In this document: piece after piece, positions 1 to 64,000 of the stretch | Numbering within the stretch: position 1 is the first letter of the stretch | Layout of the letters: every line of letters begins with the position of its first letter | Source of the DNA: Chlorobaculum tepidum TLS | Lineage (GTDB): Bacteria; Bacteroidota; Chlorobiia; Chlorobiales; Chlorobiaceae | NCBI RefSeq assembly: GCF_000006985.1 | Contig: NC_002932.3 | Location: 782,890-846,889, forward strand | Direction of reading: 5' to 3' | DNA length: 64,000 bases | The notes under the pieces: generated by a model | Database searches by the model: none | The model's input: only the letters and a program-made list of their open reading frames with translations | Told to the model about the DNA's origin: nothing | Program-made: the position numbers and the translations under genes

Positions 1-312
1 TCCGGCATTCCGCACATCGGCCCGCTGGTGCTCTCGTTCGGCCTCTTGACCTTCGTTTTTTCGACCATTCTCGGCTGGTCGTACTACGGCGAAAAGGCGC
101 TCGAATATCTCGCGGGCCGCGGGGCGATCAAGCCCTACCGCTGGCTCTGGGTTGCGGCGGTGATGGTTGGCTCGGTCGCTTCGTTGCAAGTTGTCTGGAC
201 CTTTGCCGACATCGCCAACGGCCTCATGGCGGTGCCGAACCTGGTTGCCTTGCTGCTGTTGAGTCCGGTCATCGCCAGCGAGACAAAAGACTATTTTTCA
301 GGAAGGGAGTGA
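1..312 (+). CDS. Sodium:alanine symporter (AGCS family), C-terminal end only
   Basis: The reading frame is open from the first base of the window, so the gene starts upstream and only about 103 C-terminal residues are seen. The segment holds hydrophobic stretches and the GWSYYGEKALEYL signature typical of the end of AGCS amino acid:cation symporters, which import alanine or glycine with Na+ across the inner membrane. It ends with a short polar tail (ETKDYFSGRE). A hairpin at 324-362 follows the stop. The family call is fairly sure; the substrate is inferred from family only. Confidence 0.8.
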   Translation, partial: SGIPHIGPLVLSFGLLTFVFSTILGWSYYGEKALEYLAGRGAIKPYRWLWVAAVMVGSVASLQVVWTFADIANGLMAVPNLVALLLLSPVIASETKDYFSGRE

Positions 313-323
313 GCCCGACAACG

Positions 324-378
324 GGCCGATCAGTCGGATCGGCTGGATCTGACCGATCGGCCATATCTTGTTCTTGGC
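324..378 (+). terminator. Probable terminator after the symporter gene
   Basis: An inverted repeat GGCCGATC (324-331) / GATCGGCC (355-362) lies directly after the stop codon. A T-rich stretch follows some 10 bases later. The loop is long, so this is a moderate call. Confidence 0.45.
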
Positions 379-467
379 GCTCTTTTTTTCTGGGAGGTTT
401 GAAAAAAAATTCTATCTTGGAAAACGTTTTCATTTACACCATGCAGATATAAACCAGTCAGTCCACC

Positions 468-1001
468 ATGAATTTCAACCCCTGGCACCACGTCGAGATC
501 GGAGAAGAGTGCCCGAACGTCGTCAACGCTATCGTCGAGATTTCCAAAGACAGCAAAACCAAGTACGAGCTGGACAAGAAGACCGGCATGTTGCGGCTTG
601 ACCGCGTGCTTTTCTCGTCGGTGCTGTACCCGGAAAACTACGGCTTCATTCCCAAGACTCTCGGCGAAGACCACGACCCGCTCGACATCGTCGTCATTTC
701 ACAGTGCTCCATCGTGCCGATGTGCATTGTGAAGTCCAGGGTGATCGGCGTCATGCGCATGATCGATCACGGCGAGAACGACGACAAGATCATCGCCGTG
801 GCCGCAGACGACATGAGCGTCAGCGACATCCACGACATTGGTGACCTCGGCAAGCACTTCAAGATGGAACTCCAGCACTTCTTCGAGGAGTACAAGGCGC
901 TCGAACAGAAGACGGTTCTGGTCGAAGAGTTCCAGGACGCCGCGACGGCAAAGCAGATTCTGCTTGATTCGATCAAGCGCTACAGCGAGACGTACGCCTG
1001 A
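468..1001 (+). CDS. ppa: Inorganic pyrophosphatase, family I, soluble
   Basis: 177 residues, the usual length for bacterial family I pyrophosphatase. It hydrolyses cytosolic PPi to phosphate with Mg2+, pulling biosynthetic and adenylylating reactions forward. Visible family features are the ENYGFIP stretch (about residue 50) and the acidic motif [10 protein letters not shown] around residue 70, which carries metal-binding aspartates. The ATG at 468 fits the family N-terminus ([12 protein letters not shown]). It is a single gene closed by a strong terminator at 1040-1073. In sulfur oxidisers PPi is also the substrate of Sat running in the ATP-forming direction, but nothing here links the two genes physically. 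Confidence 0.95.
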
Positions 1002-1039
1002 TTTCTGCAAGTACGTTTGCTGATCCAGCAAATTCAAGG

Positions 1040-1074
1040 GGGCGTCATGGATAACAGCCATGACGCCCTTTTTG
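1040..1074 (+). terminator. Intrinsic terminator after ppa
   Basis: Perfect 11-bp stem GGGCGTCATGG (1040-1050) / CCATGACGCCC (1058-1068) with a 7-base loop, followed by a run of T. Confidence 0.9.
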
Positions 1075-1447
1075 ATCTGTATCGCCAATATGCCGGTTTG
1101 CGTGGCATATAATGTTGAAAAGCTACGATCTGATATATGGAACGCTGATGACGGATGCAATTTGACCTTCCTTTAGGCAATCTTTTTCTGTTTTTTCTAT
1201 AACTTGTTTTTAATCAATACGATAGGGGTGATGTCTGCGTAGCGTTGCCTTGGGCGTTCTTGCTGTTAGATGCCCATAAAACCGCATCAGTTCGAGCTTC
1301 TACAGTTTGTGGATGGAATGTGGATAACTTGTTGAAAGATGTTGGAGCTTTTCTGTGTGAAGGACTGCTTCAAGGATATTACGGAAAAGTGATATATTAG
1401 CCGGTGTTTTGCACGGAAGCGTTTTTGCCACAAAATCTCATACCTTC
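1075..1447. other. Intergenic region without a recognised gene
   Basis: About 370 bases, AT-richer than the flanking genes. No convincing reading frame with a ribosome-binding site and no RNA gene were recognised. It presumably carries the promoter of the following phosphatase gene. Confidence 0.4.
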
Positions 1448-1966
1448 ATGATTCTTCTCTCCCCGCAGGAACAGCAATCGAGAGCTGCGCGTATCCGGCT
1501 CGTTCTTTCGGACAACGACGGTGTATTCACCGACAATGGCGTGTACTACTCGGAACGAGGCGAAGAGTTCAAACGGTACTCCATCCGCGACGGCATGGGC
1601 GTCGAACGCCTGCGCGAGCACGGCGTCGAAACCGGCATCATGACCGGCGAGGTTTCGCCAAGCATTGTCAGGAGAGCGCAGAAGCTTCATATCGAACGCT
1701 TGTACCTCGGCGTCAAGGACAAGCAGTCGAGGCTGGCTGATGTGCTCTCCGATACCGGCCTCTCCAAGGCTGAAATCGCCTATATCGGCGACGACGTGAA
1801 CGATATTGGTATCATGAACGCTATCGCGCCATTCGGCCTGGTGGCCTGTCCGGGAGATGCAATGCCTCTGGTCGAACCCTGCGTTCACTACCGGTGCACC
1901 GCGCAAGGCGGTCGTGGAGCCTTCCGGGAGTATGCCGAGTGGCTGATTGCCCTGAGAGCTTCATAA
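1448..1966 (+). CDS. HAD-superfamily KdsC-like sugar-acid phosphatase
   Basis: About 172 residues, matching the KDO-8-phosphate phosphatase (KdsC) type of HAD phosphatase, which is short and lacks a large cap domain. The nucleophile motif DNDGVFTDN lies near residue 20 (first Asp nucleophile, second Asp acid/base), MTGE follows near residue 65, and IGDDVND near residue 115 supplies the Mg2+-binding acids. A TTG at 1409 would extend the frame, but ATG 1448 fits family length better. The next gene on the same strand is a NeuB-family synthase, so the substrate may be a nonulosonate 9-phosphate (KDN- or Neu5Ac-9-P) rather than KDO-8-P. That choice is an inference from context. Confidence 0.8.
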   Translation: MILLSPQEQQSRAARIRLVLSDNDGVFTDNGVYYSERGEEFKRYSIRDGMGVERLREHGVETGIMTGEVSPSIVRRAQKLHIERLYLGVKDKQSRLADVLSDTGLSKAEIAYIGDDVNDIGIMNAIAPFGLVACPGDAMPLVEPCVHYRCTAQGGRGAFREYAEWLIALRAS

Positions 1967-2051
1967 AATTTTTTTCGCTTTTTTCCCGTATTAAGAGAAT
2001 CAACCGCCGTCTTGTGGCGCGCTTTTTCATTATTTGACTGTACTGAAATCT

Positions 2052-2921
2052 ATGGCTGAAGTGAAAATCGGAAATAGCATGGTCGGAGACGGCCATCCGG
2101 TGTATGTGATCGCAGAGATCGGAATCAACCACAACGGCTCGCTCGAAGTAGCCAAAAAGCTGATCGAAGGCGCGGCGCAGGCAGGCTGCGATGCGGTCAA
2201 GTTCCAGAAACGGACGCCCGAGCTGTGCGTGCCGATGGACCAGCGCCTGATCGAGCGCGATACGCCGTGGGGGCGCATGACCTACATGGATTATCGCTAC
2301 AAGGTTGAGTTCGGTTTCGAGGAGTATTCCGAGATCGATGCCTATTGCCGCGAAAAGGGAATTGCCTGGTTCGCTTCATGCTGGGACGAGGAGGCGGTCG
2401 ATTTCATGGAGCAGTTCAATCCGCCGTGTTACAAGGCGGCCTCTGCCTCGCTGACCGATCTTACCCTGCTGAAAAAGACCAAGGCGACGGGGCGCCCGCT
2501 CATCATCTCGACCGGCATGTCCACCATGGAGGAGGTCGATGCCGCCGTCAACGAGCTTGGCCGCGAGAATCTGCTGATCGCGCACACCAACTCTACCTAT
2601 CCCTGCCCGGTCGAGGAGCTGAACCTGCGGATGATCCACACCCTGCAACAGCGTTATCCCGATAACCCCATCGGCTACTCCGGCCACGAGGTTGGCCTTG
2701 CCACGACATGGGCGGCGGTGGCTCTCGGCGCGACCTTCGTGGAGCGCCACGTAACGCTCGACCGCGCCATGTGGGGTTCCGACCAGGCCGCGTCGGTGGA
2801 GATTTCCGGCATGTCGAGGCTGGTCTCGAACATCCGCGACATCGAAAAAGCGCTCGGCGACGGTGTCAAGCGAGTCTATGATGGTGAAGCCGCCGCGCGC
2901 AAGAAGCTCAGAAGGGTATAG
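2052..2921 (+). CDS. NeuB-family sialic acid / nonulosonic acid synthase, short form
   Basis: Condenses phosphoenolpyruvate with an N-acyl-hexosamine (or its 6-phosphate) to make a nine-carbon sugar acid for surface glycans. Family features: YVIAEIGINHNGSLE near the N-terminus, DAVKFQKR, STGMSTMEEVDAA and GYSGHEVGL, all from the NeuB TIM barrel. From ATG 2052 it has 289 residues and stops where the barrel ends. The C-terminal SAF (antifreeze-like) domain of classical NeuB (about 345 residues) is absent. A TTG at 2034 is an in-frame alternative start. It lies 85 bases after a KdsC-like phosphatase; the pair suggests a phosphorylated route. A strong terminator follows. Confidence 0.85.
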   Translation: MAEVKIGNSMVGDGHPVYVIAEIGINHNGSLEVAKKLIEGAAQAGCDAVKFQKRTPELCVPMDQRLIERDTPWGRMTYMDYRYKVEFGFEEYSEIDAYCREKGIAWFASCWDEEAVDFMEQFNPPCYKAASASLTDLTLLKKTKATGRPLIISTGMSTMEEVDAAVNELGRENLLIAHTNSTYPCPVEELNLRMIHTLQQRYPDNPIGYSGHEVGLATTWAAVALGATFVERHVTLDRAMWGSDQAASVEISGMSRLVSNIRDIEKALGDGVKRVYDGEAAARKKLRRV

Positions 2922-2955
2922 CCTGCAAGGATTTACGATCGAAATAGAGCCTGAA

Positions 2956-2994
2956 GCCGCAGAGGAGCCAAATCCTCTGCGGCTTTTTTTTTGT
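2956..2994 (+). terminator. Intrinsic terminator after the NeuB-like gene
   Basis: Perfect 11-bp stem GCCGCAGAGGA (2956-2966) / TCCTCTGCGGC (2973-2983) with a 6-base loop and a run of nine T. Confidence 0.93.
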
Positions 2995-3566
2995 TGCGTC
3001 AAGCGCGGGCGTAAAAGTCTTGACGCAGGCATTTTGCCGTTGATAGCCAAAGAGCGGAGGCGGGCAAGAGCGAGCAAAGCTCTGCCGGCAACGGTTCAGG
3101 CCGGTGAGATGCGTGCGCTCAAACAGGCAGCGTCTTGAGCTTGCGCCTGAAAAGGGTGGGCTGAATCATATGTCGCCATGCCGGGCGGAAGGCCAGCGCC
3201 ATTGCCGCGATTTTGCGATCAATCCGGTTCAGATTTTCGAGTTTTCCGGGAAAAGTGAGGAGCATTTCGAAATCCTGAGTGCAATTTTTCGATCTCGTTA
3301 CATTTTTTTTATTTACTCAATTTAGGTTTTTATATGCCGATAACCCCTTGATGTATAGTGTTTTGCGTGATATTTACATCGTGAAGCCGTTGTGTTTTTA
3401 GCGTGCTTTGTAATGTTTTGTGTTTTGTTTTTGATGGTACTTTTTAAAAAAGAGTACTTAAATTATAACCGTAGCCTCACCAATCAACTTTAGGTAGGCC
3501 TGTTCTTTGATCATGATCATAAGGTTAACAAACACCAAACTCTCTAAACCAATGGGGGAACTAATC
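2995..3566. other. Long AT-rich upstream region of a small exported protein
   Basis: About 570 bases without a supported gene; possible frames at 2863-3138 and 3104-3325 lack family features. The second half is strongly AT-rich. It contains a perfect 12-bp palindrome TGATCATGATCA at 3508-3519 and a Shine-Dalgarno-like GGGGGAA at 3554-3560 just before ATG 3567. A promoter for the next gene is likely somewhere in 3300-3500, but I could not fix -35/-10 boxes. Confidence 0.45.
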
Positions 3567-4028
3567 ATGAAAAAGACAATCATCACATCGCTTGTAGCTA
3601 TCGCTGCTTTTGGCTTCGCTGGCACGGCACACGCTGATTCATTCGCAACCTACAGCTCGCTTAATACGTTGAGTGCTGGTACAGACGATCCAAACGGCGT
3701 CAGCTATGGTTATTCTTATGACTGGGGCGGGGTAAGCTCTTCATGCTGCAACGGTTCGTCAGCTGTCGGCAGTTATACTGAAATTGACGCTTTTGGTGTG
3801 GGCGATGGTTCATTGAGTGCTGTTTCTGGCTTCCAGGGGAAGGCAGAACAGGGCGCGAACAGCAGCTTTGCAACCGCGGCCGGTATTGCTGCATCCAGTA
3901 ATAGTGGCTTGACAAATTATGGTTATCCTGTCGTTGATGTTTCTGTTGATGGAGGCGCGTATGCTCAGAGCTCGAGTTATGCTTCCTATTCCTGGATGAC
4001 TGTCTGGGGCGGAAGTACTTCCTGGTAA
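3567..4028 (+). CDS. Small exported Ser/Tyr/Gly-rich protein of unknown function
   Basis: About 153 residues from ATG 3567, chosen because GGGGGAA lies 6 bases upstream and a clear signal peptide follows: MKKTII, a hydrophobic core, then an AHA-D cleavage site near residue 24. The mature part is low in charge and rich in Ser, Gly, Tyr and Ala. It contains a CC pair in SSSCCNGSS and many aromatic/small residue alternations such as YGYSYDWGG, suggesting a beta-rich or surface-associated protein. No family is recognised. A strong terminator follows, and a second exported protein is encoded about 190 bases downstream. Confidence 0.7.
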   Translation: MKKTIITSLVAIAAFGFAGTAHADSFATYSSLNTLSAGTDDPNGVSYGYSYDWGGVSSSCCNGSSAVGSYTEIDAFGVGDGSLSAVSGFQGKAEQGANSSFATAAGIAASSNSGLTNYGYPVVDVSVDGGAYAQSSSYASYSWMTVWGGSTSW

Positions 4029-4048
4029 TTGACATCAGGTAGTACTAT

Positions 4049-4108
4049 GGCGGCCAATAACCGGGTTACGGCAAGGAACAAGTTGGTTATTGGCCGCCTT
4101 TCTTTCCT
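4049..4108 (+). terminator. Intrinsic terminator after the small exported protein
   Basis: Perfect 14-bp stem GGCGGCCAATAACC (4049-4062) / GGTTATTGGCCGCC (4085-4098) with a 22-base loop, followed by TTTCTTTCC. Confidence 0.85.
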
Positions 4109-4219
4109 AAGGGGTAAATGCCCCGCTGTTTATGGCGTAAAGTATTCAGGCATTGCCTTCAAGATACTCCGCTGCTTGCGGCGGGGTTCTTCATTAAAAA
4201 AATTAAATATCGGCGCGCA

Positions 4220-5131
4220 ATGAAAAAGATTACCCCACTTCTCTTACTTGCCTCTTGTATGTTGTCATCGCCAGTGCTTGCTGATGAGCCAACAACCACA
4301 GTAGGTGTTGATAACAACCAGGACGTAAGCAATTGTTCCTCGGTATCGCAGGCTGGGGCAACATCGGTTGCAGGTGTTGGCGTTGGAAACTGGTCTCAGA
4401 TTTTCGAGGCTTCTCACCCCATTCCCTATCTTCCCGGCACGCCGGGAGTGACCGCTAACGCGCCCACCCTGTTCAGTATGCAGGGTTTGCCGGCTCAGGT
4501 AAAAGGGCTTTCGCTGTTAACGCAAAACCTGTATAACGCAAATTACCATGATGTCGCTATCGGGAGTAGCCAGGGAACAAAGATTATTTTTAACGCGTCA
4601 TACCCTGCTCCGAAGCCTGAAAAGAAGAATAGAAATGTTTATGTGAATCTCGACGGCGTAGCGAGAGGCGAAGTCGTTGGTTCATTAACCGTTCAGAGCC
4701 GCAAGGATAAAGCCGAAGAGGTCGATTTTGCAACGTTGCTGTATGATGCGCGCCAGTATATCGCTGCAAATCACAAGCTGGACGGCTATGACGTCACGCT
4801 TCTTACCGTTCCGAATACGGTATCCTATTCAATGGGCGTCGATGGCAAAGCGTCAGGGATGACGGTTGCTCCGCTGGTTTCAGGGTTGATCAACGGCCCG
4901 TTAGGCGCGATGACCGCTCTTTCAACAGGTTTTTCAAGAAACGGAGGAATAACGGTTCCTACAGCGCGTATCGGCGTCACGTTCCTTGTTCTTGTTGACA
5001 GTGGCAAGAGCCAGGTCGTTGACCTCAGGGAGTACTATAATATGCTAGAAAAGGGCAGTACAAACGGCAACGGCAACGGCAACAATAAAAAGAAGTACGA
5101 GGCGATTCAGCCGAAAGAGAGTGCTGAATAA
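4220..5131 (+). CDS. Exported protein of unknown function, possible lipoprotein
   Basis: 303 residues from ATG 4220. An upstream in-frame start at 4118 would precede the signal sequence and is rejected. The N-terminus MKKITPLLLLASC looks like a short lipoprotein signal with lipobox LASC (Cys 13). A signal peptidase I site after VLA (about residue 22) is equally possible. The mature protein has mixed polar character and ends in an NGNGNGNN linker followed by a basic, then acidic tail. No enzyme motif and no family are recognised. It follows another exported protein gene, from which it is separated by a terminator, so co-transcription is doubtful. Confidence 0.65.
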   Translation: MKKITPLLLLASCMLSSPVLADEPTTTVGVDNNQDVSNCSSVSQAGATSVAGVGVGNWSQIFEASHPIPYLPGTPGVTANAPTLFSMQGLPAQVKGLSLLTQNLYNANYHDVAIGSSQGTKIIFNASYPAPKPEKKNRNVYVNLDGVARGEVVGSLTVQSRKDKAEEVDFATLLYDARQYIAANHKLDGYDVTLLTVPNTVSYSMGVDGKASGMTVAPLVSGLINGPLGAMTALSTGFSRNGGITVPTARIGVTFLVLVDSGKSQVVDLREYYNMLEKGSTNGNGNGNNKKKYEAIQPKESAE

Positions 5132-5312
5132 CCGTGAGTTTTGGTGGTTTGAAAAAATTAGATGAGGTTGCGTGTACAATTATGGTGTGGCGCGCACAAA
5201 CCGGAGTTCCGAATGCCTGATGGCTGAAGATGCTGACCTGGACTCGCGGTGATTAACGCGGCAATCGGAAGGGGGACAAATTTTTCGGAGCGCCTGTTAC
5301 ATGGTAAGTTCT
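5132..5312. other. Intergenic region between the exported protein gene and the terminator before htpG
   Basis: About 180 bases with no supported gene. It leads into the hairpin at 5313-5348. Confidence 0.4.
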
Positions 5313-5358
5313 ACAGCCGCTTGCGCATTCAACCGCGCAAGCGGCTGTGGTGTTTTGG
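5313..5358 (+). terminator. Intrinsic terminator upstream of htpG
   Basis: Perfect 14-bp stem ACAGCCGCTTGCGC (5313-5326) / GCGCAAGCGGCTGT (5335-5348) with an 8-base loop, then GGTGTTTT. It probably ends transcription coming from the exported-protein gene. Confidence 0.8.
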
Positions 5359-5514
5359 CGAAATTTCGCTGCGATTCGGTTGTTGCTATATTTGACCAGC
5401 TCCCTTAAATTTACCTCTCGATTGGCTGATTGCGGAACGCGCTCTCGGCATCTCTCGATTCTCTTCTTTGAAAGAGATCGTTTATCCCGGTTAATGTTAT
5501 CCAGTAGATTTATT

Positions 5515-7404
5515 ATGAGCAGCAACCCTACCTCATCCGTTCGTGAGTTTGAATACAAGGCTGAAATGAAACAGCTTCTGAATCTGATCGTCCATTCGCT
5601 GTACACCCATCCTGAAATTTTTCTTCGTGAGCTGATCTCCAACGCCTCCGATGCGCTCGGCAAGGCGCGTTTTCGGATGCTTTCGTCTGACGAGGGGCTT
5701 GACAAGTCCGGCGATCTGAAGATCACCATCACCGTCGATAAAGAGTCTGGCAGCTTTGTCATCGAAGACACCGGCATCGGCATGAGCGAGGAGGAGTTGA
5801 TCTCGAACCTCGGTACGGTGGCCAGCTCCGGCACGCTCGGCTTCATGGAGGCGCTGAAGGAGCAGCAGAAAGAGGGACAGCGGCTCGACGCCAACCTCAT
5901 CGGCCAGTTCGGCGTAGGCTTCTACTCAGTCTTCATGGTGACCGATGAAGTGACCGTCGAGACCAAAAGCATCGAGAGCGGCTTGCAGGGGTGGCGGTGG
6001 AAATCATCCGGCCAGGGTTCCTACACCATTGAGCCGGTCGAACGCGAAGCTCGCGGCACCCGCATTTCATTCATCCTCAAGGAGGAGTTCAGGGAGTTCG
6101 CCCAAGAGTACCGCGTCGAGCAGATTATCAAGAAGTACTCAAACTTCGTTGAATATCCGATCTACATCGGCAGCCGCCAGATCAACAGCATGACCGCGCT
6201 CTGGCAGCGTCCCAAGAGCGAGCTGAAACAGGAAGAGGTCAACGAGTTCTACAAGTTCATCGCCAACGATTTCAAGGACCCGCTCGACTACCTGCACGTG
6301 TCGGTCGAGGGCGCGGTGAGCTTCAAGGCGCTGCTTTTCATTCCTTCCGAAGCGCCGATGGAGCTGCTCTACAACCAGGGGGCGCTCGAAAAACGCGGGC
6401 CGCAGCTCTACGTCAAGAAGGTGCTCATCCAGCACGAGTGCCGCGATCTTCTGCCCGAATATCTGCGCTTCGTGAGCGGCGTGGTCGATACCGAGGATTT
6501 GCCGCTGAACGTTTCGCGCGAGCTGGTGCAGGCAAGCCCGGTGATGGCGAAAATCAAGCAGATTCTCACCACCAAGCTGCTCGGCTGGTTCGACACCATC
6601 GCCAAAGAGGAGCCGGAGAAGTTCCGCGCCTTCTACAAGGCGTTCGGCACGATCCTGAAAATCGGCCTCAACACCGACTTCACCAATCGCGACAAGCTGA
6701 TCGATCTCTTGCGCTTCGAGACCACCAAGACCGTCGAGGGCGAGTACGTCACCCTCAAAGAGTACGTCGGGCGCATGGCCGAGGGGCAGACCGAAATCTA
6801 CTACCACTCCGGCAGCAGCCGCGCACAGATGCTCGCGCATCCAAACCTCGAATATTTCAGGAAGCGCGACATCGAGGTGCTTCTGCTCTCCGATCCGGTC
6901 GATGTGTTTGTGATTCCCTCGATTTTCGAGTACGACAAGAAGCCGCTCAAGTCGATTGAGAAGGCTGAAATTGACATGAGCACGGTCGAGCCCGAAGGTG
7001 AGCGGCTCAGTGCTGAGGGCACGGTTGGCGTGATTTCGCTCTTCAAGGAAGTGCTCGGCGAGCGCGTGGCCGACGTGGTCGAGTCCAGGCGCCTCGTCAG
7101 TTCGCCGGTGACGCTGGTGAGCGGCAAAGATGCGCTCGACAGCCAGTTCGAGAAGATGATGAAGATGATGAACAAGGATGCCGACATGCCTTCCACGAAG
7201 AAGATTCTCGAGATCAACACCGCGCATCCGATCATCCGCAACCTGGCGGGCAAGCACGCCGTCGGCCTCTCCACCGATCCGGTCGTTCGTGCGGCGGTCA
7301 CGCAGCTTTTCGAGAGCGCCCTGTTGCTCGAAGGCGACCTCGAATCGGTCGCGGACTACGTTTCGCGCATGAACGAACTGGTCGAGGCCGCGACGCGCTC
7401 GTAA
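5515..7404 (+). CDS. htpG: Molecular chaperone HtpG (Hsp90 family)
   Basis: About 629 residues from ATG 5515, the usual HtpG length; an earlier in-frame start at 5347 would add an unrelated N-terminus. The protein is a cytosolic ATP-dependent dimeric chaperone. The GHKL ATP-binding motifs are in order: [10 protein letters not shown] (about 35), [11 protein letters not shown] (about 85), [11 protein letters not shown] (about 125), and the conserved SSGT element. The middle domain has [10 protein letters not shown] and the conserved NVSRE, and the C-terminal dimerisation domain is present. It appears to be a single transcription unit. An AAACGGCC/GGCCGTTT inverted repeat (7441-7483) lies downstream. 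Confidence 0.97.
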
Positions 7405-7440
7405 CTCGCGGATCGAACAGCACTGCTGTTCGGCGTTATC

Positions 7441-7483
7441 AAACGGCCTGTCGGGATGCGTGGTTGCTCCGGGCGGGCCGTTT
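7441..7483 (+). terminator. Weak hairpin after htpG
   Basis: Inverted repeat AAACGGCC (7441-7448) / GGCCGTTT (7476-7483) with a long loop and no T-run; a weak terminator candidate. Confidence 0.3.
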
Positions 7484-7513
7484 GACCGGTAACCCATTAA
7501 CCACTTTTCACTT

Positions 7514-8389
7514 GTGAGCCAACTGTCTGAAACCGAACTTCGGCATGTCGCCGGATTTCAGAAAAACGAGATCACCGAGCACCACATCTACAAGAATCTC
7601 GCCAAAAAGGTTGACGGCGTGAAGAACCGCCGCGTTTTTGCCCAGATTTCCGAAGACGAACTTCGTCATTACCATGTCTGGAAAAAATATACTGGGAGGG
7701 AGGTGGAGCCGGATCGCTTTAAAATCTGGCTCTACTCGATGATCGCCCTCTTGTTTGGTTTTACCTTTGCCGTCAAGCTGATGGAGGGGAAAGAGCAGAA
7801 CGCGCAGCAGGAGTACGAGCGGGTGGCGAACATGGGCGTCGAAATCGATGGCCTCATCAAGGACGAGGAGGAGCACGAGCAGGCGCTGATCGCCGTGCTC
7901 GATGAGGAGCGGCTGCAATATACCGGTTCGATCGTACTTGGCCTGAACGACGCCTTGGTCGAACTGACGGGTGCTCTGGCAGGCCTGACCTTCGCCTTGC
8001 AGAATACCCGGCTCGTAGCGCTGACAGCAGTGATCACCGGTTTTGCCGCCGCCCTGTCGATGGCCTCGTCGGAATATCTCTCAACCAAAACCGAGGCGGG
8101 TGTGAAAAGCCCTGTCAAGGCCTCGATCTACACGGGCGTCGCCTATATCATCGCCGTCGCGGTGCTGATCGTCCCGTATCTCGTTCTGAACGACATTTAC
8201 CTGAGCCTCGCGCTCGCGTTTGCCGGTGCGTTTGTGGTGATCGCCCTGTTCAATTTTTATGTCTCCGTGGCGCAGGGCGTGCCGTTCAGGAGCCGTTTTC
8301 TCGAAATGGCCGGGCTGATTGTCGCGGTCTCCGGCATCAGCTTTTTGGCGGGACTTGGCATCCGGTACTTCTTCGGCGTCGAGGTGTAG
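7514..8389 (+). CDS. Membrane-bound ferritin-like / VIT1-CCC1 family iron transporter
   Basis: 291 residues with a GTG start at 7514 and no strong ribosome-binding site. The N-terminal ~135 residues are rubrerythrin/ferritin-like, with metal-ligand patterns such as EITEHH, EDELRHYH and EEEHEQ. The C-terminal half is a VIT1/CCC1 domain with about five membrane segments, including the conserved GLNDALVELTGALAGLTFA and MASSEYLSTKTE stretches. Proteins of this architecture (MbfA type) move Fe2+/Mn2+ out of the cytosol or into storage. A role in iron or peroxide homeostasis is expected for an organism full of Fe-S enzymes. The gene converges on the next minus-strand gene with only 6 bases between stop codons. 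Confidence 0.85.
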   Translation: MSQLSETELRHVAGFQKNEITEHHIYKNLAKKVDGVKNRRVFAQISEDELRHYHVWKKYTGREVEPDRFKIWLYSMIALLFGFTFAVKLMEGKEQNAQQEYERVANMGVEIDGLIKDEEEHEQALIAVLDEERLQYTGSIVLGLNDALVELTGALAGLTFALQNTRLVALTAVITGFAAALSMASSEYLSTKTEAGVKSPVKASIYTGVAYIIAVAVLIVPYLVLNDIYLSLALAFAGAFVVIALFNFYVSVAQGVPFRSRFLEMAGLIVAVSGISFLAGLGIRYFFGVEV

Positions 8390-8395
8390 CTTTTG

Positions 8396-9943
8396 TCACA
8401 TTTTCAGCGCCGTCAGCAGCGCTTCGATGGTAACTTCGCCCTCTGTGTCGATCTGGATGCAGAGGGCTTTTTCGTCTCCGGCGGGCGACTCAATGGCGTG
8501 AAGCTGGGCTTCGAGAACCTTCTGGTCAGCTTCGGAGGCGTCGCTTCCTTTTTTGTGTCGCGTTCGTACCCGCTCGCGCAGCGTCTCGTGCGTGGCTTGG
8601 AAGCAGAGAATGCGGCACTCGCAGTTCATCGCTCTTGCCAGGCGGATGAAAGGGGCTCTCTTGCGGGCATCGGGGAAGGTGGCATCGACGATCACCGGAA
8701 AGCCTGCTGACAGCGCGGTCGAGGCGGCGTCGAGCATGACGTCGTAGGTTTTCTGCGTCGCTTCAGGCGTGTAGATGTCGAACCCTTTTCCGGCGCTGCG
8801 TTCGAGGCTGTCGATGCCGAAGAGGCGCTTGCGCTCGACGTCCGAGCGGATGTGGATGAAGCCGCCCAAGTCGGCGAGTCGCGCTGCCCAGGTCGATTTG
8901 CCGCTGCCCGAGACGCCGTAGGTGATGAGCAGCATCGGTTTTCGGGGCTGCGTGTAGCCGAGCGCGAGCCGAATGTAGGAGTGGTGCTCGGCGAGCGTTT
9001 TGGCTTTTTCCTCCTCGTCCGACTCCTGCGCAACGCGGATCGAGGTGACCTTGGCCCGCACCATCGCCCGGTACACGCAATACAAACGCAGCACCTGCAA
9101 GCCGTTGTAATCGCCGTTTTTCGAGAGCCAGGCGTTCAGAAAATGCCACGCCAGTTCGGGGTGGCCGGAGTGTTCCAGGTCCATGAAGAGGAACGCGACG
9201 TCGCTCATGACGTCGATGATGCTCAGCACGTGGCTGAACTCGATGCAGTCGAAAATCGTGATCTTGCCGTCGCGTATTACCATGTTGCCGGTGTGCAGGT
9301 CGCCGTGGCACTCGCGCACCATGCCGAGCGCCTTGCGCTCCCGCATGACGCCGCCGAGCCGCCGGTGTTCGGTGAGCGTCCAGTGGCGGATTTTTTCGAT
9401 GTCGCTCCGCTCTTCGATGGTGCGGGCGACCTCTTCGGTCAGGTCGAGATTTTCGAGCATCGGCTTGAGGATCACCTCCGGCGTGCCGAACTTCGCCGAG
9501 GGATCGGCTCGCGGAGCCTCGGCATGGAAGGCGGCGATCACCTCGGCGGCCTCGCCGATCTCGCGCTTTGTCAGCTCGCCCCGGCGCAGCAGCCGGTCGA
9601 GCTCGAACCTCCGGTCGAACTGCACCATGCGGATCACGTAGTCAATCGCCTCGCCATCGCCGCCGATCCGGATTTTTCCATCCGACTCTGTTACCGGCAG
9701 CACGTCGAGATAGAGGTCAGGGCAGAGCCGCCGGTTCAGGCGCAACTCCTCTTCACAGAAATGCTTGCGCCGTTCGAGCGTCGAGAAGTCAAGGAAGCCG
9801 AGATTGACCGGCTTCTTGAGTTTGTAGGCGAACTGGCCGGTGAGGAAGATCCATGATATATGGGTCTCGACCACCTCGATCACCTTTTCGACCGGATGAT
9901 GATACGCTTCCGGGCGGCGAAGGGCTTCGGCTGGCTGGATCAT
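8396..9943 (-). CDS. Two-domain protein: APH-like kinase plus P-loop ATPase
   Basis: 515 residues. The N-terminal two-thirds resemble aminoglycoside-phosphotransferase-like kinases (COG2187 type), with the Brenner-type motif HGDLHTGNMV (about residue 215) and a following IFDCIEF with the Mg2+-binding Asp. The C-terminal third is a P-loop nucleotide kinase (COG0645 type) with Walker A GVSGSGKST near residue 345. This fused architecture is known in bacteria but its substrate is not established. It is transcribed away from fumarase and converges on the iron transporter. I see no resistance context, so a metabolic or regulatory small-molecule kinase is more likely than drug resistance. Confidence 0.8.
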   Translation of the reverse strand: MIQPAEALRRPEAYHHPVEKVIEVVETHISWIFLTGQFAYKLKKPVNLGFLDFSTLERRKHFCEEELRLNRRLCPDLYLDVLPVTESDGKIRIGGDGEAIDYVIRMVQFDRRFELDRLLRRGELTKREIGEAAEVIAAFHAEAPRADPSAKFGTPEVILKPMLENLDLTEEVARTIEERSDIEKIRHWTLTEHRRLGGVMRERKALGMVRECHGDLHTGNMVIRDGKITIFDCIEFSHVLSIIDVMSDVAFLFMDLEHSGHPELAWHFLNAWLSKNGDYNGLQVLRLYCVYRAMVRAKVTSIRVAQESDEEEKAKTLAEHHSYIRLALGYTQPRKPMLLITYGVSGSGKSTWAARLADLGGFIHIRSDVERKRLFGIDSLERSAGKGFDIYTPEATQKTYDVMLDAASTALSAGFPVIVDATFPDARKRAPFIRLARAMNCECRILCFQATHETLRERVRTRHKKGSDASEADQKVLEAQLHAIESPAGDEKALCIQIDTEGEVTIEALLTALKM

Positions 9944-10339
9944 GCTTTTTGCGGGTTTTGACGAGTTGGTTCTTTTACTCCGAAAGCTAAGGCAAAAATT
10001 CCGGGATAACCAGAACGGGGCGTTAACGGCACCGTCTCGCTGGTTCCTGCGTATTTCCCGCTGAAGTCATTGCCGGTTCAGGGTTTCTCAAAAAAAATTG
10101 TAAATTTCACGTTTTACTGCCAGCCTTCGATTATCGCTTGAATTATCATCAGCAAATAAGGGCGTAATCGATGATAGAGTTTTCCAGATTCTTTGTCTGC
10201 ACGGCCCGCTTCGCCAGATGATGGGCAACTTCACCGGAACGGCGCTCCGTTTCTCGCGGATCGTCCTGCGGGATGGCAACGACAAGGCTGATTGCAGCAG
10301 ACGCGTTCACAATCTTCGTTCACTCCAAGCTTGCCGACT
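9944..10339. other. Divergent intergenic region between the kinase-like gene and fumarase
   Basis: About 395 bases that must hold the divergent promoters. A 65-codon minus-strand frame at 10088-10285 is basic and featureless and is not supported. No RNA structure was recognised. Confidence 0.4.
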
Positions 10340-11872
10340 ATGAAACAGTTCAGGGATTCAATGATCGCCTTGATCACCGAGACCTCCACGAATCTGCCGA
10401 GCGACGTTCGCAAGGCCATCGCCGATGCCGTTGGCAATGATGCTGCCGATTCGAGGGCCGGACTTGCCATGTCTGCCATCACGCTCAATATCGACATGGC
10501 GGTCGATAATGTCGGCCCGGTTTGCCAGGATACCGGTATGCCTACCTTCTTCGTGCACACGCCGAAAGGCGCTGACCAGCTCGCCATGAAGCGCGACATC
10601 GAGGAGGCTGTCGTCGAGGCAACCCGAACCGGCAAGCTTCGTCCCAATGCGGTCGATTCGCTGACCGGTAAGAACTCCGGCAACAACCTTGGCTGCCATG
10701 TGCCGGTGATCCATTTCGAGCCGTGGGATCGCGACGAGATCGAGGTGAAGCTCATCCTCAAAGGCGGCGGCTGCGAGAACAAAAACATCCAGTACTCGCT
10801 GCCTGCCGATATTCCCGGACTTGGCCGCGCGGCTCGCGACCTCGACGGCGTGCGTAAGTGCATCCTCCACGCCGTGTACCAGGCGCAGGGACAGGGGTGC
10901 AGCCCCGGCTTCATCGGCGTCGGCGTCGGTGGCGACCGCACCAGCAGCTTCGAGCTGGCCAAGAAGCAGTTGCTCCGCTCGGTCGATGACACCAATTCCG
11001 ATGCGGTGCTGGCCGAACTCGAACAGGAGATTCTCGACAAGGCTAACCGCCTGAACATCGGGCCGATGGGCTTTGCCGGCAAGACCACGCTGCTTGGCTG
11101 CAAGATCGGCACATCGCATCGCGTTCCGGCTAGCTTCTTTGTCTCGGTAGCCTACAATTGCTGGGCCTATCGCCGTCTTGGCGTCATCATCGACCCGAAA
11201 GAGGGTTCGATTTCCGAGTGGCAGTACCGCTATCCGGGCGAAATCAAGCGCATGGCGCGCGGCGCGGGCATTCCGCTGACGGGCCGTGAGGTGGTGCTCA
11301 CCGCGCCGGTCAGCGAGGAGACGATCCGCTCGCTCAAGGTTGGCGACATCGTGATCGTTGATGGCGAAATGCACACCGGACGCGATGCCTTCCACCACTA
11401 CATCATGCACCATGATCTGCCCGAGGGTCTCGACATCCGCGGCGGCATCATCTACCACTGCGGCCCGGTGATGCTCAAGAACGAGGCGGGCGAGTACACG
11501 GTCGTTGCTGCCGGGCCGACCACTTCGATTCGCGAGGAGCCTTACCAGTCGGACGTGATCGAAAAGCTCGGACTTCGCGCGGTGATTGGCAAGGGCGGCA
11601 TGGGGCCGAAGACGCTTGCGGGCTTGCAGAAGCACGGTGCGGTCTATCTCAACGCCATCGGCGGTGCGGCGCAGTACTACGCCAGGTGCATCGAAAAGGT
11701 GACCGGCGTCGATTTCTTGGAAGAGATGGGCGTGCCGGAGGCGATGTGGCACTTGCAGGCCAAAGCCTTCCCGTGCATCGTCACGATGGACGCGCACGGC
11801 AACAGCCTGCACAAGCAGGTCGATGAGGAGTCCTTCGCGATGCTTGAAAACATCGGCAAGGAGCAGGCGTAA
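10340..11872 (+). CDS. Fumarate hydratase, class I (Fe-S type)
   Basis: 510 residues from ATG 10340 (MKQFRDSM); a TTG at 10292 would only add a short extension. It interconverts fumarate and malate using a labile [4Fe-4S] cluster. In a green sulfur bacterium it works in the reductive TCA cycle of CO2 fixation, in the malate-to-fumarate direction. The class I signature VCQDTGMPTFFV has a cluster-type Cys at residue 62. Further conserved elements are GGGCENKN (Cys 145), QGCSPGFIGVGVGG and the C-terminal beta-domain stretch GKGGMGPKTL. Both alpha and beta domains are in one chain. The pyruvate carboxylase B gene follows after 105 bases that hold a GC-rich hairpin. Confidence 0.93.
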   Translation: MKQFRDSMIALITETSTNLPSDVRKAIADAVGNDAADSRAGLAMSAITLNIDMAVDNVGPVCQDTGMPTFFVHTPKGADQLAMKRDIEEAVVEATRTGKLRPNAVDSLTGKNSGNNLGCHVPVIHFEPWDRDEIEVKLILKGGGCENKNIQYSLPADIPGLGRAARDLDGVRKCILHAVYQAQGQGCSPGFIGVGVGGDRTSSFELAKKQLLRSVDDTNSDAVLAELEQEILDKANRLNIGPMGFAGKTTLLGCKIGTSHRVPASFFVSVAYNCWAYRRLGVIIDPKEGSISEWQYRYPGEIKRMARGAGIPLTGREVVLTAPVSEETIRSLKVGDIVIVDGEMHTGRDAFHHYIMHHDLPEGLDIRGGIIYHCGPVMLKNEAGEYTVVAAGPTTSIREEPYQSDVIEKLGLRAVIGKGGMGPKTLAGLQKHGAVYLNAIGGAAQYYARCIEKVTGVDFLEEMGVPEAMWHLQAKAFPCIVTMDAHGNSLHKQVDEESFAMLENIGKEQA

Positions 11873-11902
11873 GTCTCAACCGGAAAACAGTTTACTTTCT
11901 AT

Positions 11903-11942
11903 GCCGCGCCGCGTCAGCCGCAACAGCCTGCCGCGGCGCGGC
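11903..11942 (+). repeat. GC-rich hairpin between fumarase and pycB
   Basis: Perfect 11-bp inverted repeat GCCGCGCCGCG (11903-11913) / CGCGGCGCGGC (11932-11942) with an 18-base loop. There is no T-run after it, so it may be a mRNA-processing or attenuating structure rather than a full terminator. Confidence 0.6.
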
Positions 11943-11977
11943 CATAATGGATCAGTTAAAACCAGCGAGAGCGTTAT

Positions 11978-13861
11978 ATGAAAAAAATACGGTTCATGGA
12001 TGTCTCATTCCGCGACGGGTTCCAGTCCTGTTACGGAGCAAGGGTCAAAACCGAGGATTTCCTGCCGGTGCTTGAAGCTGCCGTCGAGGCGGGCACCGAT
12101 AACTTCGAGATCGGCGGAGGCGCGCGTTTCCAGAGCCTCTACTTCTACTGTCAGGAAGACGCCTTCGAGATGATGGATGCCTGCCGCCGCGTGGTCGGCC
12201 CCGACATCAATCTCCAGACTTTGTCGCGAGGCGCAAACGTGGTCGGCCTCGTTTCGCAGTCGCGCGACATCATCGACCTGCACGCCAAAATGTTCAAGAA
12301 GCATGGCGTCAGCACCATCCGCAACTTCGACGCGCTCATGGATGTGCGCAATCTCGCCTGGTCGGGCCAGTGCATCGTCAACGCCGGGCTGAAGCACCAG
12401 GTGGTGATCGCCCTGATGGGCCTGCCGCCGGGGCTGAACGAGCCCTACTGCCACACGCCGCAGTTCTACCTCGACAAGCTCAAGGAGATTCTCGACGCGG
12501 GCATTCCGTTCGACAGCGTCGCCTTCAAGGACGCCTCCGGCACCACCACTCCCGCCGTGATCTACGAAACGATCAAGGGCGCTCGCAAGATGCTGCCCGA
12601 AGGCACCGTGCTCCAGTTCCACACGCACGACACCGCCGGAATGGGCGTGGCCTGCAACTTTGCGGCCATCGAGGCGGGCATTGACATCATCGATCTGGCG
12701 ATGGCTCCGGTCAGCGGCGGCACCGCCGAGGTGGACATCCTTACCATGTGGCACCGCCTGCGCGGCACCGATTACACCCTCGACATCGATCAGGAGAAGT
12801 ACCTCGAAGTCGAGCGGATGTTTATCGAGCACATGGACAAGTACTACATGCCGCCGGAAGCCAAAGAGGTCAACCCGGTCATTCCGTTCTCGCCCATGCC
12901 GGGCGGCGCGCTGACGGCCAACACCCAGATGATGCGCGACCACGGCACGTTGCACTTCTTCCCGGAGGTGATCCGCAACATGCGGGAAGTTGTCGCCAAG
13001 GGCGGCTTCGGCTCGTCGGTGACGCCGGTTTCGCAGTTCTACTTCCAGCAGGCCTTCGCCAACACCGTGCAGGGGCCGTGGAAAAAGATCGTGGACGGCT
13101 ACGGCAAGATGGTGCTCGGCTACTTCGGCAAGACCCCGGCAGCCCCCGATCCGGAGGTGGTGGCGCTCGCCTCGGAACAGCTCGGCCTTGAGCCGACCGT
13201 TCAGGACGTGCACGACATCAACGACCGCAATCCCGATCTTGGCATCGAGCACAACCGCAAGCTCCTCGAAGAGGCCGGATTGCCGGTGACCGACGAAAAT
13301 ATCTTTATCGCGGCCACCTGCGGCGCGAAGGGCATTAGCTTCCTCAAGGGCGACAAGCCGATGGGCATCCGCTACAAAGCGGACGTCGAGGCGGAGGAGA
13401 AGGCCAAGCATAGCGAGGAGGAGCTGAAGGTCACTTCGCATGGCAACTCGTTGCAGGATCGCCTCTCCGACCTCATCAAACCGGCTGGACGCAGCAACCT
13501 GTCAGGCAACTACATGGTGATGGTGGATGGCAAGTCGTTCAACGTGGTGATCGCCGATGGTATGGTCATGGCTCAGTCGATCGCGTCCGGCGCGCAGCCT
13601 TTCGTGATGCCTGTGCCGACGGCGGTCTCCGCACCCCAGCAGCATCGGGGCACGCCGGTCATGCCTTCCATGCCGGGCAACGTCTTCAAGATGGAGGTCG
13701 AAGCCGGTCAGAAGGTAGAGGAAGGGCAGGAGGTTGCCGTCATGGAGGCTATGAAGATGGAGTCCCCGGTCAAAGCGCCAAAGTCCGGTATCGTTACGGT
13801 AGTCCTCGCTAAGCCCGGAGACGCAGTTTCCGCCGCCCAGGCGCTGATGTATATCGAGTGA
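11978..13861 (+). CDS. pycB: Pyruvate carboxylase subunit B / oxaloacetate decarboxylase alpha type (biotin protein)
   Basis: 627 residues. Domains in order: HMGL-like carboxyltransferase TIM barrel (RFMDVSFRDGFQS at residue 5; metal-binding HTHDTAG near 215), conserved carboxylase domain, then a C-terminal biotinyl domain with the biotin lysine in VMEAMKMES near residue 590. The family includes the Na+-pump oxaloacetate decarboxylase alpha chain and the B subunit of two-subunit pyruvate carboxylase. With no membrane beta/gamma subunits nearby and an autotrophic host, the anaplerotic carboxylase role (pyruvate to oxaloacetate, next to fumarase) is favoured. It needs a separate biotin carboxylase subunit, not seen in this window. 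Confidence 0.85.
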   Translation: MKKIRFMDVSFRDGFQSCYGARVKTEDFLPVLEAAVEAGTDNFEIGGGARFQSLYFYCQEDAFEMMDACRRVVGPDINLQTLSRGANVVGLVSQSRDIIDLHAKMFKKHGVSTIRNFDALMDVRNLAWSGQCIVNAGLKHQVVIALMGLPPGLNEPYCHTPQFYLDKLKEILDAGIPFDSVAFKDASGTTTPAVIYETIKGARKMLPEGTVLQFHTHDTAGMGVACNFAAIEAGIDIIDLAMAPVSGGTAEVDILTMWHRLRGTDYTLDIDQEKYLEVERMFIEHMDKYYMPPEAKEVNPVIPFSPMPGGALTANTQMMRDHGTLHFFPEVIRNMREVVAKGGFGSSVTPVSQFYFQQAFANTVQGPWKKIVDGYGKMVLGYFGKTPAAPDPEVVALASEQLGLEPTVQDVHDINDRNPDLGIEHNRKLLEEAGLPVTDENIFIAATCGAKGISFLKGDKPMGIRYKADVEAEEKAKHSEEELKVTSHGNSLQDRLSDLIKPAGRSNLSGNYMVMVDGKSFNVVIADGMVMAQSIASGAQPFVMPVPTAVSAPQQHRGTPVMPSMPGNVFKMEVEAGQKVEEGQEVAVMEAMKMESPVKAPKSGIVTVVLAKPGDAVSAAQALMYIE

Positions 13862-13898
13862 TTGGGCGCGGGATGGATTTCCGACACAGCACAATTTG

Positions 13899-13932
13899 AA
13901 AGGGCAGGCTCAACAGGTCTGCCTTTTGTTTG
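13899..13932 (+). terminator. Probable terminator after pycB
   Basis: AAAGGGCAG (13899-13907) can pair with CTGCCTTT (from 13919) with one bulge, followed by TTGTTTGT. Moderate support. Confidence 0.6.
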
Positions 13933-14127
13933 TCTCTGATTAAGTGCTAAGTTTGGTGTAATCGCTTTTGTCGCCACCGCATATAAAGAGCGCGGCGTTG
14001 TAATGTTTTTAAATAGAATGCTTTATCATGTTTTGCGGGTTGGTCGAAAGTGTGTTATAAGGGCACAAATCAAGAATTGGGCGTCTTATACGCGAACCAT
14101 ATAATCAATGTTTTGTAACGGAGTGTC

Positions 14128-14313
14128 ATGGTACCAAATAAAGCACAAATACTGGAAAGACTGTGTAATTCACTGGCCCAAGCTGAAGCATTGAAGAACA
14201 AGCCAGAGCGCACTTCTTTTTCTGGTTTCGAGAGGTGGTGGCGAGCGACAGAAAAGCTTATTTCAGAAGCGTTTCTCGGGAGTTGCAAGCTGCAGGACTG
14301 CCTGTGGACATGA
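14128..14313 (+). CDS. Small hypothetical protein, possibly a truncated remnant
   Basis: 61 codons from ATG 14128 with GGAG 5 bases upstream. The peptide is mostly helical and charged, with FSGFERWWRATEKLISEAF around residues 30-48, then stops abruptly at LQDCLWT. The pattern resembles the N-terminal helices of longer uncharacterised proteins, so a truncated gene is plausible, but no family is identified. The flanks are AT-rich compared with the neighbours, and no close partner gene is seen. Low confidence that it is expressed. Confidence 0.35.
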   Translation: MVPNKAQILERLCNSLAQAEALKNKPERTSFSGFERWWRATEKLISEAFLGSCKLQDCLWT

Positions 14314-14481
14314 ACAAGGCCTTATAAAGTCATTGAACAAAAAGGGTGGGAAACGGGCTAAGAAACAGCCACCATTTCTGGCATCACTTTGACGGCTCCA
14401 AACAAGCAAAAAAAGGAAGAGACTCCATTTCGGAAACTCTTCCCCTTTCTCATTCTCTGACAGTCCCTTCAGCCCAATCCG

Positions 14482-15690
14482 TCATCCATTCGATTTAAGG
14501 ATCACCTCGCAGGCCGGGTTCAGTTGCATGAAGTGGTCGATTTCGGATTGGGGAATCCTTCCTGCCGACAGCTCCAGTTTTTCGAGGCTCATCAGGTTCA
14601 TCAGCGGCGCTATCGAGTCAACAAGCGTGCCGGTGATGAAAAGCTCTTCCAGCTCCACAAGTCCCGACAAGGGTTCGAGGGTGTGGATGGCGGTCTGTTC
14701 GATGCTCAGCTCCTTGAGCGCCACCAGATTTCTCAGCGGTTCGAGGCTGGTGATGGCCGTGCGGCTGCAACGGAGATATTCGAGATTTTCGAGCCGGGCC
14801 AGCGGTTCGAGTGAACTGACGCCGGTGCTGTTGATGCCGAGTTCGGAGAGATTGGTCAGATTTCGGAGCGCTTCGATCGAGGTAATCTCCGTTTTGTAAC
14901 AGCTCAGCTTTTCGAGTCTGAAAAGCCCGCTGACCGGCGTCAGGTCGCTCACCATCGTCTCGGAGCAGTACAGCTCCTCCAGATTGACCAGAGCGCTGAG
15001 CGGTTCGAGGTCGCTGATTTCGGTACTCGATACCCAGAGCAGCTTGAGAGACAGAATATCGCGCAGCGGGTCGAGGGAGGTGAAGTCGCAGTCGAAGGCA
15101 TACAGGCGTCTGAGGTTGCGGAGGTTCCGCAGCGGTTCGAGGCTTTCGACCGGCGTTTCGTCGCACCGGAGCTGTTCCAGGTTTTCGAGCAGGCTGACCG
15201 GCGCGAGGTTGTGGATTCGCATGTTGTTGCATCGGAGGCTGGTGGCGTTCAGAAAATCAAGCAGTTCTTCGTCCGAGGGATCGCGCTGGATTTTCAGGGT
15301 GTTTTTGACCACCTCCTTCCAGTCGTTGCCCAGCGCCTTGAACCAGTTGTGCCGCTTCTGCGGGTCTCGCAAGAGCACGGCTCGCGATGTGGCAAGCGCC
15401 TCCTGTTCGGCGGCGGTCAGGCGACTGTGGAAGCCCGAGTGCATCGGTCCGGTGTAGTCGTTCGGGAAGTTCACGAGCGGCGATTTGCCTGTGTCGAGGT
15501 TTTCGGCCAGGCACCGGATATACCAGTCGGCCTTTTTCTCCTCGATGATCCGGTAGTGCTTTTCGTGATTCTGTTCGTCGAGCGTATTGATGTCTTCGAG
15601 AATGTCGTTGCCGCATCTCGGACAGATCGCATTCTGCCGGGTCAGCGGAAAGCCGCAGACCGGACACTGCTTGTAGATATTCTGCTCCAA
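14482..15690 (-). CDS. Leucine-rich-repeat protein with N-terminal zinc ribbon
   Basis: 402 residues with a TTG start at 15690; the zinc ribbon begins immediately after it, so the start is well placed. Residues 9-27 hold two CxxC knuckles (CPVCGF and CPRCGN), a zinc-ribbon fold. A linker of about 100 residues follows. From about residue 150 to the end there are roughly ten 22-residue internalin-type leucine-rich repeats built on L-x-x-L-x-x-L with SLEPL and NLxxL steps. No signal peptide is visible, so it should be cytosolic and act by protein binding; partner unknown. It is transcribed divergently from the GH65 gene. Nothing links it to the neighbours functionally. Confidence 0.8.
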   Translation of the reverse strand: MEQNIYKQCPVCGFPLTRQNAICPRCGNDILEDINTLDEQNHEKHYRIIEEKKADWYIRCLAENLDTGKSPLVNFPNDYTGPMHSGFHSRLTAAEQEALATSRAVLLRDPQKRHNWFKALGNDWKEVVKNTLKIQRDPSDEELLDFLNATSLRCNNMRIHNLAPVSLLENLEQLRCDETPVESLEPLRNLRNLRRLYAFDCDFTSLDPLRDILSLKLLWVSSTEISDLEPLSALVNLEELYCSETMVSDLTPVSGLFRLEKLSCYKTEITSIEALRNLTNLSELGINSTGVSSLEPLARLENLEYLRCSRTAITSLEPLRNLVALKELSIEQTAIHTLEPLSGLVELEELFITGTLVDSIAPLMNLMSLEKLELSAGRIPQSEIDHFMQLNPACEVILKSNG

Positions 15691-16015
15691 TTAGGTATGG
15701 CCTTGAAGGTTGGGTTAGCCTGTGCTATCTTTGCGCAAAATAAGAAAAAAACACCTCAAACCACATCCGGCGGCCCGTGTCGGTTTTTCGTTCTGTGACG
15801 CTTAGGGCTCGTCGGCATCGGCAAATTTCGCTGAAACCAGCGGATTGCGAAACCGTGAACTTTCTGGCTTTCCGGCTTTGTTTTTTTTAAGTTCACGGTG
15901 GCTAAAGGGCAGACGTTCCTGCAAGGAAGAGCCTGAGCCGGCAACAAGTTTCTCTGTGAAAAGTCGTTAACTGTTCGATCAGCTTGTAATGGGTTTGATG
16001 CCCAGAGGAGGGTTC
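15691..16015. other. Divergent intergenic region with a 10-bp inverted repeat
   Basis: About 325 bases between the LRR gene and the GH65 gene. It holds the inverted repeat CCGTGAACTT (15853-15862) / AAGTTCACGG (15889-15898), whose spacer ends in a run of T. This could be an operator or a terminator-like stem. A strong Shine-Dalgarno AGAGGAGGG (16004-16012) precedes ATG 16016. Confidence 0.5.
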
Positions 16016-18391
16016 ATGACGGGAAGTTCATTGTTAGACGATGGCAAACCGGTGGATGAGCTGGATTCTTTGTTCGAGCTTTCCCCGGAAGAGTGGTTGC
16101 TGAGAAAAAAGGGGTTTCGCAAAAGCCCGAAAGCGATTCAGATCAACGAAACCCTGTTGACCACGGGCAACGGCTACCTCAATGTCCGAGGCAGTCTCGA
16201 AGAGCTTCCGCCGGGCCATTGTGGCGGCATGTATCTGGCTGGCGTGTATGACAAGTCGGAAGCCGACGTCGAAGAGCTGGTCAAGTGCCCGATGTGGACC
16301 GATGTGTCGGTCTGGCACGAGGGAGAGAAGTTCTGCCTGTCGTGCAATCGCGCCCTTGAGCACGAGCAGGTGCTCGACATGAAAAAAGGGATTCTCCACC
16401 GCCGCACCACCTTCAAAAACCAGCACGGTAAAATACTGACTCTCGAAACTTCGCGCCTTGTCTTCATGCACGATCCGCATCGCGGCTACATGCGGGTGAA
16501 GATCACGCCGAGGAATTTTTCCGGCCAGATCCGCGTCCTCTCCGGGCTGAACGGCGAGGTCTATAACCGGGGATTTTTTCCGCGCGAGCAGTACAAGCAC
16601 TTGCAGCTTGAACGGATCGAGCGAGGCAGGAACTTCATGTACCTCGAAATGAAGACCCGCGAGCGCGGCATCCGCATCGCCGTCGGCGCGTCGTGGAAGA
16701 TGATGAACGGGCAGGAGCGGAAGCGCCGCTGGGAGCCGAGGATTTACGGCGAGAAGTTCACCAGCGAGATCACCATTGATGCTTCGAGGGGTCACACTTA
16801 CGCCTTTGAAAAGCTCGCCGTCGTCATGACCAACCGTGACGTGCCGACGGAACGTGCGCACAACATGATGCGGGAAGCGATTTGCAACCTCCGTTGCTAC
16901 GTGCGTACCGGTGTGCCGGTCGAGATCGGGCGGCATCTCGATGTGTGGCGTGAACTCTGGAAGCAGGCCGACGTTCGGATTGAAGGCGACGACACCGCCC
17001 AGCAGGCGCTTCGCTACAACATCTACCAGCTGCTCATCAACGGCCCGTCAAAGCCTGGCCCTATCGGAGCGAAATTCCTCAGCTCGGAGGGGTACATGGG
17101 TCACGTGTTCTGGGATACCGAAATTTTCATTTTGCCCTTCTACATCTACAATTTTCCGTCGATGGCGCGCAACATCTTGATGTATCGTTGCAACACCCTG
17201 CCCGGCGCGATGATGAACGCCTCGAAGTCGGGTTGTGAGGGTGCCCGCTTTGCCTGGGAGTCGGCCACGACCGGCGAGGATGTGACGCCACGTTTTGCCT
17301 CCAAGCTCGAAAAAACCATCCGCCTGATTTACACCGGCATGGAGGAGGAGCATATTGTCTCCGACGTCATTTACGGTGTGGAGCGCTACTTCAGGGTGAC
17401 CGGCGACGAGAGTTTCCTCTTGCATTGTGGGCTGGAGATGGTGTTTCTGACAGCGCGTTACTGGGCAAGCCGGGTGACGAAGGTGGGCGAGCATTACGAA
17501 ATTCACAAGGTGATCGGGCCGGATGAATTTCACGAGCACGTCAACAACAACGCCTACACGAACTGGCTGGTCAAATGGCACTTGCGGCTGGCCTCGATGC
17601 TTTTCAGGCATGTCAGGAAAACCGCGCCGGAGGCGTTGCAGGAGGTTGCGGGAAAGATCGCGCTCCGCGACGACGAACCGGCTCGCTGGCTCGAGATCAG
17701 CCGTAAGCTCAAATTCAGCCAGGAGGCCGAAACGGGTCTGGTCGAGCAGTTCGACGGCTACTTCGATCTCAAGGATCGCGTGATCGAACGCTACGACCGT
17801 TCGGGCAATCCGGTGCTTCCGGCGGGCGTGACCTACCGGAACATCGGACGCACCCGGCTCATCAAGCAGGCCGATGTGCTGCTTATGATGCTGCTCTTCC
17901 CTCATTCGTTCAGTTTCGAGGAGAAAAAGGTCAACTACGACTTCTATGAACCGCGCACGGTGCACAAGTCCTCCCTGAGCCATTGTACCTACGCCATGAT
18001 GGGGCTTGCCGTCTCCGAGCGCAACAATGCTTACCGCTACTTCATGAAGACCGCGCAGTTCGACCTCGAAAACCTGCACAACAACACCGAGCTCGGCATC
18101 CACGCGGCTTCGGTTGGCGGAAGCTGGCAGACGGTCATTCACGGTTTTGCGGGACTGACGCTCAAATCCGACCGCATCGTGATCAATCCGTGGCTGCCAA
18201 AAAAATGGGAGCGCCTGTCGTTCAGGGTGCGGTGGCGCGAACGCGATGTTTATCTCGATATCACCCATAGCGAGGTGTCGATAAGGATCGATGCTGTTTC
18301 GGATGTGACGCTGCCCTGCACGCTGTACGGCCAAAATTACAAAATCAGGACAAACAAGCCCTATACCCTTCAATACTGTCTGTCAAAATGA
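16016..18391 (+). CDS. Glycoside hydrolase family 65 disaccharide phosphorylase
   Basis: About 791 residues. ATG 16016 is preferred over ATG 15989 because AGAGGAGGG lies 3-12 bases upstream of it. GH65 enzymes phosphorolyse maltose, trehalose or kojibiose to beta-glucose-1-phosphate plus glucose. Visible features are the N-terminal beta-sandwich, the (alpha/alpha)6 barrel with HVFWDTEIFILPFY, and the catalytic-acid motif IGPDEFHEHVNNNAYTN near residue 500. GGSWQ follows and a C-terminal beta domain ends the protein. Which disaccharide is used cannot be told. A GT4 glycosyltransferase gene starts 16 bases downstream, so the two are likely co-transcribed for storage or compatible-sugar metabolism. 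Confidence 0.9.
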   Translation: MTGSSLLDDGKPVDELDSLFELSPEEWLLRKKGFRKSPKAIQINETLLTTGNGYLNVRGSLEELPPGHCGGMYLAGVYDKSEADVEELVKCPMWTDVSVWHEGEKFCLSCNRALEHEQVLDMKKGILHRRTTFKNQHGKILTLETSRLVFMHDPHRGYMRVKITPRNFSGQIRVLSGLNGEVYNRGFFPREQYKHLQLERIERGRNFMYLEMKTRERGIRIAVGASWKMMNGQERKRRWEPRIYGEKFTSEITIDASRGHTYAFEKLAVVMTNRDVPTERAHNMMREAICNLRCYVRTGVPVEIGRHLDVWRELWKQADVRIEGDDTAQQALRYNIYQLLINGPSKPGPIGAKFLSSEGYMGHVFWDTEIFILPFYIYNFPSMARNILMYRCNTLPGAMMNASKSGCEGARFAWESATTGEDVTPRFASKLEKTIRLIYTGMEEEHIVSDVIYGVERYFRVTGDESFLLHCGLEMVFLTARYWASRVTKVGEHYEIHKVIGPDEFHEHVNNNAYTNWLVKWHLRLASMLFRHVRKTAPEALQEVAGKIALRDDEPARWLEISRKLKFSQEAETGLVEQFDGYFDLKDRVIERYDRSGNPVLPAGVTYRNIGRTRLIKQADVLLMMLLFPHSFSFEEKKVNYDFYEPRTVHKSSLSHCTYAMMGLAVSERNNAYRYFMKTAQFDLENLHNNTELGIHAASVGGSWQTVIHGFAGLTLKSDRIVINPWLPKKWERLSFRVRWRERDVYLDITHSEVSIRIDAVSDVTLPCTLYGQNYKIRTNKPYTLQYCLSK

Positions 18392-18407
18392 CGAAAAGGC
18401 CACTTCC

Positions 18408-19478
18408 ATGAAAAAGCTTAGAATTGCGCAGGTTTCCCCCCTGATTGAAAGCGTGCCGCCGAAGAAATATGGGGGCACGGAGCGGGTTGTTTACTACCTC
18501 ACCGAGGGGCTGGTCGAGCGGGGCCATGAGGTGACGCTGTTTGCCTCTGGGGACTCCGCCACCAGTGCCCGCCTGATTGCGCCGGTGAAAGAGAGCCTCC
18601 GGCTTGGGCGGAAAATCCATTCGACCACCATCATGCACATGCTGATGCTCTCGAAGGTGTACGAAGAGATGGCCGGGGAGTTCGACATCATCCATTCGCA
18701 TCTCGAATATCTGACCCTGCCTTATGCCAGCTGTTCCCGGACGCCGACGGTGCTGACCATGCATGGACGGCTCGATCTTCCTGACTATGCTGACATTCTG
18801 AAGCGATACAGCTCTATGGCTTGGGTGTCGATCAGCGACTCGCAGCGCGCGCCGGTGCCGGATATCAACTGGGTCGGCACGATCTATCACGGCTATCCGG
18901 AGAATCTGTTCGAATTCAATCCCGATCCGGAAGACTACTTTCTCTACCTCGGTCGTTTTTCGGAGGAGAAGCGGCCCGACGAGGCGATCCGGCTGGCAAG
19001 GGCGTGCAAAATTCACCTCAAGCTGGCCGCCAAGATCGATACCGCCGACAAGGCATATTTCAAAGCCAAAGTCGAACCGCTACTTGACAGTCCCTATATC
19101 GAATATGTCGGCGAGGTGGGCGACAGCCGGAAAGGGGAACTGCTCAGGAACGCCAAAGCGCTGCTTAACACCATCGACTGGCCCGAGCCGTTCGGACTGG
19201 TGATGATCGAAGCGCTCGCCTGCGGCACGCCGGTCATCGTGCGGCGCTGCGGCTCCAGCCCTGAGGTGATTACTCACGGCGTCACCGGTTTTATTTGTGA
19301 TAGCCAGCTCGATTTCATCAGGGCGATCCACAATATTGGCACGATTTCACGAATTGCGTGCAGGCGTGAATTCGAGCAGCGCTTTACCCTCCGTCACATG
19401 GTTGACAATTATGAAACCCTGTACCGAAAAGTCATTGCTGCTTCATCGGCCACTGATTCACTCTCTTCGCTGCCATAG
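18408..19478 (+). CDS. Glycosyltransferase family 4 (GT-B fold)
   Basis: 356 residues. The N-terminal Rossmann-like domain starts with the glycine-rich stretch VPPKKYGGTERVVYYLTEGL, and HSHLEYLTLPYA is the acceptor-side pocket region. The C-terminal nucleotide-sugar domain has YLGRFSEEKRPDEAIRLA near residue 180. It also has the E-x7-E type motif PEPFGLVMIEALACGTPVI near residue 265, typical of retaining GT4 enzymes. The donor is probably a UDP/ADP/GDP-hexose; the acceptor is unknown. Translation is likely coupled with the GH65 phosphorylase upstream, hinting at disaccharide or glucan turnover rather than cell-surface glycan assembly. Confidence 0.85.
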   Translation: MKKLRIAQVSPLIESVPPKKYGGTERVVYYLTEGLVERGHEVTLFASGDSATSARLIAPVKESLRLGRKIHSTTIMHMLMLSKVYEEMAGEFDIIHSHLEYLTLPYASCSRTPTVLTMHGRLDLPDYADILKRYSSMAWVSISDSQRAPVPDINWVGTIYHGYPENLFEFNPDPEDYFLYLGRFSEEKRPDEAIRLARACKIHLKLAAKIDTADKAYFKAKVEPLLDSPYIEYVGEVGDSRKGELLRNAKALLNTIDWPEPFGLVMIEALACGTPVIVRRCGSSPEVITHGVTGFICDSQLDFIRAIHNIGTISRIACRREFEQRFTLRHMVDNYETLYRKVIAASSATDSLSSLP

Positions 19479-19622
19479 CCAAACAATGGTCAGGAGCTAC
19501 CTCTCGAAGCTCAATTTTGATCTTGCAGGAACGGCTCGAAAAGTTATTATGATGGATGACGTGCCGGGACGGAGGATGATTTCCGCGCCGTCCGGCGATT
19601 GCAACCTGACTTGAGAAGCGCC

Positions 19623-22600
19623 TTGGAGTTCGTTCATCTTCACACCCACACCCACTATTCGATGCAGAGCAGCCCGATCTTTCCGGGCGATCTTTTCGCG
19701 GCCTGTAAAAAGCAGGGTATGACGGCGGTTGCCGTGACCGATTACGGTGCGATGTTTAACATGCCGGAGCTGTTCGGTCAGGCGAAGAAGGCTGAGGTGA
19801 AGCTGATCATGGGGGCGGAGATTTATCTGGCTGGCACCGGCTCGCGTGACAGCGGCAAACCGGCTACGCTCATCCTGCTCATTCGCGACGACATCGGTTA
19901 CCGCAACATGTGCGTCATCCTGTCACGGGCAGCGCGGGACGGCTTTTCCAACGGGTTACCGCACGTGGATCGCTCCGTGCTCGAAGAGTGCCGCGACGGG
20001 CTGGTCTGCCTCTCGGCGGCGCACTCCGGCCTGATTGGTCGCGCGCTGCTCTCCGGCAATGAAACCGAAGCTGCGAATTTCGCGAACTATTATCGCGATC
20101 TTTATGGCGAGCACTTCTACCTCGAACTCCAGAAGCATGGTGCGCCGTACGAGGAGCAGCTCGTGCCGGGCACCATCCGCCTCTCGGAACAGCTCGGCAT
20201 TCCGCTCGTGGCGACCAACAACGTGCACTACCTCGACCGGCGTGACTCGGGCTGCTACCGCGCCATGATCGCCAACCGCACCAAGCAGCGGCTCAACAGC
20301 CAGAATCTTCAATGCCTCCCAGGCCACGAGAACTACTTCAAGTCGGCTGCGGAGATGAGCTTGCTCTTCGACAACGCTCATGGCGAACTCGACAACACGG
20401 TGAAGATTGCCGAGGCCTGCTCCTACACCTTCATCAACAAGGATCCGCATTTGCCGAAATTCCCGCTTCCCGAAGGTTTCGACAGCGAGAAGGAGTATCT
20501 GCGCCACCTGACCTGGGAAGGGGCAAAGGAGAAGTACGGCGCAGCGGATGGCACAATTCCGGAGGAGGTGAAGGCGCGCATCGAACTGGAACTTGGCGTC
20601 ATCGAGAAGATGGGTTACAGCGCCTACTTCCTGATCGTCAGCGATCTCATCGCCGCGTCGCGAAAAATGGGCTACTCGGTCGGCCCCGGACGCGGCTCGG
20701 CGGCGGGCAGCATCATCGCCTACCTGACTGGCATCACCCGGATCGATCCGTTGAAGTACAAGCTGCTGTTTGAGCGCTTCCTCAATCCGGAGCGTATTTC
20801 AATGCCCGATATCGATATCGATTTTACGCCGGTCGGCAAGCAGAAGGTTCTCGATTACACTGTGCAGAAGTATGGTGCAGAGAGCGTGGCGAAGGTTGTC
20901 GCCATCGGTACGCTTGGCGCAAAGGCGGCCATCCGCGATGCAGGGCGCGTGCTCGACGTGCCGCTCAAGGCGGTCGACCAGCTCGCCAAGCTGGTGCCGT
21001 CGAGGCCGGGCACGTCGCTCGAAGACGCCTTCCGTGAGGTCAAGGAGCTGAAGCGGCTCGTCGATACCGATCCGCAGTACCAGCAGCTCGTGCAGTACGC
21101 GCGGGCGATGGAGGGGCGGGCGCGTAACGTCTCGATGCACGCGGGTGCGGTGGTCATCACCGATGGCGCGCTCGAAGAACAGGTGCCGCTCTACGTTTCC
21201 AACAAGATTGAAACCGAGGAGCGCAAGTACGCCGACGAGTTCGATCAGAACGACATCGACGGCACGAAGGCCGAAAGCAGCGACGAGAAGCAGGTCGTCA
21301 CCCAGTTCGACAAGAACTGCATCGAGCAGGCGGGCCTGCTCAAGATCGACTACCTCGGCCTCGAAACCCTCGCCGTGATCGATGAAACCCTGCGGCTCAT
21401 CAAGAAGCGCCACGGCATCGACATCGATCTCGAAAAGGTGCCGATGGATGACCGCAAGACCTTCCGCATCTTTCAGGAGGGCAAGATGGCCGGCATCTTC
21501 CAGTTCGAGTCCTCCGGGATGCAGAGCTACATGATGCGCCTTCAGCCAACCACCATCGGCGACATCATCGCCATGAGCGCCCTCTACCGTCCGGGCGCGC
21601 TCAACGCCGTGATCGACGAGCACCGCAACGCGGTCGATCTGTTCATTGACCGCAAGCACGGTCGCGAGGAGATCGACTACATGCACCCGATGCTCGAGGA
21701 GATTCTCAAGGAGACTTACGGCGTCATCGTCTATCAGGAGCAGGTGATGCAGATTTCGCAGGTGATGGGGCGCTTCTCGCTTGGTAAGGCGGATAACCTA
21801 CGCAAGGCGATGGGTAAGAAGGATCCGAAGCTGATGCAGAAGTTCAAGGAGGAGTTTGTCGAGGGCGCGGCGAGCATCGATGTCAACAAGGCGCTCGCCA
21901 CGCGCATCTTCGACCTGATGGCCGAGTTCGCGGGCTACGGTTTCAATAAGAGCCACTCGGCGGCTTACGGCGTACTGGCCTACTGGACGGCCTATCTCAA
22001 GGCGCACTACACCATCGAGTTCATCACGGCGATTCTGAACAGCGAGATCGGCGACACTGAGCGCATGAAGCATCTTACCGACGAGGCCAAGGGGTTTGGC
22101 ATCTTTATGCTTCCGCCGTCGATCAACAAAAGCGACGCGCTCTTCTCGGTTGAAGAGCACAAGGGGCGGCCTTGCATCCGCGTCGGCCTTAGCGCTATCA
22201 AGCAGGTGGGAGGGGGAGCGAGAGCGGTGGTGGCTGCGAGACTGCGGCGCGATGGCAAACCCTTCCTCAACCTTTTCGATCTAACCGCCTCGGTTGATCT
22301 TCGCGCCATGAACCGCAAGGCGCTCGAATGCCTTATTCAGGCCGGAGCGCTCGACGAGATCGATCCCAACAGGGGTAAGTTGCTTGCCAACGTTGACAAG
22401 GCGATCAAGTTCGGGCAGATTCAGAACAAGGCGGTGACGCTTGGCCAGGGAGGCTTTTTCAACGATGACTTCAGCGACGGGCAGGCGGGCGTACACTATC
22501 CCGACCTCGACAACGCCGAGCCGATGCCGGAGAGCGAGAAGCTTCAGTACGAGAAGCGGCTGGTCGGCTTCTACCTGAGCCACCATCCGCTCGACCGCTT

Positions 22601-23171
22601 CCGGCGCGACTGGGAGGCCTTCGCCAGCCTCACGCTCGACAAGCGCGACGTGACGCCGTCAAAGCTCTACAAGGCGATTGGCGTGATCGTTTCGGTCAAG
22701 CCCTATCAGGATCGCAAAGGCAAGCAGATGCTCTTCGGCGTGCTTGAAGATTTCACCGGCAAGGCGGACTTCACGGTTTTCGCCAGCGTTTACGAGCAGT
22801 ATCACCATATGCTCAAAACAGACGAGGTGGTGATGCTCAGCGTTGAAGCCGAGGTGAAGGACGGCGGCCTTAAGCTGCTGGTGCGCGAGGTCGCGCCGCT
22901 CAAGAAGGTGCGCTCCGCACTGGTCAAAAAGGTGGTGCTGCGTATCGATGCCGACGACGCCAGTCAGCTCGGCAAGCTGCAACAGGTGCGCGAAATTTTC
23001 GAGAAGCACAAAGGTGGCACGCCGGTCGATTTCGAGGTGCGTGCCACCATCGGATCGTGCAACGAAACCCTGAAGCTCTTTGCCCGCAACACGCCAATCG
23101 AGGCCGATGACGAGGTGCTCGACCAGCTCGAAGAGATTCTCGGGCCGGATAATGTTAGAATTACGGGATAA
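19623..23171 (+). CDS. dnaE: DNA polymerase III alpha subunit
   Basis: About 1182 residues; catalytic subunit of the replicative polymerase. The N-terminal PHP domain begins with EFVHLHTHTHYSMQSSP. The polymerase core has GPGRGSAAGSI (about 365) and the catalytic acidic motif PDIDIDF (about 400). YQEQVMQIS, the conserved GYGFNKSHSAAY stretch and helix-hairpin-helix/OB-fold regions follow, as usual for DnaE1. Start choice is uncertain: the in-frame candidates are all TTG (19599, 19611, 19623). The last gives the usual MEFVHLHTH start and has GAGAAG upstream. It stands alone between the glycosyltransferase and thioredoxin genes. Confidence 0.95.
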   Translation: MEFVHLHTHTHYSMQSSPIFPGDLFAACKKQGMTAVAVTDYGAMFNMPELFGQAKKAEVKLIMGAEIYLAGTGSRDSGKPATLILLIRDDIGYRNMCVILSRAARDGFSNGLPHVDRSVLEECRDGLVCLSAAHSGLIGRALLSGNETEAANFANYYRDLYGEHFYLELQKHGAPYEEQLVPGTIRLSEQLGIPLVATNNVHYLDRRDSGCYRAMIANRTKQRLNSQNLQCLPGHENYFKSAAEMSLLFDNAHGELDNTVKIAEACSYTFINKDPHLPKFPLPEGFDSEKEYLRHLTWEGAKEKYGAADGTIPEEVKARIELELGVIEKMGYSAYFLIVSDLIAASRKMGYSVGPGRGSAAGSIIAYLTGITRIDPLKYKLLFERFLNPERISMPDIDIDFTPVGKQKVLDYTVQKYGAESVAKVVAIGTLGAKAAIRDAGRVLDVPLKAVDQLAKLVPSRPGTSLEDAFREVKELKRLVDTDPQYQQLVQYARAMEGRARNVSMHAGAVVITDGALEEQVPLYVSNKIETEERKYADEFDQNDIDGTKAESSDEKQVVTQFDKNCIEQAGLLKIDYLGLETLAVIDETLRLIKKRHGIDIDLEKVPMDDRKTFRIFQEGKMAGIFQFESSGMQSYMMRLQPTTIGDIIAMSALYRPGALNAVIDEHRNAVDLFIDRKHGREEIDYMHPMLEEILKETYGVIVYQEQVMQISQVMGRFSLGKADNLRKAMGKKDPKLMQKFKEEFVEGAASIDVNKALATRIFDLMAEFAGYGFNKSHSAAYGVLAYWTAYLKAHYTIEFITAILNSEIGDTERMKHLTDEAKGFGIFMLPPSINKSDALFSVEEHKGRPCIRVGLSAIKQVGGGARAVVAARLRRDGKPFLNLFDLTASVDLRAMNRKALECLIQAGALDEIDPNRGKLLANVDKAIKFGQIQNKAVTLGQGGFFNDDFSDGQAGVHYPDLDNAEPMPESEKLQYEKRLVGFYLSHHPLDRFRRDWEAFASLTLDKRDVTPSKLYKAIGVIVSVKPYQDRKGKQMLFGVLEDFTGKADFTVFASVYEQYHHMLKTDEVVMLSVEAEVKDGGLKLLVREVAPLKKVRSALVKKVVLRIDADDASQLGKLQQVREIFEKHKGGTPVDFEVRATIGSCNETLKLFARNTPIEADDEVLDQLEEILGPDNVRITG

Positions 23172-23270
23172 ATTTCAGGCATTTGTTGCCAAGTTGCATT
23201 TTATTCAATTATATTTGCACAGAGTAATGGTATGTCTCTTATCAATTGTTAACCCTTTATTTGAGAACTT

Positions 23271-23600
23271 ATGAGTGGAAAATATTTCGAGGCGACTGAC
23301 CAGAATTTTCAGGCAGAAATTCTTAATTCCGATAAAGTTGCGCTGGTCGATTTCTGGGCTGCATGGTGTGGTCCGTGCATGATGCTCGGCCCGGTCATCG
23401 AGGAACTTGCCGGTGATTACGAAGGCAAAGCCATCATCGCCAAACTCAACGTCGATGAGAACCCGAACACCGCCGGCCAGTACGGCATCCGCAGCATTCC
23501 CACCATGCTGATCATCAAGGGTGGCAAGGTTGTTGACCAGATGGTTGGCGCTCTGCCTAAGAACATGATCGCCAAGAAGCTCGACGAGCATATCGGCTGA
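23271..23600 (+). CDS. trxA: Thioredoxin
   Basis: 109 residues, full length. It carries the active site WAAWCGPCM (Cys pair near residues 34 and 37) and the cis-proline motif SIPTMLI near residue 78. It reduces cytosolic protein disulfides. The matching thioredoxin reductase gene follows 87 bases later, with a strong terminator between them, so the two are neighbours but probably separately terminated. In this sulfur-oxidation neighbourhood it may also keep thiol carriers such as DsrC or TusA reduced; that is inference. Confidence 0.95.
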   Translation: MSGKYFEATDQNFQAEILNSDKVALVDFWAAWCGPCMMLGPVIEELAGDYEGKAIIAKLNVDENPNTAGQYGIRSIPTMLIIKGGKVVDQMVGALPKNMIAKKLDEHIG

Positions 23601-23624
23601 TCTTCCATCCGTTTCTATTCTTTG

Positions 23625-23655
23625 CTATCCCGGTTCAAGCCGGGATAGTTTTGTT
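23625..23655 (+). terminator. Intrinsic terminator after thioredoxin gene
   Basis: Perfect 9-bp stem CTATCCCGG (23625-23633) / CCGGGATAG (23640-23648) with a 6-base loop, followed by TTTTGTT. Confidence 0.88.
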
Positions 23656-23687
23656 ATAATCCCAACCCTACCTCCCGGAGACAAACG

Positions 23688-24623
23688 ATGGACAAAGATA
23701 TCAGGGACGTCGTCATCATCGGAACCGGCCCTGCCGGATATACTTCTGCCATTTACACCGGACGGGCCAATCTCAAGCCGCTGGTCATCGAGGGGCCCCA
23801 GCCCGGCGGGCAGCTCATGATTACCACCGATATCGAGAACTTTCCCGGTTTTCCCGAAGGCATTCCCGGCCCGGAGCTGATGGGCAGAATGCGTGAACAG
23901 GCAGCACGTTTTGGCGTCGAGTTCCAGTTTGGCAGCATCACTGAAGTCGATGTGTCGCGCAGTCCCTTCTCTCTGATGCTCGACAATGGCCAGGAGATTC
24001 TCGCCAGAACGCTCATTATTGCCACCGGGGCGAACGCCAAATGGCTTGGCATCGAATCGGAGGAGAAGTACCGCGGGCGCGGCGTATCGGCGTGTGCAAC
24101 CTGCGACGGATTCTTTTTTCGCAACTGCCGCGTGTTCGTGGTTGGCGGTGGCGATACGGCGATGGAGGAGGCGCTTTACCTCACCAAGTTCGCTTCGGAG
24201 GTTGTGCTGGTGCATCGCCGCGAGGAGTTCCGCGCTTCCAAGATCATGAGCCTGCGGGCGAGCAAGAACGAGAAGATCACCACGATGCTCAACCAGGTGG
24301 TCGATGAGATTCTCGGTGACGATATGAAGGTGACCGGCATCAGGCTCAAAAACGTCAAGACCGGCGAGCTGACCGAACATGCCTGTGATGGCGTTTTCAT
24401 AGCGATCGGCCATGAGCCGAACGCCAAACTTTTCAAAGGCCAGCTCGACATGGACGATTACGGCTACATTCTCACCAAAGATCACTCCACAGAGACCAGT
24501 GTCAAAGGCGTTTTCGCCTGCGGCGACGTGCAGGACTTCACATACCGCCAGGCTGTTACTGCCGTCGGCACCGGCTGCATGGCCGCCATCGAAGCCGAAC
24601 GGTTCCTCGAATCGATACGTTGA
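23688..24623 (+). CDS. trxB: Thioredoxin reductase (FAD/NADPH)
   Basis: 311 residues, standard length of the low-molecular-weight bacterial enzyme. FAD-binding GTGPAGYTSAIYTGRA is near the N-terminus, the redox-active site CATCDG near residue 137, and the NADPH-binding GGGDTAMEEAL just after it. The C-terminal FAD motif ACGDVQDFTYRQAVTA closes the protein. A Shine-Dalgarno GGAG (23676-23679) supports ATG 23688. It transfers electrons from NADPH to the thioredoxin encoded immediately upstream. A terminator-like stem follows at 24641-24673. Confidence 0.96.
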   Translation: MDKDIRDVVIIGTGPAGYTSAIYTGRANLKPLVIEGPQPGGQLMITTDIENFPGFPEGIPGPELMGRMREQAARFGVEFQFGSITEVDVSRSPFSLMLDNGQEILARTLIIATGANAKWLGIESEEKYRGRGVSACATCDGFFFRNCRVFVVGGGDTAMEEALYLTKFASEVVLVHRREEFRASKIMSLRASKNEKITTMLNQVVDEILGDDMKVTGIRLKNVKTGELTEHACDGVFIAIGHEPNAKLFKGQLDMDDYGYILTKDHSTETSVKGVFACGDVQDFTYRQAVTAVGTGCMAAIEAERFLESIR

Positions 24624-24640
24624 CCGTTATCCCTTGTCCG

Positions 24641-24684
24641 GCAAAACCGGGGTTTTGAAGCTCCCGGTTTTGCCTTGCTTTTGC
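24641..24684 (+). terminator. Intrinsic terminator after trxB
   Basis: Perfect 10-bp stem GCAAAACCGG (24641-24650) / CCGGTTTTGC (24664-24673) with a 13-base loop, followed by CTTGCTTTTGC. Confidence 0.75.
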
Positions 24685-24938
24685 TTTGCCTGAAGCGGTC
24701 TCGGTTCAGCCTCCCAACGTAAAGGGTTTTATCGCAATTAGCTTGTCCTGGGTTGTATGCCTGCCGGTGCGTTGAGTAGTATATTTACTCCTGTCCGTCG
24801 GCAGAGTGAGTAAGTGATGATATTCTGCGTCATAGCAGAGTCTTTCTGTTTGTCTTAAAGGGATTTTCGTTTGTCAGGCAAGGGAGAGCTTTTCTTTTTT
24901 TGTGTTTTGAGCGTATTAACAATAACAGCTTATCAGCT
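24685..24938. other. Intergenic region upstream of the rhodanese gene
   Basis: About 250 bases with no supported gene. The end is T-rich and AT-rich and probably holds the promoter of the rhodanese gene. Confidence 0.4.
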
Positions 24939-25412
24939 ATGGTTCGTTTTATAGAACTGGTTCGGCATTGTCTGCTGGATGTCAGGGAAATCCTGCCGTG
25001 GGACCTTGTGGATCGTTTGAAAGAGAATCCCGGCCTGCTCATTCTCGATGTTCGTGAGCCGAACGAATTTGATGCCATGCACATTGCCGGTTCTCTCAAC
25101 GTGCCGCGCGGCATACTCGAGTCGGCCTGCGAATGGGACTTCGAAGAGACGGAGCCTGAACTGGTCAATGCACGGCAGCGCGAAATAGTGGTGGTTTGCC
25201 GGTCGGGCCATCGCAGCATTCTTGCCTCGCATTCACTGCAAGTACTGGGTTATGAAAACGTCGTTTCGCTCAAATCGGGACTGCGCGGCTGGAACGACTA
25301 CGAGGAGCCGCTGGTGAACAAGGCGGGCGAGGTGGTCGATCCTGATTTTGCGGATCAATACTTTACTGCCAAGCTTCGAGCCGATCAGATGCGCCCCAAG
25401 AGAGCTTCCTGA
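24939..25412 (+). CDS. Rhodanese-like sulfurtransferase
   Basis: About 157 residues from ATG 24939; a TTG at 24900 is the alternative start. Single rhodanese domain: LILDVREPNEFDAMHIAGSLNVPRG begins the fold, and the persulfide-forming Cys sits in the active-site loop VVVCRSGHRS near residue 100. The domain is preceded by about 30 residues of unknown role. Such proteins carry sulfane sulfur. With TusA at 27080 and a DsrE2-like protein at 35528 it completes the rhd/TusA/DsrE2 set known to feed sulfur to the Dsr system in sulfur oxidisers. Here the three genes are scattered around the dsr cluster rather than adjacent. Confidence 0.85.
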   Translation: MVRFIELVRHCLLDVREILPWDLVDRLKENPGLLILDVREPNEFDAMHIAGSLNVPRGILESACEWDFEETEPELVNARQREIVVVCRSGHRSILASHSLQVLGYENVVSLKSGLRGWNDYEEPLVNKAGEVVDPDFADQYFTAKLRADQMRPKRAS

Positions 25413-25585
25413 AAGGTCTCGGTGAGCTTATGTTACTGTGTGATCATATAGTGATTTTTCTTCTTGCCTTCGAGCGTTCTTTTTTTATTTTTATTCCGCA
25501 ATCTCACGATTGTTTTCATCGAAGAGCACCTGGGCTCAGCATTCCGGGAATCAGTAACACACATTGACATTAAAGGAGGAGCCTG

Positions 25586-26707
25586 ATGGGGAACAAGACG
25601 CACGACCATGACGAGGTCATTGATAAATCGTTGAAACATGTCGATACGGAAATTCCAACCGAGGAGCAGATTCACGAGGCTGAAAAATTTGGATTCCACG
25701 GCCAGGTTCAAGCGGCAAAAATCAGGTTTGACAGATACTTTCCCGGTGTTCTGGCATCGATAACCGTTGCGGCCGCGGCTACCTTTCTCTCTGATCACTA
25801 CGGCGCGCCGACGATGCTCTTCGCGCTGCTCATTGGCATGGCGTTTCGTTTTCTCTCCGAAGATGAGAGCCGGGCGCTGGTCGGCATCCAGTTCGCTTCC
25901 ACCACAGTGCTTCGCATTGGCGTTGCGCTGCTCGGTATGCGCATCACCCTCGGTCAGATCCAGTCGCTTGGCGTTAAGCCGGTTGTGATGGTCTTTTTCT
26001 CGGTACTGCTCACTATTTTGTTCGGTCTGGCGCTCTCCAAAATGATGGGGCGCGGGAAACGTTTCGGCGTACTGACCGGCGGCAGCGTTGGCATCTGCGG
26101 CGCTTCCGCAGCGCTGGCTATTGCCGCCGTTTTACCCCAGGACGAGTACAGCGAGCGCAATACCATTTTCACGGTCATCAGCATCACCGCGCTGAGCACG
26201 CTGGCTATGATCGCCTATCCGGTCGTCGCTCAATGGTTCGGGCTCGACCATCAGGCCGCGGGTATTTTTCTCGGTGGTACGATTCATGACGTAGCGCAGG
26301 TGGTCGGTGCCGGTTATTCCGTATCGGAGCAGACCGGTGACACGGCGACCGTTATCAAGCTGCTCAGGGTGTCCATGCTGGTGCCGGTCGTATTTATTCT
26401 TTCACTCATTTTTCATAAGAGAAACCAGAAAGACGGAAATGCGCCCAGGCGCACGCTCCTGCCGCCATTCATCATTTTCTTCGTGCTGTTTGTCGGAATC
26501 AACAGCCTCGGCGTTGTGCCTAAACCGGCCACTCAGTTCATCAACGATGTCTCCCGCTGGTGCCTGGTTACAGCCATTGGTGCACTCGGCATGAAAACGT
26601 CGCTGAAATCGCTGTTCGAGGTTGGCTGGAAGCCGGTTTCGATCATGATCGCGGAGACGGTGTTTCTCGCTGTGCTTGTGCTCGGCTCGGTGGTCTGGAT
26701 GTCATAA
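25586..26707 (+). CDS. YeiH/UPF0324 family membrane protein, putative sulfur-anion exporter
   Basis: 373 residues with an excellent Shine-Dalgarno AAAGGAGGAG before ATG 25586. A hydrophilic N-terminus of about 50 residues is followed by roughly ten membrane helices. Conserved family stretches include GIQFASTTVLRIGVALLGMRITL, TGGSVGICGASAALA and GGTIHDVAQVVGAGYS. The family is annotated as putative sulfate exporter (COG2855), but transport has rarely been shown directly. Its place inside a sulfur-oxidation island that makes large amounts of sulfate fits export of sulfate or sulfite. That is contextual inference. Confidence 0.85.
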   Translation: MGNKTHDHDEVIDKSLKHVDTEIPTEEQIHEAEKFGFHGQVQAAKIRFDRYFPGVLASITVAAAATFLSDHYGAPTMLFALLIGMAFRFLSEDESRALVGIQFASTTVLRIGVALLGMRITLGQIQSLGVKPVVMVFFSVLLTILFGLALSKMMGRGKRFGVLTGGSVGICGASAALAIAAVLPQDEYSERNTIFTVISITALSTLAMIAYPVVAQWFGLDHQAAGIFLGGTIHDVAQVVGAGYSVSEQTGDTATVIKLLRVSMLVPVVFILSLIFHKRNQKDGNAPRRTLLPPFIIFFVLFVGINSLGVVPKPATQFINDVSRWCLVTAIGALGMKTSLKSLFEVGWKPVSIMIAETVFLAVLVLGSVVWMS

Positions 26708-27079
26708 CCGTGCCCGGCGGTGTGCCAGTTACTTGGTCAAAAGGCTATGGGTCGGCAGAAAAAGAATGCATGCTTTTTGGTACGTTTTTCTTGCTTGACA
26801 TATGCGTTGCGTATGGTTTTTGCTTTGACCTGAACGGGTTTATTTGTTTTACCTTGATCAATTATTTTTTTTGCCAAATTCCTATTGCGTTCACTGGGCC
26901 TTTGAATGGACAAGGCTTTCACCTGAGAGCCGCAATACACCCCGGATGCAATCATCATAGCCGGAAAATCAGTAAAAGACTTTTCGGCTTCCCCGTAGCA
27001 TTGTAATCAAATGCGAGTGGGGCGCTGTTTTTTGTTACAGGAAAGACAATCTCCAAGCAATTTCAACAAGGAGTTTTTT
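26708..27079. other. Intergenic region upstream of tusA
   Basis: About 370 bases without a supported gene. It includes a short imperfect hairpin near 26960-26988 (GCCGGAAAA / TTTTCGGC) and an AT-rich stretch around 26800-26900. A Shine-Dalgarno AAGGAG (27068-27073) precedes tusA. Confidence 0.4.
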
Positions 27080-27316
27080 ATGAGCGGAATCGCAAGTGAT
27101 CTGGAGCTGAACTGTGAAGGCCTGAACTGTCCTTTGCCGATCCTCAAGACCAAAAAAGCCATCGACAACTTGCAGAGCGGCCAGGTGCTCAAAATGATCG
27201 CCACCGATCCCGGTTCGGTCAACGACATGGCGTCATGGGCGAAGCGTACCGGCAACGATCTGATCGAGCACACCGAAGACGGTGGCAAGCATATTTTTTA
27301 TATCAAGAAAAAATAA
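27080..27316 (+). CDS. tusA: TusA-family sulfur carrier
   Basis: 78 residues from ATG 27080 with AAGGAG 7-12 bases upstream; a longer frame from 27011 is not needed. The persulfide-carrying cysteine lies in the family motif CEGLNCPLPILKTKKA (Cys 17 of CPLP). TusA passes sulfane sulfur between a rhodanese/DsrE2 donor and DsrEFH/DsrC. It sits upstream of dsrC on the same strand, separated by a 645-base region and a terminator-like stem, so it is probably its own unit. Assignment to the TusA family is firm; the partners are inferred. Confidence 0.92.
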   Translation: MSGIASDLELNCEGLNCPLPILKTKKAIDNLQSGQVLKMIATDPGSVNDMASWAKRTGNDLIEHTEDGGKHIFYIKKK

Positions 27317-27323
27317 TGCGGCG

Positions 27324-27368
27324 CGGCGCTCTCTTTTTTGCCTCAGGTCGTGGAGAGCGCCGTTTCTG
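27324..27368 (+). terminator. Probable terminator after tusA
   Basis: Perfect 10-bp inverted repeat CGGCGCTCTC (27324-27333) / GAGAGCGCCG (27353-27362) followed by TTTCTG; the loop is 19 bases. Confidence 0.65.
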
Positions 27369-27961
27369 AACATCTTGGGTCTGACCGGGGGTTTTTTGTA
27401 TCGCTTTTTGGAATCCCGGTTTTCTGAACAGTTCTGACACATGATGATCGGTCATCATGGCGAGCCTGAAACCACAGCCATGCCGATGCCATGAAGCATC
27501 GATTGTCCCGGAGCTGCGAAGAGCTGTGATACCGTTGAACAGGTGACGGCTGTTTCGTGATTCTGCGTCACCGGTTTCAGCCCGGGACCATGCTGTTCAG
27601 CGTAGATTTTTTCTTTCCGATTTTCTCTGCTTTTAGAGCACACTCTTTTCTTTTTTGATTGCCCTGCGGGAGTCTTGAACAGGACGCTTCATGCCTGAAA
27701 ACGATCGTCATCGGGTCTCATGTGTTGTTAATACATGTACTTGGCAGAGTTGCAGAAAAAAGCAGCGGTGAGTTTGAAATATGGTATTAATTAACTATAT
27801 ATTCATATAGTGGGGACGGTATTCTGCGCGTTGCACAAAACGCGGTCTGCTTTATCAATCAGCATCCTTTGAATCGGCGTTGTTTTCTTTTTGAAAGGAA
27901 GTCTTTTGTCCGGCTCAGGATCAACTATCACAATTACCACAATTAAAGGGAGTGTATCATT
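27369..27961. other. Leader/intergenic region upstream of the dsr operon
   Basis: About 590 bases with no supported gene ahead of dsrC. Inverted repeats seen: ATGATGA-TCGG-TCATCAT (27441-27458) and GGTGACG / CGTCACC (27542-27548 / 27566-27572). A very AT-rich patch with TTAATTAACTATATATTCATATAG at about 27787-27810 is a likely promoter zone. A Shine-Dalgarno AAAGGGAG lies just before dsrC. The region probably holds the control sites of the dsr operon. Confidence 0.5.
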
Positions 27962-28297
27962 ATGGCAATTGAAGTCAATGGCATGAGCGTCGAGACGGAC
28001 GAGAACGGCTACCTGGTGAATCTGGATGACTGGACGGAGGAGGTCGCGGTAAAGATTGCCGAAGATGAAGGTATCGCGATGGAAGCGGGTCACTGGGATC
28101 TGGTGAAGTTCCTTCGCAACTACTACAAGGAGTACCAGATAGCACCTGCCGTGAAGGTGTTGACCAAGGCGGTGGCCAGCGAAAAAGGCATGGACAAGAA
28201 AGAGGCGTCGGAGTTCCTGTACGCGCTGTTCCCGAAAGGCCCGGCATTGCAGGCCTGCAAGATAGCCGGTCTTCCCAAACCGACCGGCTGCGTCTGA
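27962..28297 (+). CDS. dsrC: Sulfur carrier DsrC (TusE/DsrC family)
   Basis: 111 residues. The flexible C-terminal arm carries the two conserved cysteines, Cys 99 in GPALQACK and Cys 110 as the penultimate residue (PTGCV), 11 apart as in true DsrC. DsrC brings sulfur to DsrAB as a per/trisulfide and is a redox partner in the cytoplasm. First gene of dsrC-A-B-L-E-F-H, with AAAGGGAG upstream. Presence of both cysteines separates it from TusE-like relatives that have only one. Confidence 0.96.
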   Translation: MAIEVNGMSVETDENGYLVNLDDWTEEVAVKIAEDEGIAMEAGHWDLVKFLRNYYKEYQIAPAVKVLTKAVASEKGMDKKEASEFLYALFPKGPALQACKIAGLPKPTGCV

Positions 28298-28390
28298 GAC
28301 GCGCCGGGAGAGGCAACCCCACAACGAAATGGCCGGCGATCTAGGAGTGGACGTCGGCCCACAAAGTATCTGAGAACCAAAGGAGGCAAC

Positions 28391-29641
28391 ATGAGTGCTA
28401 ACGACAGCGCTGTGAACGAGTCGTGTCATTGCGGCGGATGCGGATCATCGGGCAACGGCAAGTTCCTGAACGAAACGCCGATGCTCGACCAGCTTGAAAG
28501 CGGTCCGTGGCCCAGCTTCATTTCGGGCTTCAAGGCGCTTGCGGAGCGGACAGAGAAACCGATGCTGCGGGGCGTGCTGGACCAGCTCGAATATTCTTAC
28601 AAGACCAAGATGGGCTACTGGAAAGGCGGTCTGGTCACGGTAGACGGCTACGGCGCCGGTATCATCACGCGCTACTCGATGATCAAGGACAAATTTCCCG
28701 AAGCCGCCGAATTCCACACGATGCGCATCCAGCCGGCCCCGGGCCTACATTACAACACCACGATGCTGCGCGAACTGTGCGACATCTGGGAGAAATACGG
28801 CAGCGGCATCATCACCTTGCACGGCCAGACCGGCGACATCATGCTGCAGGGCATCGAGCAGGACAAAGTCCAGGCGTGCTTCGACGAGCTCAACCAGAAA
28901 GGGTGGGACCTCGGCGGCGCCGGCGCCGGCATGCGAACCGGCGTCTCGTGCATCGGGCCAGGCCGCTGCGACAACGCCTGCTACGACAACCTCAAGCTGC
29001 ACCTCGAAGCGCTCAAGCACTTCTCCCCGCAGGTGCACCGCCCCGAATGGAACTACAAGCTGAAATTCAAATTCTCCGGCTGCCCGAACGACTGTACCAA
29101 CGCGATCATGCGCTCCGACCTGGCGGTCATCGGCACCTGGCGTGACTCGATCCAGATTGACCACGACGAAGTCAAGGCATGGATCGCCGAGAAGGGGGTG
29201 GATGCGCTGGTCAACAACGTCATCAACCGCTGCCCGACCAAAGCGATCCGCTTGCAAGACGGCGACATCGACATCTCGACGCGCGACTGCGTTCGCTGCA
29301 TGCACTGCATCAACGCCATGTCCAAAGCGCTCTCGCCGGGCAAGGACAAGGGCATCGCGCTGCTCATCGGCGGCAAGAACACGCTGAAAGTGGGCGTCAA
29401 CATGGGCTCGCTCATCGTGCCGTTCATGAAGATGGAAACCGACGAAGACCGCGAAGCCTTCATCGAACTGATCGAAGAGATCATCGACTGGTGGGACGAC
29501 GCCGGCCTCGACCACGAGCGCATCGGCGAAACCATCGAGCGCGTGGGCCTGAAACAGTTCCTCGACGGCGTCGGCATCGAGTACGACATCAACCAGATCT
29601 CGCGCCCGAGAGACAACCCGTATTTCAAAGCCAAGTACTGA
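28391..29641 (+). CDS. dsrA: Reverse dissimilatory sulfite reductase, alpha subunit
   Basis: 416 residues with an AGGAGG site 5 bases upstream of ATG 28391. The siroheme-[4Fe-4S] motif is present as C187-x5-C193 and C231-x3-C235, and the inserted ferredoxin domain has C281 plus C300-x2-C303-x2-C306. With DsrB it forms the cytoplasmic alpha2beta2 enzyme that, in green sulfur bacteria, oxidises DsrC-bound sulfur to sulfite. An N-terminal Cys-rich stretch (SCHCGGCGSS, residues 11-20) precedes the fold. dsrB follows after 111 bases. The dsrA-B-L block looks more GC-rich than genes on either side. Confidence 0.97.
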   Translation: MSANDSAVNESCHCGGCGSSGNGKFLNETPMLDQLESGPWPSFISGFKALAERTEKPMLRGVLDQLEYSYKTKMGYWKGGLVTVDGYGAGIITRYSMIKDKFPEAAEFHTMRIQPAPGLHYNTTMLRELCDIWEKYGSGIITLHGQTGDIMLQGIEQDKVQACFDELNQKGWDLGGAGAGMRTGVSCIGPGRCDNACYDNLKLHLEALKHFSPQVHRPEWNYKLKFKFSGCPNDCTNAIMRSDLAVIGTWRDSIQIDHDEVKAWIAEKGVDALVNNVINRCPTKAIRLQDGDIDISTRDCVRCMHCINAMSKALSPGKDKGIALLIGGKNTLKVGVNMGSLIVPFMKMETDEDREAFIELIEEIIDWWDDAGLDHERIGETIERVGLKQFLDGVGIEYDINQISRPRDNPYFKAKY

Positions 29642-29752
29642 GAGCCGTCTCTCTGGAGATCACCAGAGAGGGCGACAAAACAACAGCACAAACTCAGCCG
29701 CACCGGCTCCCGCAACCGGAGAGCCGGTGCGCATCAACCTACAGGAACGAGC

Positions 29753-30832
29753 ATGAGCAGTCAGGAAAGAACCTGGAAGACCATAGAATCGGGCCCGCAC
29801 ACCTACGAAGAGGCGCTGCATCCGGTGGTCAGGAAAAACTACGGCAAGTGGAAATACCATGAAATCCCGAAACCGGGGGTCTTGAAGCACGTCGCCGAAA
29901 GCGGCGACACCATCTGGACGGTCCGCGCCGGCACGCCGCGTCAGGACACGGTCGATATGGTGCGCCAGCTGTGCGACGTCGCCGACAAATACAGCGACGG
30001 CTTTCTGCGCTTCACGGTGCGCAACAACGTCGAATTTCTGACGCCGAACGCCGAAAACGTCGAACCGATGATTGCCGAACTCGAATCGCTCGGCTTCCCG
30101 GTCGGCGGCACCGGCATGTGCGTCTCAGCCGTTTCGCACACCCAGGGCTGGCTGCACTGCGACATTCCGGCCACCGACGCCTCGGGCGTGGTCAAGTCGA
30201 TGATGGACACGGTGTACAACGAATTCAAGGACATGCAGATGCCCAATAAAGTGCGCCTGTCCACCTCGTGCTGCTCGATCAACTGCGGCGGCCAGGCCGA
30301 CATCGCCGTCGTTGTCAAGCACACCCGTCCCCCGCGCATCAACCACGACCACCTCGTCAAGACCTGCGAGCTTCCCAAAGCGGTCGCCCGCTGCCCGGTC
30401 GCGGCGATCCGCCCGACGGTCGTCAATGGCAAGAAAACGCTCATGGTTGACGAAGCCAAGTGCATCTGCTGCGGCGCCTGCTTCGGCGCCTGCCCGGCCA
30501 TGGAGATCAACCACCCCGAGCACTCCAAGTTTGCCGTCTGGGTCGGCGGCAAAAACAGCAACGCCCGCTCGAAGCCCTCGACCATGAGCCTTGTGGCGCA
30601 CAACCTGCCGAACAACCCGCCGCGCTGGCCGGAAGTGACCGACGTCGTCGGCCGCATCCTGACCGCCTACAAAGCCGGAGGCCGCCCATGGGAGCGCATC
30701 GGTGAATGGATCAACCGGATCGGCTGGAAACGGTTCTTCGAAGAGACCGGCCTCGAGTTCGACGACAACATGATCGACAGCTACCGTCACGCCCGAACCA
30801 CCTTCAACCAGTCGGCGCACATCCGTTTTTAA
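29753..30832 (+). CDS. dsrB: Reverse dissimilatory sulfite reductase, beta subunit
   Basis: 359 residues, an uninterrupted frame. It has the sulfite reductase half-motifs HTQGWLHC (Cys 136) and SCCSINCGG (Cys 173/174 and 178), and a ferredoxin domain with C237-x2-C240-x2-C243-x3-C247-P near residue 240. It pairs with DsrA; the beta subunit normally holds the catalytic siroheme in the alpha2beta2 enzyme. Start ATG 29753 has a CAGGA-type ribosome site. It is between dsrA and dsrL in the same orientation, typical for sulfur oxidisers. Confidence 0.96.
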   Translation: MSSQERTWKTIESGPHTYEEALHPVVRKNYGKWKYHEIPKPGVLKHVAESGDTIWTVRAGTPRQDTVDMVRQLCDVADKYSDGFLRFTVRNNVEFLTPNAENVEPMIAELESLGFPVGGTGMCVSAVSHTQGWLHCDIPATDASGVVKSMMDTVYNEFKDMQMPNKVRLSTSCCSINCGGQADIAVVVKHTRPPRINHDHLVKTCELPKAVARCPVAAIRPTVVNGKKTLMVDEAKCICCGACFGACPAMEINHPEHSKFAVWVGGKNSNARSKPSTMSLVAHNLPNNPPRWPEVTDVVGRILTAYKAGGRPWERIGEWINRIGWKRFFEETGLEFDDNMIDSYRHARTTFNQSAHIRF

Positions 30833-30856
30833 GCTGAAAAGCAAAGGAGCAACCTC

Positions 30857-32590
30857 ATGAATGCAGAATCAAACCCGATTCTCGATTTTGCGACAGAGTA
30901 CGTCTACCCTGCCTTCAGCGAACTGACAGGGACCGACAAGATCGTCGCCTTTGGGGATCACAGCCACAAATGCCCGATCTACGTACCGCAGACCCCGCCC
31001 TGCACCGCCGAGTGCCCGGCAGGCGAAGACATCCGGGCCATCAACCGTTTTCTGAACGGCACCGACCCGTCGGACGACCCGCTGAAATCGGCCTGGGAAA
31101 CGGCCACCGACACCAACCCCTTCCCGGCGGTGATGGGGCGCATCTGCCCGCACCCGTGCCAGAGCAAGTGCAATCGCGGCGTGCACGACGAAAGCGTGGC
31201 CATCAACGCCGTCGAGCAGGTGCTCGGCAACTACGGCATCGAGCACAACCTCAAACTCAAAGGCCCCGGTGCCGACACCGGCAAGCGGGTCGCCATCATC
31301 GGTGGCGGCCCGGCGGGACTCTCCGCCGCCTACCAGCTGCGCCGCAAAGGCCACGCCGTCACCATCTACGACGCCAACGAAAAGCTCGGCGGCATGGTGC
31401 TCTACGGCATCATGGGCTACCGCGTAGATCGCAAAGTGCTCGAAGCCGAAATCGGGCGCATCATCGAACTCGGCGTCGAGACGAAGATGGGCGTCACCAT
31501 CGGCAAGGACATCACCCTCGAACAGCTCGAAGCGGAGTACGACGCGGTCTTCATCGCCGTCGGCGCACAGAAGGGAAGAGCTCTTCCCGTGCCCGGCTTT
31601 GAAGGCACGCCCGGCGCCACCAACGCCATCGACTTCCTGAAAAGCTACGAAGTGCTGGGCGATGACATTCCGGTCGGCAAGCACGTGGTGGTGATCGGCG
31701 ACGGTAACGTATCGATGGACGTCGCGCGTCTGGCGCTGCGTCTCGGCTCGCAAGCCACCATCATCTCCGGCGTGCCGCGCGAAGAGATGGCCTGCTTCGA
31801 GAACGAATTCGACGACGCCAAAAACGAAGGCACAACGATGCACTTTCTCACCGGCACGGTAGAAGTGCTCGGCGGAGCGAGTGGCGTCACCGGCCTGCGT
31901 TGCACAAAGATGGTCAAAAAGGAGAAAGGCGAGGAAGGCTGGAACTCCCCGATTCCGTTCCTGCGCTACAAAAGCAATGGCGAAAGCTTCGAGATCGAAG
32001 CGGACATGGTGGTGGCGGCCATCGGCCAGGCGACCGACCTGTCGGGCCTCGGCAGTGCGGCCAGCGGCCCGTGGCTCAAGGTTGACCGCAACTTCCGGAT
32101 TCCGGGCCGCGAAAAGCTCTTCGGCGGCGGCGACGCCCTGAAGGTCGATCTCATCACCACGGCGGTGGGTCACGGCCGCAAAGCCGCCTACGCCATCGAC
32201 GCCTTCCTGAAAGGCGAACCGATGCCGGAGGAGCCGTATCGCGAGATCACCAAGCCGCACAAGCAGGACCTGCTCTACTTCCTGCATACGCCGCAGGCAA
32301 AACGCACCAGCATCAAGCCGGAGGTGGTGGTGGGCAACCACGACGAACTGCTCGAAGCGCTGACGCCCGAACAAGCCGTCACCGAATCGAAGCGGTGCAT
32401 GAGCTGCGGGTTCTGCTTCGACTGCAAGCAGTGCGTCTCGTTCTGCCCGCAGGAGGCGATCACGCGCTTCCGCGACAACCCGGCAGGTGAAAAAGTCTAT
32501 ACCAACTACGCAAAATGCGTCGGCTGCCACCTCTGCTCCCTGGTCTGCCCCTGCGGCTACATCCAGATGGGCATGGGCGACGGACTGTGA
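30857..32590 (+). CDS. dsrL: DsrL, NAD(P)H-linked iron-sulfur flavoprotein of sulfur oxidation
   Basis: 577 residues, AAGGAG upstream. Layout resembles the small subunit of glutamate synthase. N-terminal Cys-rich [4Fe-4S] region (CTAECPAGEDI near 52, CPHPCQSKCNRG near 100), FAD-binding IIGGGPAGLSAAYQLRRKG near 145, NAD(P)-binding VVIGDGNVSMDVARLALRLG near 275, and a C-terminal ferredoxin domain with two clusters (CMSCGFCFDCKQC and CVGCHLCSLVCP). DsrL takes electrons released by DsrAB and passes them to NAD(P)+. It is shorter than the purple-bacterial protein (about 650 residues) but keeps the terminal ferredoxin domain. Confidence 0.93.
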   Translation: MNAESNPILDFATEYVYPAFSELTGTDKIVAFGDHSHKCPIYVPQTPPCTAECPAGEDIRAINRFLNGTDPSDDPLKSAWETATDTNPFPAVMGRICPHPCQSKCNRGVHDESVAINAVEQVLGNYGIEHNLKLKGPGADTGKRVAIIGGGPAGLSAAYQLRRKGHAVTIYDANEKLGGMVLYGIMGYRVDRKVLEAEIGRIIELGVETKMGVTIGKDITLEQLEAEYDAVFIAVGAQKGRALPVPGFEGTPGATNAIDFLKSYEVLGDDIPVGKHVVVIGDGNVSMDVARLALRLGSQATIISGVPREEMACFENEFDDAKNEGTTMHFLTGTVEVLGGASGVTGLRCTKMVKKEKGEEGWNSPIPFLRYKSNGESFEIEADMVVAAIGQATDLSGLGSAASGPWLKVDRNFRIPGREKLFGGGDALKVDLITTAVGHGRKAAYAIDAFLKGEPMPEEPYREITKPHKQDLLYFLHTPQAKRTSIKPEVVVGNHDELLEALTPEQAVTESKRCMSCGFCFDCKQCVSFCPQEAITRFRDNPAGEKVYTNYAKCVGCHLCSLVCPCGYIQMGMGDGL

Positions 32591-32663
32591 GCTGGCTGGT
32601 GCTGAAAACAGCCTGTCATCGTATATTCAGATTTTCTTCAACCTCTCAAGAAAGAACCGACGA

Positions 32664-33023
32664 ATGAACATAGGAATTCTGCTCAAGGAGGGACCTTACA
32701 ACCATCAGGCGGCTGATACGGCATACAAGTTTGCCGAGGCGGCTATCGCGAAAGGGCACAAGGTCGATGCCATTTTCTTGTACAATGACGGCGTCATCAA
32801 CGCGACCAAACTCGGCGATCCGCCGCAGGATGACCGCAACATCGCCGCCCGCTGGACGGAGCTGAACCAGAAGCACGGCGTCGAAGTGCTCGCCTGCATT
32901 GCGGCCTCGAAGCGCCGCGGCATCAACGACGATGTGATGATCGACGGCGCTGAAATCACCGGCCTCGGCACCCTGACCGACATCGCAATCCGTAACGACA
33001 GACTTTTAACCTTCGGAGACTGA
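32664..33023 (+). CDS. dsrE: DsrE, sulfurtransferase subunit of DsrEFH
   Basis: 119 residues from ATG 32664; a frame open from 32487 is not used because the family N-terminus is MNIGILLKEGPY. The single cysteine lies at residue 78 in EVLACIAASKRRG and matches the active persulfide cysteine known for DsrE. The protein forms a DsrE2F2H2 hexamer that takes sulfur from TusA and gives it to DsrC. The gap to dsrL is 73 bases and to dsrF 2 bases, so dsrE-F-H are tightly coupled. Confidence 0.94.
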   Translation: MNIGILLKEGPYNHQAADTAYKFAEAAIAKGHKVDAIFLYNDGVINATKLGDPPQDDRNIAARWTELNQKHGVEVLACIAASKRRGINDDVMIDGAEITGLGTLTDIAIRNDRLLTFGD

Positions 33024-33025
33024 AC

Positions 33026-33400
33026 ATGAGTGAAGAACAGGATATCAAGAAGATCATGCACGTGATGCGCCGCGCGCCCCATGGTTCGATCTACACCTAT
33101 GAAGGCCTTGAAATGATTCTTATCATGGCGGCTTACGAACAGGATCTCTCCGTAGCTTTCATCGGAGACGGCGTTTACGCTCTGAAAAAAGATCAGGACA
33201 CCGCCGGCATTGGCATCAAGGGTTTCTCCAAGACATTCATGGCGCTCGATGGTTACGATGTGGAAAAACTCTATGTGGACAAGCAGTCTCTCGAAGAGCG
33301 TGGTTTGACCGAAGATGACCTGCTCGTTGATGTCGAGGTTATGGACTCCTCGAAGATCGGACGCCTGATGAACGAACAGGATGTCGTCATTCACCATTGA
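33026..33400 (+). CDS. dsrF: DsrF subunit of DsrEFH
   Basis: 124 residues. DsrE/F-like fold with the conserved AYEQDLSVAFIGDGVYAL strand-turn region near residue 35. It contains no cysteine at the DsrE active position, in agreement with the structural role of DsrF in the hexamer. GGAG upstream lies inside the end of dsrE, and the start is 2 bases after the dsrE stop. dsrH follows after 61 bases. Confidence 0.93.
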   Translation: MSEEQDIKKIMHVMRRAPHGSIYTYEGLEMILIMAAYEQDLSVAFIGDGVYALKKDQDTAGIGIKGFSKTFMALDGYDVEKLYVDKQSLEERGLTEDDLLVDVEVMDSSKIGRLMNEQDVVIHH

Positions 33401-33461
33401 ACCGGCCCGCGATTTCCTGGGCTGAATAACGAGCAAAGAACACAGAAACGTAACTTACATC

Positions 33462-33758
33462 ATGTTACATACCATCAATAAATCTCCGTTTGAAAACAAC
33501 ACCTTCACTACCTGCGTCCGGTTCCTTCAGCCGGGAGACCCCGTGCTCTTCATCGAGGACGGCGTCTATGCGGTACAGGCAGGTAACCGGTTCGGCGCGC
33601 TGATCCAGTCCGTCCTGAAGAAGAACAATCCAGTCTATGCCCTCAAGCCCGATCTCGACGCTCGCGGTATTTCCGCTATCGCCGAGGGGGTGAAGACGGT
33701 CGATTATGCCGGTTTCGTCGATCTGGTCGAAGAGCACCAGGTCAACAGCTGGCTGTAA
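33462..33758 (+). CDS. dsrH: DsrH subunit of DsrEFH (TusB-like)
   Basis: 98 residues. MLHTINKSPFENNT begins the family fold, with the conserved cysteine at residue 18 (TTCVRFL) as in DsrH, and FIEDGVYAVQAG near residue 31. It completes the cytosolic DsrEFH sulfur-transfer complex. It is the last gene of this dsr run; dsrTMKJOP does not follow. Instead, after 321 bases, a TauE-type transporter gene starts. Confidence 0.92.
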   Translation: MLHTINKSPFENNTFTTCVRFLQPGDPVLFIEDGVYAVQAGNRFGALIQSVLKKNNPVYALKPDLDARGISAIAEGVKTVDYAGFVDLVEEHQVNSWL

Positions 33759-34079
33759 TCTTTTCGGAACATTGCTGTTCTCCCGGTTTGCCGACGGGAT
33801 ATTATTTCTGTTGGCGAACCGGTATTAAAGTGGCGCGATTTGCCGGTGCGGTTTTAGCGCTGAATTTGTACGGCACATAATAAGAAATACTGCTGCGTTT
33901 ATAAAGAAATGCGTTCTTTTCAATGATTTCAGAAACGTATTTCCCTGCTTCACTCAGGAATAATGGCGGATAAATCATATACAAAATGATTTTACTTCAG
34001 CGCATTCTGGATTCAGGGCATCCCCGAACGGGAACGTCACGGAATCAATATGTTTGTCCTAACATAAAAACCTGTTTTC
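33759..34079. other. Intergenic region between dsrH and the TauE-like gene
   Basis: 321 bases. Just after dsrH a short stem TCCCG / CGGGA (about 33781-33800) followed by TTATTTCTG may act as a weak terminator. The remainder is AT-rich with no supported gene; a 60-codon minus-strand frame at 33802-33984 has no support. Confidence 0.4.
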
Positions 34080-35027
34080 ATGGTTTTTAAACAGATCAGA
34101 AACTGGATTGTTCCGGGTGTTCTTGGCTTGTTGCTATTGATGATGCCAGATATATCATTTGCCGACGGTACTACCCAGATTGCAGCGACGGCGTGGTGGG
34201 TTTGGGTGCTGGTGCTTTTCGTCTTCTCCTTTTTGCTTGGCATTGTGGCCGTGCTGGCCGGTGTCGGTGGCGGCGTGCTTTTCGTGCCGATCGTCAGTGG
34301 TTTTTTCCCATTTCATATCGATTACGTCCGTGGAGCGGGGCTTCTCGTGGCTCTTGCGGGGGCGCTTTCCGCCGGGCCGCCGCTGCTCAGAAAAGGGATA
34401 GCTGATCTCAAGCTCGGTTTGCCGATGGCACTTGTCGGTTCGATCAGCTCCATTGCCGGCGCTCTGATGGGGTTGGCGATGCCTGCAAAAAACGTGCAGC
34501 TTCTGCTCGGTATCGTGATTCTCGGTATTACCGCGATCATGCTCAAGGCCGGAAAGTCCGGATACCCCGAAGTGAAGGAGCCAGACGCTCTGTCGAAAAT
34601 GCTCGGCATCTCCGGATGCTATTTCGAGGAGTTTGGTCAGCACGAGGTTTCGTGGCAGGTACACAGGACGCTGGTTGCAACGGTGCTGTTTTTCATCATC
34701 GGCTTCATCGGCGGCATGTTCGGCCTTGGCGCCGGATTCGCCAACGTGCCGGTTTTCAACCTGCTCATGGGCGTTCCGCTGAAGGTTGCCGTGGCAACCA
34801 GCGGTTTGGTGCTTTCGATCAACGGGTCGGCGGCGGCCTGGGTCTATATGTTCAATGGGGCCGTGCTTCCGATCATTGCCGTACCCGCCGTTGGCGGCAT
34901 GATGCTCGGCTCGAAGATCGGTGCGAAACTGTTGCCGAAGGTCAACACCAGAACCATACGGATGATTGTCATCACCATTCTGGCGCTTTCGGGTTTTCGT
35001 TCATTGCTGAAAGGGATGGGGGGATGA
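34080..35027 (+). CDS. TauE/SafE family sulfite/organosulfonate exporter
   Basis: 315 residues. An N-terminal hydrophobic segment ending in SFADG may be a cleaved signal or first helix, followed by about eight membrane helices. Family repeats are visible as LAGVGGGVLFVPIVSGFFP near 62 and GGMFGLGAGFANVPVFNLLMG near 215, the two halves of the internally duplicated TauE fold. Members export sulfite, sulfoacetate or similar anions. Lying between dsrH and sat, a role in exporting sulfite or thiosulfate is likely but not shown. The stop overlaps the next gene start in ATGA, indicating translational coupling. Confidence 0.9.
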   Translation: MVFKQIRNWIVPGVLGLLLLMMPDISFADGTTQIAATAWWVWVLVLFVFSFLLGIVAVLAGVGGGVLFVPIVSGFFPFHIDYVRGAGLLVALAGALSAGPPLLRKGIADLKLGLPMALVGSISSIAGALMGLAMPAKNVQLLLGIVILGITAIMLKAGKSGYPEVKEPDALSKMLGISGCYFEEFGQHEVSWQVHRTLVATVLFFIIGFIGGMFGLGAGFANVPVFNLLMGVPLKVAVATSGLVLSINGSAAAWVYMFNGAVLPIIAVPAVGGMMLGSKIGAKLLPKVNTRTIRMIVITILALSGFRSLLKGMGG

Positions 35028-35458
35028 ATCAGGGCAAACCCGAAAAGCTCTACGCCGACAGCGTACAGCTCGCGTACGCGAAAACCCTTGAATTCGTATC
35101 GCACGCGATCATCATTTTGATGGCGATCGGCTTCATACTCTATGTTTTCCGGTTGCTGCCGCTCACCGTTCCGGTGGAAACGGTTGCGGCGAACTGGCAT
35201 CTGAATGCCACGAAACTGCAGGTGAAAATTCACCATCACTGCGGGTGGAGCTGCTTCGAGGATGTGCACACCTTCATGCACGGAGACGCTGTCAGTTACG
35301 CATCGGTGGTTTTTCTTTCCCTGGCGACCATGATTTGCCTGGCGACGTCCACCATGGCTTTTTTCAGGGAGAAAAATCGCATCTACCTCGTGATAACGAT
35401 TTTGCAGATTCTTGTGCTGCTCGTGGCGGCCAGTGGCAAGCTGACCTCCGGTCACTGA
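35024..35458 (+). CDS. DUF1634-like membrane protein coupled to TauE
   Basis: 144 residues from ATG 35024, overlapping the TauE stop by ATGA. Three membrane helices (about 24-45, 92-108 and 118-138) and a polar loop with KIHHHCGWSCFEDVHTF between helix 1 and 2, where His and Cys residues could bind a metal. Small DUF1634-type proteins often sit next to TauE transporters. Family assignment is from the fold pattern and context. A role as an accessory subunit is inference. Confidence 0.7.
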   Translation: MNQGKPEKLYADSVQLAYAKTLEFVSHAIIILMAIGFILYVFRLLPLTVPVETVAANWHLNATKLQVKIHHHCGWSCFEDVHTFMHGDAVSYASVVFLSLATMICLATSTMAFFREKNRIYLVITILQILVLLVAASGKLTSGH

Positions 35459-35527
35459 CAGGCGACAGGGCTGCGGCTGGTATGGGTAAAAATTCTCAAA
35501 AACGATAAACCAGAAAATTCATCACCT

Positions 35528-36037
35528 ATGTCTGATACCAAAAAACTCGCGATTATTGCGTCCAAGGGAACCCTTGACTGGGCCTATCCTCCCTTCATTC
35601 TTGCTTCAAGCGCCGCGGCGATGGATATGGAAGCCGTGGTGTTTTTCACCTTCTACGGTCTTCCGCTGCTAAAAAAAGAGATCGACGCCAAGGTGACGCC
35701 GGTTGGCAATCCCGCCATGCCGATGCACATGCCCTTCGGCAGCAAGGAGTTCCAGTCGATCAACTGGCCGATTCCCAATTTCATTTCGGGCAACATTCCC
35801 GGATTCGACACGATGGCGACCATGCTGATGAAGGAGACCTTCAAAAAGAAGGGGGTTGCTACCGTTGAGCAGCTTCGCGAGATATGCCTTGAGTCGGGCG
35901 TCAGGTTTATTGCCTGCCAGATGACCATGGAGGTGTTTGGCTTCGACAAGTCGGAATTCATCGAAGGCGTCGATTATGGCGGCGCAGCCTCGTTCCTGGA
36001 GTATGCGGCGGAGGCCAACATCTCGCTCTTTATCTGA
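35528..36037 (+). CDS. DsrE2-like protein (DsrE/F/H superfamily)
   Basis: 169 residues. KKLAIIASKGTLDWAYPPF is the first strand and loop of the DsrE2 family, FFTFYGLPLLKK follows, and the two cysteines lie at EICLESGVRF and FIACQMTMEVFGF. DsrE2 proteins bind sulfur together with TusA and rhodanese in sulfur oxidisers. Many DsrE2 proteins have membrane segments; here the N-terminal region is only moderately hydrophobic. The gene is between the TauE pair and sat. Confidence 0.85.
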   Translation: MSDTKKLAIIASKGTLDWAYPPFILASSAAAMDMEAVVFFTFYGLPLLKKEIDAKVTPVGNPAMPMHMPFGSKEFQSINWPIPNFISGNIPGFDTMATMLMKETFKKKGVATVEQLREICLESGVRFIACQMTMEVFGFDKSEFIEGVDYGGAASFLEYAAEANISLFI

Positions 36038-36437
36038 CCAGAAAAAAGTTCCTGGAATAAGCGGTAACGCTTTCGGTTCTCGAAATTATTTTGCATAATT
36101 ACATACTCATTTATCGGAAGACTGTCTCTCCCGCATTTTGCTTGCGCCTTTCGGTGTCGTGTTATCATCAGGCGTGAAGGGGTTTACTACAGGTAAAACC
36201 CTCAGTTTAAGATTGCGCTGCGGAGTGATGACTACTGCTACCAGGCATCGCAGAGCACGGCGGGAGGAAACCGGCAAAGTTCAGTCTGTCCGCCGTTTTT
36301 TGGCTATGGAGTTTGGTAAATACAGCAGGATTCCATAACACAAATTTTGTTTTTTATCGCCCGCACAGGTATGCCTTCAGCCGCTCGACGACAGTAACAT
36401 GCATGATCCTCAATAACTCTTATTCAAAAGGAGTCTC
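36038..36437. other. Upstream region of sat
   Basis: 400 bases without a supported gene. It includes a hairpin-like AGGGGTTTA / TAAAACCCT near 36178-36202. AT-rich patches near 36080-36115 and 36340-36360 are candidate promoter zones. AAAAGGAG precedes ATG 36438. Likely control region of sat-aprBA. Confidence 0.45.
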
Positions 36438-37652
36438 ATGGCGTTAGTCAATCCACATGGCAAGGAAAAGGTTTTAAAGCCGCTTTTGCTGACTGGTGAC
36501 GAACTGGTAAGCGAAAAGGAGCGGGCCAAATCCATGAAGCAGGTCAGGCTCTCTTCGAGGGAGACAGGCGACCTGATCATGCTCGGTATCGGCGGCTTCA
36601 CTCCGCTGACCGGTTTTATGGGCCATGCAGACTGGAAGGGAAGCGTCGAAACGTGCACGATGGCTGATGGCACCTTCTGGCCTATCCCGATCACCCTTTC
36701 GACCTCGAAAGAGCAGGCCGACACCATCGCTATCGGTGAAGAGGTGGCTCTGGTCGATGACGAGTCGGGCGAGTTGATGGGGAGCATGAAGGTCGAGGAG
36801 AAGTACTGCATCGACAAGGCTCACGAGTGCCGTGAAGTGTTCAAGACCGACGATCCGGCTCACCCCGGCGTCCTGATGGTCATGAACCAGGGCGATGTCA
36901 ACCTCGCGGGGCCGGTCAAGGTCTTCAGCGAAGGTTCGTTCCCGACCGAGTTCGCGGGCATCTACATGACTCCCGCACAGACCCGTAAAATGTTCGAGGA
37001 GAATGGCTGGAGCACGGTTGCCGCCTTCCAGACCCGCAACCCCATGCACCGTTCCCACGAATACCTCGTCAAGATCGCCGTCGAAATCTGCGACGGTGTA
37101 CTCATTCACCAGCTTCTCGGCAAACTTAAGCCGGGCGATATTCCCGCAGACGTCAGACGCGACTGTATCAACGTTCTGACCGAAAAATACTTCGTCAAGG
37201 GCACCACCATCCAGGCGGGCTATCCGCTTGATATGCGCTATGCCGGTCCGAGGGAGGCTTTGCTCCATGCGCTTTTCCGCCAGAACTTCGGTTGCAGCCA
37301 CCTGATCGTCGGACGTGACCACGCAGGCGTTGGTGACTACTACGGCCCCTTCGATGCGCACCATATCTTCGACCAGATTCCGGAGGGCGCGCTTGAAACC
37401 AAGCCGCTGAAGATTGACTGGACATTCTACTGCTACAAGTGTGACGCCATGGCGTCGATGAAAACCTGCCCGCATGAACCGGCCGACAGACTCAATCTGA
37501 GCGGCACGAAGCTCAGGAAGATGCTCTCCGAAGGCGAGGAGGTGCCCGAGCACTTCAGCCGTCCGGAGGTGCTTGAGATTCTCAGGCGCTACTATGCCGG
37601 TCTGACCGAGAAGGTTGACATCAAGATGCATTCCCACGCGATCGGGAAATGA
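36438..37652 (+). CDS. sat: ATP sulfurylase (dissimilatory type)
   Basis: 404 residues, AAAAGGAG upstream. Active-site motif [13 protein letters not shown] near residue 197 binds ATP/sulfate. [17 protein letters not shown] near residue 290 and the cysteine-rich [15 protein letters not shown] near 330 are typical of the homo-oligomeric dissimilatory enzyme. In sulfur oxidisers it runs from APS plus PPi to ATP plus sulfate, conserving energy from sulfite oxidation. aprB and aprA follow on the same strand. A small GAAA-loop stem (37660-37671) plus a T-run after the stop may attenuate transcription. Confidence 0.96.
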
Positions 37653-37659
37653 CGGTTTT

Positions 37660-37688
37660 CCGGGAAACCGGGATACCCTGTTTTTTTA
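37660..37688 (+). terminator. Weak terminator or attenuator between sat and aprB
   Basis: CCGG-GAAA-CCGG stem (37660-37671) followed after 8 bases by seven T. The stem is short; it could reduce rather than stop read-through into aprBA. Confidence 0.4.
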
Positions 37689-37760
37689 TCTCACTTATAT
37701 CCAATGGCTTCGTAAATCGCGGGCACAGCCTGCAAATTTTCGGTTAAAGGAGGACAAATT

Positions 37761-38183
37761 ATGCCAAGTTTCGTCATTAAAGAAAAATGTGACGGCTGCA
37801 AAGGGCAGGAGAGGACAGCATGCATGTACATCTGTCCGAACGACCTGATGAAGTTGGATGTCGAGAGGATGAAGGCCTGGAACCAGGAGCCCGACCAGTG
37901 CTGGGAGTGCTACAACTGTGTGAAGATCTGCCCGCAGCAGGCAATCGAGGTCAGGGGATATGCCGATTTCGTTCCGCTGGGCGGCAACGTTATTCCGCTG
38001 CGTGGTACCGACGCCATCATGTGGACCATCAAGTTCAGGAACGGTATTCTGAAGCGCTACAAGTTCCCGATCAGGACCACCTCCGAAGGTTCCATCGATC
38101 CTTACTCGGGCAAGCCAGAGCCGGATTACGCGAACCTCAAGAAGCCTGGCTTCTTCAACATGACAGAATATCCGACCCTCTAA
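37761..38183 (+). CDS. aprB: APS reductase beta subunit (ferredoxin-type)
   Basis: 140 residues, AAAGGAGG upstream. It holds two [4Fe-4S] clusters: Cys 10, 13, 21, 25 and Cys 47, 50, 53, 57. The C-terminal tail wraps the alpha subunit in known structures. It passes electrons between AprA FAD and the Qmo complex. aprA follows after 30 bases. Confidence 0.96.
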   Translation: MPSFVIKEKCDGCKGQERTACMYICPNDLMKLDVERMKAWNQEPDQCWECYNCVKICPQQAIEVRGYADFVPLGGNVIPLRGTDAIMWTIKFRNGILKRYKFPIRTTSEGSIDPYSGKPEPDYANLKKPGFFNMTEYPTL

Positions 38184-38213
38184 ACAAACAAATTACTCAA
38201 GGAGGCATTATCC

Positions 38214-40190
38214 ATGGGAGTTGAAAAAAACGAATTCAAGTTTAGCCAGAAGCCCGAAGTTGTTTATGTGGATACGGATATTCTGCTGATCGGCGGTGGC
38301 ATGGCTTGTTGCGGCGCGGCTTATGAAGCGGCCAAATGGGCTACCCCGAAAGGTCTGAGAATCACGATGGTTGACAAGGCTGCCGTTGACAGAAGCGGTG
38401 CGGTCGCCATGGGTCTTTCCGCCATCAACACCTACTGCGGCGAGAACGATCCGGCCGATTACGTAAAATATGTGAGAGCCGACCTCATGGGCATCATTCG
38501 TGAGGATCTGGTCTATGATCTGGGTCGTCACGTTGACAACTCGGTTCATCTTTTTGAAGAGTGGGGTCTTCCAATCTGGAAGCGCGACGAAGATGGTTCG
38601 ACCATGGATGGCGCGAAACCGGCTCCGAAACTCACCGAAGGCGGCAAACCGGTCCGTTCCGGCCGCTGGCAGATCATGATCAATGGCGAATCCTACAAGG
38701 TGATCGTCGCCGAGGCCGCCAAGAAAGCCCTCGAATACAACCGCAAGGAGACCGGCGTCGAGCAGAACCTCTACGAGCGCGTCTTTATCAGCGAACTCAT
38801 CCACGACAAGAACAATCCGAGCAAGGTCGCTGGCGCTATCGGCTTCAGCGTTCGCGAGCACAAAGCCTATGTGTTCACCGCCAAAACCATGCTGCTCGCC
38901 TGCGGCGGCGCTGTGAACGTCTACCGTCCGCGCTCGACCGCTGAAGGTCAGGGCCGTGCATGGTACCCGGTCTGGAACGCAGGCACCACCTACGCACTCG
39001 CCGCACAGGCCGGTTGCGAACTGGTGCTCATGGAGAACCGTTTCGTGCCCGCCCGCTTCAAGGACGGCTACGGCCCGGTCGGCGCATGGTTCCTGTTCTT
39101 CAAGTGCAAGGCAACCAACTCGCTCGGCGAGGACTACTGCGCCACCAACCTTGCGGCGGCCAACAAGGATTTCGGCAAGTACGCCGAAGATCCGCACAAG
39201 CTGACCACCGCCATGAGGAACCATATGATGATGATCGACATGAAGGCCGGCAAAGGCCCGATCCTCATGAGGACTCACGAAGCGATGGCCGCGCTTGCCG
39301 AGACCATGACCCCCAAGCAGATCAAGCATCTCGAAGCTGAGGCATGGGAAGACTTCCTCGACATGTGCATCGGTCAGGCTGTTGTCTGGGCCGGTAACAA
39401 CATCGAGCCGGAGAAGACTCCTTCCGAGCTGATGCCAACCGAACCGTACCTGCTCGGCTCGCACGCCGGTTGCGCCGGTATCTGGGTCAGTGGCCCTGGC
39501 GACATCGCAGGTGTCCCGGCAGAGTGGAGCTGGGGCTACAACAGGATGACCACCGTAGATGGTTTGTTCACCGCAGGTGACGGCGTCGGCGCATCGGGTC
39601 ACAAGTTCTCTTCCGGTTCACACGCTGAAGGCCGTATCGCCGGCAAGAGCATGACCGCATACTGCCTCGACCACGCCGACTACAAGCCGGAACTTGGCCG
39701 CGATGTTGACGAAGTGATCGCCGAGATCTATGCTCCGATGGAGACCTTCGCCAAGTATAAGGATTACAGCACCGATCCGTCGGTCAACCCGAACTACATC
39801 AGGCCGAAGATGTTCCAGGCCAGGCTCCAGAAGATCATGGACGAGTACGTGGCCGGTGTCTCTACCTGGTACACCACCAGCAAGACCATGCTCGAAAAGG
39901 GTCTTGAGCACCTGTCGCTCCTCAAGGAGGACGCCGAGAAGATGGCTGCCGCAGATCTGCACGAGCTGATGCGCGCCTGGGAGAACTACCATCGTCTGAT
40001 GGCCGGTGAAGCCCACGCACGTCACATCCTCTTCCGCGAGGACAGCCGCTACCCCGGTTACTACTTCAGGGCTGACCACTTCTACGTCGATGACGAGAAC
40101 TGGAAGTGCTTCACCATCTCGAAGTACGACAGGGACAGCAAGGAGTGGACGCTCTCCAAGAGGGACTACGTCCAGGTCGTTCCGGACTGA
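38214..40190 (+). CDS. aprA: APS reductase alpha subunit (flavoprotein)
   Basis: 658 residues. AAGGAGG lies about 6 bases upstream of ATG 38214. FAD-binding ILLIGGGMACCGAAYEAAKW near residue 22, SGRWQIMINGESYKVI near residue 145, and GDGVGASGHKFSSGSHAEGR near residue 455 are AprA features. With AprB it converts sulfite and AMP to APS in the cytoplasm; electrons go to QmoABC encoded next. A clear terminator at 40211-40243 separates it from qmoA, so sat-aprBA and qmoABC are partly independent units. Confidence 0.97.
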   Translation: MGVEKNEFKFSQKPEVVYVDTDILLIGGGMACCGAAYEAAKWATPKGLRITMVDKAAVDRSGAVAMGLSAINTYCGENDPADYVKYVRADLMGIIREDLVYDLGRHVDNSVHLFEEWGLPIWKRDEDGSTMDGAKPAPKLTEGGKPVRSGRWQIMINGESYKVIVAEAAKKALEYNRKETGVEQNLYERVFISELIHDKNNPSKVAGAIGFSVREHKAYVFTAKTMLLACGGAVNVYRPRSTAEGQGRAWYPVWNAGTTYALAAQAGCELVLMENRFVPARFKDGYGPVGAWFLFFKCKATNSLGEDYCATNLAAANKDFGKYAEDPHKLTTAMRNHMMMIDMKAGKGPILMRTHEAMAALAETMTPKQIKHLEAEAWEDFLDMCIGQAVVWAGNNIEPEKTPSELMPTEPYLLGSHAGCAGIWVSGPGDIAGVPAEWSWGYNRMTTVDGLFTAGDGVGASGHKFSSGSHAEGRIAGKSMTAYCLDHADYKPELGRDVDEVIAEIYAPMETFAKYKDYSTDPSVNPNYIRPKMFQARLQKIMDEYVAGVSTWYTTSKTMLEKGLEHLSLLKEDAEKMAAADLHELMRAWENYHRLMAGEAHARHILFREDSRYPGYYFRADHFYVDDENWKCFTISKYDRDSKEWTLSKRDYVQVVPD

Positions 40191-40210
40191 TCCGCTTATC
40201 GTTCAGGCAT

Positions 40211-40245
40211 ATCCCCGAGGACAAACCTCGGGGATTGCTTTATTG
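40211..40245 (+). terminator. Intrinsic terminator between aprA and qmoA
   Basis: Perfect 10-bp stem ATCCCCGAGG (40211-40220) / CCTCGGGGAT (40226-40235) with a 5-base loop, followed by TGCTTTATT. Confidence 0.85.
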
Positions 40246-40331
40246 GCACCCGGATTTTGTAAGTTGAATACTGCTTTGTGTCCTGTTTTCAGGAGTGTTG
40301 ATTTTTGAGAGTTTATCCGCAGAGGAAAATC

Positions 40332-41573
40332 ATGTCAGTTGAAACCATTTTAGTTGTCGGTGGCGGTATCAGCGGAATAACCACGGCGGTCGAGGCTGCC
40401 GAGGTCGGTTACAACACTGTGCTTGTCGAGAAGAAACCCTACCTTGGTGGCAGGGCCGCGCAGCTCAACAAGTATTTCCCGAAACTGTGCCCCCCGTATT
40501 GCGGCCTGGAGATGAACTTCAGACGCATCAAGCCCAATCCGAAAATCACCGTCTACACCATGACTGAAGTCGAGTCGGTGAGCGGTCAGGAAGGAAATTA
40601 CAGCGTCAGGCTCAAGGTCAGCCCGCGCTTCGTGAATGAAAAGTGCACGGCCTGCAACGCCTGCGCCGAGGCATGCCCTGTGGAGAGGCCAAACGAATTC
40701 AATTTCGGGATGGATAAGACAAAAGCGGCCTATCTCCCGCATGTGCTGTCCTATCCCATGAGATATGTTATAGACAGAGACGCTTGCAAGGATAACTCCT
40801 GCGACAAGTGCGTCAAGGCGTGCAAATACAACGCCATCGATCTCAATATGAAACCGCAGACCATCGAGATGAAGGTCGGCAGCATCGTCTATGCCACAGG
40901 CTGGAATCCCTACGATGCGACCCGGATGGACAATCTCGGTTTCGGACGAGTCAAAAATGTCATCACCAACATGATGATGGAGCGTCTCGCTGCGCCGAAC
41001 GGCCCGACGGGCGGAAAACTCCTGAGGCCTTCGGATAACAAGGAGGTCAAGAAAGTGGTCTTCGTGCAGTGTGCCGGATCGAGGGACGAGAATCACCTCA
41101 ATTACTGCTCGTCGATCTGCTGCATGGCCTCGCTTAAGCAGGCTACCTATGTTCGGGAACGCATTCCGGATTCACAGGTTGTCGTGGCCTACATCGATCT
41201 GCGCGCGCCCGGCAAGTATGAGGAGTTCCTCAACAAGGTCGAGGCTGACGCGAACGTGAAGCTGGTCAAGGGCAAAGTCGCCAAGATCGAGGAAGACAAA
41301 GCCACCGGCGGTGTCATTCTCGAATTTGAGGATGTCGAGGGCGGCGGCAAAAGGCATGAACATGCCGACATGGCCGTGCTCGCCACTGGTATGGAGCCGT
41401 GCGTCAAGGCGAACTCAATGCTGAGTTTCGAGGAGAACGGCTTCATCAATGGTGGCTCTGCCGCCGGAATCTACTCGACCGGTGTCGCCAAGAGGCCGTC
41501 CGATGTGACCACCGCCATCCAGGATGCGACCGGCATGGCATTGAAAAGCATTCAAAGTCTCGTGAGGAGTTAA
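40332..41573 (+). CDS. qmoA: Quinone-interacting oxidoreductase subunit QmoA
   Basis: About 413 residues from ATG 40332, with AGAGGA 5 bases upstream; an in-frame TTG at 40305 is less likely. HdrA-like flavoprotein: FAD motif VVGGGISGITTAVEAAEVG at the N-terminus, LGGRAAQLNKYFPKLCPP, Fe-S cysteines CTACNACAEACP and CKDNSCDKCVKAC, and a C-terminal FAD/quinone domain. It forms part of the Qmo complex that links APS reductase to the menaquinone pool. qmoB begins 3 bases after its stop. Confidence 0.94.
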   Translation: MSVETILVVGGGISGITTAVEAAEVGYNTVLVEKKPYLGGRAAQLNKYFPKLCPPYCGLEMNFRRIKPNPKITVYTMTEVESVSGQEGNYSVRLKVSPRFVNEKCTACNACAEACPVERPNEFNFGMDKTKAAYLPHVLSYPMRYVIDRDACKDNSCDKCVKACKYNAIDLNMKPQTIEMKVGSIVYATGWNPYDATRMDNLGFGRVKNVITNMMMERLAAPNGPTGGKLLRPSDNKEVKKVVFVQCAGSRDENHLNYCSSICCMASLKQATYVRERIPDSQVVVAYIDLRAPGKYEEFLNKVEADANVKLVKGKVAKIEEDKATGGVILEFEDVEGGGKRHEHADMAVLATGMEPCVKANSMLSFEENGFINGGSAAGIYSTGVAKRPSDVTTAIQDATGMALKSIQSLVRS

Positions 41574-41576
41574 ACT

Positions 41577-43829
41577 ATGGCTGATGACAAAAAAATAGGC
41601 GTATACCTCTGTACCGACTGCGGAATCGGGGAGGCGTTGAATGTGGATGAACTTGAAGCGGTAGCCAAAAAGGAGTTCAAGGTTCCCGTCTGCAAACAGC
41701 ATCCCAACCTGTGCAGCAACGAAGGCGTGCAGATCATCAAGGATGACCTTAACAACGGAGAGGTCAACAAGATCGTCATTGCCGCCTGTTCGCAGAGGGT
41801 GAACAACGATGTATTCAATTTCGACCCGCTCACCTATGTGACTGAACGGGTTAACCTGCGCGAACAGGTGGTCTGGACGGCTCCGAAAGGGGATGACGCT
41901 AAAGAGGGGACCCAGTTGATGGCTGCCGACTACCTGAGGATGGGCATTACCAGGGTTCAGAAATCTGAAGTTCCGATACCGAAGATCGCCGACGTGAACC
42001 GCACCGTACTGGTTGTGGGCGGTGGTGTGACCGGTTTGACTGCGGCGCTTGAAGCTTCCCAGACCGGCTACAAGGTGGTGCTTGTCGAAAAAGCCCAGGA
42101 GCTTGGCGGCTGGGCGAAGAAGATGCACCGCGTGTTCCCGACCAAGCCGCCGTTCGCCGAAATCGAACAGCCGGCTATCGGTAACAAGATCGAGGCGGTC
42201 AAAAAAGATGGTAACATCACCGTGCATACCGGCACGACCATCGCCTCCATCGAGGGTGGTCCCGGTGAGTACACGGTGACGATCGACAGGAACGGCACAA
42301 CGGAAACATTCCCAGCGGGAGCTATCGTGCTGGCCGCCGGGTGGAAGCCCTACGATGCGAGCAAACTCGGTCATCTCGGCTACGGCAAACACCGCAATGT
42401 GGTGACCAATCTCGAATTCGAGCAGAACGTTGCCAAAACCGGGGGCAAGGTGACGCGCCCTTCGGACGGCAAACCGGCCAAGAACGTCGTTTTCCTTCAG
42501 TGCGCCGGTCAGCGAGACAAGGATCACGTGCCTTACTGTTCGACCGTTTGCTGCAACGTTTCGCTCAAGCAGGCCAAATATGTGCGTGAATCGGATCCCG
42601 ATGCCGGTGCATTCATTGTCTACAAGGACATGCGAACTACCGGCCTGTACGAGAATTTCTACAAGAGCGCGCAGGACGACGAAGGTATCTTTCTCACCAA
42701 GGGCGAGATTCTTGGCCTCAGTGAAGAGTCCGATGGCAGCCTTGTCATCGAGATCGATAACCAGCTGCTCGGCAGGAAGATGAAAGTCAAGGCCGACCTG
42801 CTTGTGCTTGCCACCGGTATGGTGTCGAACATGGTGCCCGACGGAATGTCAGTCAATAACCTGACGCCCGAGTATATTGGCAAGATGGTGCAGAGAGAGA
42901 CCTCGGACGGCGTGATCGAAGCGCTTGAACCGGAGAGCCTCATCCTGAACCTCAAGTATCGTCAGGGGCCGGAAATGCCGCATCACAAATGGGGCTTTCC
43001 CGATTCCCACTTCATCTGCTTCCCATATGAAACGCGCAGAACCGGCATCTACTCCGCTGGTGCGGTGCGTCATCCTATGGATGCTGTGCAGGCCTCGGCC
43101 GACGCCACCGGTGCGGCGCTCAAGGCGATCCAGTGCATGGAGCTGACGGCGCAGGGGCGCGCGGTGCATCCGAGAACCTGGGACAGAACCTATCCGGAAA
43201 TCCGCTTCGAGAGCTGCACGCAGTGCCGCCGCTGCACGGTCGAATGTCCGTTTGGCGCGTACAACGAAAAGGCTGACGGCACGCCGCTCGAATTCCCGTC
43301 ACGGTGCCGCCGTTGCGGAGTCTGCATGGGAGCCTGTCCGCAGCGAGTCATCTCGTTCAGGGATTACAGCGTCGATATGATTTCCGCCATGATCAAGTCG
43401 ATCGAGGTGCCTGACGAGGGAACCTTCGTGATTGGTTTTGTCTGCGAGAATGACGCCTATCCGGCCTTCGACATGGTGGGGCTGAACAGAATCGGCATGA
43501 ATACCAATTTCCGGTTTATTCCGCTGCGCTGTCTGGGTGGCCTGAACCTGGCGTGGATCGCCGATGCGCTCTCTCGCGGCGTGGACGGCATTCTGCTGCT
43601 CGGCTGCAAATATGGCGACGACTACCAGTGTCACTACGTCAAGGGCAGCCAGATGGCCAACGAACGCCTCGGCAAGGTTCAGGAGACGCTCGACAGGCTC
43701 ATGCTCGAAGCCGAGCGCGTCGAGCAGGTGCAGCTCGCCATCAACGAATGGGACAAGCTGCCGGGTATCCTTGAGGAGTTCTCGAAGAAGATCAAAGATA
43801 TAGGTGACAATCCGTACAAGGGATTCTAA
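41577..43829 (+). CDS. qmoB: Quinone-interacting oxidoreductase subunit QmoB
   Basis: 750 residues. HdrA-like FAD domain (VLVVGGGVTGLTAALEASQTG near 143), LGGWAKKMHRVFPTKPP, then two [4Fe-4S] clusters (CTQCRRCTVECPFGAY near 545 and CRRCGVCMGACPQRVI near 580). A C-terminal MvhD-like domain follows (FVCENDAYPAFDMVG and LLGCKYGDDYQC), as in the delta subunit of F420-non-reducing hydrogenase. An N-terminal segment (YLCTDCGIGEALNV) is Cys-bearing. Starts 3 bases after qmoA; qmoC follows after 107 bases. Soluble partner of QmoA. Confidence 0.93.
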   Translation: MADDKKIGVYLCTDCGIGEALNVDELEAVAKKEFKVPVCKQHPNLCSNEGVQIIKDDLNNGEVNKIVIAACSQRVNNDVFNFDPLTYVTERVNLREQVVWTAPKGDDAKEGTQLMAADYLRMGITRVQKSEVPIPKIADVNRTVLVVGGGVTGLTAALEASQTGYKVVLVEKAQELGGWAKKMHRVFPTKPPFAEIEQPAIGNKIEAVKKDGNITVHTGTTIASIEGGPGEYTVTIDRNGTTETFPAGAIVLAAGWKPYDASKLGHLGYGKHRNVVTNLEFEQNVAKTGGKVTRPSDGKPAKNVVFLQCAGQRDKDHVPYCSTVCCNVSLKQAKYVRESDPDAGAFIVYKDMRTTGLYENFYKSAQDDEGIFLTKGEILGLSEESDGSLVIEIDNQLLGRKMKVKADLLVLATGMVSNMVPDGMSVNNLTPEYIGKMVQRETSDGVIEALEPESLILNLKYRQGPEMPHHKWGFPDSHFICFPYETRRTGIYSAGAVRHPMDAVQASADATGAALKAIQCMELTAQGRAVHPRTWDRTYPEIRFESCTQCRRCTVECPFGAYNEKADGTPLEFPSRCRRCGVCMGACPQRVISFRDYSVDMISAMIKSIEVPDEGTFVIGFVCENDAYPAFDMVGLNRIGMNTNFRFIPLRCLGGLNLAWIADALSRGVDGILLLGCKYGDDYQCHYVKGSQMANERLGKVQETLDRLMLEAERVEQVQLAINEWDKLPGILEEFSKKIKDIGDNPYKGF

Positions 43830-43936
43830 ATCAACCACCGCGGTCAGCAGGGCAACGCCGCTTTCTTGAGCGATCAGGGAGTTTGCCGTTCTCCTGCTGT
43901 CCGGGTTTATACCGCTGTTAATTCTGGAGGTTTTCT

Positions 43937-45112
43937 ATGGCTCAAGAAACTGTATTCACTCCGGACGTCAAGTTCGTCAGGGAGCTGCAAAAGGCCGGTG
44001 CCGATACATTGAAAAAGTGCTATCAATGCGCGACCTGCTCCGTGGTGTGCCCGCTGGCTCCTGACGACAAACCCTTTCCACGAAAAGAGATGCTCATGGC
44101 GCAATGGGGCCTGAAGGACGAGCTGCTCAAAAGCTCCGATATCTGGCTCTGCCACAACTGCAACGACTGCTCGAAATACTGCCCGCGCGGCGCCAAGCCG
44201 GGGGACGTGCTCTCGATTCTGAGGAAAGCCGTCATTCAGGAAAACGCCTTTCCGAAGTTCATGGGCAAGATCGTCGGCGACCCGAACAACATCTGGCAGG
44301 CGCTGCTCATTCCGGTTGTGCTGTTCCTGGTCATTCTCGGCGTGACGGGTCACCTGCATATTCCCGAAGGCCCGGTGGTCTTCTCGAAGTTTGTGCCGGT
44401 TCCGGTCATCGATGGTGTCTTCGTACCGCTTTCCTTGCTGGCCGTCGGCATGTTCGCCATCAGCATGTCGCGTTTCTGGAAGAACATGGCCGAAGCCTCC
44501 GGTATGCAGCCGAAGGCGGAGTTCATGCCGAGCCTCGTCGAGACGCTCAAGGAGATCATGACGCACTCGAAGTTCCGTAAATGCGACGAGAACAAGGATC
44601 GTTCGGTCTCACATGTGCTGGTGTTCTACGGCTTTATCGGTCTGGGGATCACCACTGCCTGGGCAGTCTTCAACCTCTACATCCTGCACTGGGAGCTGCC
44701 CTACGCGATTGACGAACATGCGCTCTCGATCTTTGGCGGTTCGGCGGTTGTGGCCTGGGCCTACAAAATCATCTTCAAGCTCTTTGCCAACGCCAGCGCC
44801 ATCATGTTGCTTGCGGGCGGAACGCTGGTCATCATGAACCGCCTCAAGGAGCGCAGCGTCGAAACCACCACCTCTTCGTTCGACTGGCTCTTCGCCGCTA
44901 TCGTGCTGCTGGTGGGTTTGACGGGCTTCCTCGCCCAGGTGATGCGCGTCACCGGTTTCCCGCCGGTTCTGGCCTACAGCACCTACTTCATTCACCTCGT
45001 GCTGGTGTTCTATATCATCGTCTATCTGCCATACTCGAAGCTCGCGCACTTCGTTTACCGCACGGCGGCGATCACCTACACGAAGATGCTGAAGCGGGAC
45101 GTCGAGATGTGA
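43937..45112 (+). CDS. qmoC: Quinone-interacting oxidoreductase subunit QmoC (membrane)
   Basis: 391 residues, GGAGG upstream of ATG 43937. The N-terminal HdrC-like part has two [4Fe-4S] motifs (CYQCATCSVVCPLAPD near 35 and CHNCNDCSKYCPRGAKPGDV near 74). The C-terminal part is a HdrE/cytochrome-b-like membrane domain of about six helices with His residues for heme b. It anchors Qmo and hands electrons to menaquinone. Last gene of the qmoABC run; a strong terminator lies at 45159-45194. Confidence 0.95.
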   Translation: MAQETVFTPDVKFVRELQKAGADTLKKCYQCATCSVVCPLAPDDKPFPRKEMLMAQWGLKDELLKSSDIWLCHNCNDCSKYCPRGAKPGDVLSILRKAVIQENAFPKFMGKIVGDPNNIWQALLIPVVLFLVILGVTGHLHIPEGPVVFSKFVPVPVIDGVFVPLSLLAVGMFAISMSRFWKNMAEASGMQPKAEFMPSLVETLKEIMTHSKFRKCDENKDRSVSHVLVFYGFIGLGITTAWAVFNLYILHWELPYAIDEHALSIFGGSAVVAWAYKIIFKLFANASAIMLLAGGTLVIMNRLKERSVETTTSSFDWLFAAIVLLVGLTGFLAQVMRVTGFPPVLAYSTYFIHLVLVFYIIVYLPYSKLAHFVYRTAAITYTKMLKRDVEM

Positions 45113-45158
45113 TGAATATCGTGGCGGTTTTTCCGCGCCAAGGAGATTGAAACGAGAA

Positions 45159-45196
45159 GGGGCCGCCATGTCAAACAGGCGGCCCCGTTTGTTTGA
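45159..45196 (+). terminator. Intrinsic terminator after qmoC
   Basis: Perfect 9-bp stem GGGGCCGCC (45159-45167) / GGCGGCCCC (45178-45186) with a 10-base loop, followed by GTTTGTTT. It can also serve the converging minus-strand gene. Confidence 0.9.
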
Positions 45197-45213
45197 AGGC
45201 TTTGGCTGGCGGG

Positions 45214-45498
45214 CTACTCTTCGACGATCTGGCCCTTTAGACCGTCGGGGCTGAAAACGCACATGGCGTCAAACATCCCGTTATCGGGGTAGCACATGCA
45301 GCGGTAGGAGGCGATCTTGTTGTAGTTGTTCTTCAGATTGGCCCAGCCGTTCACGTAGAGCTTGCACTCGTCGTTGAAGCAGACGTACATGTAGGGCGTG
45401 CACCAGCCAAGACCATCGCCATAGTTGATCGGCGGCGGTTCGCATTTTTTCATTTTCGCACCGCAATGGGGGCACTCGGGAGCTTCCGTTATCTTCAT
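45214..45498 (-). CDS. Small cysteine-rich zinc-ribbon-like protein of unknown function
   Basis: 94 residues with nine cysteines (9, 12, 19, 33, 40, 45, 67, 69, 80). CPHC and the widely spaced CxxxxC pair suggest a zinc- or iron-binding small domain. No signal peptide or membrane helix. It converges on qmoC; the conserved look of the cysteine pattern and the tidy start codon support a real gene. No named family is recognised. Confidence 0.65.
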   Translation of the reverse strand: MKITEAPECPHCGAKMKKCEPPPINYGDGLGWCTPYMYVCFNDECKLYVNGWANLKNNYNKIASYRCMCYPDNGMFDAMCVFSPDGLKGQIVEE

Positions 45499-45698
45499 GG
45501 TATTTCTGATTGAATCGAAATTTGGGTAAGTTCATCGACCCTGGCGGGACTTTCCAAAGGAGCTGGAACGTTGTTTCTTTTCCGGGAATGCAATCATGAT
45601 AACTCATCCAGAGAGTTTCTGCAACAGCATATGACTAACATTCCGCCGTTTTTTCCGGTTCCCGGACAGGAAAAGCGGCAGACCAAACCACCAAAATA

Positions 45699-46469
45699 AT
45701 GGAGAACATTCTCGACAAACTCGGCATAGAACTCAACGAACAGACTCGCCTCACCAATGACAGCAAATTCACCTTCAACTGTCACAGCGGCCTGTCATGC
45801 TTCAACACCTGTTGCAGCAACCTCGACATTGTGCTCACCCCCTACGATATTCTGCGGATGAAAAATCGCCTCGGCCTCACCTCGGTGGAGTTCATCTCGG
45901 AGTATACCGAACCGGTGATCCAGAAGGAGTCGAAGCTGCCCTTTCTGAAGCTCAAGCTTGGCGACGAGGGCAAGTGCCGTTTCGTCGCTGCTGAAGGCTG
46001 CACGGTCTATGGCGACCGCCCGGCGGCATGCCGCTACTACCCGCTCGGCTTCGGCATCTACAAGAACGAAGAGGCCGGAGACGACTTCTATTTTCTCATC
46101 AGGGAAGATCACTGCAAGGGATTTGAAGAGGAGCGCGAATGGACAGTCGGCGAGTGGCGCAAGAATCAGGGCGTTGACGAATATGACGACAAGAATCGCG
46201 TCTGGATGGAGGTGATCCTCAACAAAAAACTCTACAGCCCGGAACTCGAACCCGACGAGAAGAGCCTCAAGATGTTCTTCATGGCCAGCTACGACCTTGA
46301 CGCTTTCAGGGATTTTGTTTTTGAGAGCCGCTTTCTCGACGTGTTCGACATCGAAGAAGAGCGTCTTGAGATGATTAAAAACGACGAGGCCGAGTTGATG
46401 CTTTTCGCGCATCAGTGGCTCCTCTTCGCGCTCTTCAAAAAGCCGACGATGAACCTCAAGCAGGTTTGA
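45699..46469 (+). CDS. YkgJ-family Cys-cluster protein (putative zinc/iron chelating)
   Basis: 256 residues. The family (UPF0153/YkgJ) is defined by an N-terminal cysteine cluster, here CHSGLSCFNTCCSN near residue 28, followed by a conserved AEGCTVYGDRPAACRYYPLG near residue 105 with two more cysteines. The function is unknown; metal binding and a role in modifying or assembling metalloproteins are proposed. It faces away from the Cys-rich minus-strand gene, so a divergent promoter pair lies in 45499-45698. A hairpin follows at 46511-46549. Confidence 0.85.
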   Translation: MENILDKLGIELNEQTRLTNDSKFTFNCHSGLSCFNTCCSNLDIVLTPYDILRMKNRLGLTSVEFISEYTEPVIQKESKLPFLKLKLGDEGKCRFVAAEGCTVYGDRPAACRYYPLGFGIYKNEEAGDDFYFLIREDHCKGFEEEREWTVGEWRKNQGVDEYDDKNRVWMEVILNKKLYSPELEPDEKSLKMFFMASYDLDAFRDFVFESRFLDVFDIEEERLEMIKNDEAELMLFAHQWLLFALFKKPTMNLKQV

Positions 46470-46510
46470 GTATCCTGCAACAGAAGTGTCGGTGTAAAAA
46501 AAGAGGCAGC

Positions 46511-46569
46511 CTTAGTTCATTGTATGCTCAACTGTTCGGATGAACTAAGAGGAAAACGGTTTTTTTCAT
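46511..46569 (+). terminator. Probable terminator after the YkgJ-family gene
   Basis: 10-bp inverted repeat CTTAGTTCAT (46511-46520) / ATGAACTAAG (46540-46549) with a 19-base loop, then AGGAAAACGG and seven T. Confidence 0.6.
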
Positions 46570-46671
46570 CGAAATCTCTTGTTGCCGTTTGGAAGCACGG
46601 TAGTGCCGGGTGACAGATGTTTGAGCACTCAGGTCACCCGCATTTTTCGTTTCTCCGGTTTCAGCGCGGGG

Positions 46672-47249
46672 TCAGATGTATTCCGTGACGGTGCCGGCTC
46701 CCTGATACTCGAGCATAGCTTCGAGTTTGTTCCATGCCGCACCGGACTCAAGGGCCTCCCGCGCCATCTCCGCGCCTTCGCGATAGCTCGTGGCCCTGTC
46801 CGCGATATAGAGCGCCGCGGCGGCGTTCATGCAGAAGAATTCCGCTGCCGCGCCGCCGCGCTTGCCTTGCAAGACTTCCGTGATCACGGCGGCGTTCTCT
46901 CCGGCGCTCTTCATGCTGGCGATTGCTTCGAACGGCACGGTTTTCAGACCGAAATCCTTCGGCCTCACCTCGTAGTTCGAGATGGCTCCGTCGCGCAGTT
47001 CGACCACCTTTGTCGGGCCGCAAAGCGAGAACTCGTCCATGCCGAGCGACGGGTCGAACCCTTCCGCCAGCCCGACTTCAGGAACGCCTCGCCGGGCAGG
47101 TAGCAGATACCCGTGTTCTGAAGGCTCAGCGCAGCGCGTTCGAGCGGATGGTCGAGGTCGATGCCGAGCGACTCGAAGATATCCGATGCGCCCGAAGCGA
47201 TGGCCGAAATCAGTTTGCCGAAAGCGCGAAGTTCGTGTTCGTTTGACAT
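46672..47249 (-). pseudogene. Decayed anthranilate phosphoribosyltransferase (trpD) gene
   Basis: Two overlapping minus-strand frames together give a shortened TrpD. Frame 46965-47249 supplies an N-terminal start, then SGASDIFESLGIDLDHP and LQNTGICYLPGEAF. Frame 46672-47040 supplies GMDEFSLCGPTKVVELRDG and the end FFCMNAAAALYIADRA. The central part of TrpD (including the GTGGDG phosphate-binding site and much of the middle domain) is missing. A frame change lies near 47050-47090. At about 190 codons it is little more than half of a normal ~345-residue TrpD and cannot be active. An intact trpD is expected elsewhere in the genome. Confidence 0.8.
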
Positions 47250-47280
47250 TGGGTTGGTGGGTTGGTTAGAAAGAAAGAAT

Positions 47281-47314
47281 AGGACGTATAGGTCTCATAG
47301 AACTTATACGTCCT
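47281..47314. repeat. Inverted repeat between two pseudogenes
   Basis: Perfect 10-bp repeat AGGACGTATA (47281-47290) / TATACGTCCT (47305-47314). No T-run follows; it may be a dispersed repeat or a remnant of a terminator. Confidence 0.6.
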
Positions 47315-48105
47315 GTAGGATGAAGAGGCTTAACGTGTTACTGAACTCGCTGACTTGACGGAAGCCTGTTCCGGCGAGTACTGTTGCCATGACCGAAGGC
47401 GCTTCTTTGAGGCTTATCGTGCGTTCGAGGAGGAAGCCGAGGTCTTCTCCGCCGCTTGGCCCCCATGCCGTTTTTTCCGGCGCATGGCACTGCTCCCAGT
47501 GTTCGCCAAGATTCATCAGGTTGATTTCCAGTATTCCAATGTTGCCATCTGATGCTGAAAGAATCATTGCCGGGCCAGCATCACCCAGCGTCAAACCGCC
47601 CATTTTCACATCAAGCTCATCAAGTGAATTGATCTGGCGGTTGGCGACATAACTGCCGATTTCGCCGCTGCAGCTTAGCACATTCTTCACTGCGCCGGTG
47701 ATAATTATGCTGTTGGCCACGTTCATCGCCTGCAGAAAGCTGTTGCAGGCGTTGGTGACATCGAACGAATTGAGCATATCCAACCCAAGTTTCTGCTGGA
47801 CAATGTTGGCCGTCGCCGGTTCGAGAGCATGTCCATATCGGTGCTCGAAAAAATCAGCGTGTCGATGTCTGCCAGCGTGAGGTCACAGCGATCCAGTGCT
47901 TTAAGGGCTGTGGCAACGGCGAGGTCGGAGGGGAAGGTGCCCGGCTAGGAATAGGCGCGCGTTTTGCACTTGGTTGTCCGGTATTCGGTAGATCAGGGTC
48001 GGAAGCATCTTTTTGATCTCAGGCGGAGCGTCGATCATATCGGCCAGTGTTTTGTTATCGACCCGGTTCTCAGGGATTTCCGAAGCTATCGAAACAATTC
48101 TGAAG
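47304..48105 (-). pseudogene. Decayed beta-ketoacyl-ACP synthase III-type gene
   Basis: The minus strand carries pieces of a KAS III (FabH-like) protein in different frames. The N-terminal FRIVSIASEIPENRVDNK runs from about 48104. Then TRAYS, an in-frame stop at 47945-47947, PGTFPSDLAVATALKALDRC and FSSTDMDML follow. A frame change then leads to EPATANIVQQKLGLDM and the active-site region SFDVTNACNSF. The change is explained by a duplicated TC near 47827. The end (after about 47480) does not look like a KAS III C-terminus. At least two frame changes, one stop and no evident start codon mark it as a pseudogene. Confidence 0.75.
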
Positions 48106-48532
48106 GCCGGTTTTTGATAACGCTGTATGTTCTTGAAAATAGGTGTGAGACTGCAAGGCGGGTGACTGCATTACGACGAGGGACTAATGAGGTGTTGCCG
48201 AAAAAAACATCATCGAAAATATCGATTTTTTTCCCGGAAAACGATCAAATCATAGCAGGGTTTACGTTGAAAAGTTTATTCAACGGCTCTTTTTGAGGTG
48301 CGCAGTAATTGTGTCCTGAAATTCTGATAACTCATCGAAACTATAGCGTCTTAACTTGTCGTTTGGTTGGAAAAGGGGGAAAGTTACTATTACGTTACGT
48401 TAGAGTGCCAAAGCTTAAAATTTCCTAAGCTCTGTAATCACTAAGTATATTGCATAGCATGGGTGTTCTTTTTTTACTGCATGAAAGGTTTCTGATAATT
48501 TTTGTAAAAAACTAATCGGGAGGATTGTTAGT
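48106..48532. other. AT-rich region upstream of the SQR-like gene
   Basis: About 425 bases without a supported gene; a plus-strand frame at 47964-48296 is a shadow of the pseudogene. It contains a short repeat ACGTTACGTTA near 48390. A good Shine-Dalgarno GGGAGG (48518-48523) precedes ATG 48533. Confidence 0.45.
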
Positions 48533-49810
48533 ATGAAAACAAAACCGCATGTCTTGATTCTTGGCGGCAACTTTGCCGGATTGCAGGTTGCCCGCCACAT
48601 CCGCGATCATGTGAAGCCCGAAGACGCCTCGGTCACCGTGGTCGATAAACGGTCGTACCTGCTCTTTATTCCCAACATCCTGATGGAAATCCTCGAAAAC
48701 AAAAATCCGGACAGCAGCATGCAGCTCCCGCTGGCTCCGGTGCTTGACAAGGACGAAACCCGCTTCATCCAGGCCGAGGTGCTCGACATCGACGTCGAGA
48801 GCAAAAAAGTGACCATCCAGCCGACCGAACGGCCTGGCACGACAACCGATGTGCTTACCTACGACTACCTGGTCATCGCCCTTGGCAACCGGCTCGCGTT
48901 TGACAAGATCGACGGCTTCGCCGAGCATGGCCACACCGTATCGGACGGTTTTTACGGCAACAAGCTCCGCCACTACCTGCACGAGGGCGGCTACAAGGGA
49001 GGCCCGATCGCGATCGGCTCGGCTCGATTCCATCAGGGAACGAAAGGCAAGCTCGACTTTGTGCCGATGGCCAAAGCCGCTTGCGAGGGACCGCCGGTCG
49101 AAATAGCGCTGTCGCTTGCTTCGTGGATGAAGCATCATGAAATGGGCGGGCCGGAGAAGGTGACGATCTTCACCCCCGCCGATCTGATCGCCGAAGACGC
49201 GGGCAAGAACATTGTGAAGCAATTGCTTGAAATCGCGGGCGGCATGGGGTTCGGTTACAAGAACAAGCTCGAAGACATCAAGCAGATCGGCAAGGATGGC
49301 ATCGAGTTCGCCAACGGCGAGTCCATCGAGGCCGAGCTGAAGATCATCCTCCCGGACTGGGTGCCGCACGAATTTCTGAAAGGGCTGCCGATCTGTGATG
49401 AAAAGGGGTTCGTCATTACCAACAAGCAGCTAAAAAATCCAGATTATCCCGAGGTCTACGCCGCCGGTGACGCCGCGGCCTGCACGGTGCCGAAGCTCGG
49501 CTCCATCGGGCACCACCAGTCCTACATCGTCGCGCGGCAACTGGCCCGCGATCTCGGCGCGCTCTCGGACGAGGAGGCCGACAGCGAACTGTATAGCCCG
49601 GAGGTGATCTGTTACGGCGACATGGGTGACGGCAAGGCCTTTTACATCCACTCGAACGTCTGGTATGGCGGCGACATCGAAATTCTGAAGATGGGTAAGC
49701 TCTACTACGACCTGAAGGTTGCCTTCAAAACCTCCTACTTCGCCATGGGCGGTAAGGTGCCGTACTGGCAGTGGAAGATGGGCTCCTGGATGGGCGACAA
49801 GATTTTGTGA
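48533..49810 (+). CDS. Sulfide:quinone reductase-like flavoprotein
   Basis: 425 residues with GGGAGG upstream. FAD-binding LILGGNFAGLQVARHIRDH at the N-terminus, YLVIALGNR near 112, and the second FAD motif YAAGDAAACTVPKLGSIGHH near 309. Cys 184 in AACEGPP and Cys 360 in VICYGDMGDG match the two core redox cysteines of the SQR family; the third N-terminal active cysteine is absent. A C-terminal aromatic tail (YWQWKMGSWMG) fits monotopic membrane attachment. It oxidises sulfide or a related compound to reduce menaquinone. Green sulfur bacteria carry several SQR types; this looks like one of the divergent types. It is intact although flanked by pseudogenes. Confidence 0.8.
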   Translation: MKTKPHVLILGGNFAGLQVARHIRDHVKPEDASVTVVDKRSYLLFIPNILMEILENKNPDSSMQLPLAPVLDKDETRFIQAEVLDIDVESKKVTIQPTERPGTTTDVLTYDYLVIALGNRLAFDKIDGFAEHGHTVSDGFYGNKLRHYLHEGGYKGGPIAIGSARFHQGTKGKLDFVPMAKAACEGPPVEIALSLASWMKHHEMGGPEKVTIFTPADLIAEDAGKNIVKQLLEIAGGMGFGYKNKLEDIKQIGKDGIEFANGESIEAELKIILPDWVPHEFLKGLPICDEKGFVITNKQLKNPDYPEVYAAGDAAACTVPKLGSIGHHQSYIVARQLARDLGALSDEEADSELYSPEVICYGDMGDGKAFYIHSNVWYGGDIEILKMGKLYYDLKVAFKTSYFAMGGKVPYWQWKMGSWMGDKIL

Positions 49811-49835
49811 TCGCGCGTCCGCATCCGGCGACTTT

Positions 49836-50209
49836 TCAAAGCGCGCGTCCGCAGCCAGCATCGGTTTGCGGAAGCGCACTAAAAAACCTGCCCAGAACGA
49901 TCAGCGTCAAAAGCACCGGCAGGTAGGCAAGGGTCGCTCTGAAAACCCGGCGGTATCCCTGTCGGAGCGCGAGAAAAACAGCTGCACGCTGACCATGAGC
50001 GGAATGATTCCGAAAAGTAACGAACCGATGCCGAAGCGTAAACCTGACAAGCCGAAAAGGTATGGAAGAAAAGAGGCGAGCACAAGGAGTAGCGTAGAAG
50101 CGAGAATGTGTTTGAATATCCTGTTCCCCCTTGAATCGATTGCCGAGAGTATTTTGAATCCACCGGCGCGGTAATCGTTACGATACATCCAGGCGACGGC
50201 GTAAAAATG
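49836..50209 (-). pseudogene. C-terminal fragment of heme O synthase (ctaB/cyoE) gene
   Basis: Reading the minus strand from about 50209, DPHFYAVAWMYRNDYRAGG is the diagnostic segment of protoheme IX farnesyltransferase. KILSAIDSRGN and membrane segments with SFLPYLFGLSG follow. Near 49960-49980 the frame changes and continues as ALRQGYRRVFRATLAYLP to a stop at 49836-49838. Only the last ~120 residues exist; the 5' end is cut exactly where the IS256-like terminal repeat starts (about 50210). Truncation by the insertion plus a frameshift make it non-functional. Confidence 0.75.
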
Positions 50210-50775
50210 GGGGTCTGTAAGATACCGTGTCTAAACGGTCATAGTGTCCTCTCATGTAACAAGGAGCAAAACTATGACCAGAAAGAAAGAAGACCCCGGA
50301 CATTCAGGGCGAGCTGGACGAGCAGCTCGGCTATCCAAAGCATCTCTACCCATCGTGCCCAACACCAGCAACAGCCGCAACGGACACGGCAGCAAAACCA
50401 TTATCGTTGATAACGATCAGTTCACCATCCGCTCTCCGCGCGACCGCAACGGCAGCTTCGAGCCGCAACTGATCCCCAAACGCCAGACGCGCTTCAAGGG
50501 ATTCGATGAAAAAATCCTGGCCATGGACGCCCGCGGCATGAGCGTCCGCGACATGCAGGCCATGTTACTGGAACTCTACCAGGTCGAAGTCTCCGAAGCG
50601 CTCATCAGCAGCGTGACCGACGCGATCAAGCTGATCTATCTTGCCATGCAGAATATTGCCAAAAAATGGACGATGCCGCTACGCAACCGGGGTGCGGTCA
50701 TCAATCAGTTTTCCATTACATTCGAGGGAAGGGTACCCCTGGTGCCCCCTATGAAAACGACCGTTGACACACTTG
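50210..50775 (+). mobile_element. Degenerate IS256-family insertion sequence
   Basis: A left end resembling IS256-family terminal repeats (GGGTCTGTAAGATACCGTGT from 50211) is followed by a transposase remnant. The right end near 50745-50775 carries a partly matching reverse copy (ACCGTTGACACAC). At about 570 bases it is less than half of a full IS (about 1.3 kb), because the middle is deleted. It interrupts the ctaB fragment. Confidence 0.65.
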
Positions 50776-50780
50776 GCTGA
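50274..50780 (+). pseudogene. IS256-family transposase remnant with internal deletion
   Basis: From ATG 50274 the frame reads the family N-terminal region [14 protein letters not shown], then [20 protein letters not shown] and [12 protein letters not shown]. It then jumps directly to the C-terminal region [19 protein letters not shown]. The whole catalytic DDE core (about 230 residues) is missing. A further frame change near 50290-50350 splits the start ([15 protein letters not shown] is in another frame). It cannot encode an active transposase. Confidence 0.8.
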
Positions 50781-51081
50781 ACAGGCTCTCGGCGGATTTT
50801 CGTAGAGCGCTTTCAGGCTGGCTTCGTCGCGACGGAAGCCGGGCTGGTTCTTGAGCGTTTTCTCCTTCCTGACATTGATGAGGGAAAAAATCACCGAATC
50901 CTTCGACATGCCGCTGGCCGATGTATCGAAACCGTCGGATGGATTGCCCAGTTGCGCAATGTCCGTATTTTTTTTTCTATGTAACGTTATAGGTTTTTGA
51001 GGGGCTTTGTTTGTGTGTTTTATGTATATGGTCAGGTTTTTGAAAAAATATTTCAGCGAAATACCACGGGGGGCATTTGCC
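50781..51081. other. Region between the IS remnant and trmH
   Basis: About 300 bases. On the minus strand an open frame (50679-51173) includes a stretch with codon use like a real gene (around 50790-50960, for example SDGFDTSASGMSKDSVIF), possibly another gene fragment, but I do not recognise it. The rest is AT-rich. Confidence 0.3.
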
Positions 51082-51771
51082 TCACTCCGTGAATGCGCCG
51101 TTTTCGTTGAGTTTCGGGTATGGTTTACCTTGATCGCGGAGCACGGCGGCAAGGCGTGGATAGGTGTACTCAAAGAGCAGACGCTCGATGTCGGAGTCGC
51201 TGAAGTGGCGTGTGTCGTACAATCCGGCGGCCTGCCGCTGGCGTTGTGCTTCGAAAAGAATGAGCGCGGCGGCGACCGAGACGTTCAGCGACTCGACCAT
51301 GCCCATCATCGGGATGTAGATGAAGTTGTCGGCGAGGCCGAGCGCCTCCTGCGATGGCCCTTTCAGCTCTTCGCCCATGACGATGGCTGTTGGGCGGGTG
51401 TAGTCTATAGAGCGGAAATTGACCGCCTCCGGGCAGTAGTGGGCTACGAGAATCTGCATTCCCGACTGCCGGAGCTTCTCGCCGACCGGTACAAACGATT
51501 CGTTGAGGTGTACCTTGAGCCAGCGGCTTGCGCCCGCTGCTGTGTGCTGCTTGGTCTTGATCGAGGAGCGGTAGGAGATAGCGTGCACCTGGTGAATGCC
51601 GACTGCGTCGCAGCTTCGGATGATGGCGGCCAGGTTGTGCGGCTTGTTGACGTTGTCCATGACCAGTGTCAGGTCGGTTTGCCGCTTCTCGAGCAGCTCA
51701 CGGATTTTCCGGAATCGTTCAGGTGAGACCAATGCAATGAGGTTTGTTTGACGAAGCCGTGCTTGAGGCAT
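51082..51771 (-). CDS. trmH: SpoU/TrmH-family tRNA 2'-O-ribose methyltransferase
   Basis: 229 residues from ATG 51771 (the open frame extends further but the family N-terminus is here). SPOUT motifs: LTLVMDNVNKPHNLAAIIRS (motif 1), AIVMGEELKGPS (motif 2) and IPMMGMVESLNVSVAAALIL (motif 3), which form the trefoil knot that binds SAM. The C-terminal extension is basic and aromatic as in TrmH, which methylates G18 of tRNA; full length agrees with TrmH. It is divergent from the metallophosphoesterase gene. Confidence 0.9.
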   Translation of the reverse strand: MPQARLRQTNLIALVSPERFRKIRELLEKRQTDLTLVMDNVNKPHNLAAIIRSCDAVGIHQVHAISYRSSIKTKQHTAAGASRWLKVHLNESFVPVGEKLRQSGMQILVAHYCPEAVNFRSIDYTRPTAIVMGEELKGPSQEALGLADNFIYIPMMGMVESLNVSVAAALILFEAQRQRQAAGLYDTRHFSDSDIERLLFEYTYPRLAAVLRDQGKPYPKLNENGAFTE

Positions 51772-51998
51772 TCTGAAAAGAAAGTCATTTTTCGTTAAAT
51801 CTTCAACCAGGCATCCATGAATGGCAGATCCTTTGCAAAACGAGGTAAATGCAATTCTTAAAAGTATATTCGGTTTTTGGAGAAGAGGTTGTGGGTTGTC
51901 ACGTGCGGATCGAGAACCTTTCAGTGGCCTGCTCTGTTGTATCGGCAGGCGGCACTCATCCGTCTGAAAAATGTGTCTGTAACCATGAGTTTTCATCA

Positions 51999-53072
51999 GT
52001 GAGTCTGCATCAGAAGAAACATCCCCATCTTGAAAAACTGCTTGAAACGTCAAGGCCCATAAAGCTTGACAGTTCGTCCAAAGTGCTGATTCTGAGCGAT
52101 CTGCACATGGGTAACGGCGGGCGGCGTGACGAGTTCCGGCGAAATTCGGAGCTTGTTCGTTCGATGCTTCAGGACTATTACCTGCCGGGTGGGTACAGCC
52201 TTGTGCTGAACGGCGATATTGAGGAGCTCTTCAAGTTTTCGGTCGAAGATATAACCAAGGTATGGGGCCATATCTACGATCTGTTTCTGCAATTCGAGAA
52301 GAACGGGTTTTTCTGGAAGACCTACGGCAACCACGACTCCGATCTTTTCGAGGAGCGGAATTACCCGCTTTCGAAACATCTGCTCGAATCGATCAGGTTT
52401 CAGTACGGGGATGAGGTGATGCTGCTCTTTCACGGTCACCAGGCCTCTATTCTGCTCTGGGAGACCTACCCGCTCGTCAGCCGTGCGGTTGTTCTGTTCC
52501 TGCGATACGTGGCTAAGCCCATCGGCATTCGCAACTTTTCGACAGCCTACAACAGCCGTCGCAGGTTTGCCATCGAAAAATCGATCTACGAATTTTCGAA
52601 CCAGGCCAAAATCGTCTCGATCATCGGTCACACCCATCGCCCGCTGTTTGAGTCGCTCTCGAAGGTCGATCATCTCAAATACAAGATCGAGGAACTTTGC
52701 CGCCAGTACCCTTCAGCCCTGCCGGAGGAGCGCCTGGCCATCCAGGAGCGGATCGGCGAGCTGAAGGCGATGCTCGATGCCTGTTTCACGGAGGGCAAGA
52801 AGATCGGTCTGCGGAGCGGACGTTACAACAACATCGCCATTCCAAGCGTCTTCAACTCGGGTTGCGCCATCGGCAAGCGGGGCGTCACTGCGCTCGAAAT
52901 CGACGGCGACCGCATCCGGCTGGTTTACTGGTTCAAGGAAAAGCAGGGGCGTCGCTTCGTTAGCGACCGCAACAGCGAACCGGAACAGCTTGGTGATACC
53001 GGTTTTTACCGCATCGTGCTGAACGAGGACCATCTGGATTATGTGTTCTCGCGGATCAGGCTGCTGGCTTGA
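51999..53072 (+). CDS. Calcineurin-like metallophosphoesterase (first of a tandem pair)
   Basis: About 357 residues from GTG 51999, chosen because the paralogue downstream begins at the equivalent place; the frame is open from 51849. Metal-site motifs in order: SDLHMGNGGRRDEF (DxH), NGDIEELF (GD), YGNHDSD (GNHD), FHGHQAS (GH) and IGHTHRP (GHTH). The C-terminal portion has NSGCAIGKRGVTALEI. This is a cytosolic phosphatase or nucleotidase-type enzyme; substrate unknown. A highly similar gene follows after 134 bases, and both end with the same VFSRIRLLA, showing tandem duplication. Confidence 0.85.
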   Translation: MSLHQKKHPHLEKLLETSRPIKLDSSSKVLILSDLHMGNGGRRDEFRRNSELVRSMLQDYYLPGGYSLVLNGDIEELFKFSVEDITKVWGHIYDLFLQFEKNGFFWKTYGNHDSDLFEERNYPLSKHLLESIRFQYGDEVMLLFHGHQASILLWETYPLVSRAVVLFLRYVAKPIGIRNFSTAYNSRRRFAIEKSIYEFSNQAKIVSIIGHTHRPLFESLSKVDHLKYKIEELCRQYPSALPEERLAIQERIGELKAMLDACFTEGKKIGLRSGRYNNIAIPSVFNSGCAIGKRGVTALEIDGDRIRLVYWFKEKQGRRFVSDRNSEPEQLGDTGFYRIVLNEDHLDYVFSRIRLLA

Positions 53073-53206
53073 AAAAAGAACCCGGTCCGATAAGGCGGAT
53101 GGAGTCTGTTCGGATGAAGAGAGTTTGCTGGAATTTTGCAACGTGCCGATGTGAAAAGGCTTACCTTTGCTGAAGCAAACCGGTCTTTTCATCCAGCTGG
53201 CGGTAC

Positions 53207-54267
53207 ATGACGCGCTATTCCAATCTTGAACGGCTTCTGCATACCTCGGAAACGATCGGGATTGATCGCGCCTCGCGGGTGGTGGTGTTCAGCGATCTGC
53301 ATCTTGGGGATGGCGGGCGCAACGATGAATTCCGGCACAACGCCCAGCTGTTCGAAACGGTGCTGCGCCAGCGGTACCTTGCTGGTGGATTCAGCCTTGT
53401 GCTGAACGGCGATATCGAGGAGTTGTTCAAATTCGATCTCAATGCCATCGCCGCTGCATGGGACGGGCTGTATGAGCTGCTGCTTGCTTTCAATCGCAAC
53501 GGCTTCTTCCGGAAGTTGTTCGGCAACCACGATCACGGTCTGCTCGATCACCACGACTACAAGCTCGCTTCCGCCCTGACTGAATCGCTGGCGTTGCGCT
53601 ACGAAGGCCAAATACTCCTTCTCTTTCACGGTCATCAGGCATCGCCGTTTCTGAACGAACCCTGCTCGGTTTTTAGCCGCGCGCTCTTCTACATTCTGCG
53701 CTACCTGGCCCGCCCATTCGGCGTTCGCAACTATTCGGTCTCCTACAGCAGCCGCAAGCGCTACGCCATCGAGCGTTCGGTTTACGAATTCTCGAACCGC
53801 TTCAAGCTCATTTCGATCATCGGCCACACGCATCGTCCACTTTTTGAATCGATGTCCAAGCTTGATTACCTGAACTACCGCCTCGAAGAGCTGTGCCGCA
53901 GCTATGCTCCGGCTGATGCTGCGCGGCAACAGGCAATCGAGATCGAAATTGCTGAGGTCAGGTCTGAGCTTGAATCGTGCTACCGGAATGGCTTCCGCAA
54001 AAGCCTGCGCAGGGGCGCTACGACACCATCGCCATTCCGAGTATCTTTAATTCAGGCTGTTGCATCGGGAAACGCGGCATTACCGCCATTGAGATCGAAG
54101 ACGGCATGATCCGTCTCGTTTACTGGACGCGCGATGTCCAGAAATATCGCTACTCCGGTGAGCGCCTGCACACCGTTGAGGAGCTTGGCAATAGCGGCAT
54201 CTACCGCGCCGTGTTGAATGAGGATTACCTCGATTACGTGTTTTCGAGGATCAGACTTCTGGCGTAA
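53207..54267 (+). pseudogene. Second metallophosphoesterase paralogue, frameshifted
   Basis: Paralogue of the preceding gene: SDLHLGDGGRNDEF, NGDIEELF, FGNHDHG, FHGHQAS and IGHTHRP are all intact in frame 53207-54109. Near 54015 (GCGCAGGGGCGCTAC) the frame changes. The C-terminal part (GRYDTIAIPSIFNSGC to VFSRIRLLA) continues in another frame to 54267, exactly as in the first copy. A loss of two bases or gain of one explains it. The core motifs remain, so a truncated protein could still be made, or this may be a sequence error. The ParA-like gene converges 38 bases beyond. Confidence 0.8.
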
Positions 54268-54305
54268 GAAAGAAGAGGTTTGACAGGATGAAGCGCTGAA
54301 CATTT

Positions 54306-55049
54306 TCAACGATCAATGCTCATTCTCACCTCTTCCCACAGCTTGTTGTAAGCTTGCGCGGCATTGCTTTTGGGGTGGGTGGCGTTGAGGGGGGCGCGGG
54401 TGAGGCCCATTTTTTCCACGTCGGAGCTGTAGGGGATCGTTTGGCGGAGCATCGCCGGATTGGCGCTGAACTCTTCGACGATTTCGCGGTGCATCGTTTT
54501 CCGCTTCTCCTCCATCGAAAAGAAACCGAAGATTTTCGAGCTGTCGAGGCCGTTTTGGGTGAAGAATTCAACGAGCTGGTTGAAAGTGCGGACGGAGAGG
54601 GTCGTCGGAATCACCGGCACCAGAATCATATCCGAGGCGCGAAAGACGCTTTCCGAGAGCAGCGTGAGGTTTGGCGGGCAGTCGAAGAATACGTAGCGGT
54701 ACTCCTCTTCGAGCCCTTCGAGGTTTTTCGAGAGCAGCTTCTTCGGTTTTTTCGATTCCGAAAGCTCGATGTCGAGGTTTCGGTAAGAGAGGTCTGAGGG
54801 GAGCAGATCGAGGTTGTCGAAGTCGGTCGCCTTGATGTTCTTCAGGATTTTGCTATTGCCTCTCAGGAATTTTTCGCTGTTGTACTTGCGCGAGGCCTTG
54901 ATCCGGAAGTAGAACGAGCTGGCACCCTGGGGGTCGAGGTCGCAGATCAGCACCGGGGTCGTTGGCGATGCGGCAAGGAACGAGAGGTTGACGGCGGCGG
55001 CTGTTTTGCCCACGCCGCCCTTGATGCTGTAAAGGGCGATGGTTTTCAT
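54306..55049 (-). CDS. ParA/MinD-type positioning ATPase (orphan ParA-like)
   Basis: 247 residues. Deviant Walker [16 protein letters not shown] at the N-terminus, switch region CDLDPQGAS and [11 protein letters not shown] (Walker B), as in ParA/Soj. No ParB gene is adjacent, and the partner is not chromosome partitioning in obvious form. It is the last gene of a minus-strand run ppk1 - repeat protein - CHAD protein - parA, separated from the CHAD gene by only 2 bases. Orphan ParA-like ATPases position cargoes such as carboxysomes or storage granules on the nucleoid. A role in distributing polyphosphate granules is inference from this context. Confidence 0.88.
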
Positions 55050-55051
55050 GT

Positions 55052-56620
55052 TCAGGCAAGTCCGGTCAACAGTTCATCGAACAGTTCCCCGGTTTCGTTG
55101 CTGTCGAATCCGGAGAAGATTTCGTGGAAATGTTCCCTGACTTTTTCCCTCTTACGGTAGAGCGTCGTAAGCAAACCGCCGATCGCTGCCGCTTCGCTGA
55201 TGCCGCCCCTGTCCGCCGGAATGGTTTCGAGGCGGCTTTGCAGGAACTCCATCTGCACCGTGAGGTCAACGAAGGTGCCGAGGTTGTCCTGCAACGTCTT
55301 CATCTGCCGGAGCACCTGTGCGGTGGCTTTCGGAGGGAAGAGCGACGCGAAGAATTCAAGCAGGTAACGGAGCTTTTTGCAGTCGATGCGCAGCTCGTGA
55401 AGTTCGGCATCACTCGTTTCACTGCCAGTACGCCGTCCATGCACGAGGACCTTTTTCAGCGCTTTCCTGATCGTCTTCGCTGCCACATCGCCCGTTGGTT
55501 CTGCGGCGAGTGGCGCGGTTTCCGGATCGGGAAGTTCTCCCTCCGCGATGAACTCCTTCAGCGAGGTCATAAAACCGGAATATTCCCTGCCTGTAAGGTA
55601 GCGACAGAATTGTCTGTGATGCAAACGTTTATCTGCTTCGAGATCGCTGAAAAAGGGATCGAGTGCCGGTCTCAATGATGGTGGCAGAAGGCTGGTATAC
55701 TCTTCGCGCCGCAACAGATAGACATCGCTGTCTCGCAGGTCGTTGGTGCGTTTGCCGAGTTCGCGCAGGCCGGCAAGCATCCATGCGGTTTTTTCGGGAT
55801 CGAACACGCCGTTGAGCAGCCGGAGGATCGAGCGGCTTCTGCGGATGGCGACGCGAAAATCGTGCAGGAACTCGGAGTCGATGTCCTTGCGGATTCCCTC
55901 TTCATTCGCCTCCATGATTGAAGTTGTGAACTGCAGGAGCCGCCGGACATTTTCGTGGATGGATGCGTGGGCATCGAGTTGCAGGCGAAGCTTCGAGGAG
56001 TAGCCTCTGCCGAGCGGTTCGGCGGCCTCCATGATGGTCATGAAGCGCTCCTTGAAGCTGACGATCCGGTAGGCATCAACCGACTCCGGCAGTGCCATCA
56101 GCATCGGCGACAGCTCCTTGTGGTAGCCTTTGAGCGGCGTGATCGAAAAGTGTTGCGGAAAGACCGTTTTGCTGGTTTTGTCCACTGGATGGAGTGACTC
56201 GTGATCGAGCGTCGCGACGGTTTTGTTGTCCCGGTTCAGAATCCGCCATGACGAGATGAAGCGGTCAACGGCGCAGCGGTTGATGAAGGCGCGGAGCGTG
56301 CTGCACTGCAAGAGACGTTTGCGCACCTTTCCCTCCGGAAGGTCGGTAGCGAAGAAGCTTGGTGGTGTCTGGGCGAGGGGAGTCTCGGCTTCCACCGCAC
56401 CGCTCTCGAGATCGATGATCGACAGGGTTCCTTTTCTGTGCATCACCGCCAGGCCGTTGCGGAACGCCTCCTCCTCGAAGGTGTCGTAGAAGACAAGCCG
56501 CTCCCGGCGCGAGGAATGCTTGCCAAGGCTCCACCCTTCAGGCAGGTTCTGTCCGACCGACTGAACCAGCGGCATTTGGCCGTTGATTCGGAAAAAAAGA
56601 GACCCCTGGGTGTCGCTCAT
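55052..56620 (-). CDS. CHAD-domain protein (polyphosphate-binding type)
   Basis: 522 residues. The C-terminal ~290 residues are a CHAD domain, an alpha-helical bundle rich in conserved His/Arg/Lys: [19 protein letters not shown] near 258 and [19 protein letters not shown] near 415 are the two hallmark helices. CHAD proteins bind inorganic polyphosphate and localise to its granules. The N-terminal ~220 residues are not clearly recognised; a degenerate CYTH-like domain is possible. It lies between the CSGN-repeat gene (20 bases) and the ParA-like gene (2 bases) in the ppk1 run. Confidence 0.88.
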
Positions 56621-56640
56621 AGGCTCTCGGTTTTGAGCGG

Positions 56641-57462
56641 TTATGAAGACAATGCTTCGAGTTGACTGCTATCAGTCTTCCGGCAGCAGCAGCGTACTGT
56701 TCCGCCATGGACGACCCTGATGCAGTTCCGGTCCGATTCCGGCCCTGTGACATCACAGGCGAGTATCGGATTGCCGGAACAGTCAAGCTCACCCTCGACC
56801 CGTTTTGGAAAGCGCTTGAGGTTCATGAGTCGGTTGCCGGAGCAGTTGAAGTTGCCCGAGACCTCAACCGGCCCGTGCGCGAGATTTTCCAGCAGGTTGT
56901 TTGCACAGGAGAAGTCGCCGTTGACGAACTCCGGAGCACCGTCAAGCGAAACGAGCAGGTTCGAGGAGCAGTCGAAACCGGCATGGACTTCGTCAGGCGC
57001 GCCCAGGAGCGAGCGCAAGCGGTTGCCGGAGCAGTTGAATGCGCCGGTTTCGATTGGGCCGCCATAGAGCGAAACAAGCTGGTTGTCGGAGCAGTCGAAG
57101 TACCCCTTTACTTTTTTTGGCGCACCCAGGAGCGAAATCAGGCGGTTTCCGGAGCAGAGGAAATCTCCTTTCACCTTCGATGGCCCGCCCTTCAGGCACG
57201 AGAGCTGGTTGGACGAACAGTTGAAATCGCCGTTGACTTTTTCCGGTCCTCCTTCGAGCGAGACGATTTCGTTGCCGGAGCAGTCGAAGCTGCCGGTGAT
57301 CCGGGGCGCGCCTTCGAGGGTCGTCAACCGGTTTCCGGAGCAGTTGAATGAGCCTTCGACGATTTCAGGACACCCTTCAAGCGAGGTCAGTCCCCTGTTC
57401 GAGCAATCGATATCGCCCGTACCATCGAGCGTGCCCATAATATCTCTGAATGTGCGCATCAT
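56641..57462 (-). CDS. Tandem-repeat protein with CSGN-type repeats
   Basis: 273 residues containing about eleven tandem repeats of roughly 21 residues from residue 18 to about 245. The consensus is F-x-C-S-x-N-x-L-x-S-L-x-G-x-P-x-x-V-x-G-x. Nearly every repeat has one Cys followed by Ser-Gly/Ser-Asn. This resembles a short leucine-rich-repeat solenoid with an inward Cys/Asn ladder. No signal peptide, no catalytic motif. It sits between ppk1 (198 bases) and the CHAD gene (20 bases) on the same strand, so a scaffold role in polyphosphate metabolism is an inference. A C-terminal tail with VRCCCRKTDSS is Cys-rich. Confidence 0.75.
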   Translation of the reverse strand: MMRTFRDIMGTLDGTGDIDCSNRGLTSLEGCPEIVEGSFNCSGNRLTTLEGAPRITGSFDCSGNEIVSLEGGPEKVNGDFNCSSNQLSCLKGGPSKVKGDFLCSGNRLISLLGAPKKVKGYFDCSDNQLVSLYGGPIETGAFNCSGNRLRSLLGAPDEVHAGFDCSSNLLVSLDGAPEFVNGDFSCANNLLENLAHGPVEVSGNFNCSGNRLMNLKRFPKRVEGELDCSGNPILACDVTGPESDRNCIRVVHGGTVRCCCRKTDSSQLEALSS

Positions 57463-57660
57463 TGCGAAACGTTGATGATTCGATGCCGGTCACGGCCCTT
57501 TCGGGAGGGCATCGGATTGAACAGATTTTTCAGTATGTACGATAGACAACTTAGCTGATCGATGCCGGATATATCGTTCATTTGCAAAGTGTTAACGGAA
57601 TCGTCACCAATCTGTTGCCGTTCCGGGGCCTTTTCAGGCCGTCCTTGAACCGTGACCGGA

Positions 57661-59847
57661 TCAGTTCAGACCCAGGCGTCCCTTGATGCCGGTTGTTTTT
57701 TTCTTCTGCGTGCGGCGTTTCATGAAGCGCTCCTGACTGTTGACTTTCGGTGCGTCGTTGCGCACAAGGGTCCAATTGCCGTCCGGCCCGATTTTCCAGG
57801 CCTTGAGGTTGTCGCTAAGCTGGAGCTCGAGATCGTTTCTGACCCGCTCCACCAGTGAGGGGTCGAAAACCGGGAAGAGCGTTTCGACGCGGTCGTCGAG
57901 GTTGCGCGGCATGATGTCGGCGCTGCCGAGGTACAGCTCGGGCGAGCCTCCATTGGCGAAGTAGTAGGCGCGGCTGTGTTCGAGGTAGCGTCCGATGATG
58001 CTGATGACGCGAATATTCTCGCTGACGCCCGGAATACCCGGCTTGAGGCAGCAGATTCCTCTGACCACAAGGTCTATCTGCACTCCCGCACGTGATGCCC
58101 GGTAGAGTGCCTGGATGGTGGCCGGATCGACCAGCGAGTTCATCTTCATTATGATTCTGCCGCCGCTGCTTTTTCTTGCCAGGGCGATTTCGCGCTCGAT
58201 CATCTCGATGATCCGCTTTCTCGTATTGATCGGCGAGACAAGCAGAAAGCGGTAGCCGGTGTACCGGAAGTAGCCGGTCAGCGCGTTGAACAGCTCCGAG
58301 ACCTCTCCGGCGAGCAGTTCATCATCAGTAAAAAAGCTGTAGTCGGTGTAGAGCTTTCCGGTTGACGGGTTGTAGTTCCCTGTGCCGAGGTGCAGATAGC
58401 GCTTGAGTCCCTGCGGTTCACGGCGCACCACGAGTGTGAGTTTGGCGTGGGTTTTCAGGCCGGGCAAGCCGTAGATGACGTGCGCGCCGACATCTTCGAG
58501 CGCACGCGCCCACCCGATGTTGTTTTCTTCGTCGAATCTCGCCTTCAGTTCCACCAGCACCGCCACCTGCTTGCCCGATTCGGCGGCCTTCATCAGTGCC
58601 TTGACGATGGGGGAGTTGCTGCCGACCCGGTAGAGGGTCTGCTTGATGGAGAGTACATCGGGGTCGCTGGCCGCCCGGTCGATGAAATCGACCACCGGTT
58701 TGAACGAGTCGTAAGGATGGTAAAAGAGCAGGTCACCCGAACTGATGGCACTGAAAATGTCACCGTTTCGCTGCTCCTCGAACATGTTGAACGGGATGAA
58801 CGGCTCGTCCTTCAGTGATGGCCGGTCGATGTCGAGCAGCTCCATCAGGCAGCTCATGCCGAGCGCACCGTCGATTTCGTAAACGTTTTTTTCCTCGATT
58901 TCGAGGTTGTTTATCAGCAACTGTCGCACAAAATCGGGCATTTCGGGACTGATGTCAAGCCGCACGACGTTGCCGTATCGCCTTGACCTGACACCTTTTT
59001 CGATGGTTTGTAGCAGGTCGCCCGCCTCGTCCTCCTCGATCTCGATGTCGGCGTTACGGATAATGCGGAACTGGTGCGACTGCACGATCTTCATCGTTGG
59101 GAACAGCAGGCCGAGGTTCTGCTGGATCAACTCCTCGATCCAGAGAAACCTCATACAGGAGGGATCGTTGCCCAGACCCTCGATGTCGTTGAGTTTCAAT
59201 AGGCGCGGCAGCACGCTCGGCACCTTGACGCGGGCGAACTTCAGGTTGCCGTGCTCGACCTCGTCGAGTTCGATGGCCAGGTTCAGCGACAGGTTCGACA
59301 TGAAGGGGAAAGGGTGGCCGGTATCGAACGCCAGCGGCGTGAGTACCGGGTAGATCTCCTTGCGGAACCAGGCGTTCAGCACCGCCTGCTCTTTTTCTGG
59401 CAGATCGGCGAAATGGACGAAGGTGATGCCTTCCGCGGCGAGCGCCGGCAGGATGTCGCCGTACAGACAGGTATTGCGCAGCTTGAGCTGCTCGATTACC
59501 TCCGCTCTGATTCGTTCGAGCTGCTCGGATGGGGTGAGGCCGTCGATGGTCTTTTTGCGGATACCGGCCTCGACCTGCTTTTCGATACCGGCCACGCGGA
59601 TCATGAAAAATTCGTCGAGGTTGGAGCTGAAGATGGCAATGAATTTGACCCGTTCGATCAGCGGGTGCTGATCCTGGCGAATCGCTTCGTCGAGTACACG
59701 GCGGTTGAAGTGCAGCCAGCTCAGCTCACGATTGATGTAGAGCGACGGATCGCTCAAATCGGGCTTGTCACAGTGACCGTTGCCATTGAGTTGCTGATGC
59801 TCTGGCAGCAACGCCGCCTGAAGGTTTTCGGAATTGGCCGGGTTCAT
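57661..59847 (-). CDS. ppk1: Polyphosphate kinase 1
   Basis: 728 residues, usual for Ppk1. N-terminal domain with [13 protein letters not shown]; head domain with [14 protein letters not shown]. The catalytic C-terminal phospholipase-D-like domains carry the autophosphorylated His in [22 protein letters not shown] near residue 462, plus [12 protein letters not shown] near residue 567. It polymerises ATP phosphate into polyphosphate. The downstream minus-strand genes (repeat, CHAD, ParA) follow with short gaps, so the four may form an operon. Start ATG 59847. Confidence 0.95.
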
Positions 59848-60008
59848 ATCGTGCGAACTGGAGCTGGATGTCCGTCATTCTGAGGTATCCGGGTTGTTTC
59901 CGGCGTACTTGTTTTACTGTGTACTGGCGAAATTAGCGAATAGTTCCCGCCGGAAAGGTTACAAACGTGTCAACTCTCTTTTTTTCCGACGGTTAAGCGG
60001 TCAGATGC

Positions 60009-60686
60009 TCAGGCGGTGAGCAGCGGGATGATTTCGGTGGGGTGTGAAACGAGCTTCGCTGCGCCGGTGGCGAGCAATTCATCGCCGGGACGGTAGCCCC
60101 AGGTAACGCCGAGGGGGTACATTCCGGCGGCGTTGGCGGTTTTCATGTCCACGCCGCTGTCGCCAACGTAGAGGATCGAGGCTGGCTCGACGCCAAGTTC
60201 TTTAGCAACAAGCAGCGCGCCGGTCGGATCGGGCTTCGGCGCGATGCCTTCGCGGAAACCCATGATGACGTCGAATTTCCATGGCGCGAGCAGCTCTTCG
60301 GCGCACTGGCGGGTGAAACGGTCGGGTTTGTTGGAGAGAATCGCCTTTTTCAGCCCCAGCCGGTCGATGGCGTCGAGCAGTTCGACGACGCCGTCGTAGG
60401 GGCGGGAGCTGTCGTTCCAGTGCTCGGCGTATCGCGCCTGCAGCTTTTTGAGCAGCGGCTCGGTGATGGCTTCGTCGTGGGCGCTTTCCGGCAGCGCTTT
60501 GCGCACCAGCTCACGCATTCCGAAGCCGACCATCGCCCGGCACGCTTCGACCGGATGGGTTGGGTAGCCCTCCTCTTCGAGCACCGAGTTGAGGCTGTAG
60601 GAGATGTCCGCGAGCGTGTCGAGGAGCGTGCCGTCCATGTCGAACACCACGGCGGAGAATTTCTGGGTAACTGAATGATTCATCAT
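60009..60686 (-). CDS. HAD-family phosphatase, phosphoglycolate phosphatase-like
   Basis: 225 residues. HAD motif 1 VFDMDGTLLDTLADI near residue 14, motif 2 ILSNKPDRF near 116, motif 3 GIAPKPDP near 146 and motif 4 YVGDSGVDMKTANAAG near 167, with an alpha-helical type 1 cap between motifs 1 and 2. Most like Gph phosphoglycolate phosphatases, but substrate cannot be read from sequence. Its start lies 3 bases after the methyltransferase stop, so the two are co-transcribed. Confidence 0.85.
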   Translation of the reverse strand: MMNHSVTQKFSAVVFDMDGTLLDTLADISYSLNSVLEEEGYPTHPVEACRAMVGFGMRELVRKALPESAHDEAITEPLLKKLQARYAEHWNDSSRPYDGVVELLDAIDRLGLKKAILSNKPDRFTRQCAEELLAPWKFDVIMGFREGIAPKPDPTGALLVAKELGVEPASILYVGDSGVDMKTANAAGMYPLGVTWGYRPGDELLATGAAKLVSHPTEIIPLLTA

Positions 60687-60689
60687 GTG

Positions 60690-61349
60690 TTAAGCCTTTG
60701 GTTTGACTGCGGTGACGAGGAACACCGGATAGTTTTTCAGGTTGCCCTCGCGGTTTTTCTTTTCGATGATGTGCGCAGTCATGAAGGAGACCCCCGCAAA
60801 TCCCGCCGATTCGAGGAGCGCTTGCAGCTCCGTGCGGTCGAAGCCGTGGTGCACCTTTTCGGTGGCGTCGTTGTGGAAAAGGCCGTCTTCGGCGTCGAGA
60901 TCGGCGATGGCAAGCGCACCGCCAGGCGACATGTGGCCGATCAGCTCCCGGAGGAAGCTCGCGGTGTCGGGAATGTGGTGCAGGGTCATGCTGCTGTAAA
61001 CGAAGTCGTAGTCGCGGTCAAGCCCGGCGGCCTCTTCGGGTCGGCTGAAGTCGAGGTGCAGCGGTGTGACGTTGGCGATGGCGCTTGCGGCGATCTTTTC
61101 GCCAAGCATCCGGAGCATTTCGCGCGAGCTGTCCACGGCGGTCAGCTGAAGGCAGTGCGGCGCGATGCGGGTCGTTACGAGGCCCGTTCCGCAGCCGAAT
61201 TCGAGTGCATTCGCGGGCTTGCCCACCGGCATATGCGCGATGATCGCGCGGGCGACCGCATCGGCAAGCGCCGCGCGAATGGCGTTGGCATCCCACTCGG
61301 CAGCTTTGTTATCGAAGCGCCCGGTATCGGTCCAGTTCTGTTCGCTCAT
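60690..61349 (-). CDS. Class I SAM-dependent methyltransferase
   Basis: 219 residues. The SAM-binding motif ALEFGCGTGLVTTRIAP is near residue 47, followed by VDSSREMLRML (acidic loop) and the post-motif IADLDAEDGLFHN. Rossmann-like class I fold, most like small-molecule methyltransferases of the UbiE/Methyltransf_25 type. Substrate is not known. It is the first gene of a two-gene unit with the HAD phosphatase; the divergent acyltransferase lies 255 bases away. Confidence 0.85.
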   Translation of the reverse strand: MSEQNWTDTGRFDNKAAEWDANAIRAALADAVARAIIAHMPVGKPANALEFGCGTGLVTTRIAPHCLQLTAVDSSREMLRMLGEKIAASAIANVTPLHLDFSRPEEAAGLDRDYDFVYSSMTLHHIPDTASFLRELIGHMSPGGALAIADLDAEDGLFHNDATEKVHHGFDRTELQALLESAGFAGVSFMTAHIIEKKNREGNLKNYPVFLVTAVKPKA

Positions 61350-61604
61350 CGTTGTTCAGCGGTTATGCGGTTCATCGGAAATCGGCAGCAGTAGCTGACC
61401 GCGCACAATATAAGGCTCACCAATCAAGAGTAAAAACCGGAAGAGCGGCCATTCGAGTCGCCTCATCATGCGGCCCGCAGAAGTTGCCAAATCGTTGCCA
61501 CCCCTCCACAAACGCCCAACAATCCACAGTTAATTTTGAACGTCGGCAGATGAGTCTGTCTCATTCAAATTCCATACGGCATAGAGGTCCTATAAGAATT
61601 TTCC

Positions 61605-62162
61605 ATGAACCGATTCCTCGAACTTCTGCGCAGGCCTTTGCCGCACTTGAGTACACGGGATGCTGTGCTGCTCAGGTTGCTTATGGTACCAAACCTGTTG
61701 CTTGTCGAGGTCGAGGAGGCCGAAGAGCTTCGGAAAACCGGTTCGTCGCCCTGCATCTATGCATTCAACCACAACAATGCTTTCGAATCGCTGTTCGTGC
61801 CGGCACTGCTCATCTGGCTGCTTGGCAGCTGGCGCGTCAGTTTCGTGATCGACTGGATGTTTGGTCAGCTGCCTGTTGTCGGCTGGCTGATGCAGCGGAT
61901 CGAACCGGTTTACGTGTGGCACAAGCGCTCGACCGTGCCTTTTCTCGAACGCCGCCGTGTGAAAGCGGCCTCGTCGTCGAGCCGCGACGAGTGCATCCGG
62001 CGGCTTGATGCGGGCGCGAGCATCGGCATTTTCCCCGAAGGTACGCGCAACGCCGATCCATTTCGCCTGCTCAAGGCGAAGCCAGGCATTGGCTACATCG
62101 CGCTCGAATCGGTGGCTTTGCCATTCCGAACGGAGGTGGCCACATTGGCGGGTTTCTCGTAA
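61605..62162 (+). CDS. PlsC-like acyltransferase, C-terminally shortened
   Basis: 185 residues. The acyltransferase motif NHNNAFES near residue 52 replaces the usual NHxxxxD catalytic box (Asp changed to Glu/Ser context), and FPEGTRNADPFRLLKAKPG near 145 is the acyl-acceptor phosphate-binding motif. The protein ends shortly after GIGYIALES. Related enzymes continue with another 40-60 residues from that point, so this is either truncated or a short variant. A lysophospholipid acylation role is expected if active. Confidence 0.7.
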   Translation: MNRFLELLRRPLPHLSTRDAVLLRLLMVPNLLLVEVEEAEELRKTGSSPCIYAFNHNNAFESLFVPALLIWLLGSWRVSFVIDWMFGQLPVVGWLMQRIEPVYVWHKRSTVPFLERRRVKAASSSSRDECIRRLDAGASIGIFPEGTRNADPFRLLKAKPGIGYIALESVALPFRTEVATLAGFS

Positions 62163-62409
62163 CCTCTGTTAAAATAGGGGTTTCTGACGGCACTTTACAA
62201 AAAAAAAGTGATCGTGGTTAGTTGTTGATTCTTATGTAGTTAAATAGTTATTCAGCAATTTAATTTAGCATCCTCTTTCCTGTTTTGTAACAATTTCTTA
62301 ACAATTATAATCGTAAGTTTATGCCCGAAAAAGGACGACCGTGCGGTCTTCCATGTTCATGCAGTCTCGACACAACACAAAACAGCACAACACACAAAAG
62401 AGATCAATC
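62163..62409. other. Upstream region of the porin gene
   Basis: About 250 bases, strongly AT-rich, with the Pho-box-like promoter at 62288-62311 described separately. An in-frame start at 62341 would put extra residues ahead of the signal peptide and is rejected. Confidence 0.5.
62288..62311 (+). promoter_or_regulatory. Candidate Pho-box promoter of the porin gene
   Basis: Two direct repeats TAACAAT (62288-62294 and 62299-62305) are spaced 11 bases start to start, the period of PhoB/PhoP boxes (TTAACA-type). A perfect -10 box TATAAT (62306-62311) follows at once. The site lies about 100 bases upstream of ATG 62410, and the next gene after the porin is pstS. The assignment is inference from pattern and context. 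Confidence 0.5.
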
Positions 62410-63507
62410 ATGAAAAAAACTCTTTTTCTTTTAGGACTTGCAACCGCCATGGGTTTCAACAACGCTCAGGCCGTTGACTGGAACTGGAATGGCGATATCC
62501 GCTTCCGTTACGATTCAAGCAAGACGGAACTCGCATCTTCTCCAGATAAGCCGGCTGACGATCGCTATCGCCTTCGCGCACGCTTTGGCGTCAGCCCGAC
62601 CATCAACGATGAACTCTCTGCCGGCCTGCGCCTTGCAACCGGTGACGGCAAGAACCCAACCTCCACCAACCAGACCCTCGGCAAAGATTTCGCCGACAAG
62701 GCTATCTGGCTCGACGAGGCATACATCAACTACCATCCGAAGGCTCTCGAGGGCAAAGTGAATGTGCTGCTCGGCAAGCGCGACATTGCCAAGACCTTCA
62801 ACGTGGTGAAGGATCTGGTCTGGGACAGCGACGTTACGATTGAAGGTGCGACGTTGCAGTATGGCAAGGACGTGTCGGGCAAGCAGAAGAGCGGCCCGAG
62901 CCTCATCGCCGGTTACTATACCCTTGAGAATTATGCCACTGCTTCTGATCCATGTATTTTTGCCGTTCAGGGCGCCTACATGGGTACTGTTTCGGGTGCT
63001 GATTTCAACCTCGGCGCCAGCTACTTCGATTATGTCCACATGAAGAATGTGGCTTGGTGGAATTCTCCAAATGGTCCTGCTAATGACGGCAAGGACTTCA
63101 GAATCCTCGAAGTTTTTGGCACCCTTGGCGGCAAGCTTGGCGGTTCGCTGCCTGCCACGCTGTACGCGCAGTACGCACACAACACGGCCCTCAACAGTGA
63201 CAACAATGCTGTGCTCGCTGGCCTGAAGCTTGGCAGCGACAAAAAACCTGGCGGCTGGACGCTCGATGGCGGCTACTTCTACATCGAAAAGTACGCCGTT
63301 ACTCCGCTGACCGATGGCGACCGTCCGATGAGCAGCAAATACTCTACCGACATCAAAGGACTCAAGATCGGCGCCACCTATCAGCTCGTTCAGAACATGA
63401 CGCTTGGCGCGACCTACTTCCACGTCAATCCGGTCGATAGCAGCCTCACCGGTTCTACAAGCGATCACAAGAACCTGGTTCAGGCTGATGTTGCCGTGAA
63501 CTTCTGA
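62410..63507 (+). CDS. Outer-membrane beta-barrel porin
   Basis: 365 residues from ATG 62410. Signal peptide MKKTLFLLGLATAMGF with cleavage after NAQA near residue 22. The mature chain alternates aromatic and polar residues in about 16 predicted beta-strands and ends in VQADVAVNF, with the C-terminal Phe typical of outer-membrane proteins. Family resemblance is to putative porins of the phosphate/anion type; the substrate is not certain. With pstS directly downstream, phosphate entry is a reasonable guess. A strong terminator follows. Confidence 0.8.
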   Translation: MKKTLFLLGLATAMGFNNAQAVDWNWNGDIRFRYDSSKTELASSPDKPADDRYRLRARFGVSPTINDELSAGLRLATGDGKNPTSTNQTLGKDFADKAIWLDEAYINYHPKALEGKVNVLLGKRDIAKTFNVVKDLVWDSDVTIEGATLQYGKDVSGKQKSGPSLIAGYYTLENYATASDPCIFAVQGAYMGTVSGADFNLGASYFDYVHMKNVAWWNSPNGPANDGKDFRILEVFGTLGGKLGGSLPATLYAQYAHNTALNSDNNAVLAGLKLGSDKKPGGWTLDGGYFYIEKYAVTPLTDGDRPMSSKYSTDIKGLKIGATYQLVQNMTLGATYFHVNPVDSSLTGSTSDHKNLVQADVAVNF

Positions 63508-63582
63508 TGCTGAACTGCTGTTCTTTTTGTGTGATGTTCTTTCTCCGTTGGGTGAGTGTGTGGTGCTCATCCGGATTGCTGC

Positions 63583-63618
63583 AAAGCCGCCCCGACTTGT
63601 CGAGGCGGCTTTTTTACG
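63583..63618 (+). terminator. Intrinsic terminator after the porin gene
   Basis: Perfect 9-bp stem AAAGCCGCC (63583-63591) / GGCGGCTTT (63604-63612) with a 12-base loop and a T-run. Confidence 0.9.
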
Positions 63619-63852
63619 GCCCTCCACTCTCGGCATGGTTGAGCCGATTTCCGCTTGACGCCCGTTTCGGCCAACGCGCCGGAAGAGCTTCGCGAGGCTG
63701 TGGATCTGCGCGGTTGTTTGCACTATCTTTGCATTTCCGCAATGATTTCTCAATAAAGTCCGCCGTAGATTGAGTCCGTATTCAAGAGGGTCTCGGCCAA
63801 GTGTTGTTTCAAAACCATTCAATCAAAAAAATCAAAAAAGGAAGAATTCATT
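63619..63852. other. Region upstream of pstS
   Basis: About 230 bases with no supported gene. AAGGAAG lies 8 bases upstream of ATG 63853. No second Pho-box like the one before the porin gene was seen. Confidence 0.4.
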
Positions 63853-64000
63853 ATGAACCTGTTTAAGAAAATCATTTTTGGTGCCGCCGTTATGGGCCTC
63901 ATGGCTGCCGGTGATGCTTCGGCTGCCGGTAAAATCGTCATCGATGGTTCGACCACCGTCGGCCCGATCGCCAAGGCTTTTGCCGCCTACTTCCACAAGA
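63853..64000 (+). CDS. pstS: Phosphate-binding protein PstS, N-terminal part only
   Basis: The gene runs out of the window after 49 codons. A signal peptide (MNLFKKIIFGAAVMGLMAAG, cleavage after ASA) is followed by GKIVIDGSTTVGPIAKAFA, the beginning of the PstS-type periplasmic phosphate-binding fold. It would feed PstCAB, expected downstream. Call from the N-terminus only, but the GSTTVGPI motif is distinctive. Confidence 0.85.
   Translation, partial: MNLFKKIIFGAAVMGLMAAGDASAAGKIVIDGSTTVGPIAKAFAAYFHK

Follow-up and report, generated by a model that had tools for sequence, protein, structure and literature searches.

A heme O synthase stump at an IS256 scar in Chlorobaculum tepidum, probably left by a transferred and later deleted cytochrome bo3 operon

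Chlorobaculum tepidum TLS (genome G000) carries a dead stump of the heme O synthase gene cyoE (ctaB), a pseudogene that ends at the remnant of an IS256-family element. Comparison with two genomes of the same family, G010 (which we take to be C. parvum NCIB 8327) and G008, makes it probable that this stump comes from a transferred cytochrome bo3 operon that was later lost by a deletion ending at the IS256 element. The window analyzed here is a stretch of 64,000 nucleotides, and the features on which the argument turns are as follows (positions within the window).

46672..47444, minus strand: second paralogue of trpD, carrying two deletions in its interior and fused to a dehydrogenase gene's 3' end; G008 and G010 have it intact
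47449..48171, minus strand: KAS III-type gene, 3' truncated and frameshifted by small insertions (start taken from the alignment); intact in G010
47449..50212, no strand: tract 95% identical to G010 in surroundings otherwise nearer to G008
48533..49810, plus strand: SQR-like flavoprotein gene, intact, 425 amino acids; nearest solved structure 3h8i; adjoins the cyo operon in G008 and G010
49879..50212, minus strand: cyoE/ctaB heme O synthase pseudogene, 3' part (about 336 of 858 bp, codons ~175-285), truncated and frameshifted
50211..50788, plus strand: IS256-family remnant, internally deleted relative to three ~1.3-kb copies in G000
50790..50967, minus strand: stump of a Pvc16_N-type gene (by alignment and profile), right edge of a contractile-injection-like cluster that G008 and G010 retain
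51082..51774, minus strand: trmH-type tRNA methyltransferase gene, native right flank (276 bits, cut-off 227; start codon approximate)

A preliminary description of this DNA had placed the last part of a CtaB-type gene on the minus strand, and profile and protein comparisons agree. The interval given there, 49836-50775, does contain the fragment, but the gene itself covers only about 49879-50212 and the remainder is IS remnant. The open reading frame at 49907-50188 matches the heme o synthase profile TIGR01473 at 33.5 bits (positions 181-257 of 281); the only NCBIfam models that match it are those for heme o synthase, and the general UbiA family matches weakly, at 22 bits, below family cut-offs. 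When TIGR01473 was searched against the whole genome, the cyoE fragment scored 47.3 bits (profile positions 173-258) and the runner-up 40.9 bits. The nearest relative of the fragment is an intact heme o synthase and no other UbiA enzyme: it is 91% identical to the CyoE of G010 over residues 174-263 (E 3e-50). The intact CyoE proteins of G010 and G008 reach 272 and 277 bits against the TIGR01473 cut-off of 210.3.

The fragment is not a functional heme o synthase, for which we required full length and at least 210.3 bits; it represents the last 39% of cyoE and scores 33.5 bits as an open reading frame and 47.3 bits in the genome search. Prenyltransferases of the heme o synthase type carry an Asp-rich motif in their N-terminal part, and the codons before ~175 are absent from the fragment and found nowhere else in G000. 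Alignment of the three genomes shows that a one-base deletion breaks the frame before its end, with a second length difference near the stop. The fragment differs from G010 by 4 nonsynonymous and 4 synonymous changes over 70 codons, too few for a firm statement on selection. In a whole-genome search with G010 CyoE as the query, the window fragment is the sole match in G000 at E 1e-15, so the 5' part of cyoE exists nowhere else at that sensitivity. The segment G000:C1:1208040-1208321 first looked like a second ctaB piece and gave no match to CyoE at E 1e-15; by eye it looks like a C-terminal UbiA fragment of another kind, with an apparent frameshift upstream.

An intact counterpart exists in G010, where the gene order runs trpD paralogue, dehydrogenase, KAS III, SQR-like gene, cyoE (minus strand), cyoA, cyoB, cyoC, a CyoD-like frame (called by eye only), others, an injection-like cluster that includes gp25, gp19, baseplate J, and Pvc16_N, and trmH. 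The check proposed in the preliminary description, a search for intact ctaB at this place in related bacteria, thus finds one beside the SQR-like neighbor, divergent from cyoABCD. The G010 proteins exceed the TIGR cut-offs for cytochrome o ubiquinol oxidase (CyoB, 1037 bits against 1020; CyoA, 317 against 266; CyoC, 242 against 224), as does CyoA of G008 (312 against 266); CyoB and CyoC of G008 were judged by their 81% identity to G010, not by profile. The CyoA proteins of both genomes lack the CuA C...C...H pattern and have one cysteine each, which rules out a CuA-type cytochrome c oxidase. The operon of G010 and G008 is predicted to encode a cytochrome bo3-type quinol oxidase, an enzyme that would pump protons as it passes electrons from quinol to oxygen. 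Cytochrome bo3 uses heme O directly and does not require heme A, which fits the missing ctaA (found in none of the three genomes G000, G008, and G010); the quinones of green sulfur bacteria are of the menaquinone type. In G008, the SQR-like gene and the cyo operon lie elsewhere, at ~786.7-793.7 kb, and the place equivalent to this locus holds the injection cluster. Separately, a cbb3-type ccoN of G008 (L064, ~5857-8491) is split by an insertion of ~1263 bases that encodes a transposase-like protein bearing rve domains, and is open in G010; it is a second oxygen reductase in the genus hit by an insertion sequence.

In G000, a search for heme-copper oxidase (COX1) gave no match, compared with three (pieces) in G008 and two in G010; with no 5' cyoE, no ctaA, and no COX1, the genome-wide check suggested earlier leaves the stump on its own. 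Gene order is the same in G000 and G010 on both sides, minus G010 ~958619-991569 (32,949 bases); on the left side, G000 also lacks G010 953374-955864. Because a Pvc16_N-type stump lies to the right of the IS, about 33 kb is missing relative to G010, namely the oxidase operon and the contractile-injection-like cluster. The cluster (Pvc16_N, gp25, gp19, baseplate J, and sheath) occupies G008:C1:1119647-1146296 and G010:C1 ~966000-991800 and is gone from G000; correspondingly, the phage-sheath family is absent from G000 and found in G008 and G010.

The gap coincides with the IS remnant. As the preliminary description had noted, cyoE breaks at the left end of the IS (about 50210): its homology with G010 DNA stops at 50212, and alignments of other G000 IS256 copies with the window start at 50203-50214 and stop at 50788-50789. 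The open reading frame at 50244-50780 matches an IS256 transposase over positions 14-106 of 338 with 82.4 bits, under the cut-off of 150, a shortfall expected of a remnant; assignment to IS256 follows from a transposase of the family together with multiple copies that share the same ends. G000 contains 28 IS256-family pieces, the one in the window included. Relative to the ~1.3-kb copies, this one is without ~92 and ~655 internal bases. Beside the three ~1.3-kb copies, G000 also has several internally deleted derivatives of ~0.4-0.5 kb with similar deletions (e.g., L164-L168); these short elements are perhaps a non-autonomous family.

Cut genes border the remnant on both sides, cyoE on the left and Pvc16_N on the right, so that the Pvc16_N stump, and not the rest of cyoE, lies beyond the IS. 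The stump (50790-50967) is 84% identical to G008 and, over a slightly shorter stretch, 73% identical to G010; the Pvc16_N profile scores the G010 gene at 102.9 bits and the window stump at 17.5 bits (E 0.0035), under the cut-off. Around the IS junction no tandem repeats were found, and no target duplication is shown at the remnant.

These observations are consistent with the following history. Recombination with the G010 lineage at a common chromosomal place would have given an ancestor of C. tepidum the cyo operon together with the KAS III and SQR-like genes. A later deletion ending at the IS256 element, presumably a single event with the element as its agent, would then have removed cyoABCD along with the 5' part of cyoE and the injection-like cluster (~33 kb in G010 coordinates), and the IS remnant itself would have decayed afterwards. 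No strain with the full operon at this place on a G000 background was found, so we infer, rather than observe, that the lineage once possessed the whole operon.

Because G010-like DNA stops at the IS, the transferred segment may have been incomplete. It might have brought KAS III, the SQR-like gene, and no more than part of cyoE, in which case that transfer never gave G000 a working oxidase. Such a partial acquisition agrees with the exact termination of the G010-like tract at the IS and with the DNA to the right of it, which is nearer to G008 (84%) than to G010 (73%). Yet the cyoE cut is the IS end and Pvc16_N is cut on the opposite side, so a deletion must have occurred there anyway, and gene order agrees with G010 on both sides; we regard partial acquisition as unlikely, though it is the strongest of the competing explanations.

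Acquisition of a whole operon followed by deletion, which we prefer, presupposes exchange with the G010 lineage. The flanks of G008 are long, colinear, and 85-93% identical to G000, and elsewhere in the window identity to G010 is 69-88%, the upper value coming from a 129-base piece. Within 47449-50212, in contrast, identity to G010 rises to 95%, and identity to G008, from 48520 on, is only 82%. The same pattern holds at synonymous sites, where the difference between G000 and G010 is 0.145 in the SQR-like gene versus 0.344-0.645 in seven other window genes. This comparison took open reading frames of at least 200 amino acids with a hit in the fetched stretches, which gave nine G010 rows: the SQR-like gene, the seven others, and one excluded frame that runs antisense to trmH (51007-51723; pS 0.144, pN 0.206). 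Judged by divergence, the surviving block most likely entered from the G010 lineage not long ago and was then truncated.

The synonymous distance of the SQR-like gene to the G008 copy is 0.304 for G000 and 0.276 for G010. G000 is therefore about as far from the G008 copy as G010 is, which makes a transfer from the G010 lineage to the window the simpler course if the G008 copy is native. As that copy occupies a different chromosomal position, it need not have been inherited vertically within its clade, and the direction of transfer depends on this point; the G000 and G010 lineages may also both have drawn on a third donor.

Old vertical inheritance, with the module present in the common ancestor of G000, G008, and G010 and lost from G000 by simple decay without exchange, might explain why these three alone among 86 family genomes have cyoE sequence. 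It predicts, however, a G000 block nearest to G008, against the 82% and 95% found, and the synonymous difference of the SQR-like gene to G010 is far below that of the other genes measured; we consider it very improbable. An origin of the fragment in another UbiA-family gene, such as bacteriochlorophyll synthase or MenA, or its survival as a short active protein, is scarcely credible: the fold is common to UbiA family members and the score lies under family cut-offs, but the NCBIfam matches, the genome-wide TIGR01473 search, and the identity to G010 CyoE rule out another UbiA gene, none fitting better than heme o synthase, and the N-terminal part is gone and the frame broken.

The preliminary description had offered lost oxygen respiration or a borrowed gene as alternatives, and on the evidence above each is largely right, the two together: the synonymous differences point to borrowing, while the same gene and neighbor in the intact G010 bo3 operon, set beside a G000 genome with no heme-copper oxidase and no ctaA, point to loss, with ownership of a whole working operon as the inferred step.

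The genes left of the stump have fared differently. Across its 425 codons the SQR-like gene has an uninterrupted frame, and the 12.5 nonsynonymous and 41.5 synonymous changes that separate it from G010 give a dN/dS of 0.08, which indicates that it stays intact under purifying selection while its neighbors, KAS III and cyoE, decay. Farther left, the ends of the two trpD deletions at 46672-47444 show overlaps of ~8 and ~5 bases; the main trpD of G000 is at G000:C1:1515952-1516941. In the intact module, electrons from sulfide or another donor would pass via the SQR-like flavoprotein to quinone, and then from quinol to oxygen. In G000, which keeps the SQR-like gene alone, its product would have to feed another quinol user.

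Our survey covered 98 genomes of the class, of which 86 belong to the same family and 12 to other families. Matches to G010 CyoE at E 1e-15 occur in 12 of the 98: three of the 86 family genomes (G000, with the fragment, G008, and G010) and nine of the 12 others, at 29-36% identity. The TIGR01473 cut-off was passed by two of 61 family genomes. The SQR-like gene, at E 1e-60, is found in 4 of 98 genomes (G000, G008, G010, and G001). In G001 it is 74% identical and there is no CyoE match, so the pairing is not strict and a joint function is not required. Outside Chlorobaculum, none of 80 loci, each reaching at most 8 kb per side, has an SQR-like gene beside cyo.

A CyoB tree of 82 rows from 83 loci (L170 has no CyoB), with rows picked by similarity and 80 of 154 confirmed, recovers the G008 and G010 proteins as sisters (support 99) nested within a Bacteroidales group, NaphS2 branching immediately outside it; the fork that holds the pair is open, so that the tree leaves its exact sister group unsettled. 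CyoB of the Bacteroidales group (Prolixibacter, Mangrovibacterium, and MAGs) is 66-76% identical to G010 and that of NaphS2 71%; the remaining loci, nearly all from Proteobacteria, fall outside at 55-64%. This nesting speaks against a recent donor of CyoB among Proteobacteria. Because the set was chosen by similarity, the tree shows a neighborhood and no donor.

More tentatively, and with somewhat less than even confidence, the SQR-like gene and the bo3 oxidase may travel together from one Chlorobaculum species to another, as a mobile module whose function is oxygen reduction or detoxification linked to sulfide. G000 would have carried it until the IS-bounded deletion of ~33 kb, after which the SQR-like gene, still under selection, would have remained as an orphan in a changed role.

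The locus is of an ordinary kind, a pseudogene at an IS scar; the comparison shows what a relative has there and suggests a source. If the proposed history is correct, a textbook strict anaerobe had an ancestor that possessed, for a short time at least, a heme-copper oxygen reductase taken up from a congener and then lost. It would also account for a lone SQR-like gene among pseudogenes, and G010 with the operon and G000 without it would form a natural pair for testing the role of a bo3 oxidase in green sulfur bacteria. SQR homologues of C. tepidum have also been the subject of papers in subscription journals. In the openly accessible literature searched, including PMC8066431, PMC11269200, PMC9666304, and PMC4053972, we found no account of the C. 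tepidum cyoE stump.

Among known systems, the fragment is best fitted by the CyoE/CtaB family (TIGR01473), from whose intact members it differs in being truncated, frameshifted, and under the cut-off. Among solved structures, 3h8i is the closest to the SQR-like protein (E 3e-45); it is presumably the SQR of Acidianus ambivalens, although its PDB name reads NADH oxidase. C184 aligns with a 3h8i cysteine and C360 stands opposite another. The match scores only 158 bits, and activity of the SQR-like protein on sulfide is putative. The A. ambivalens enzyme is termed a type V SqrE in the available text of PMC9666304. CyoABCDE (cytochrome o) has been reported in Chlorobaculum parvum and in Chlorobaculum MAG bin 6 (PMC8066431), in passages that mention neither a C. 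tepidum remnant nor an SQR-like neighbor. The bo3 operon in Chlorobaculum is thus already known, and to it the present comparison adds the stump, the proposed exchange, and the scar of the deletion: G010 carries the same operon as published, whereas C. tepidum keeps the 3' end of cyoE alone.
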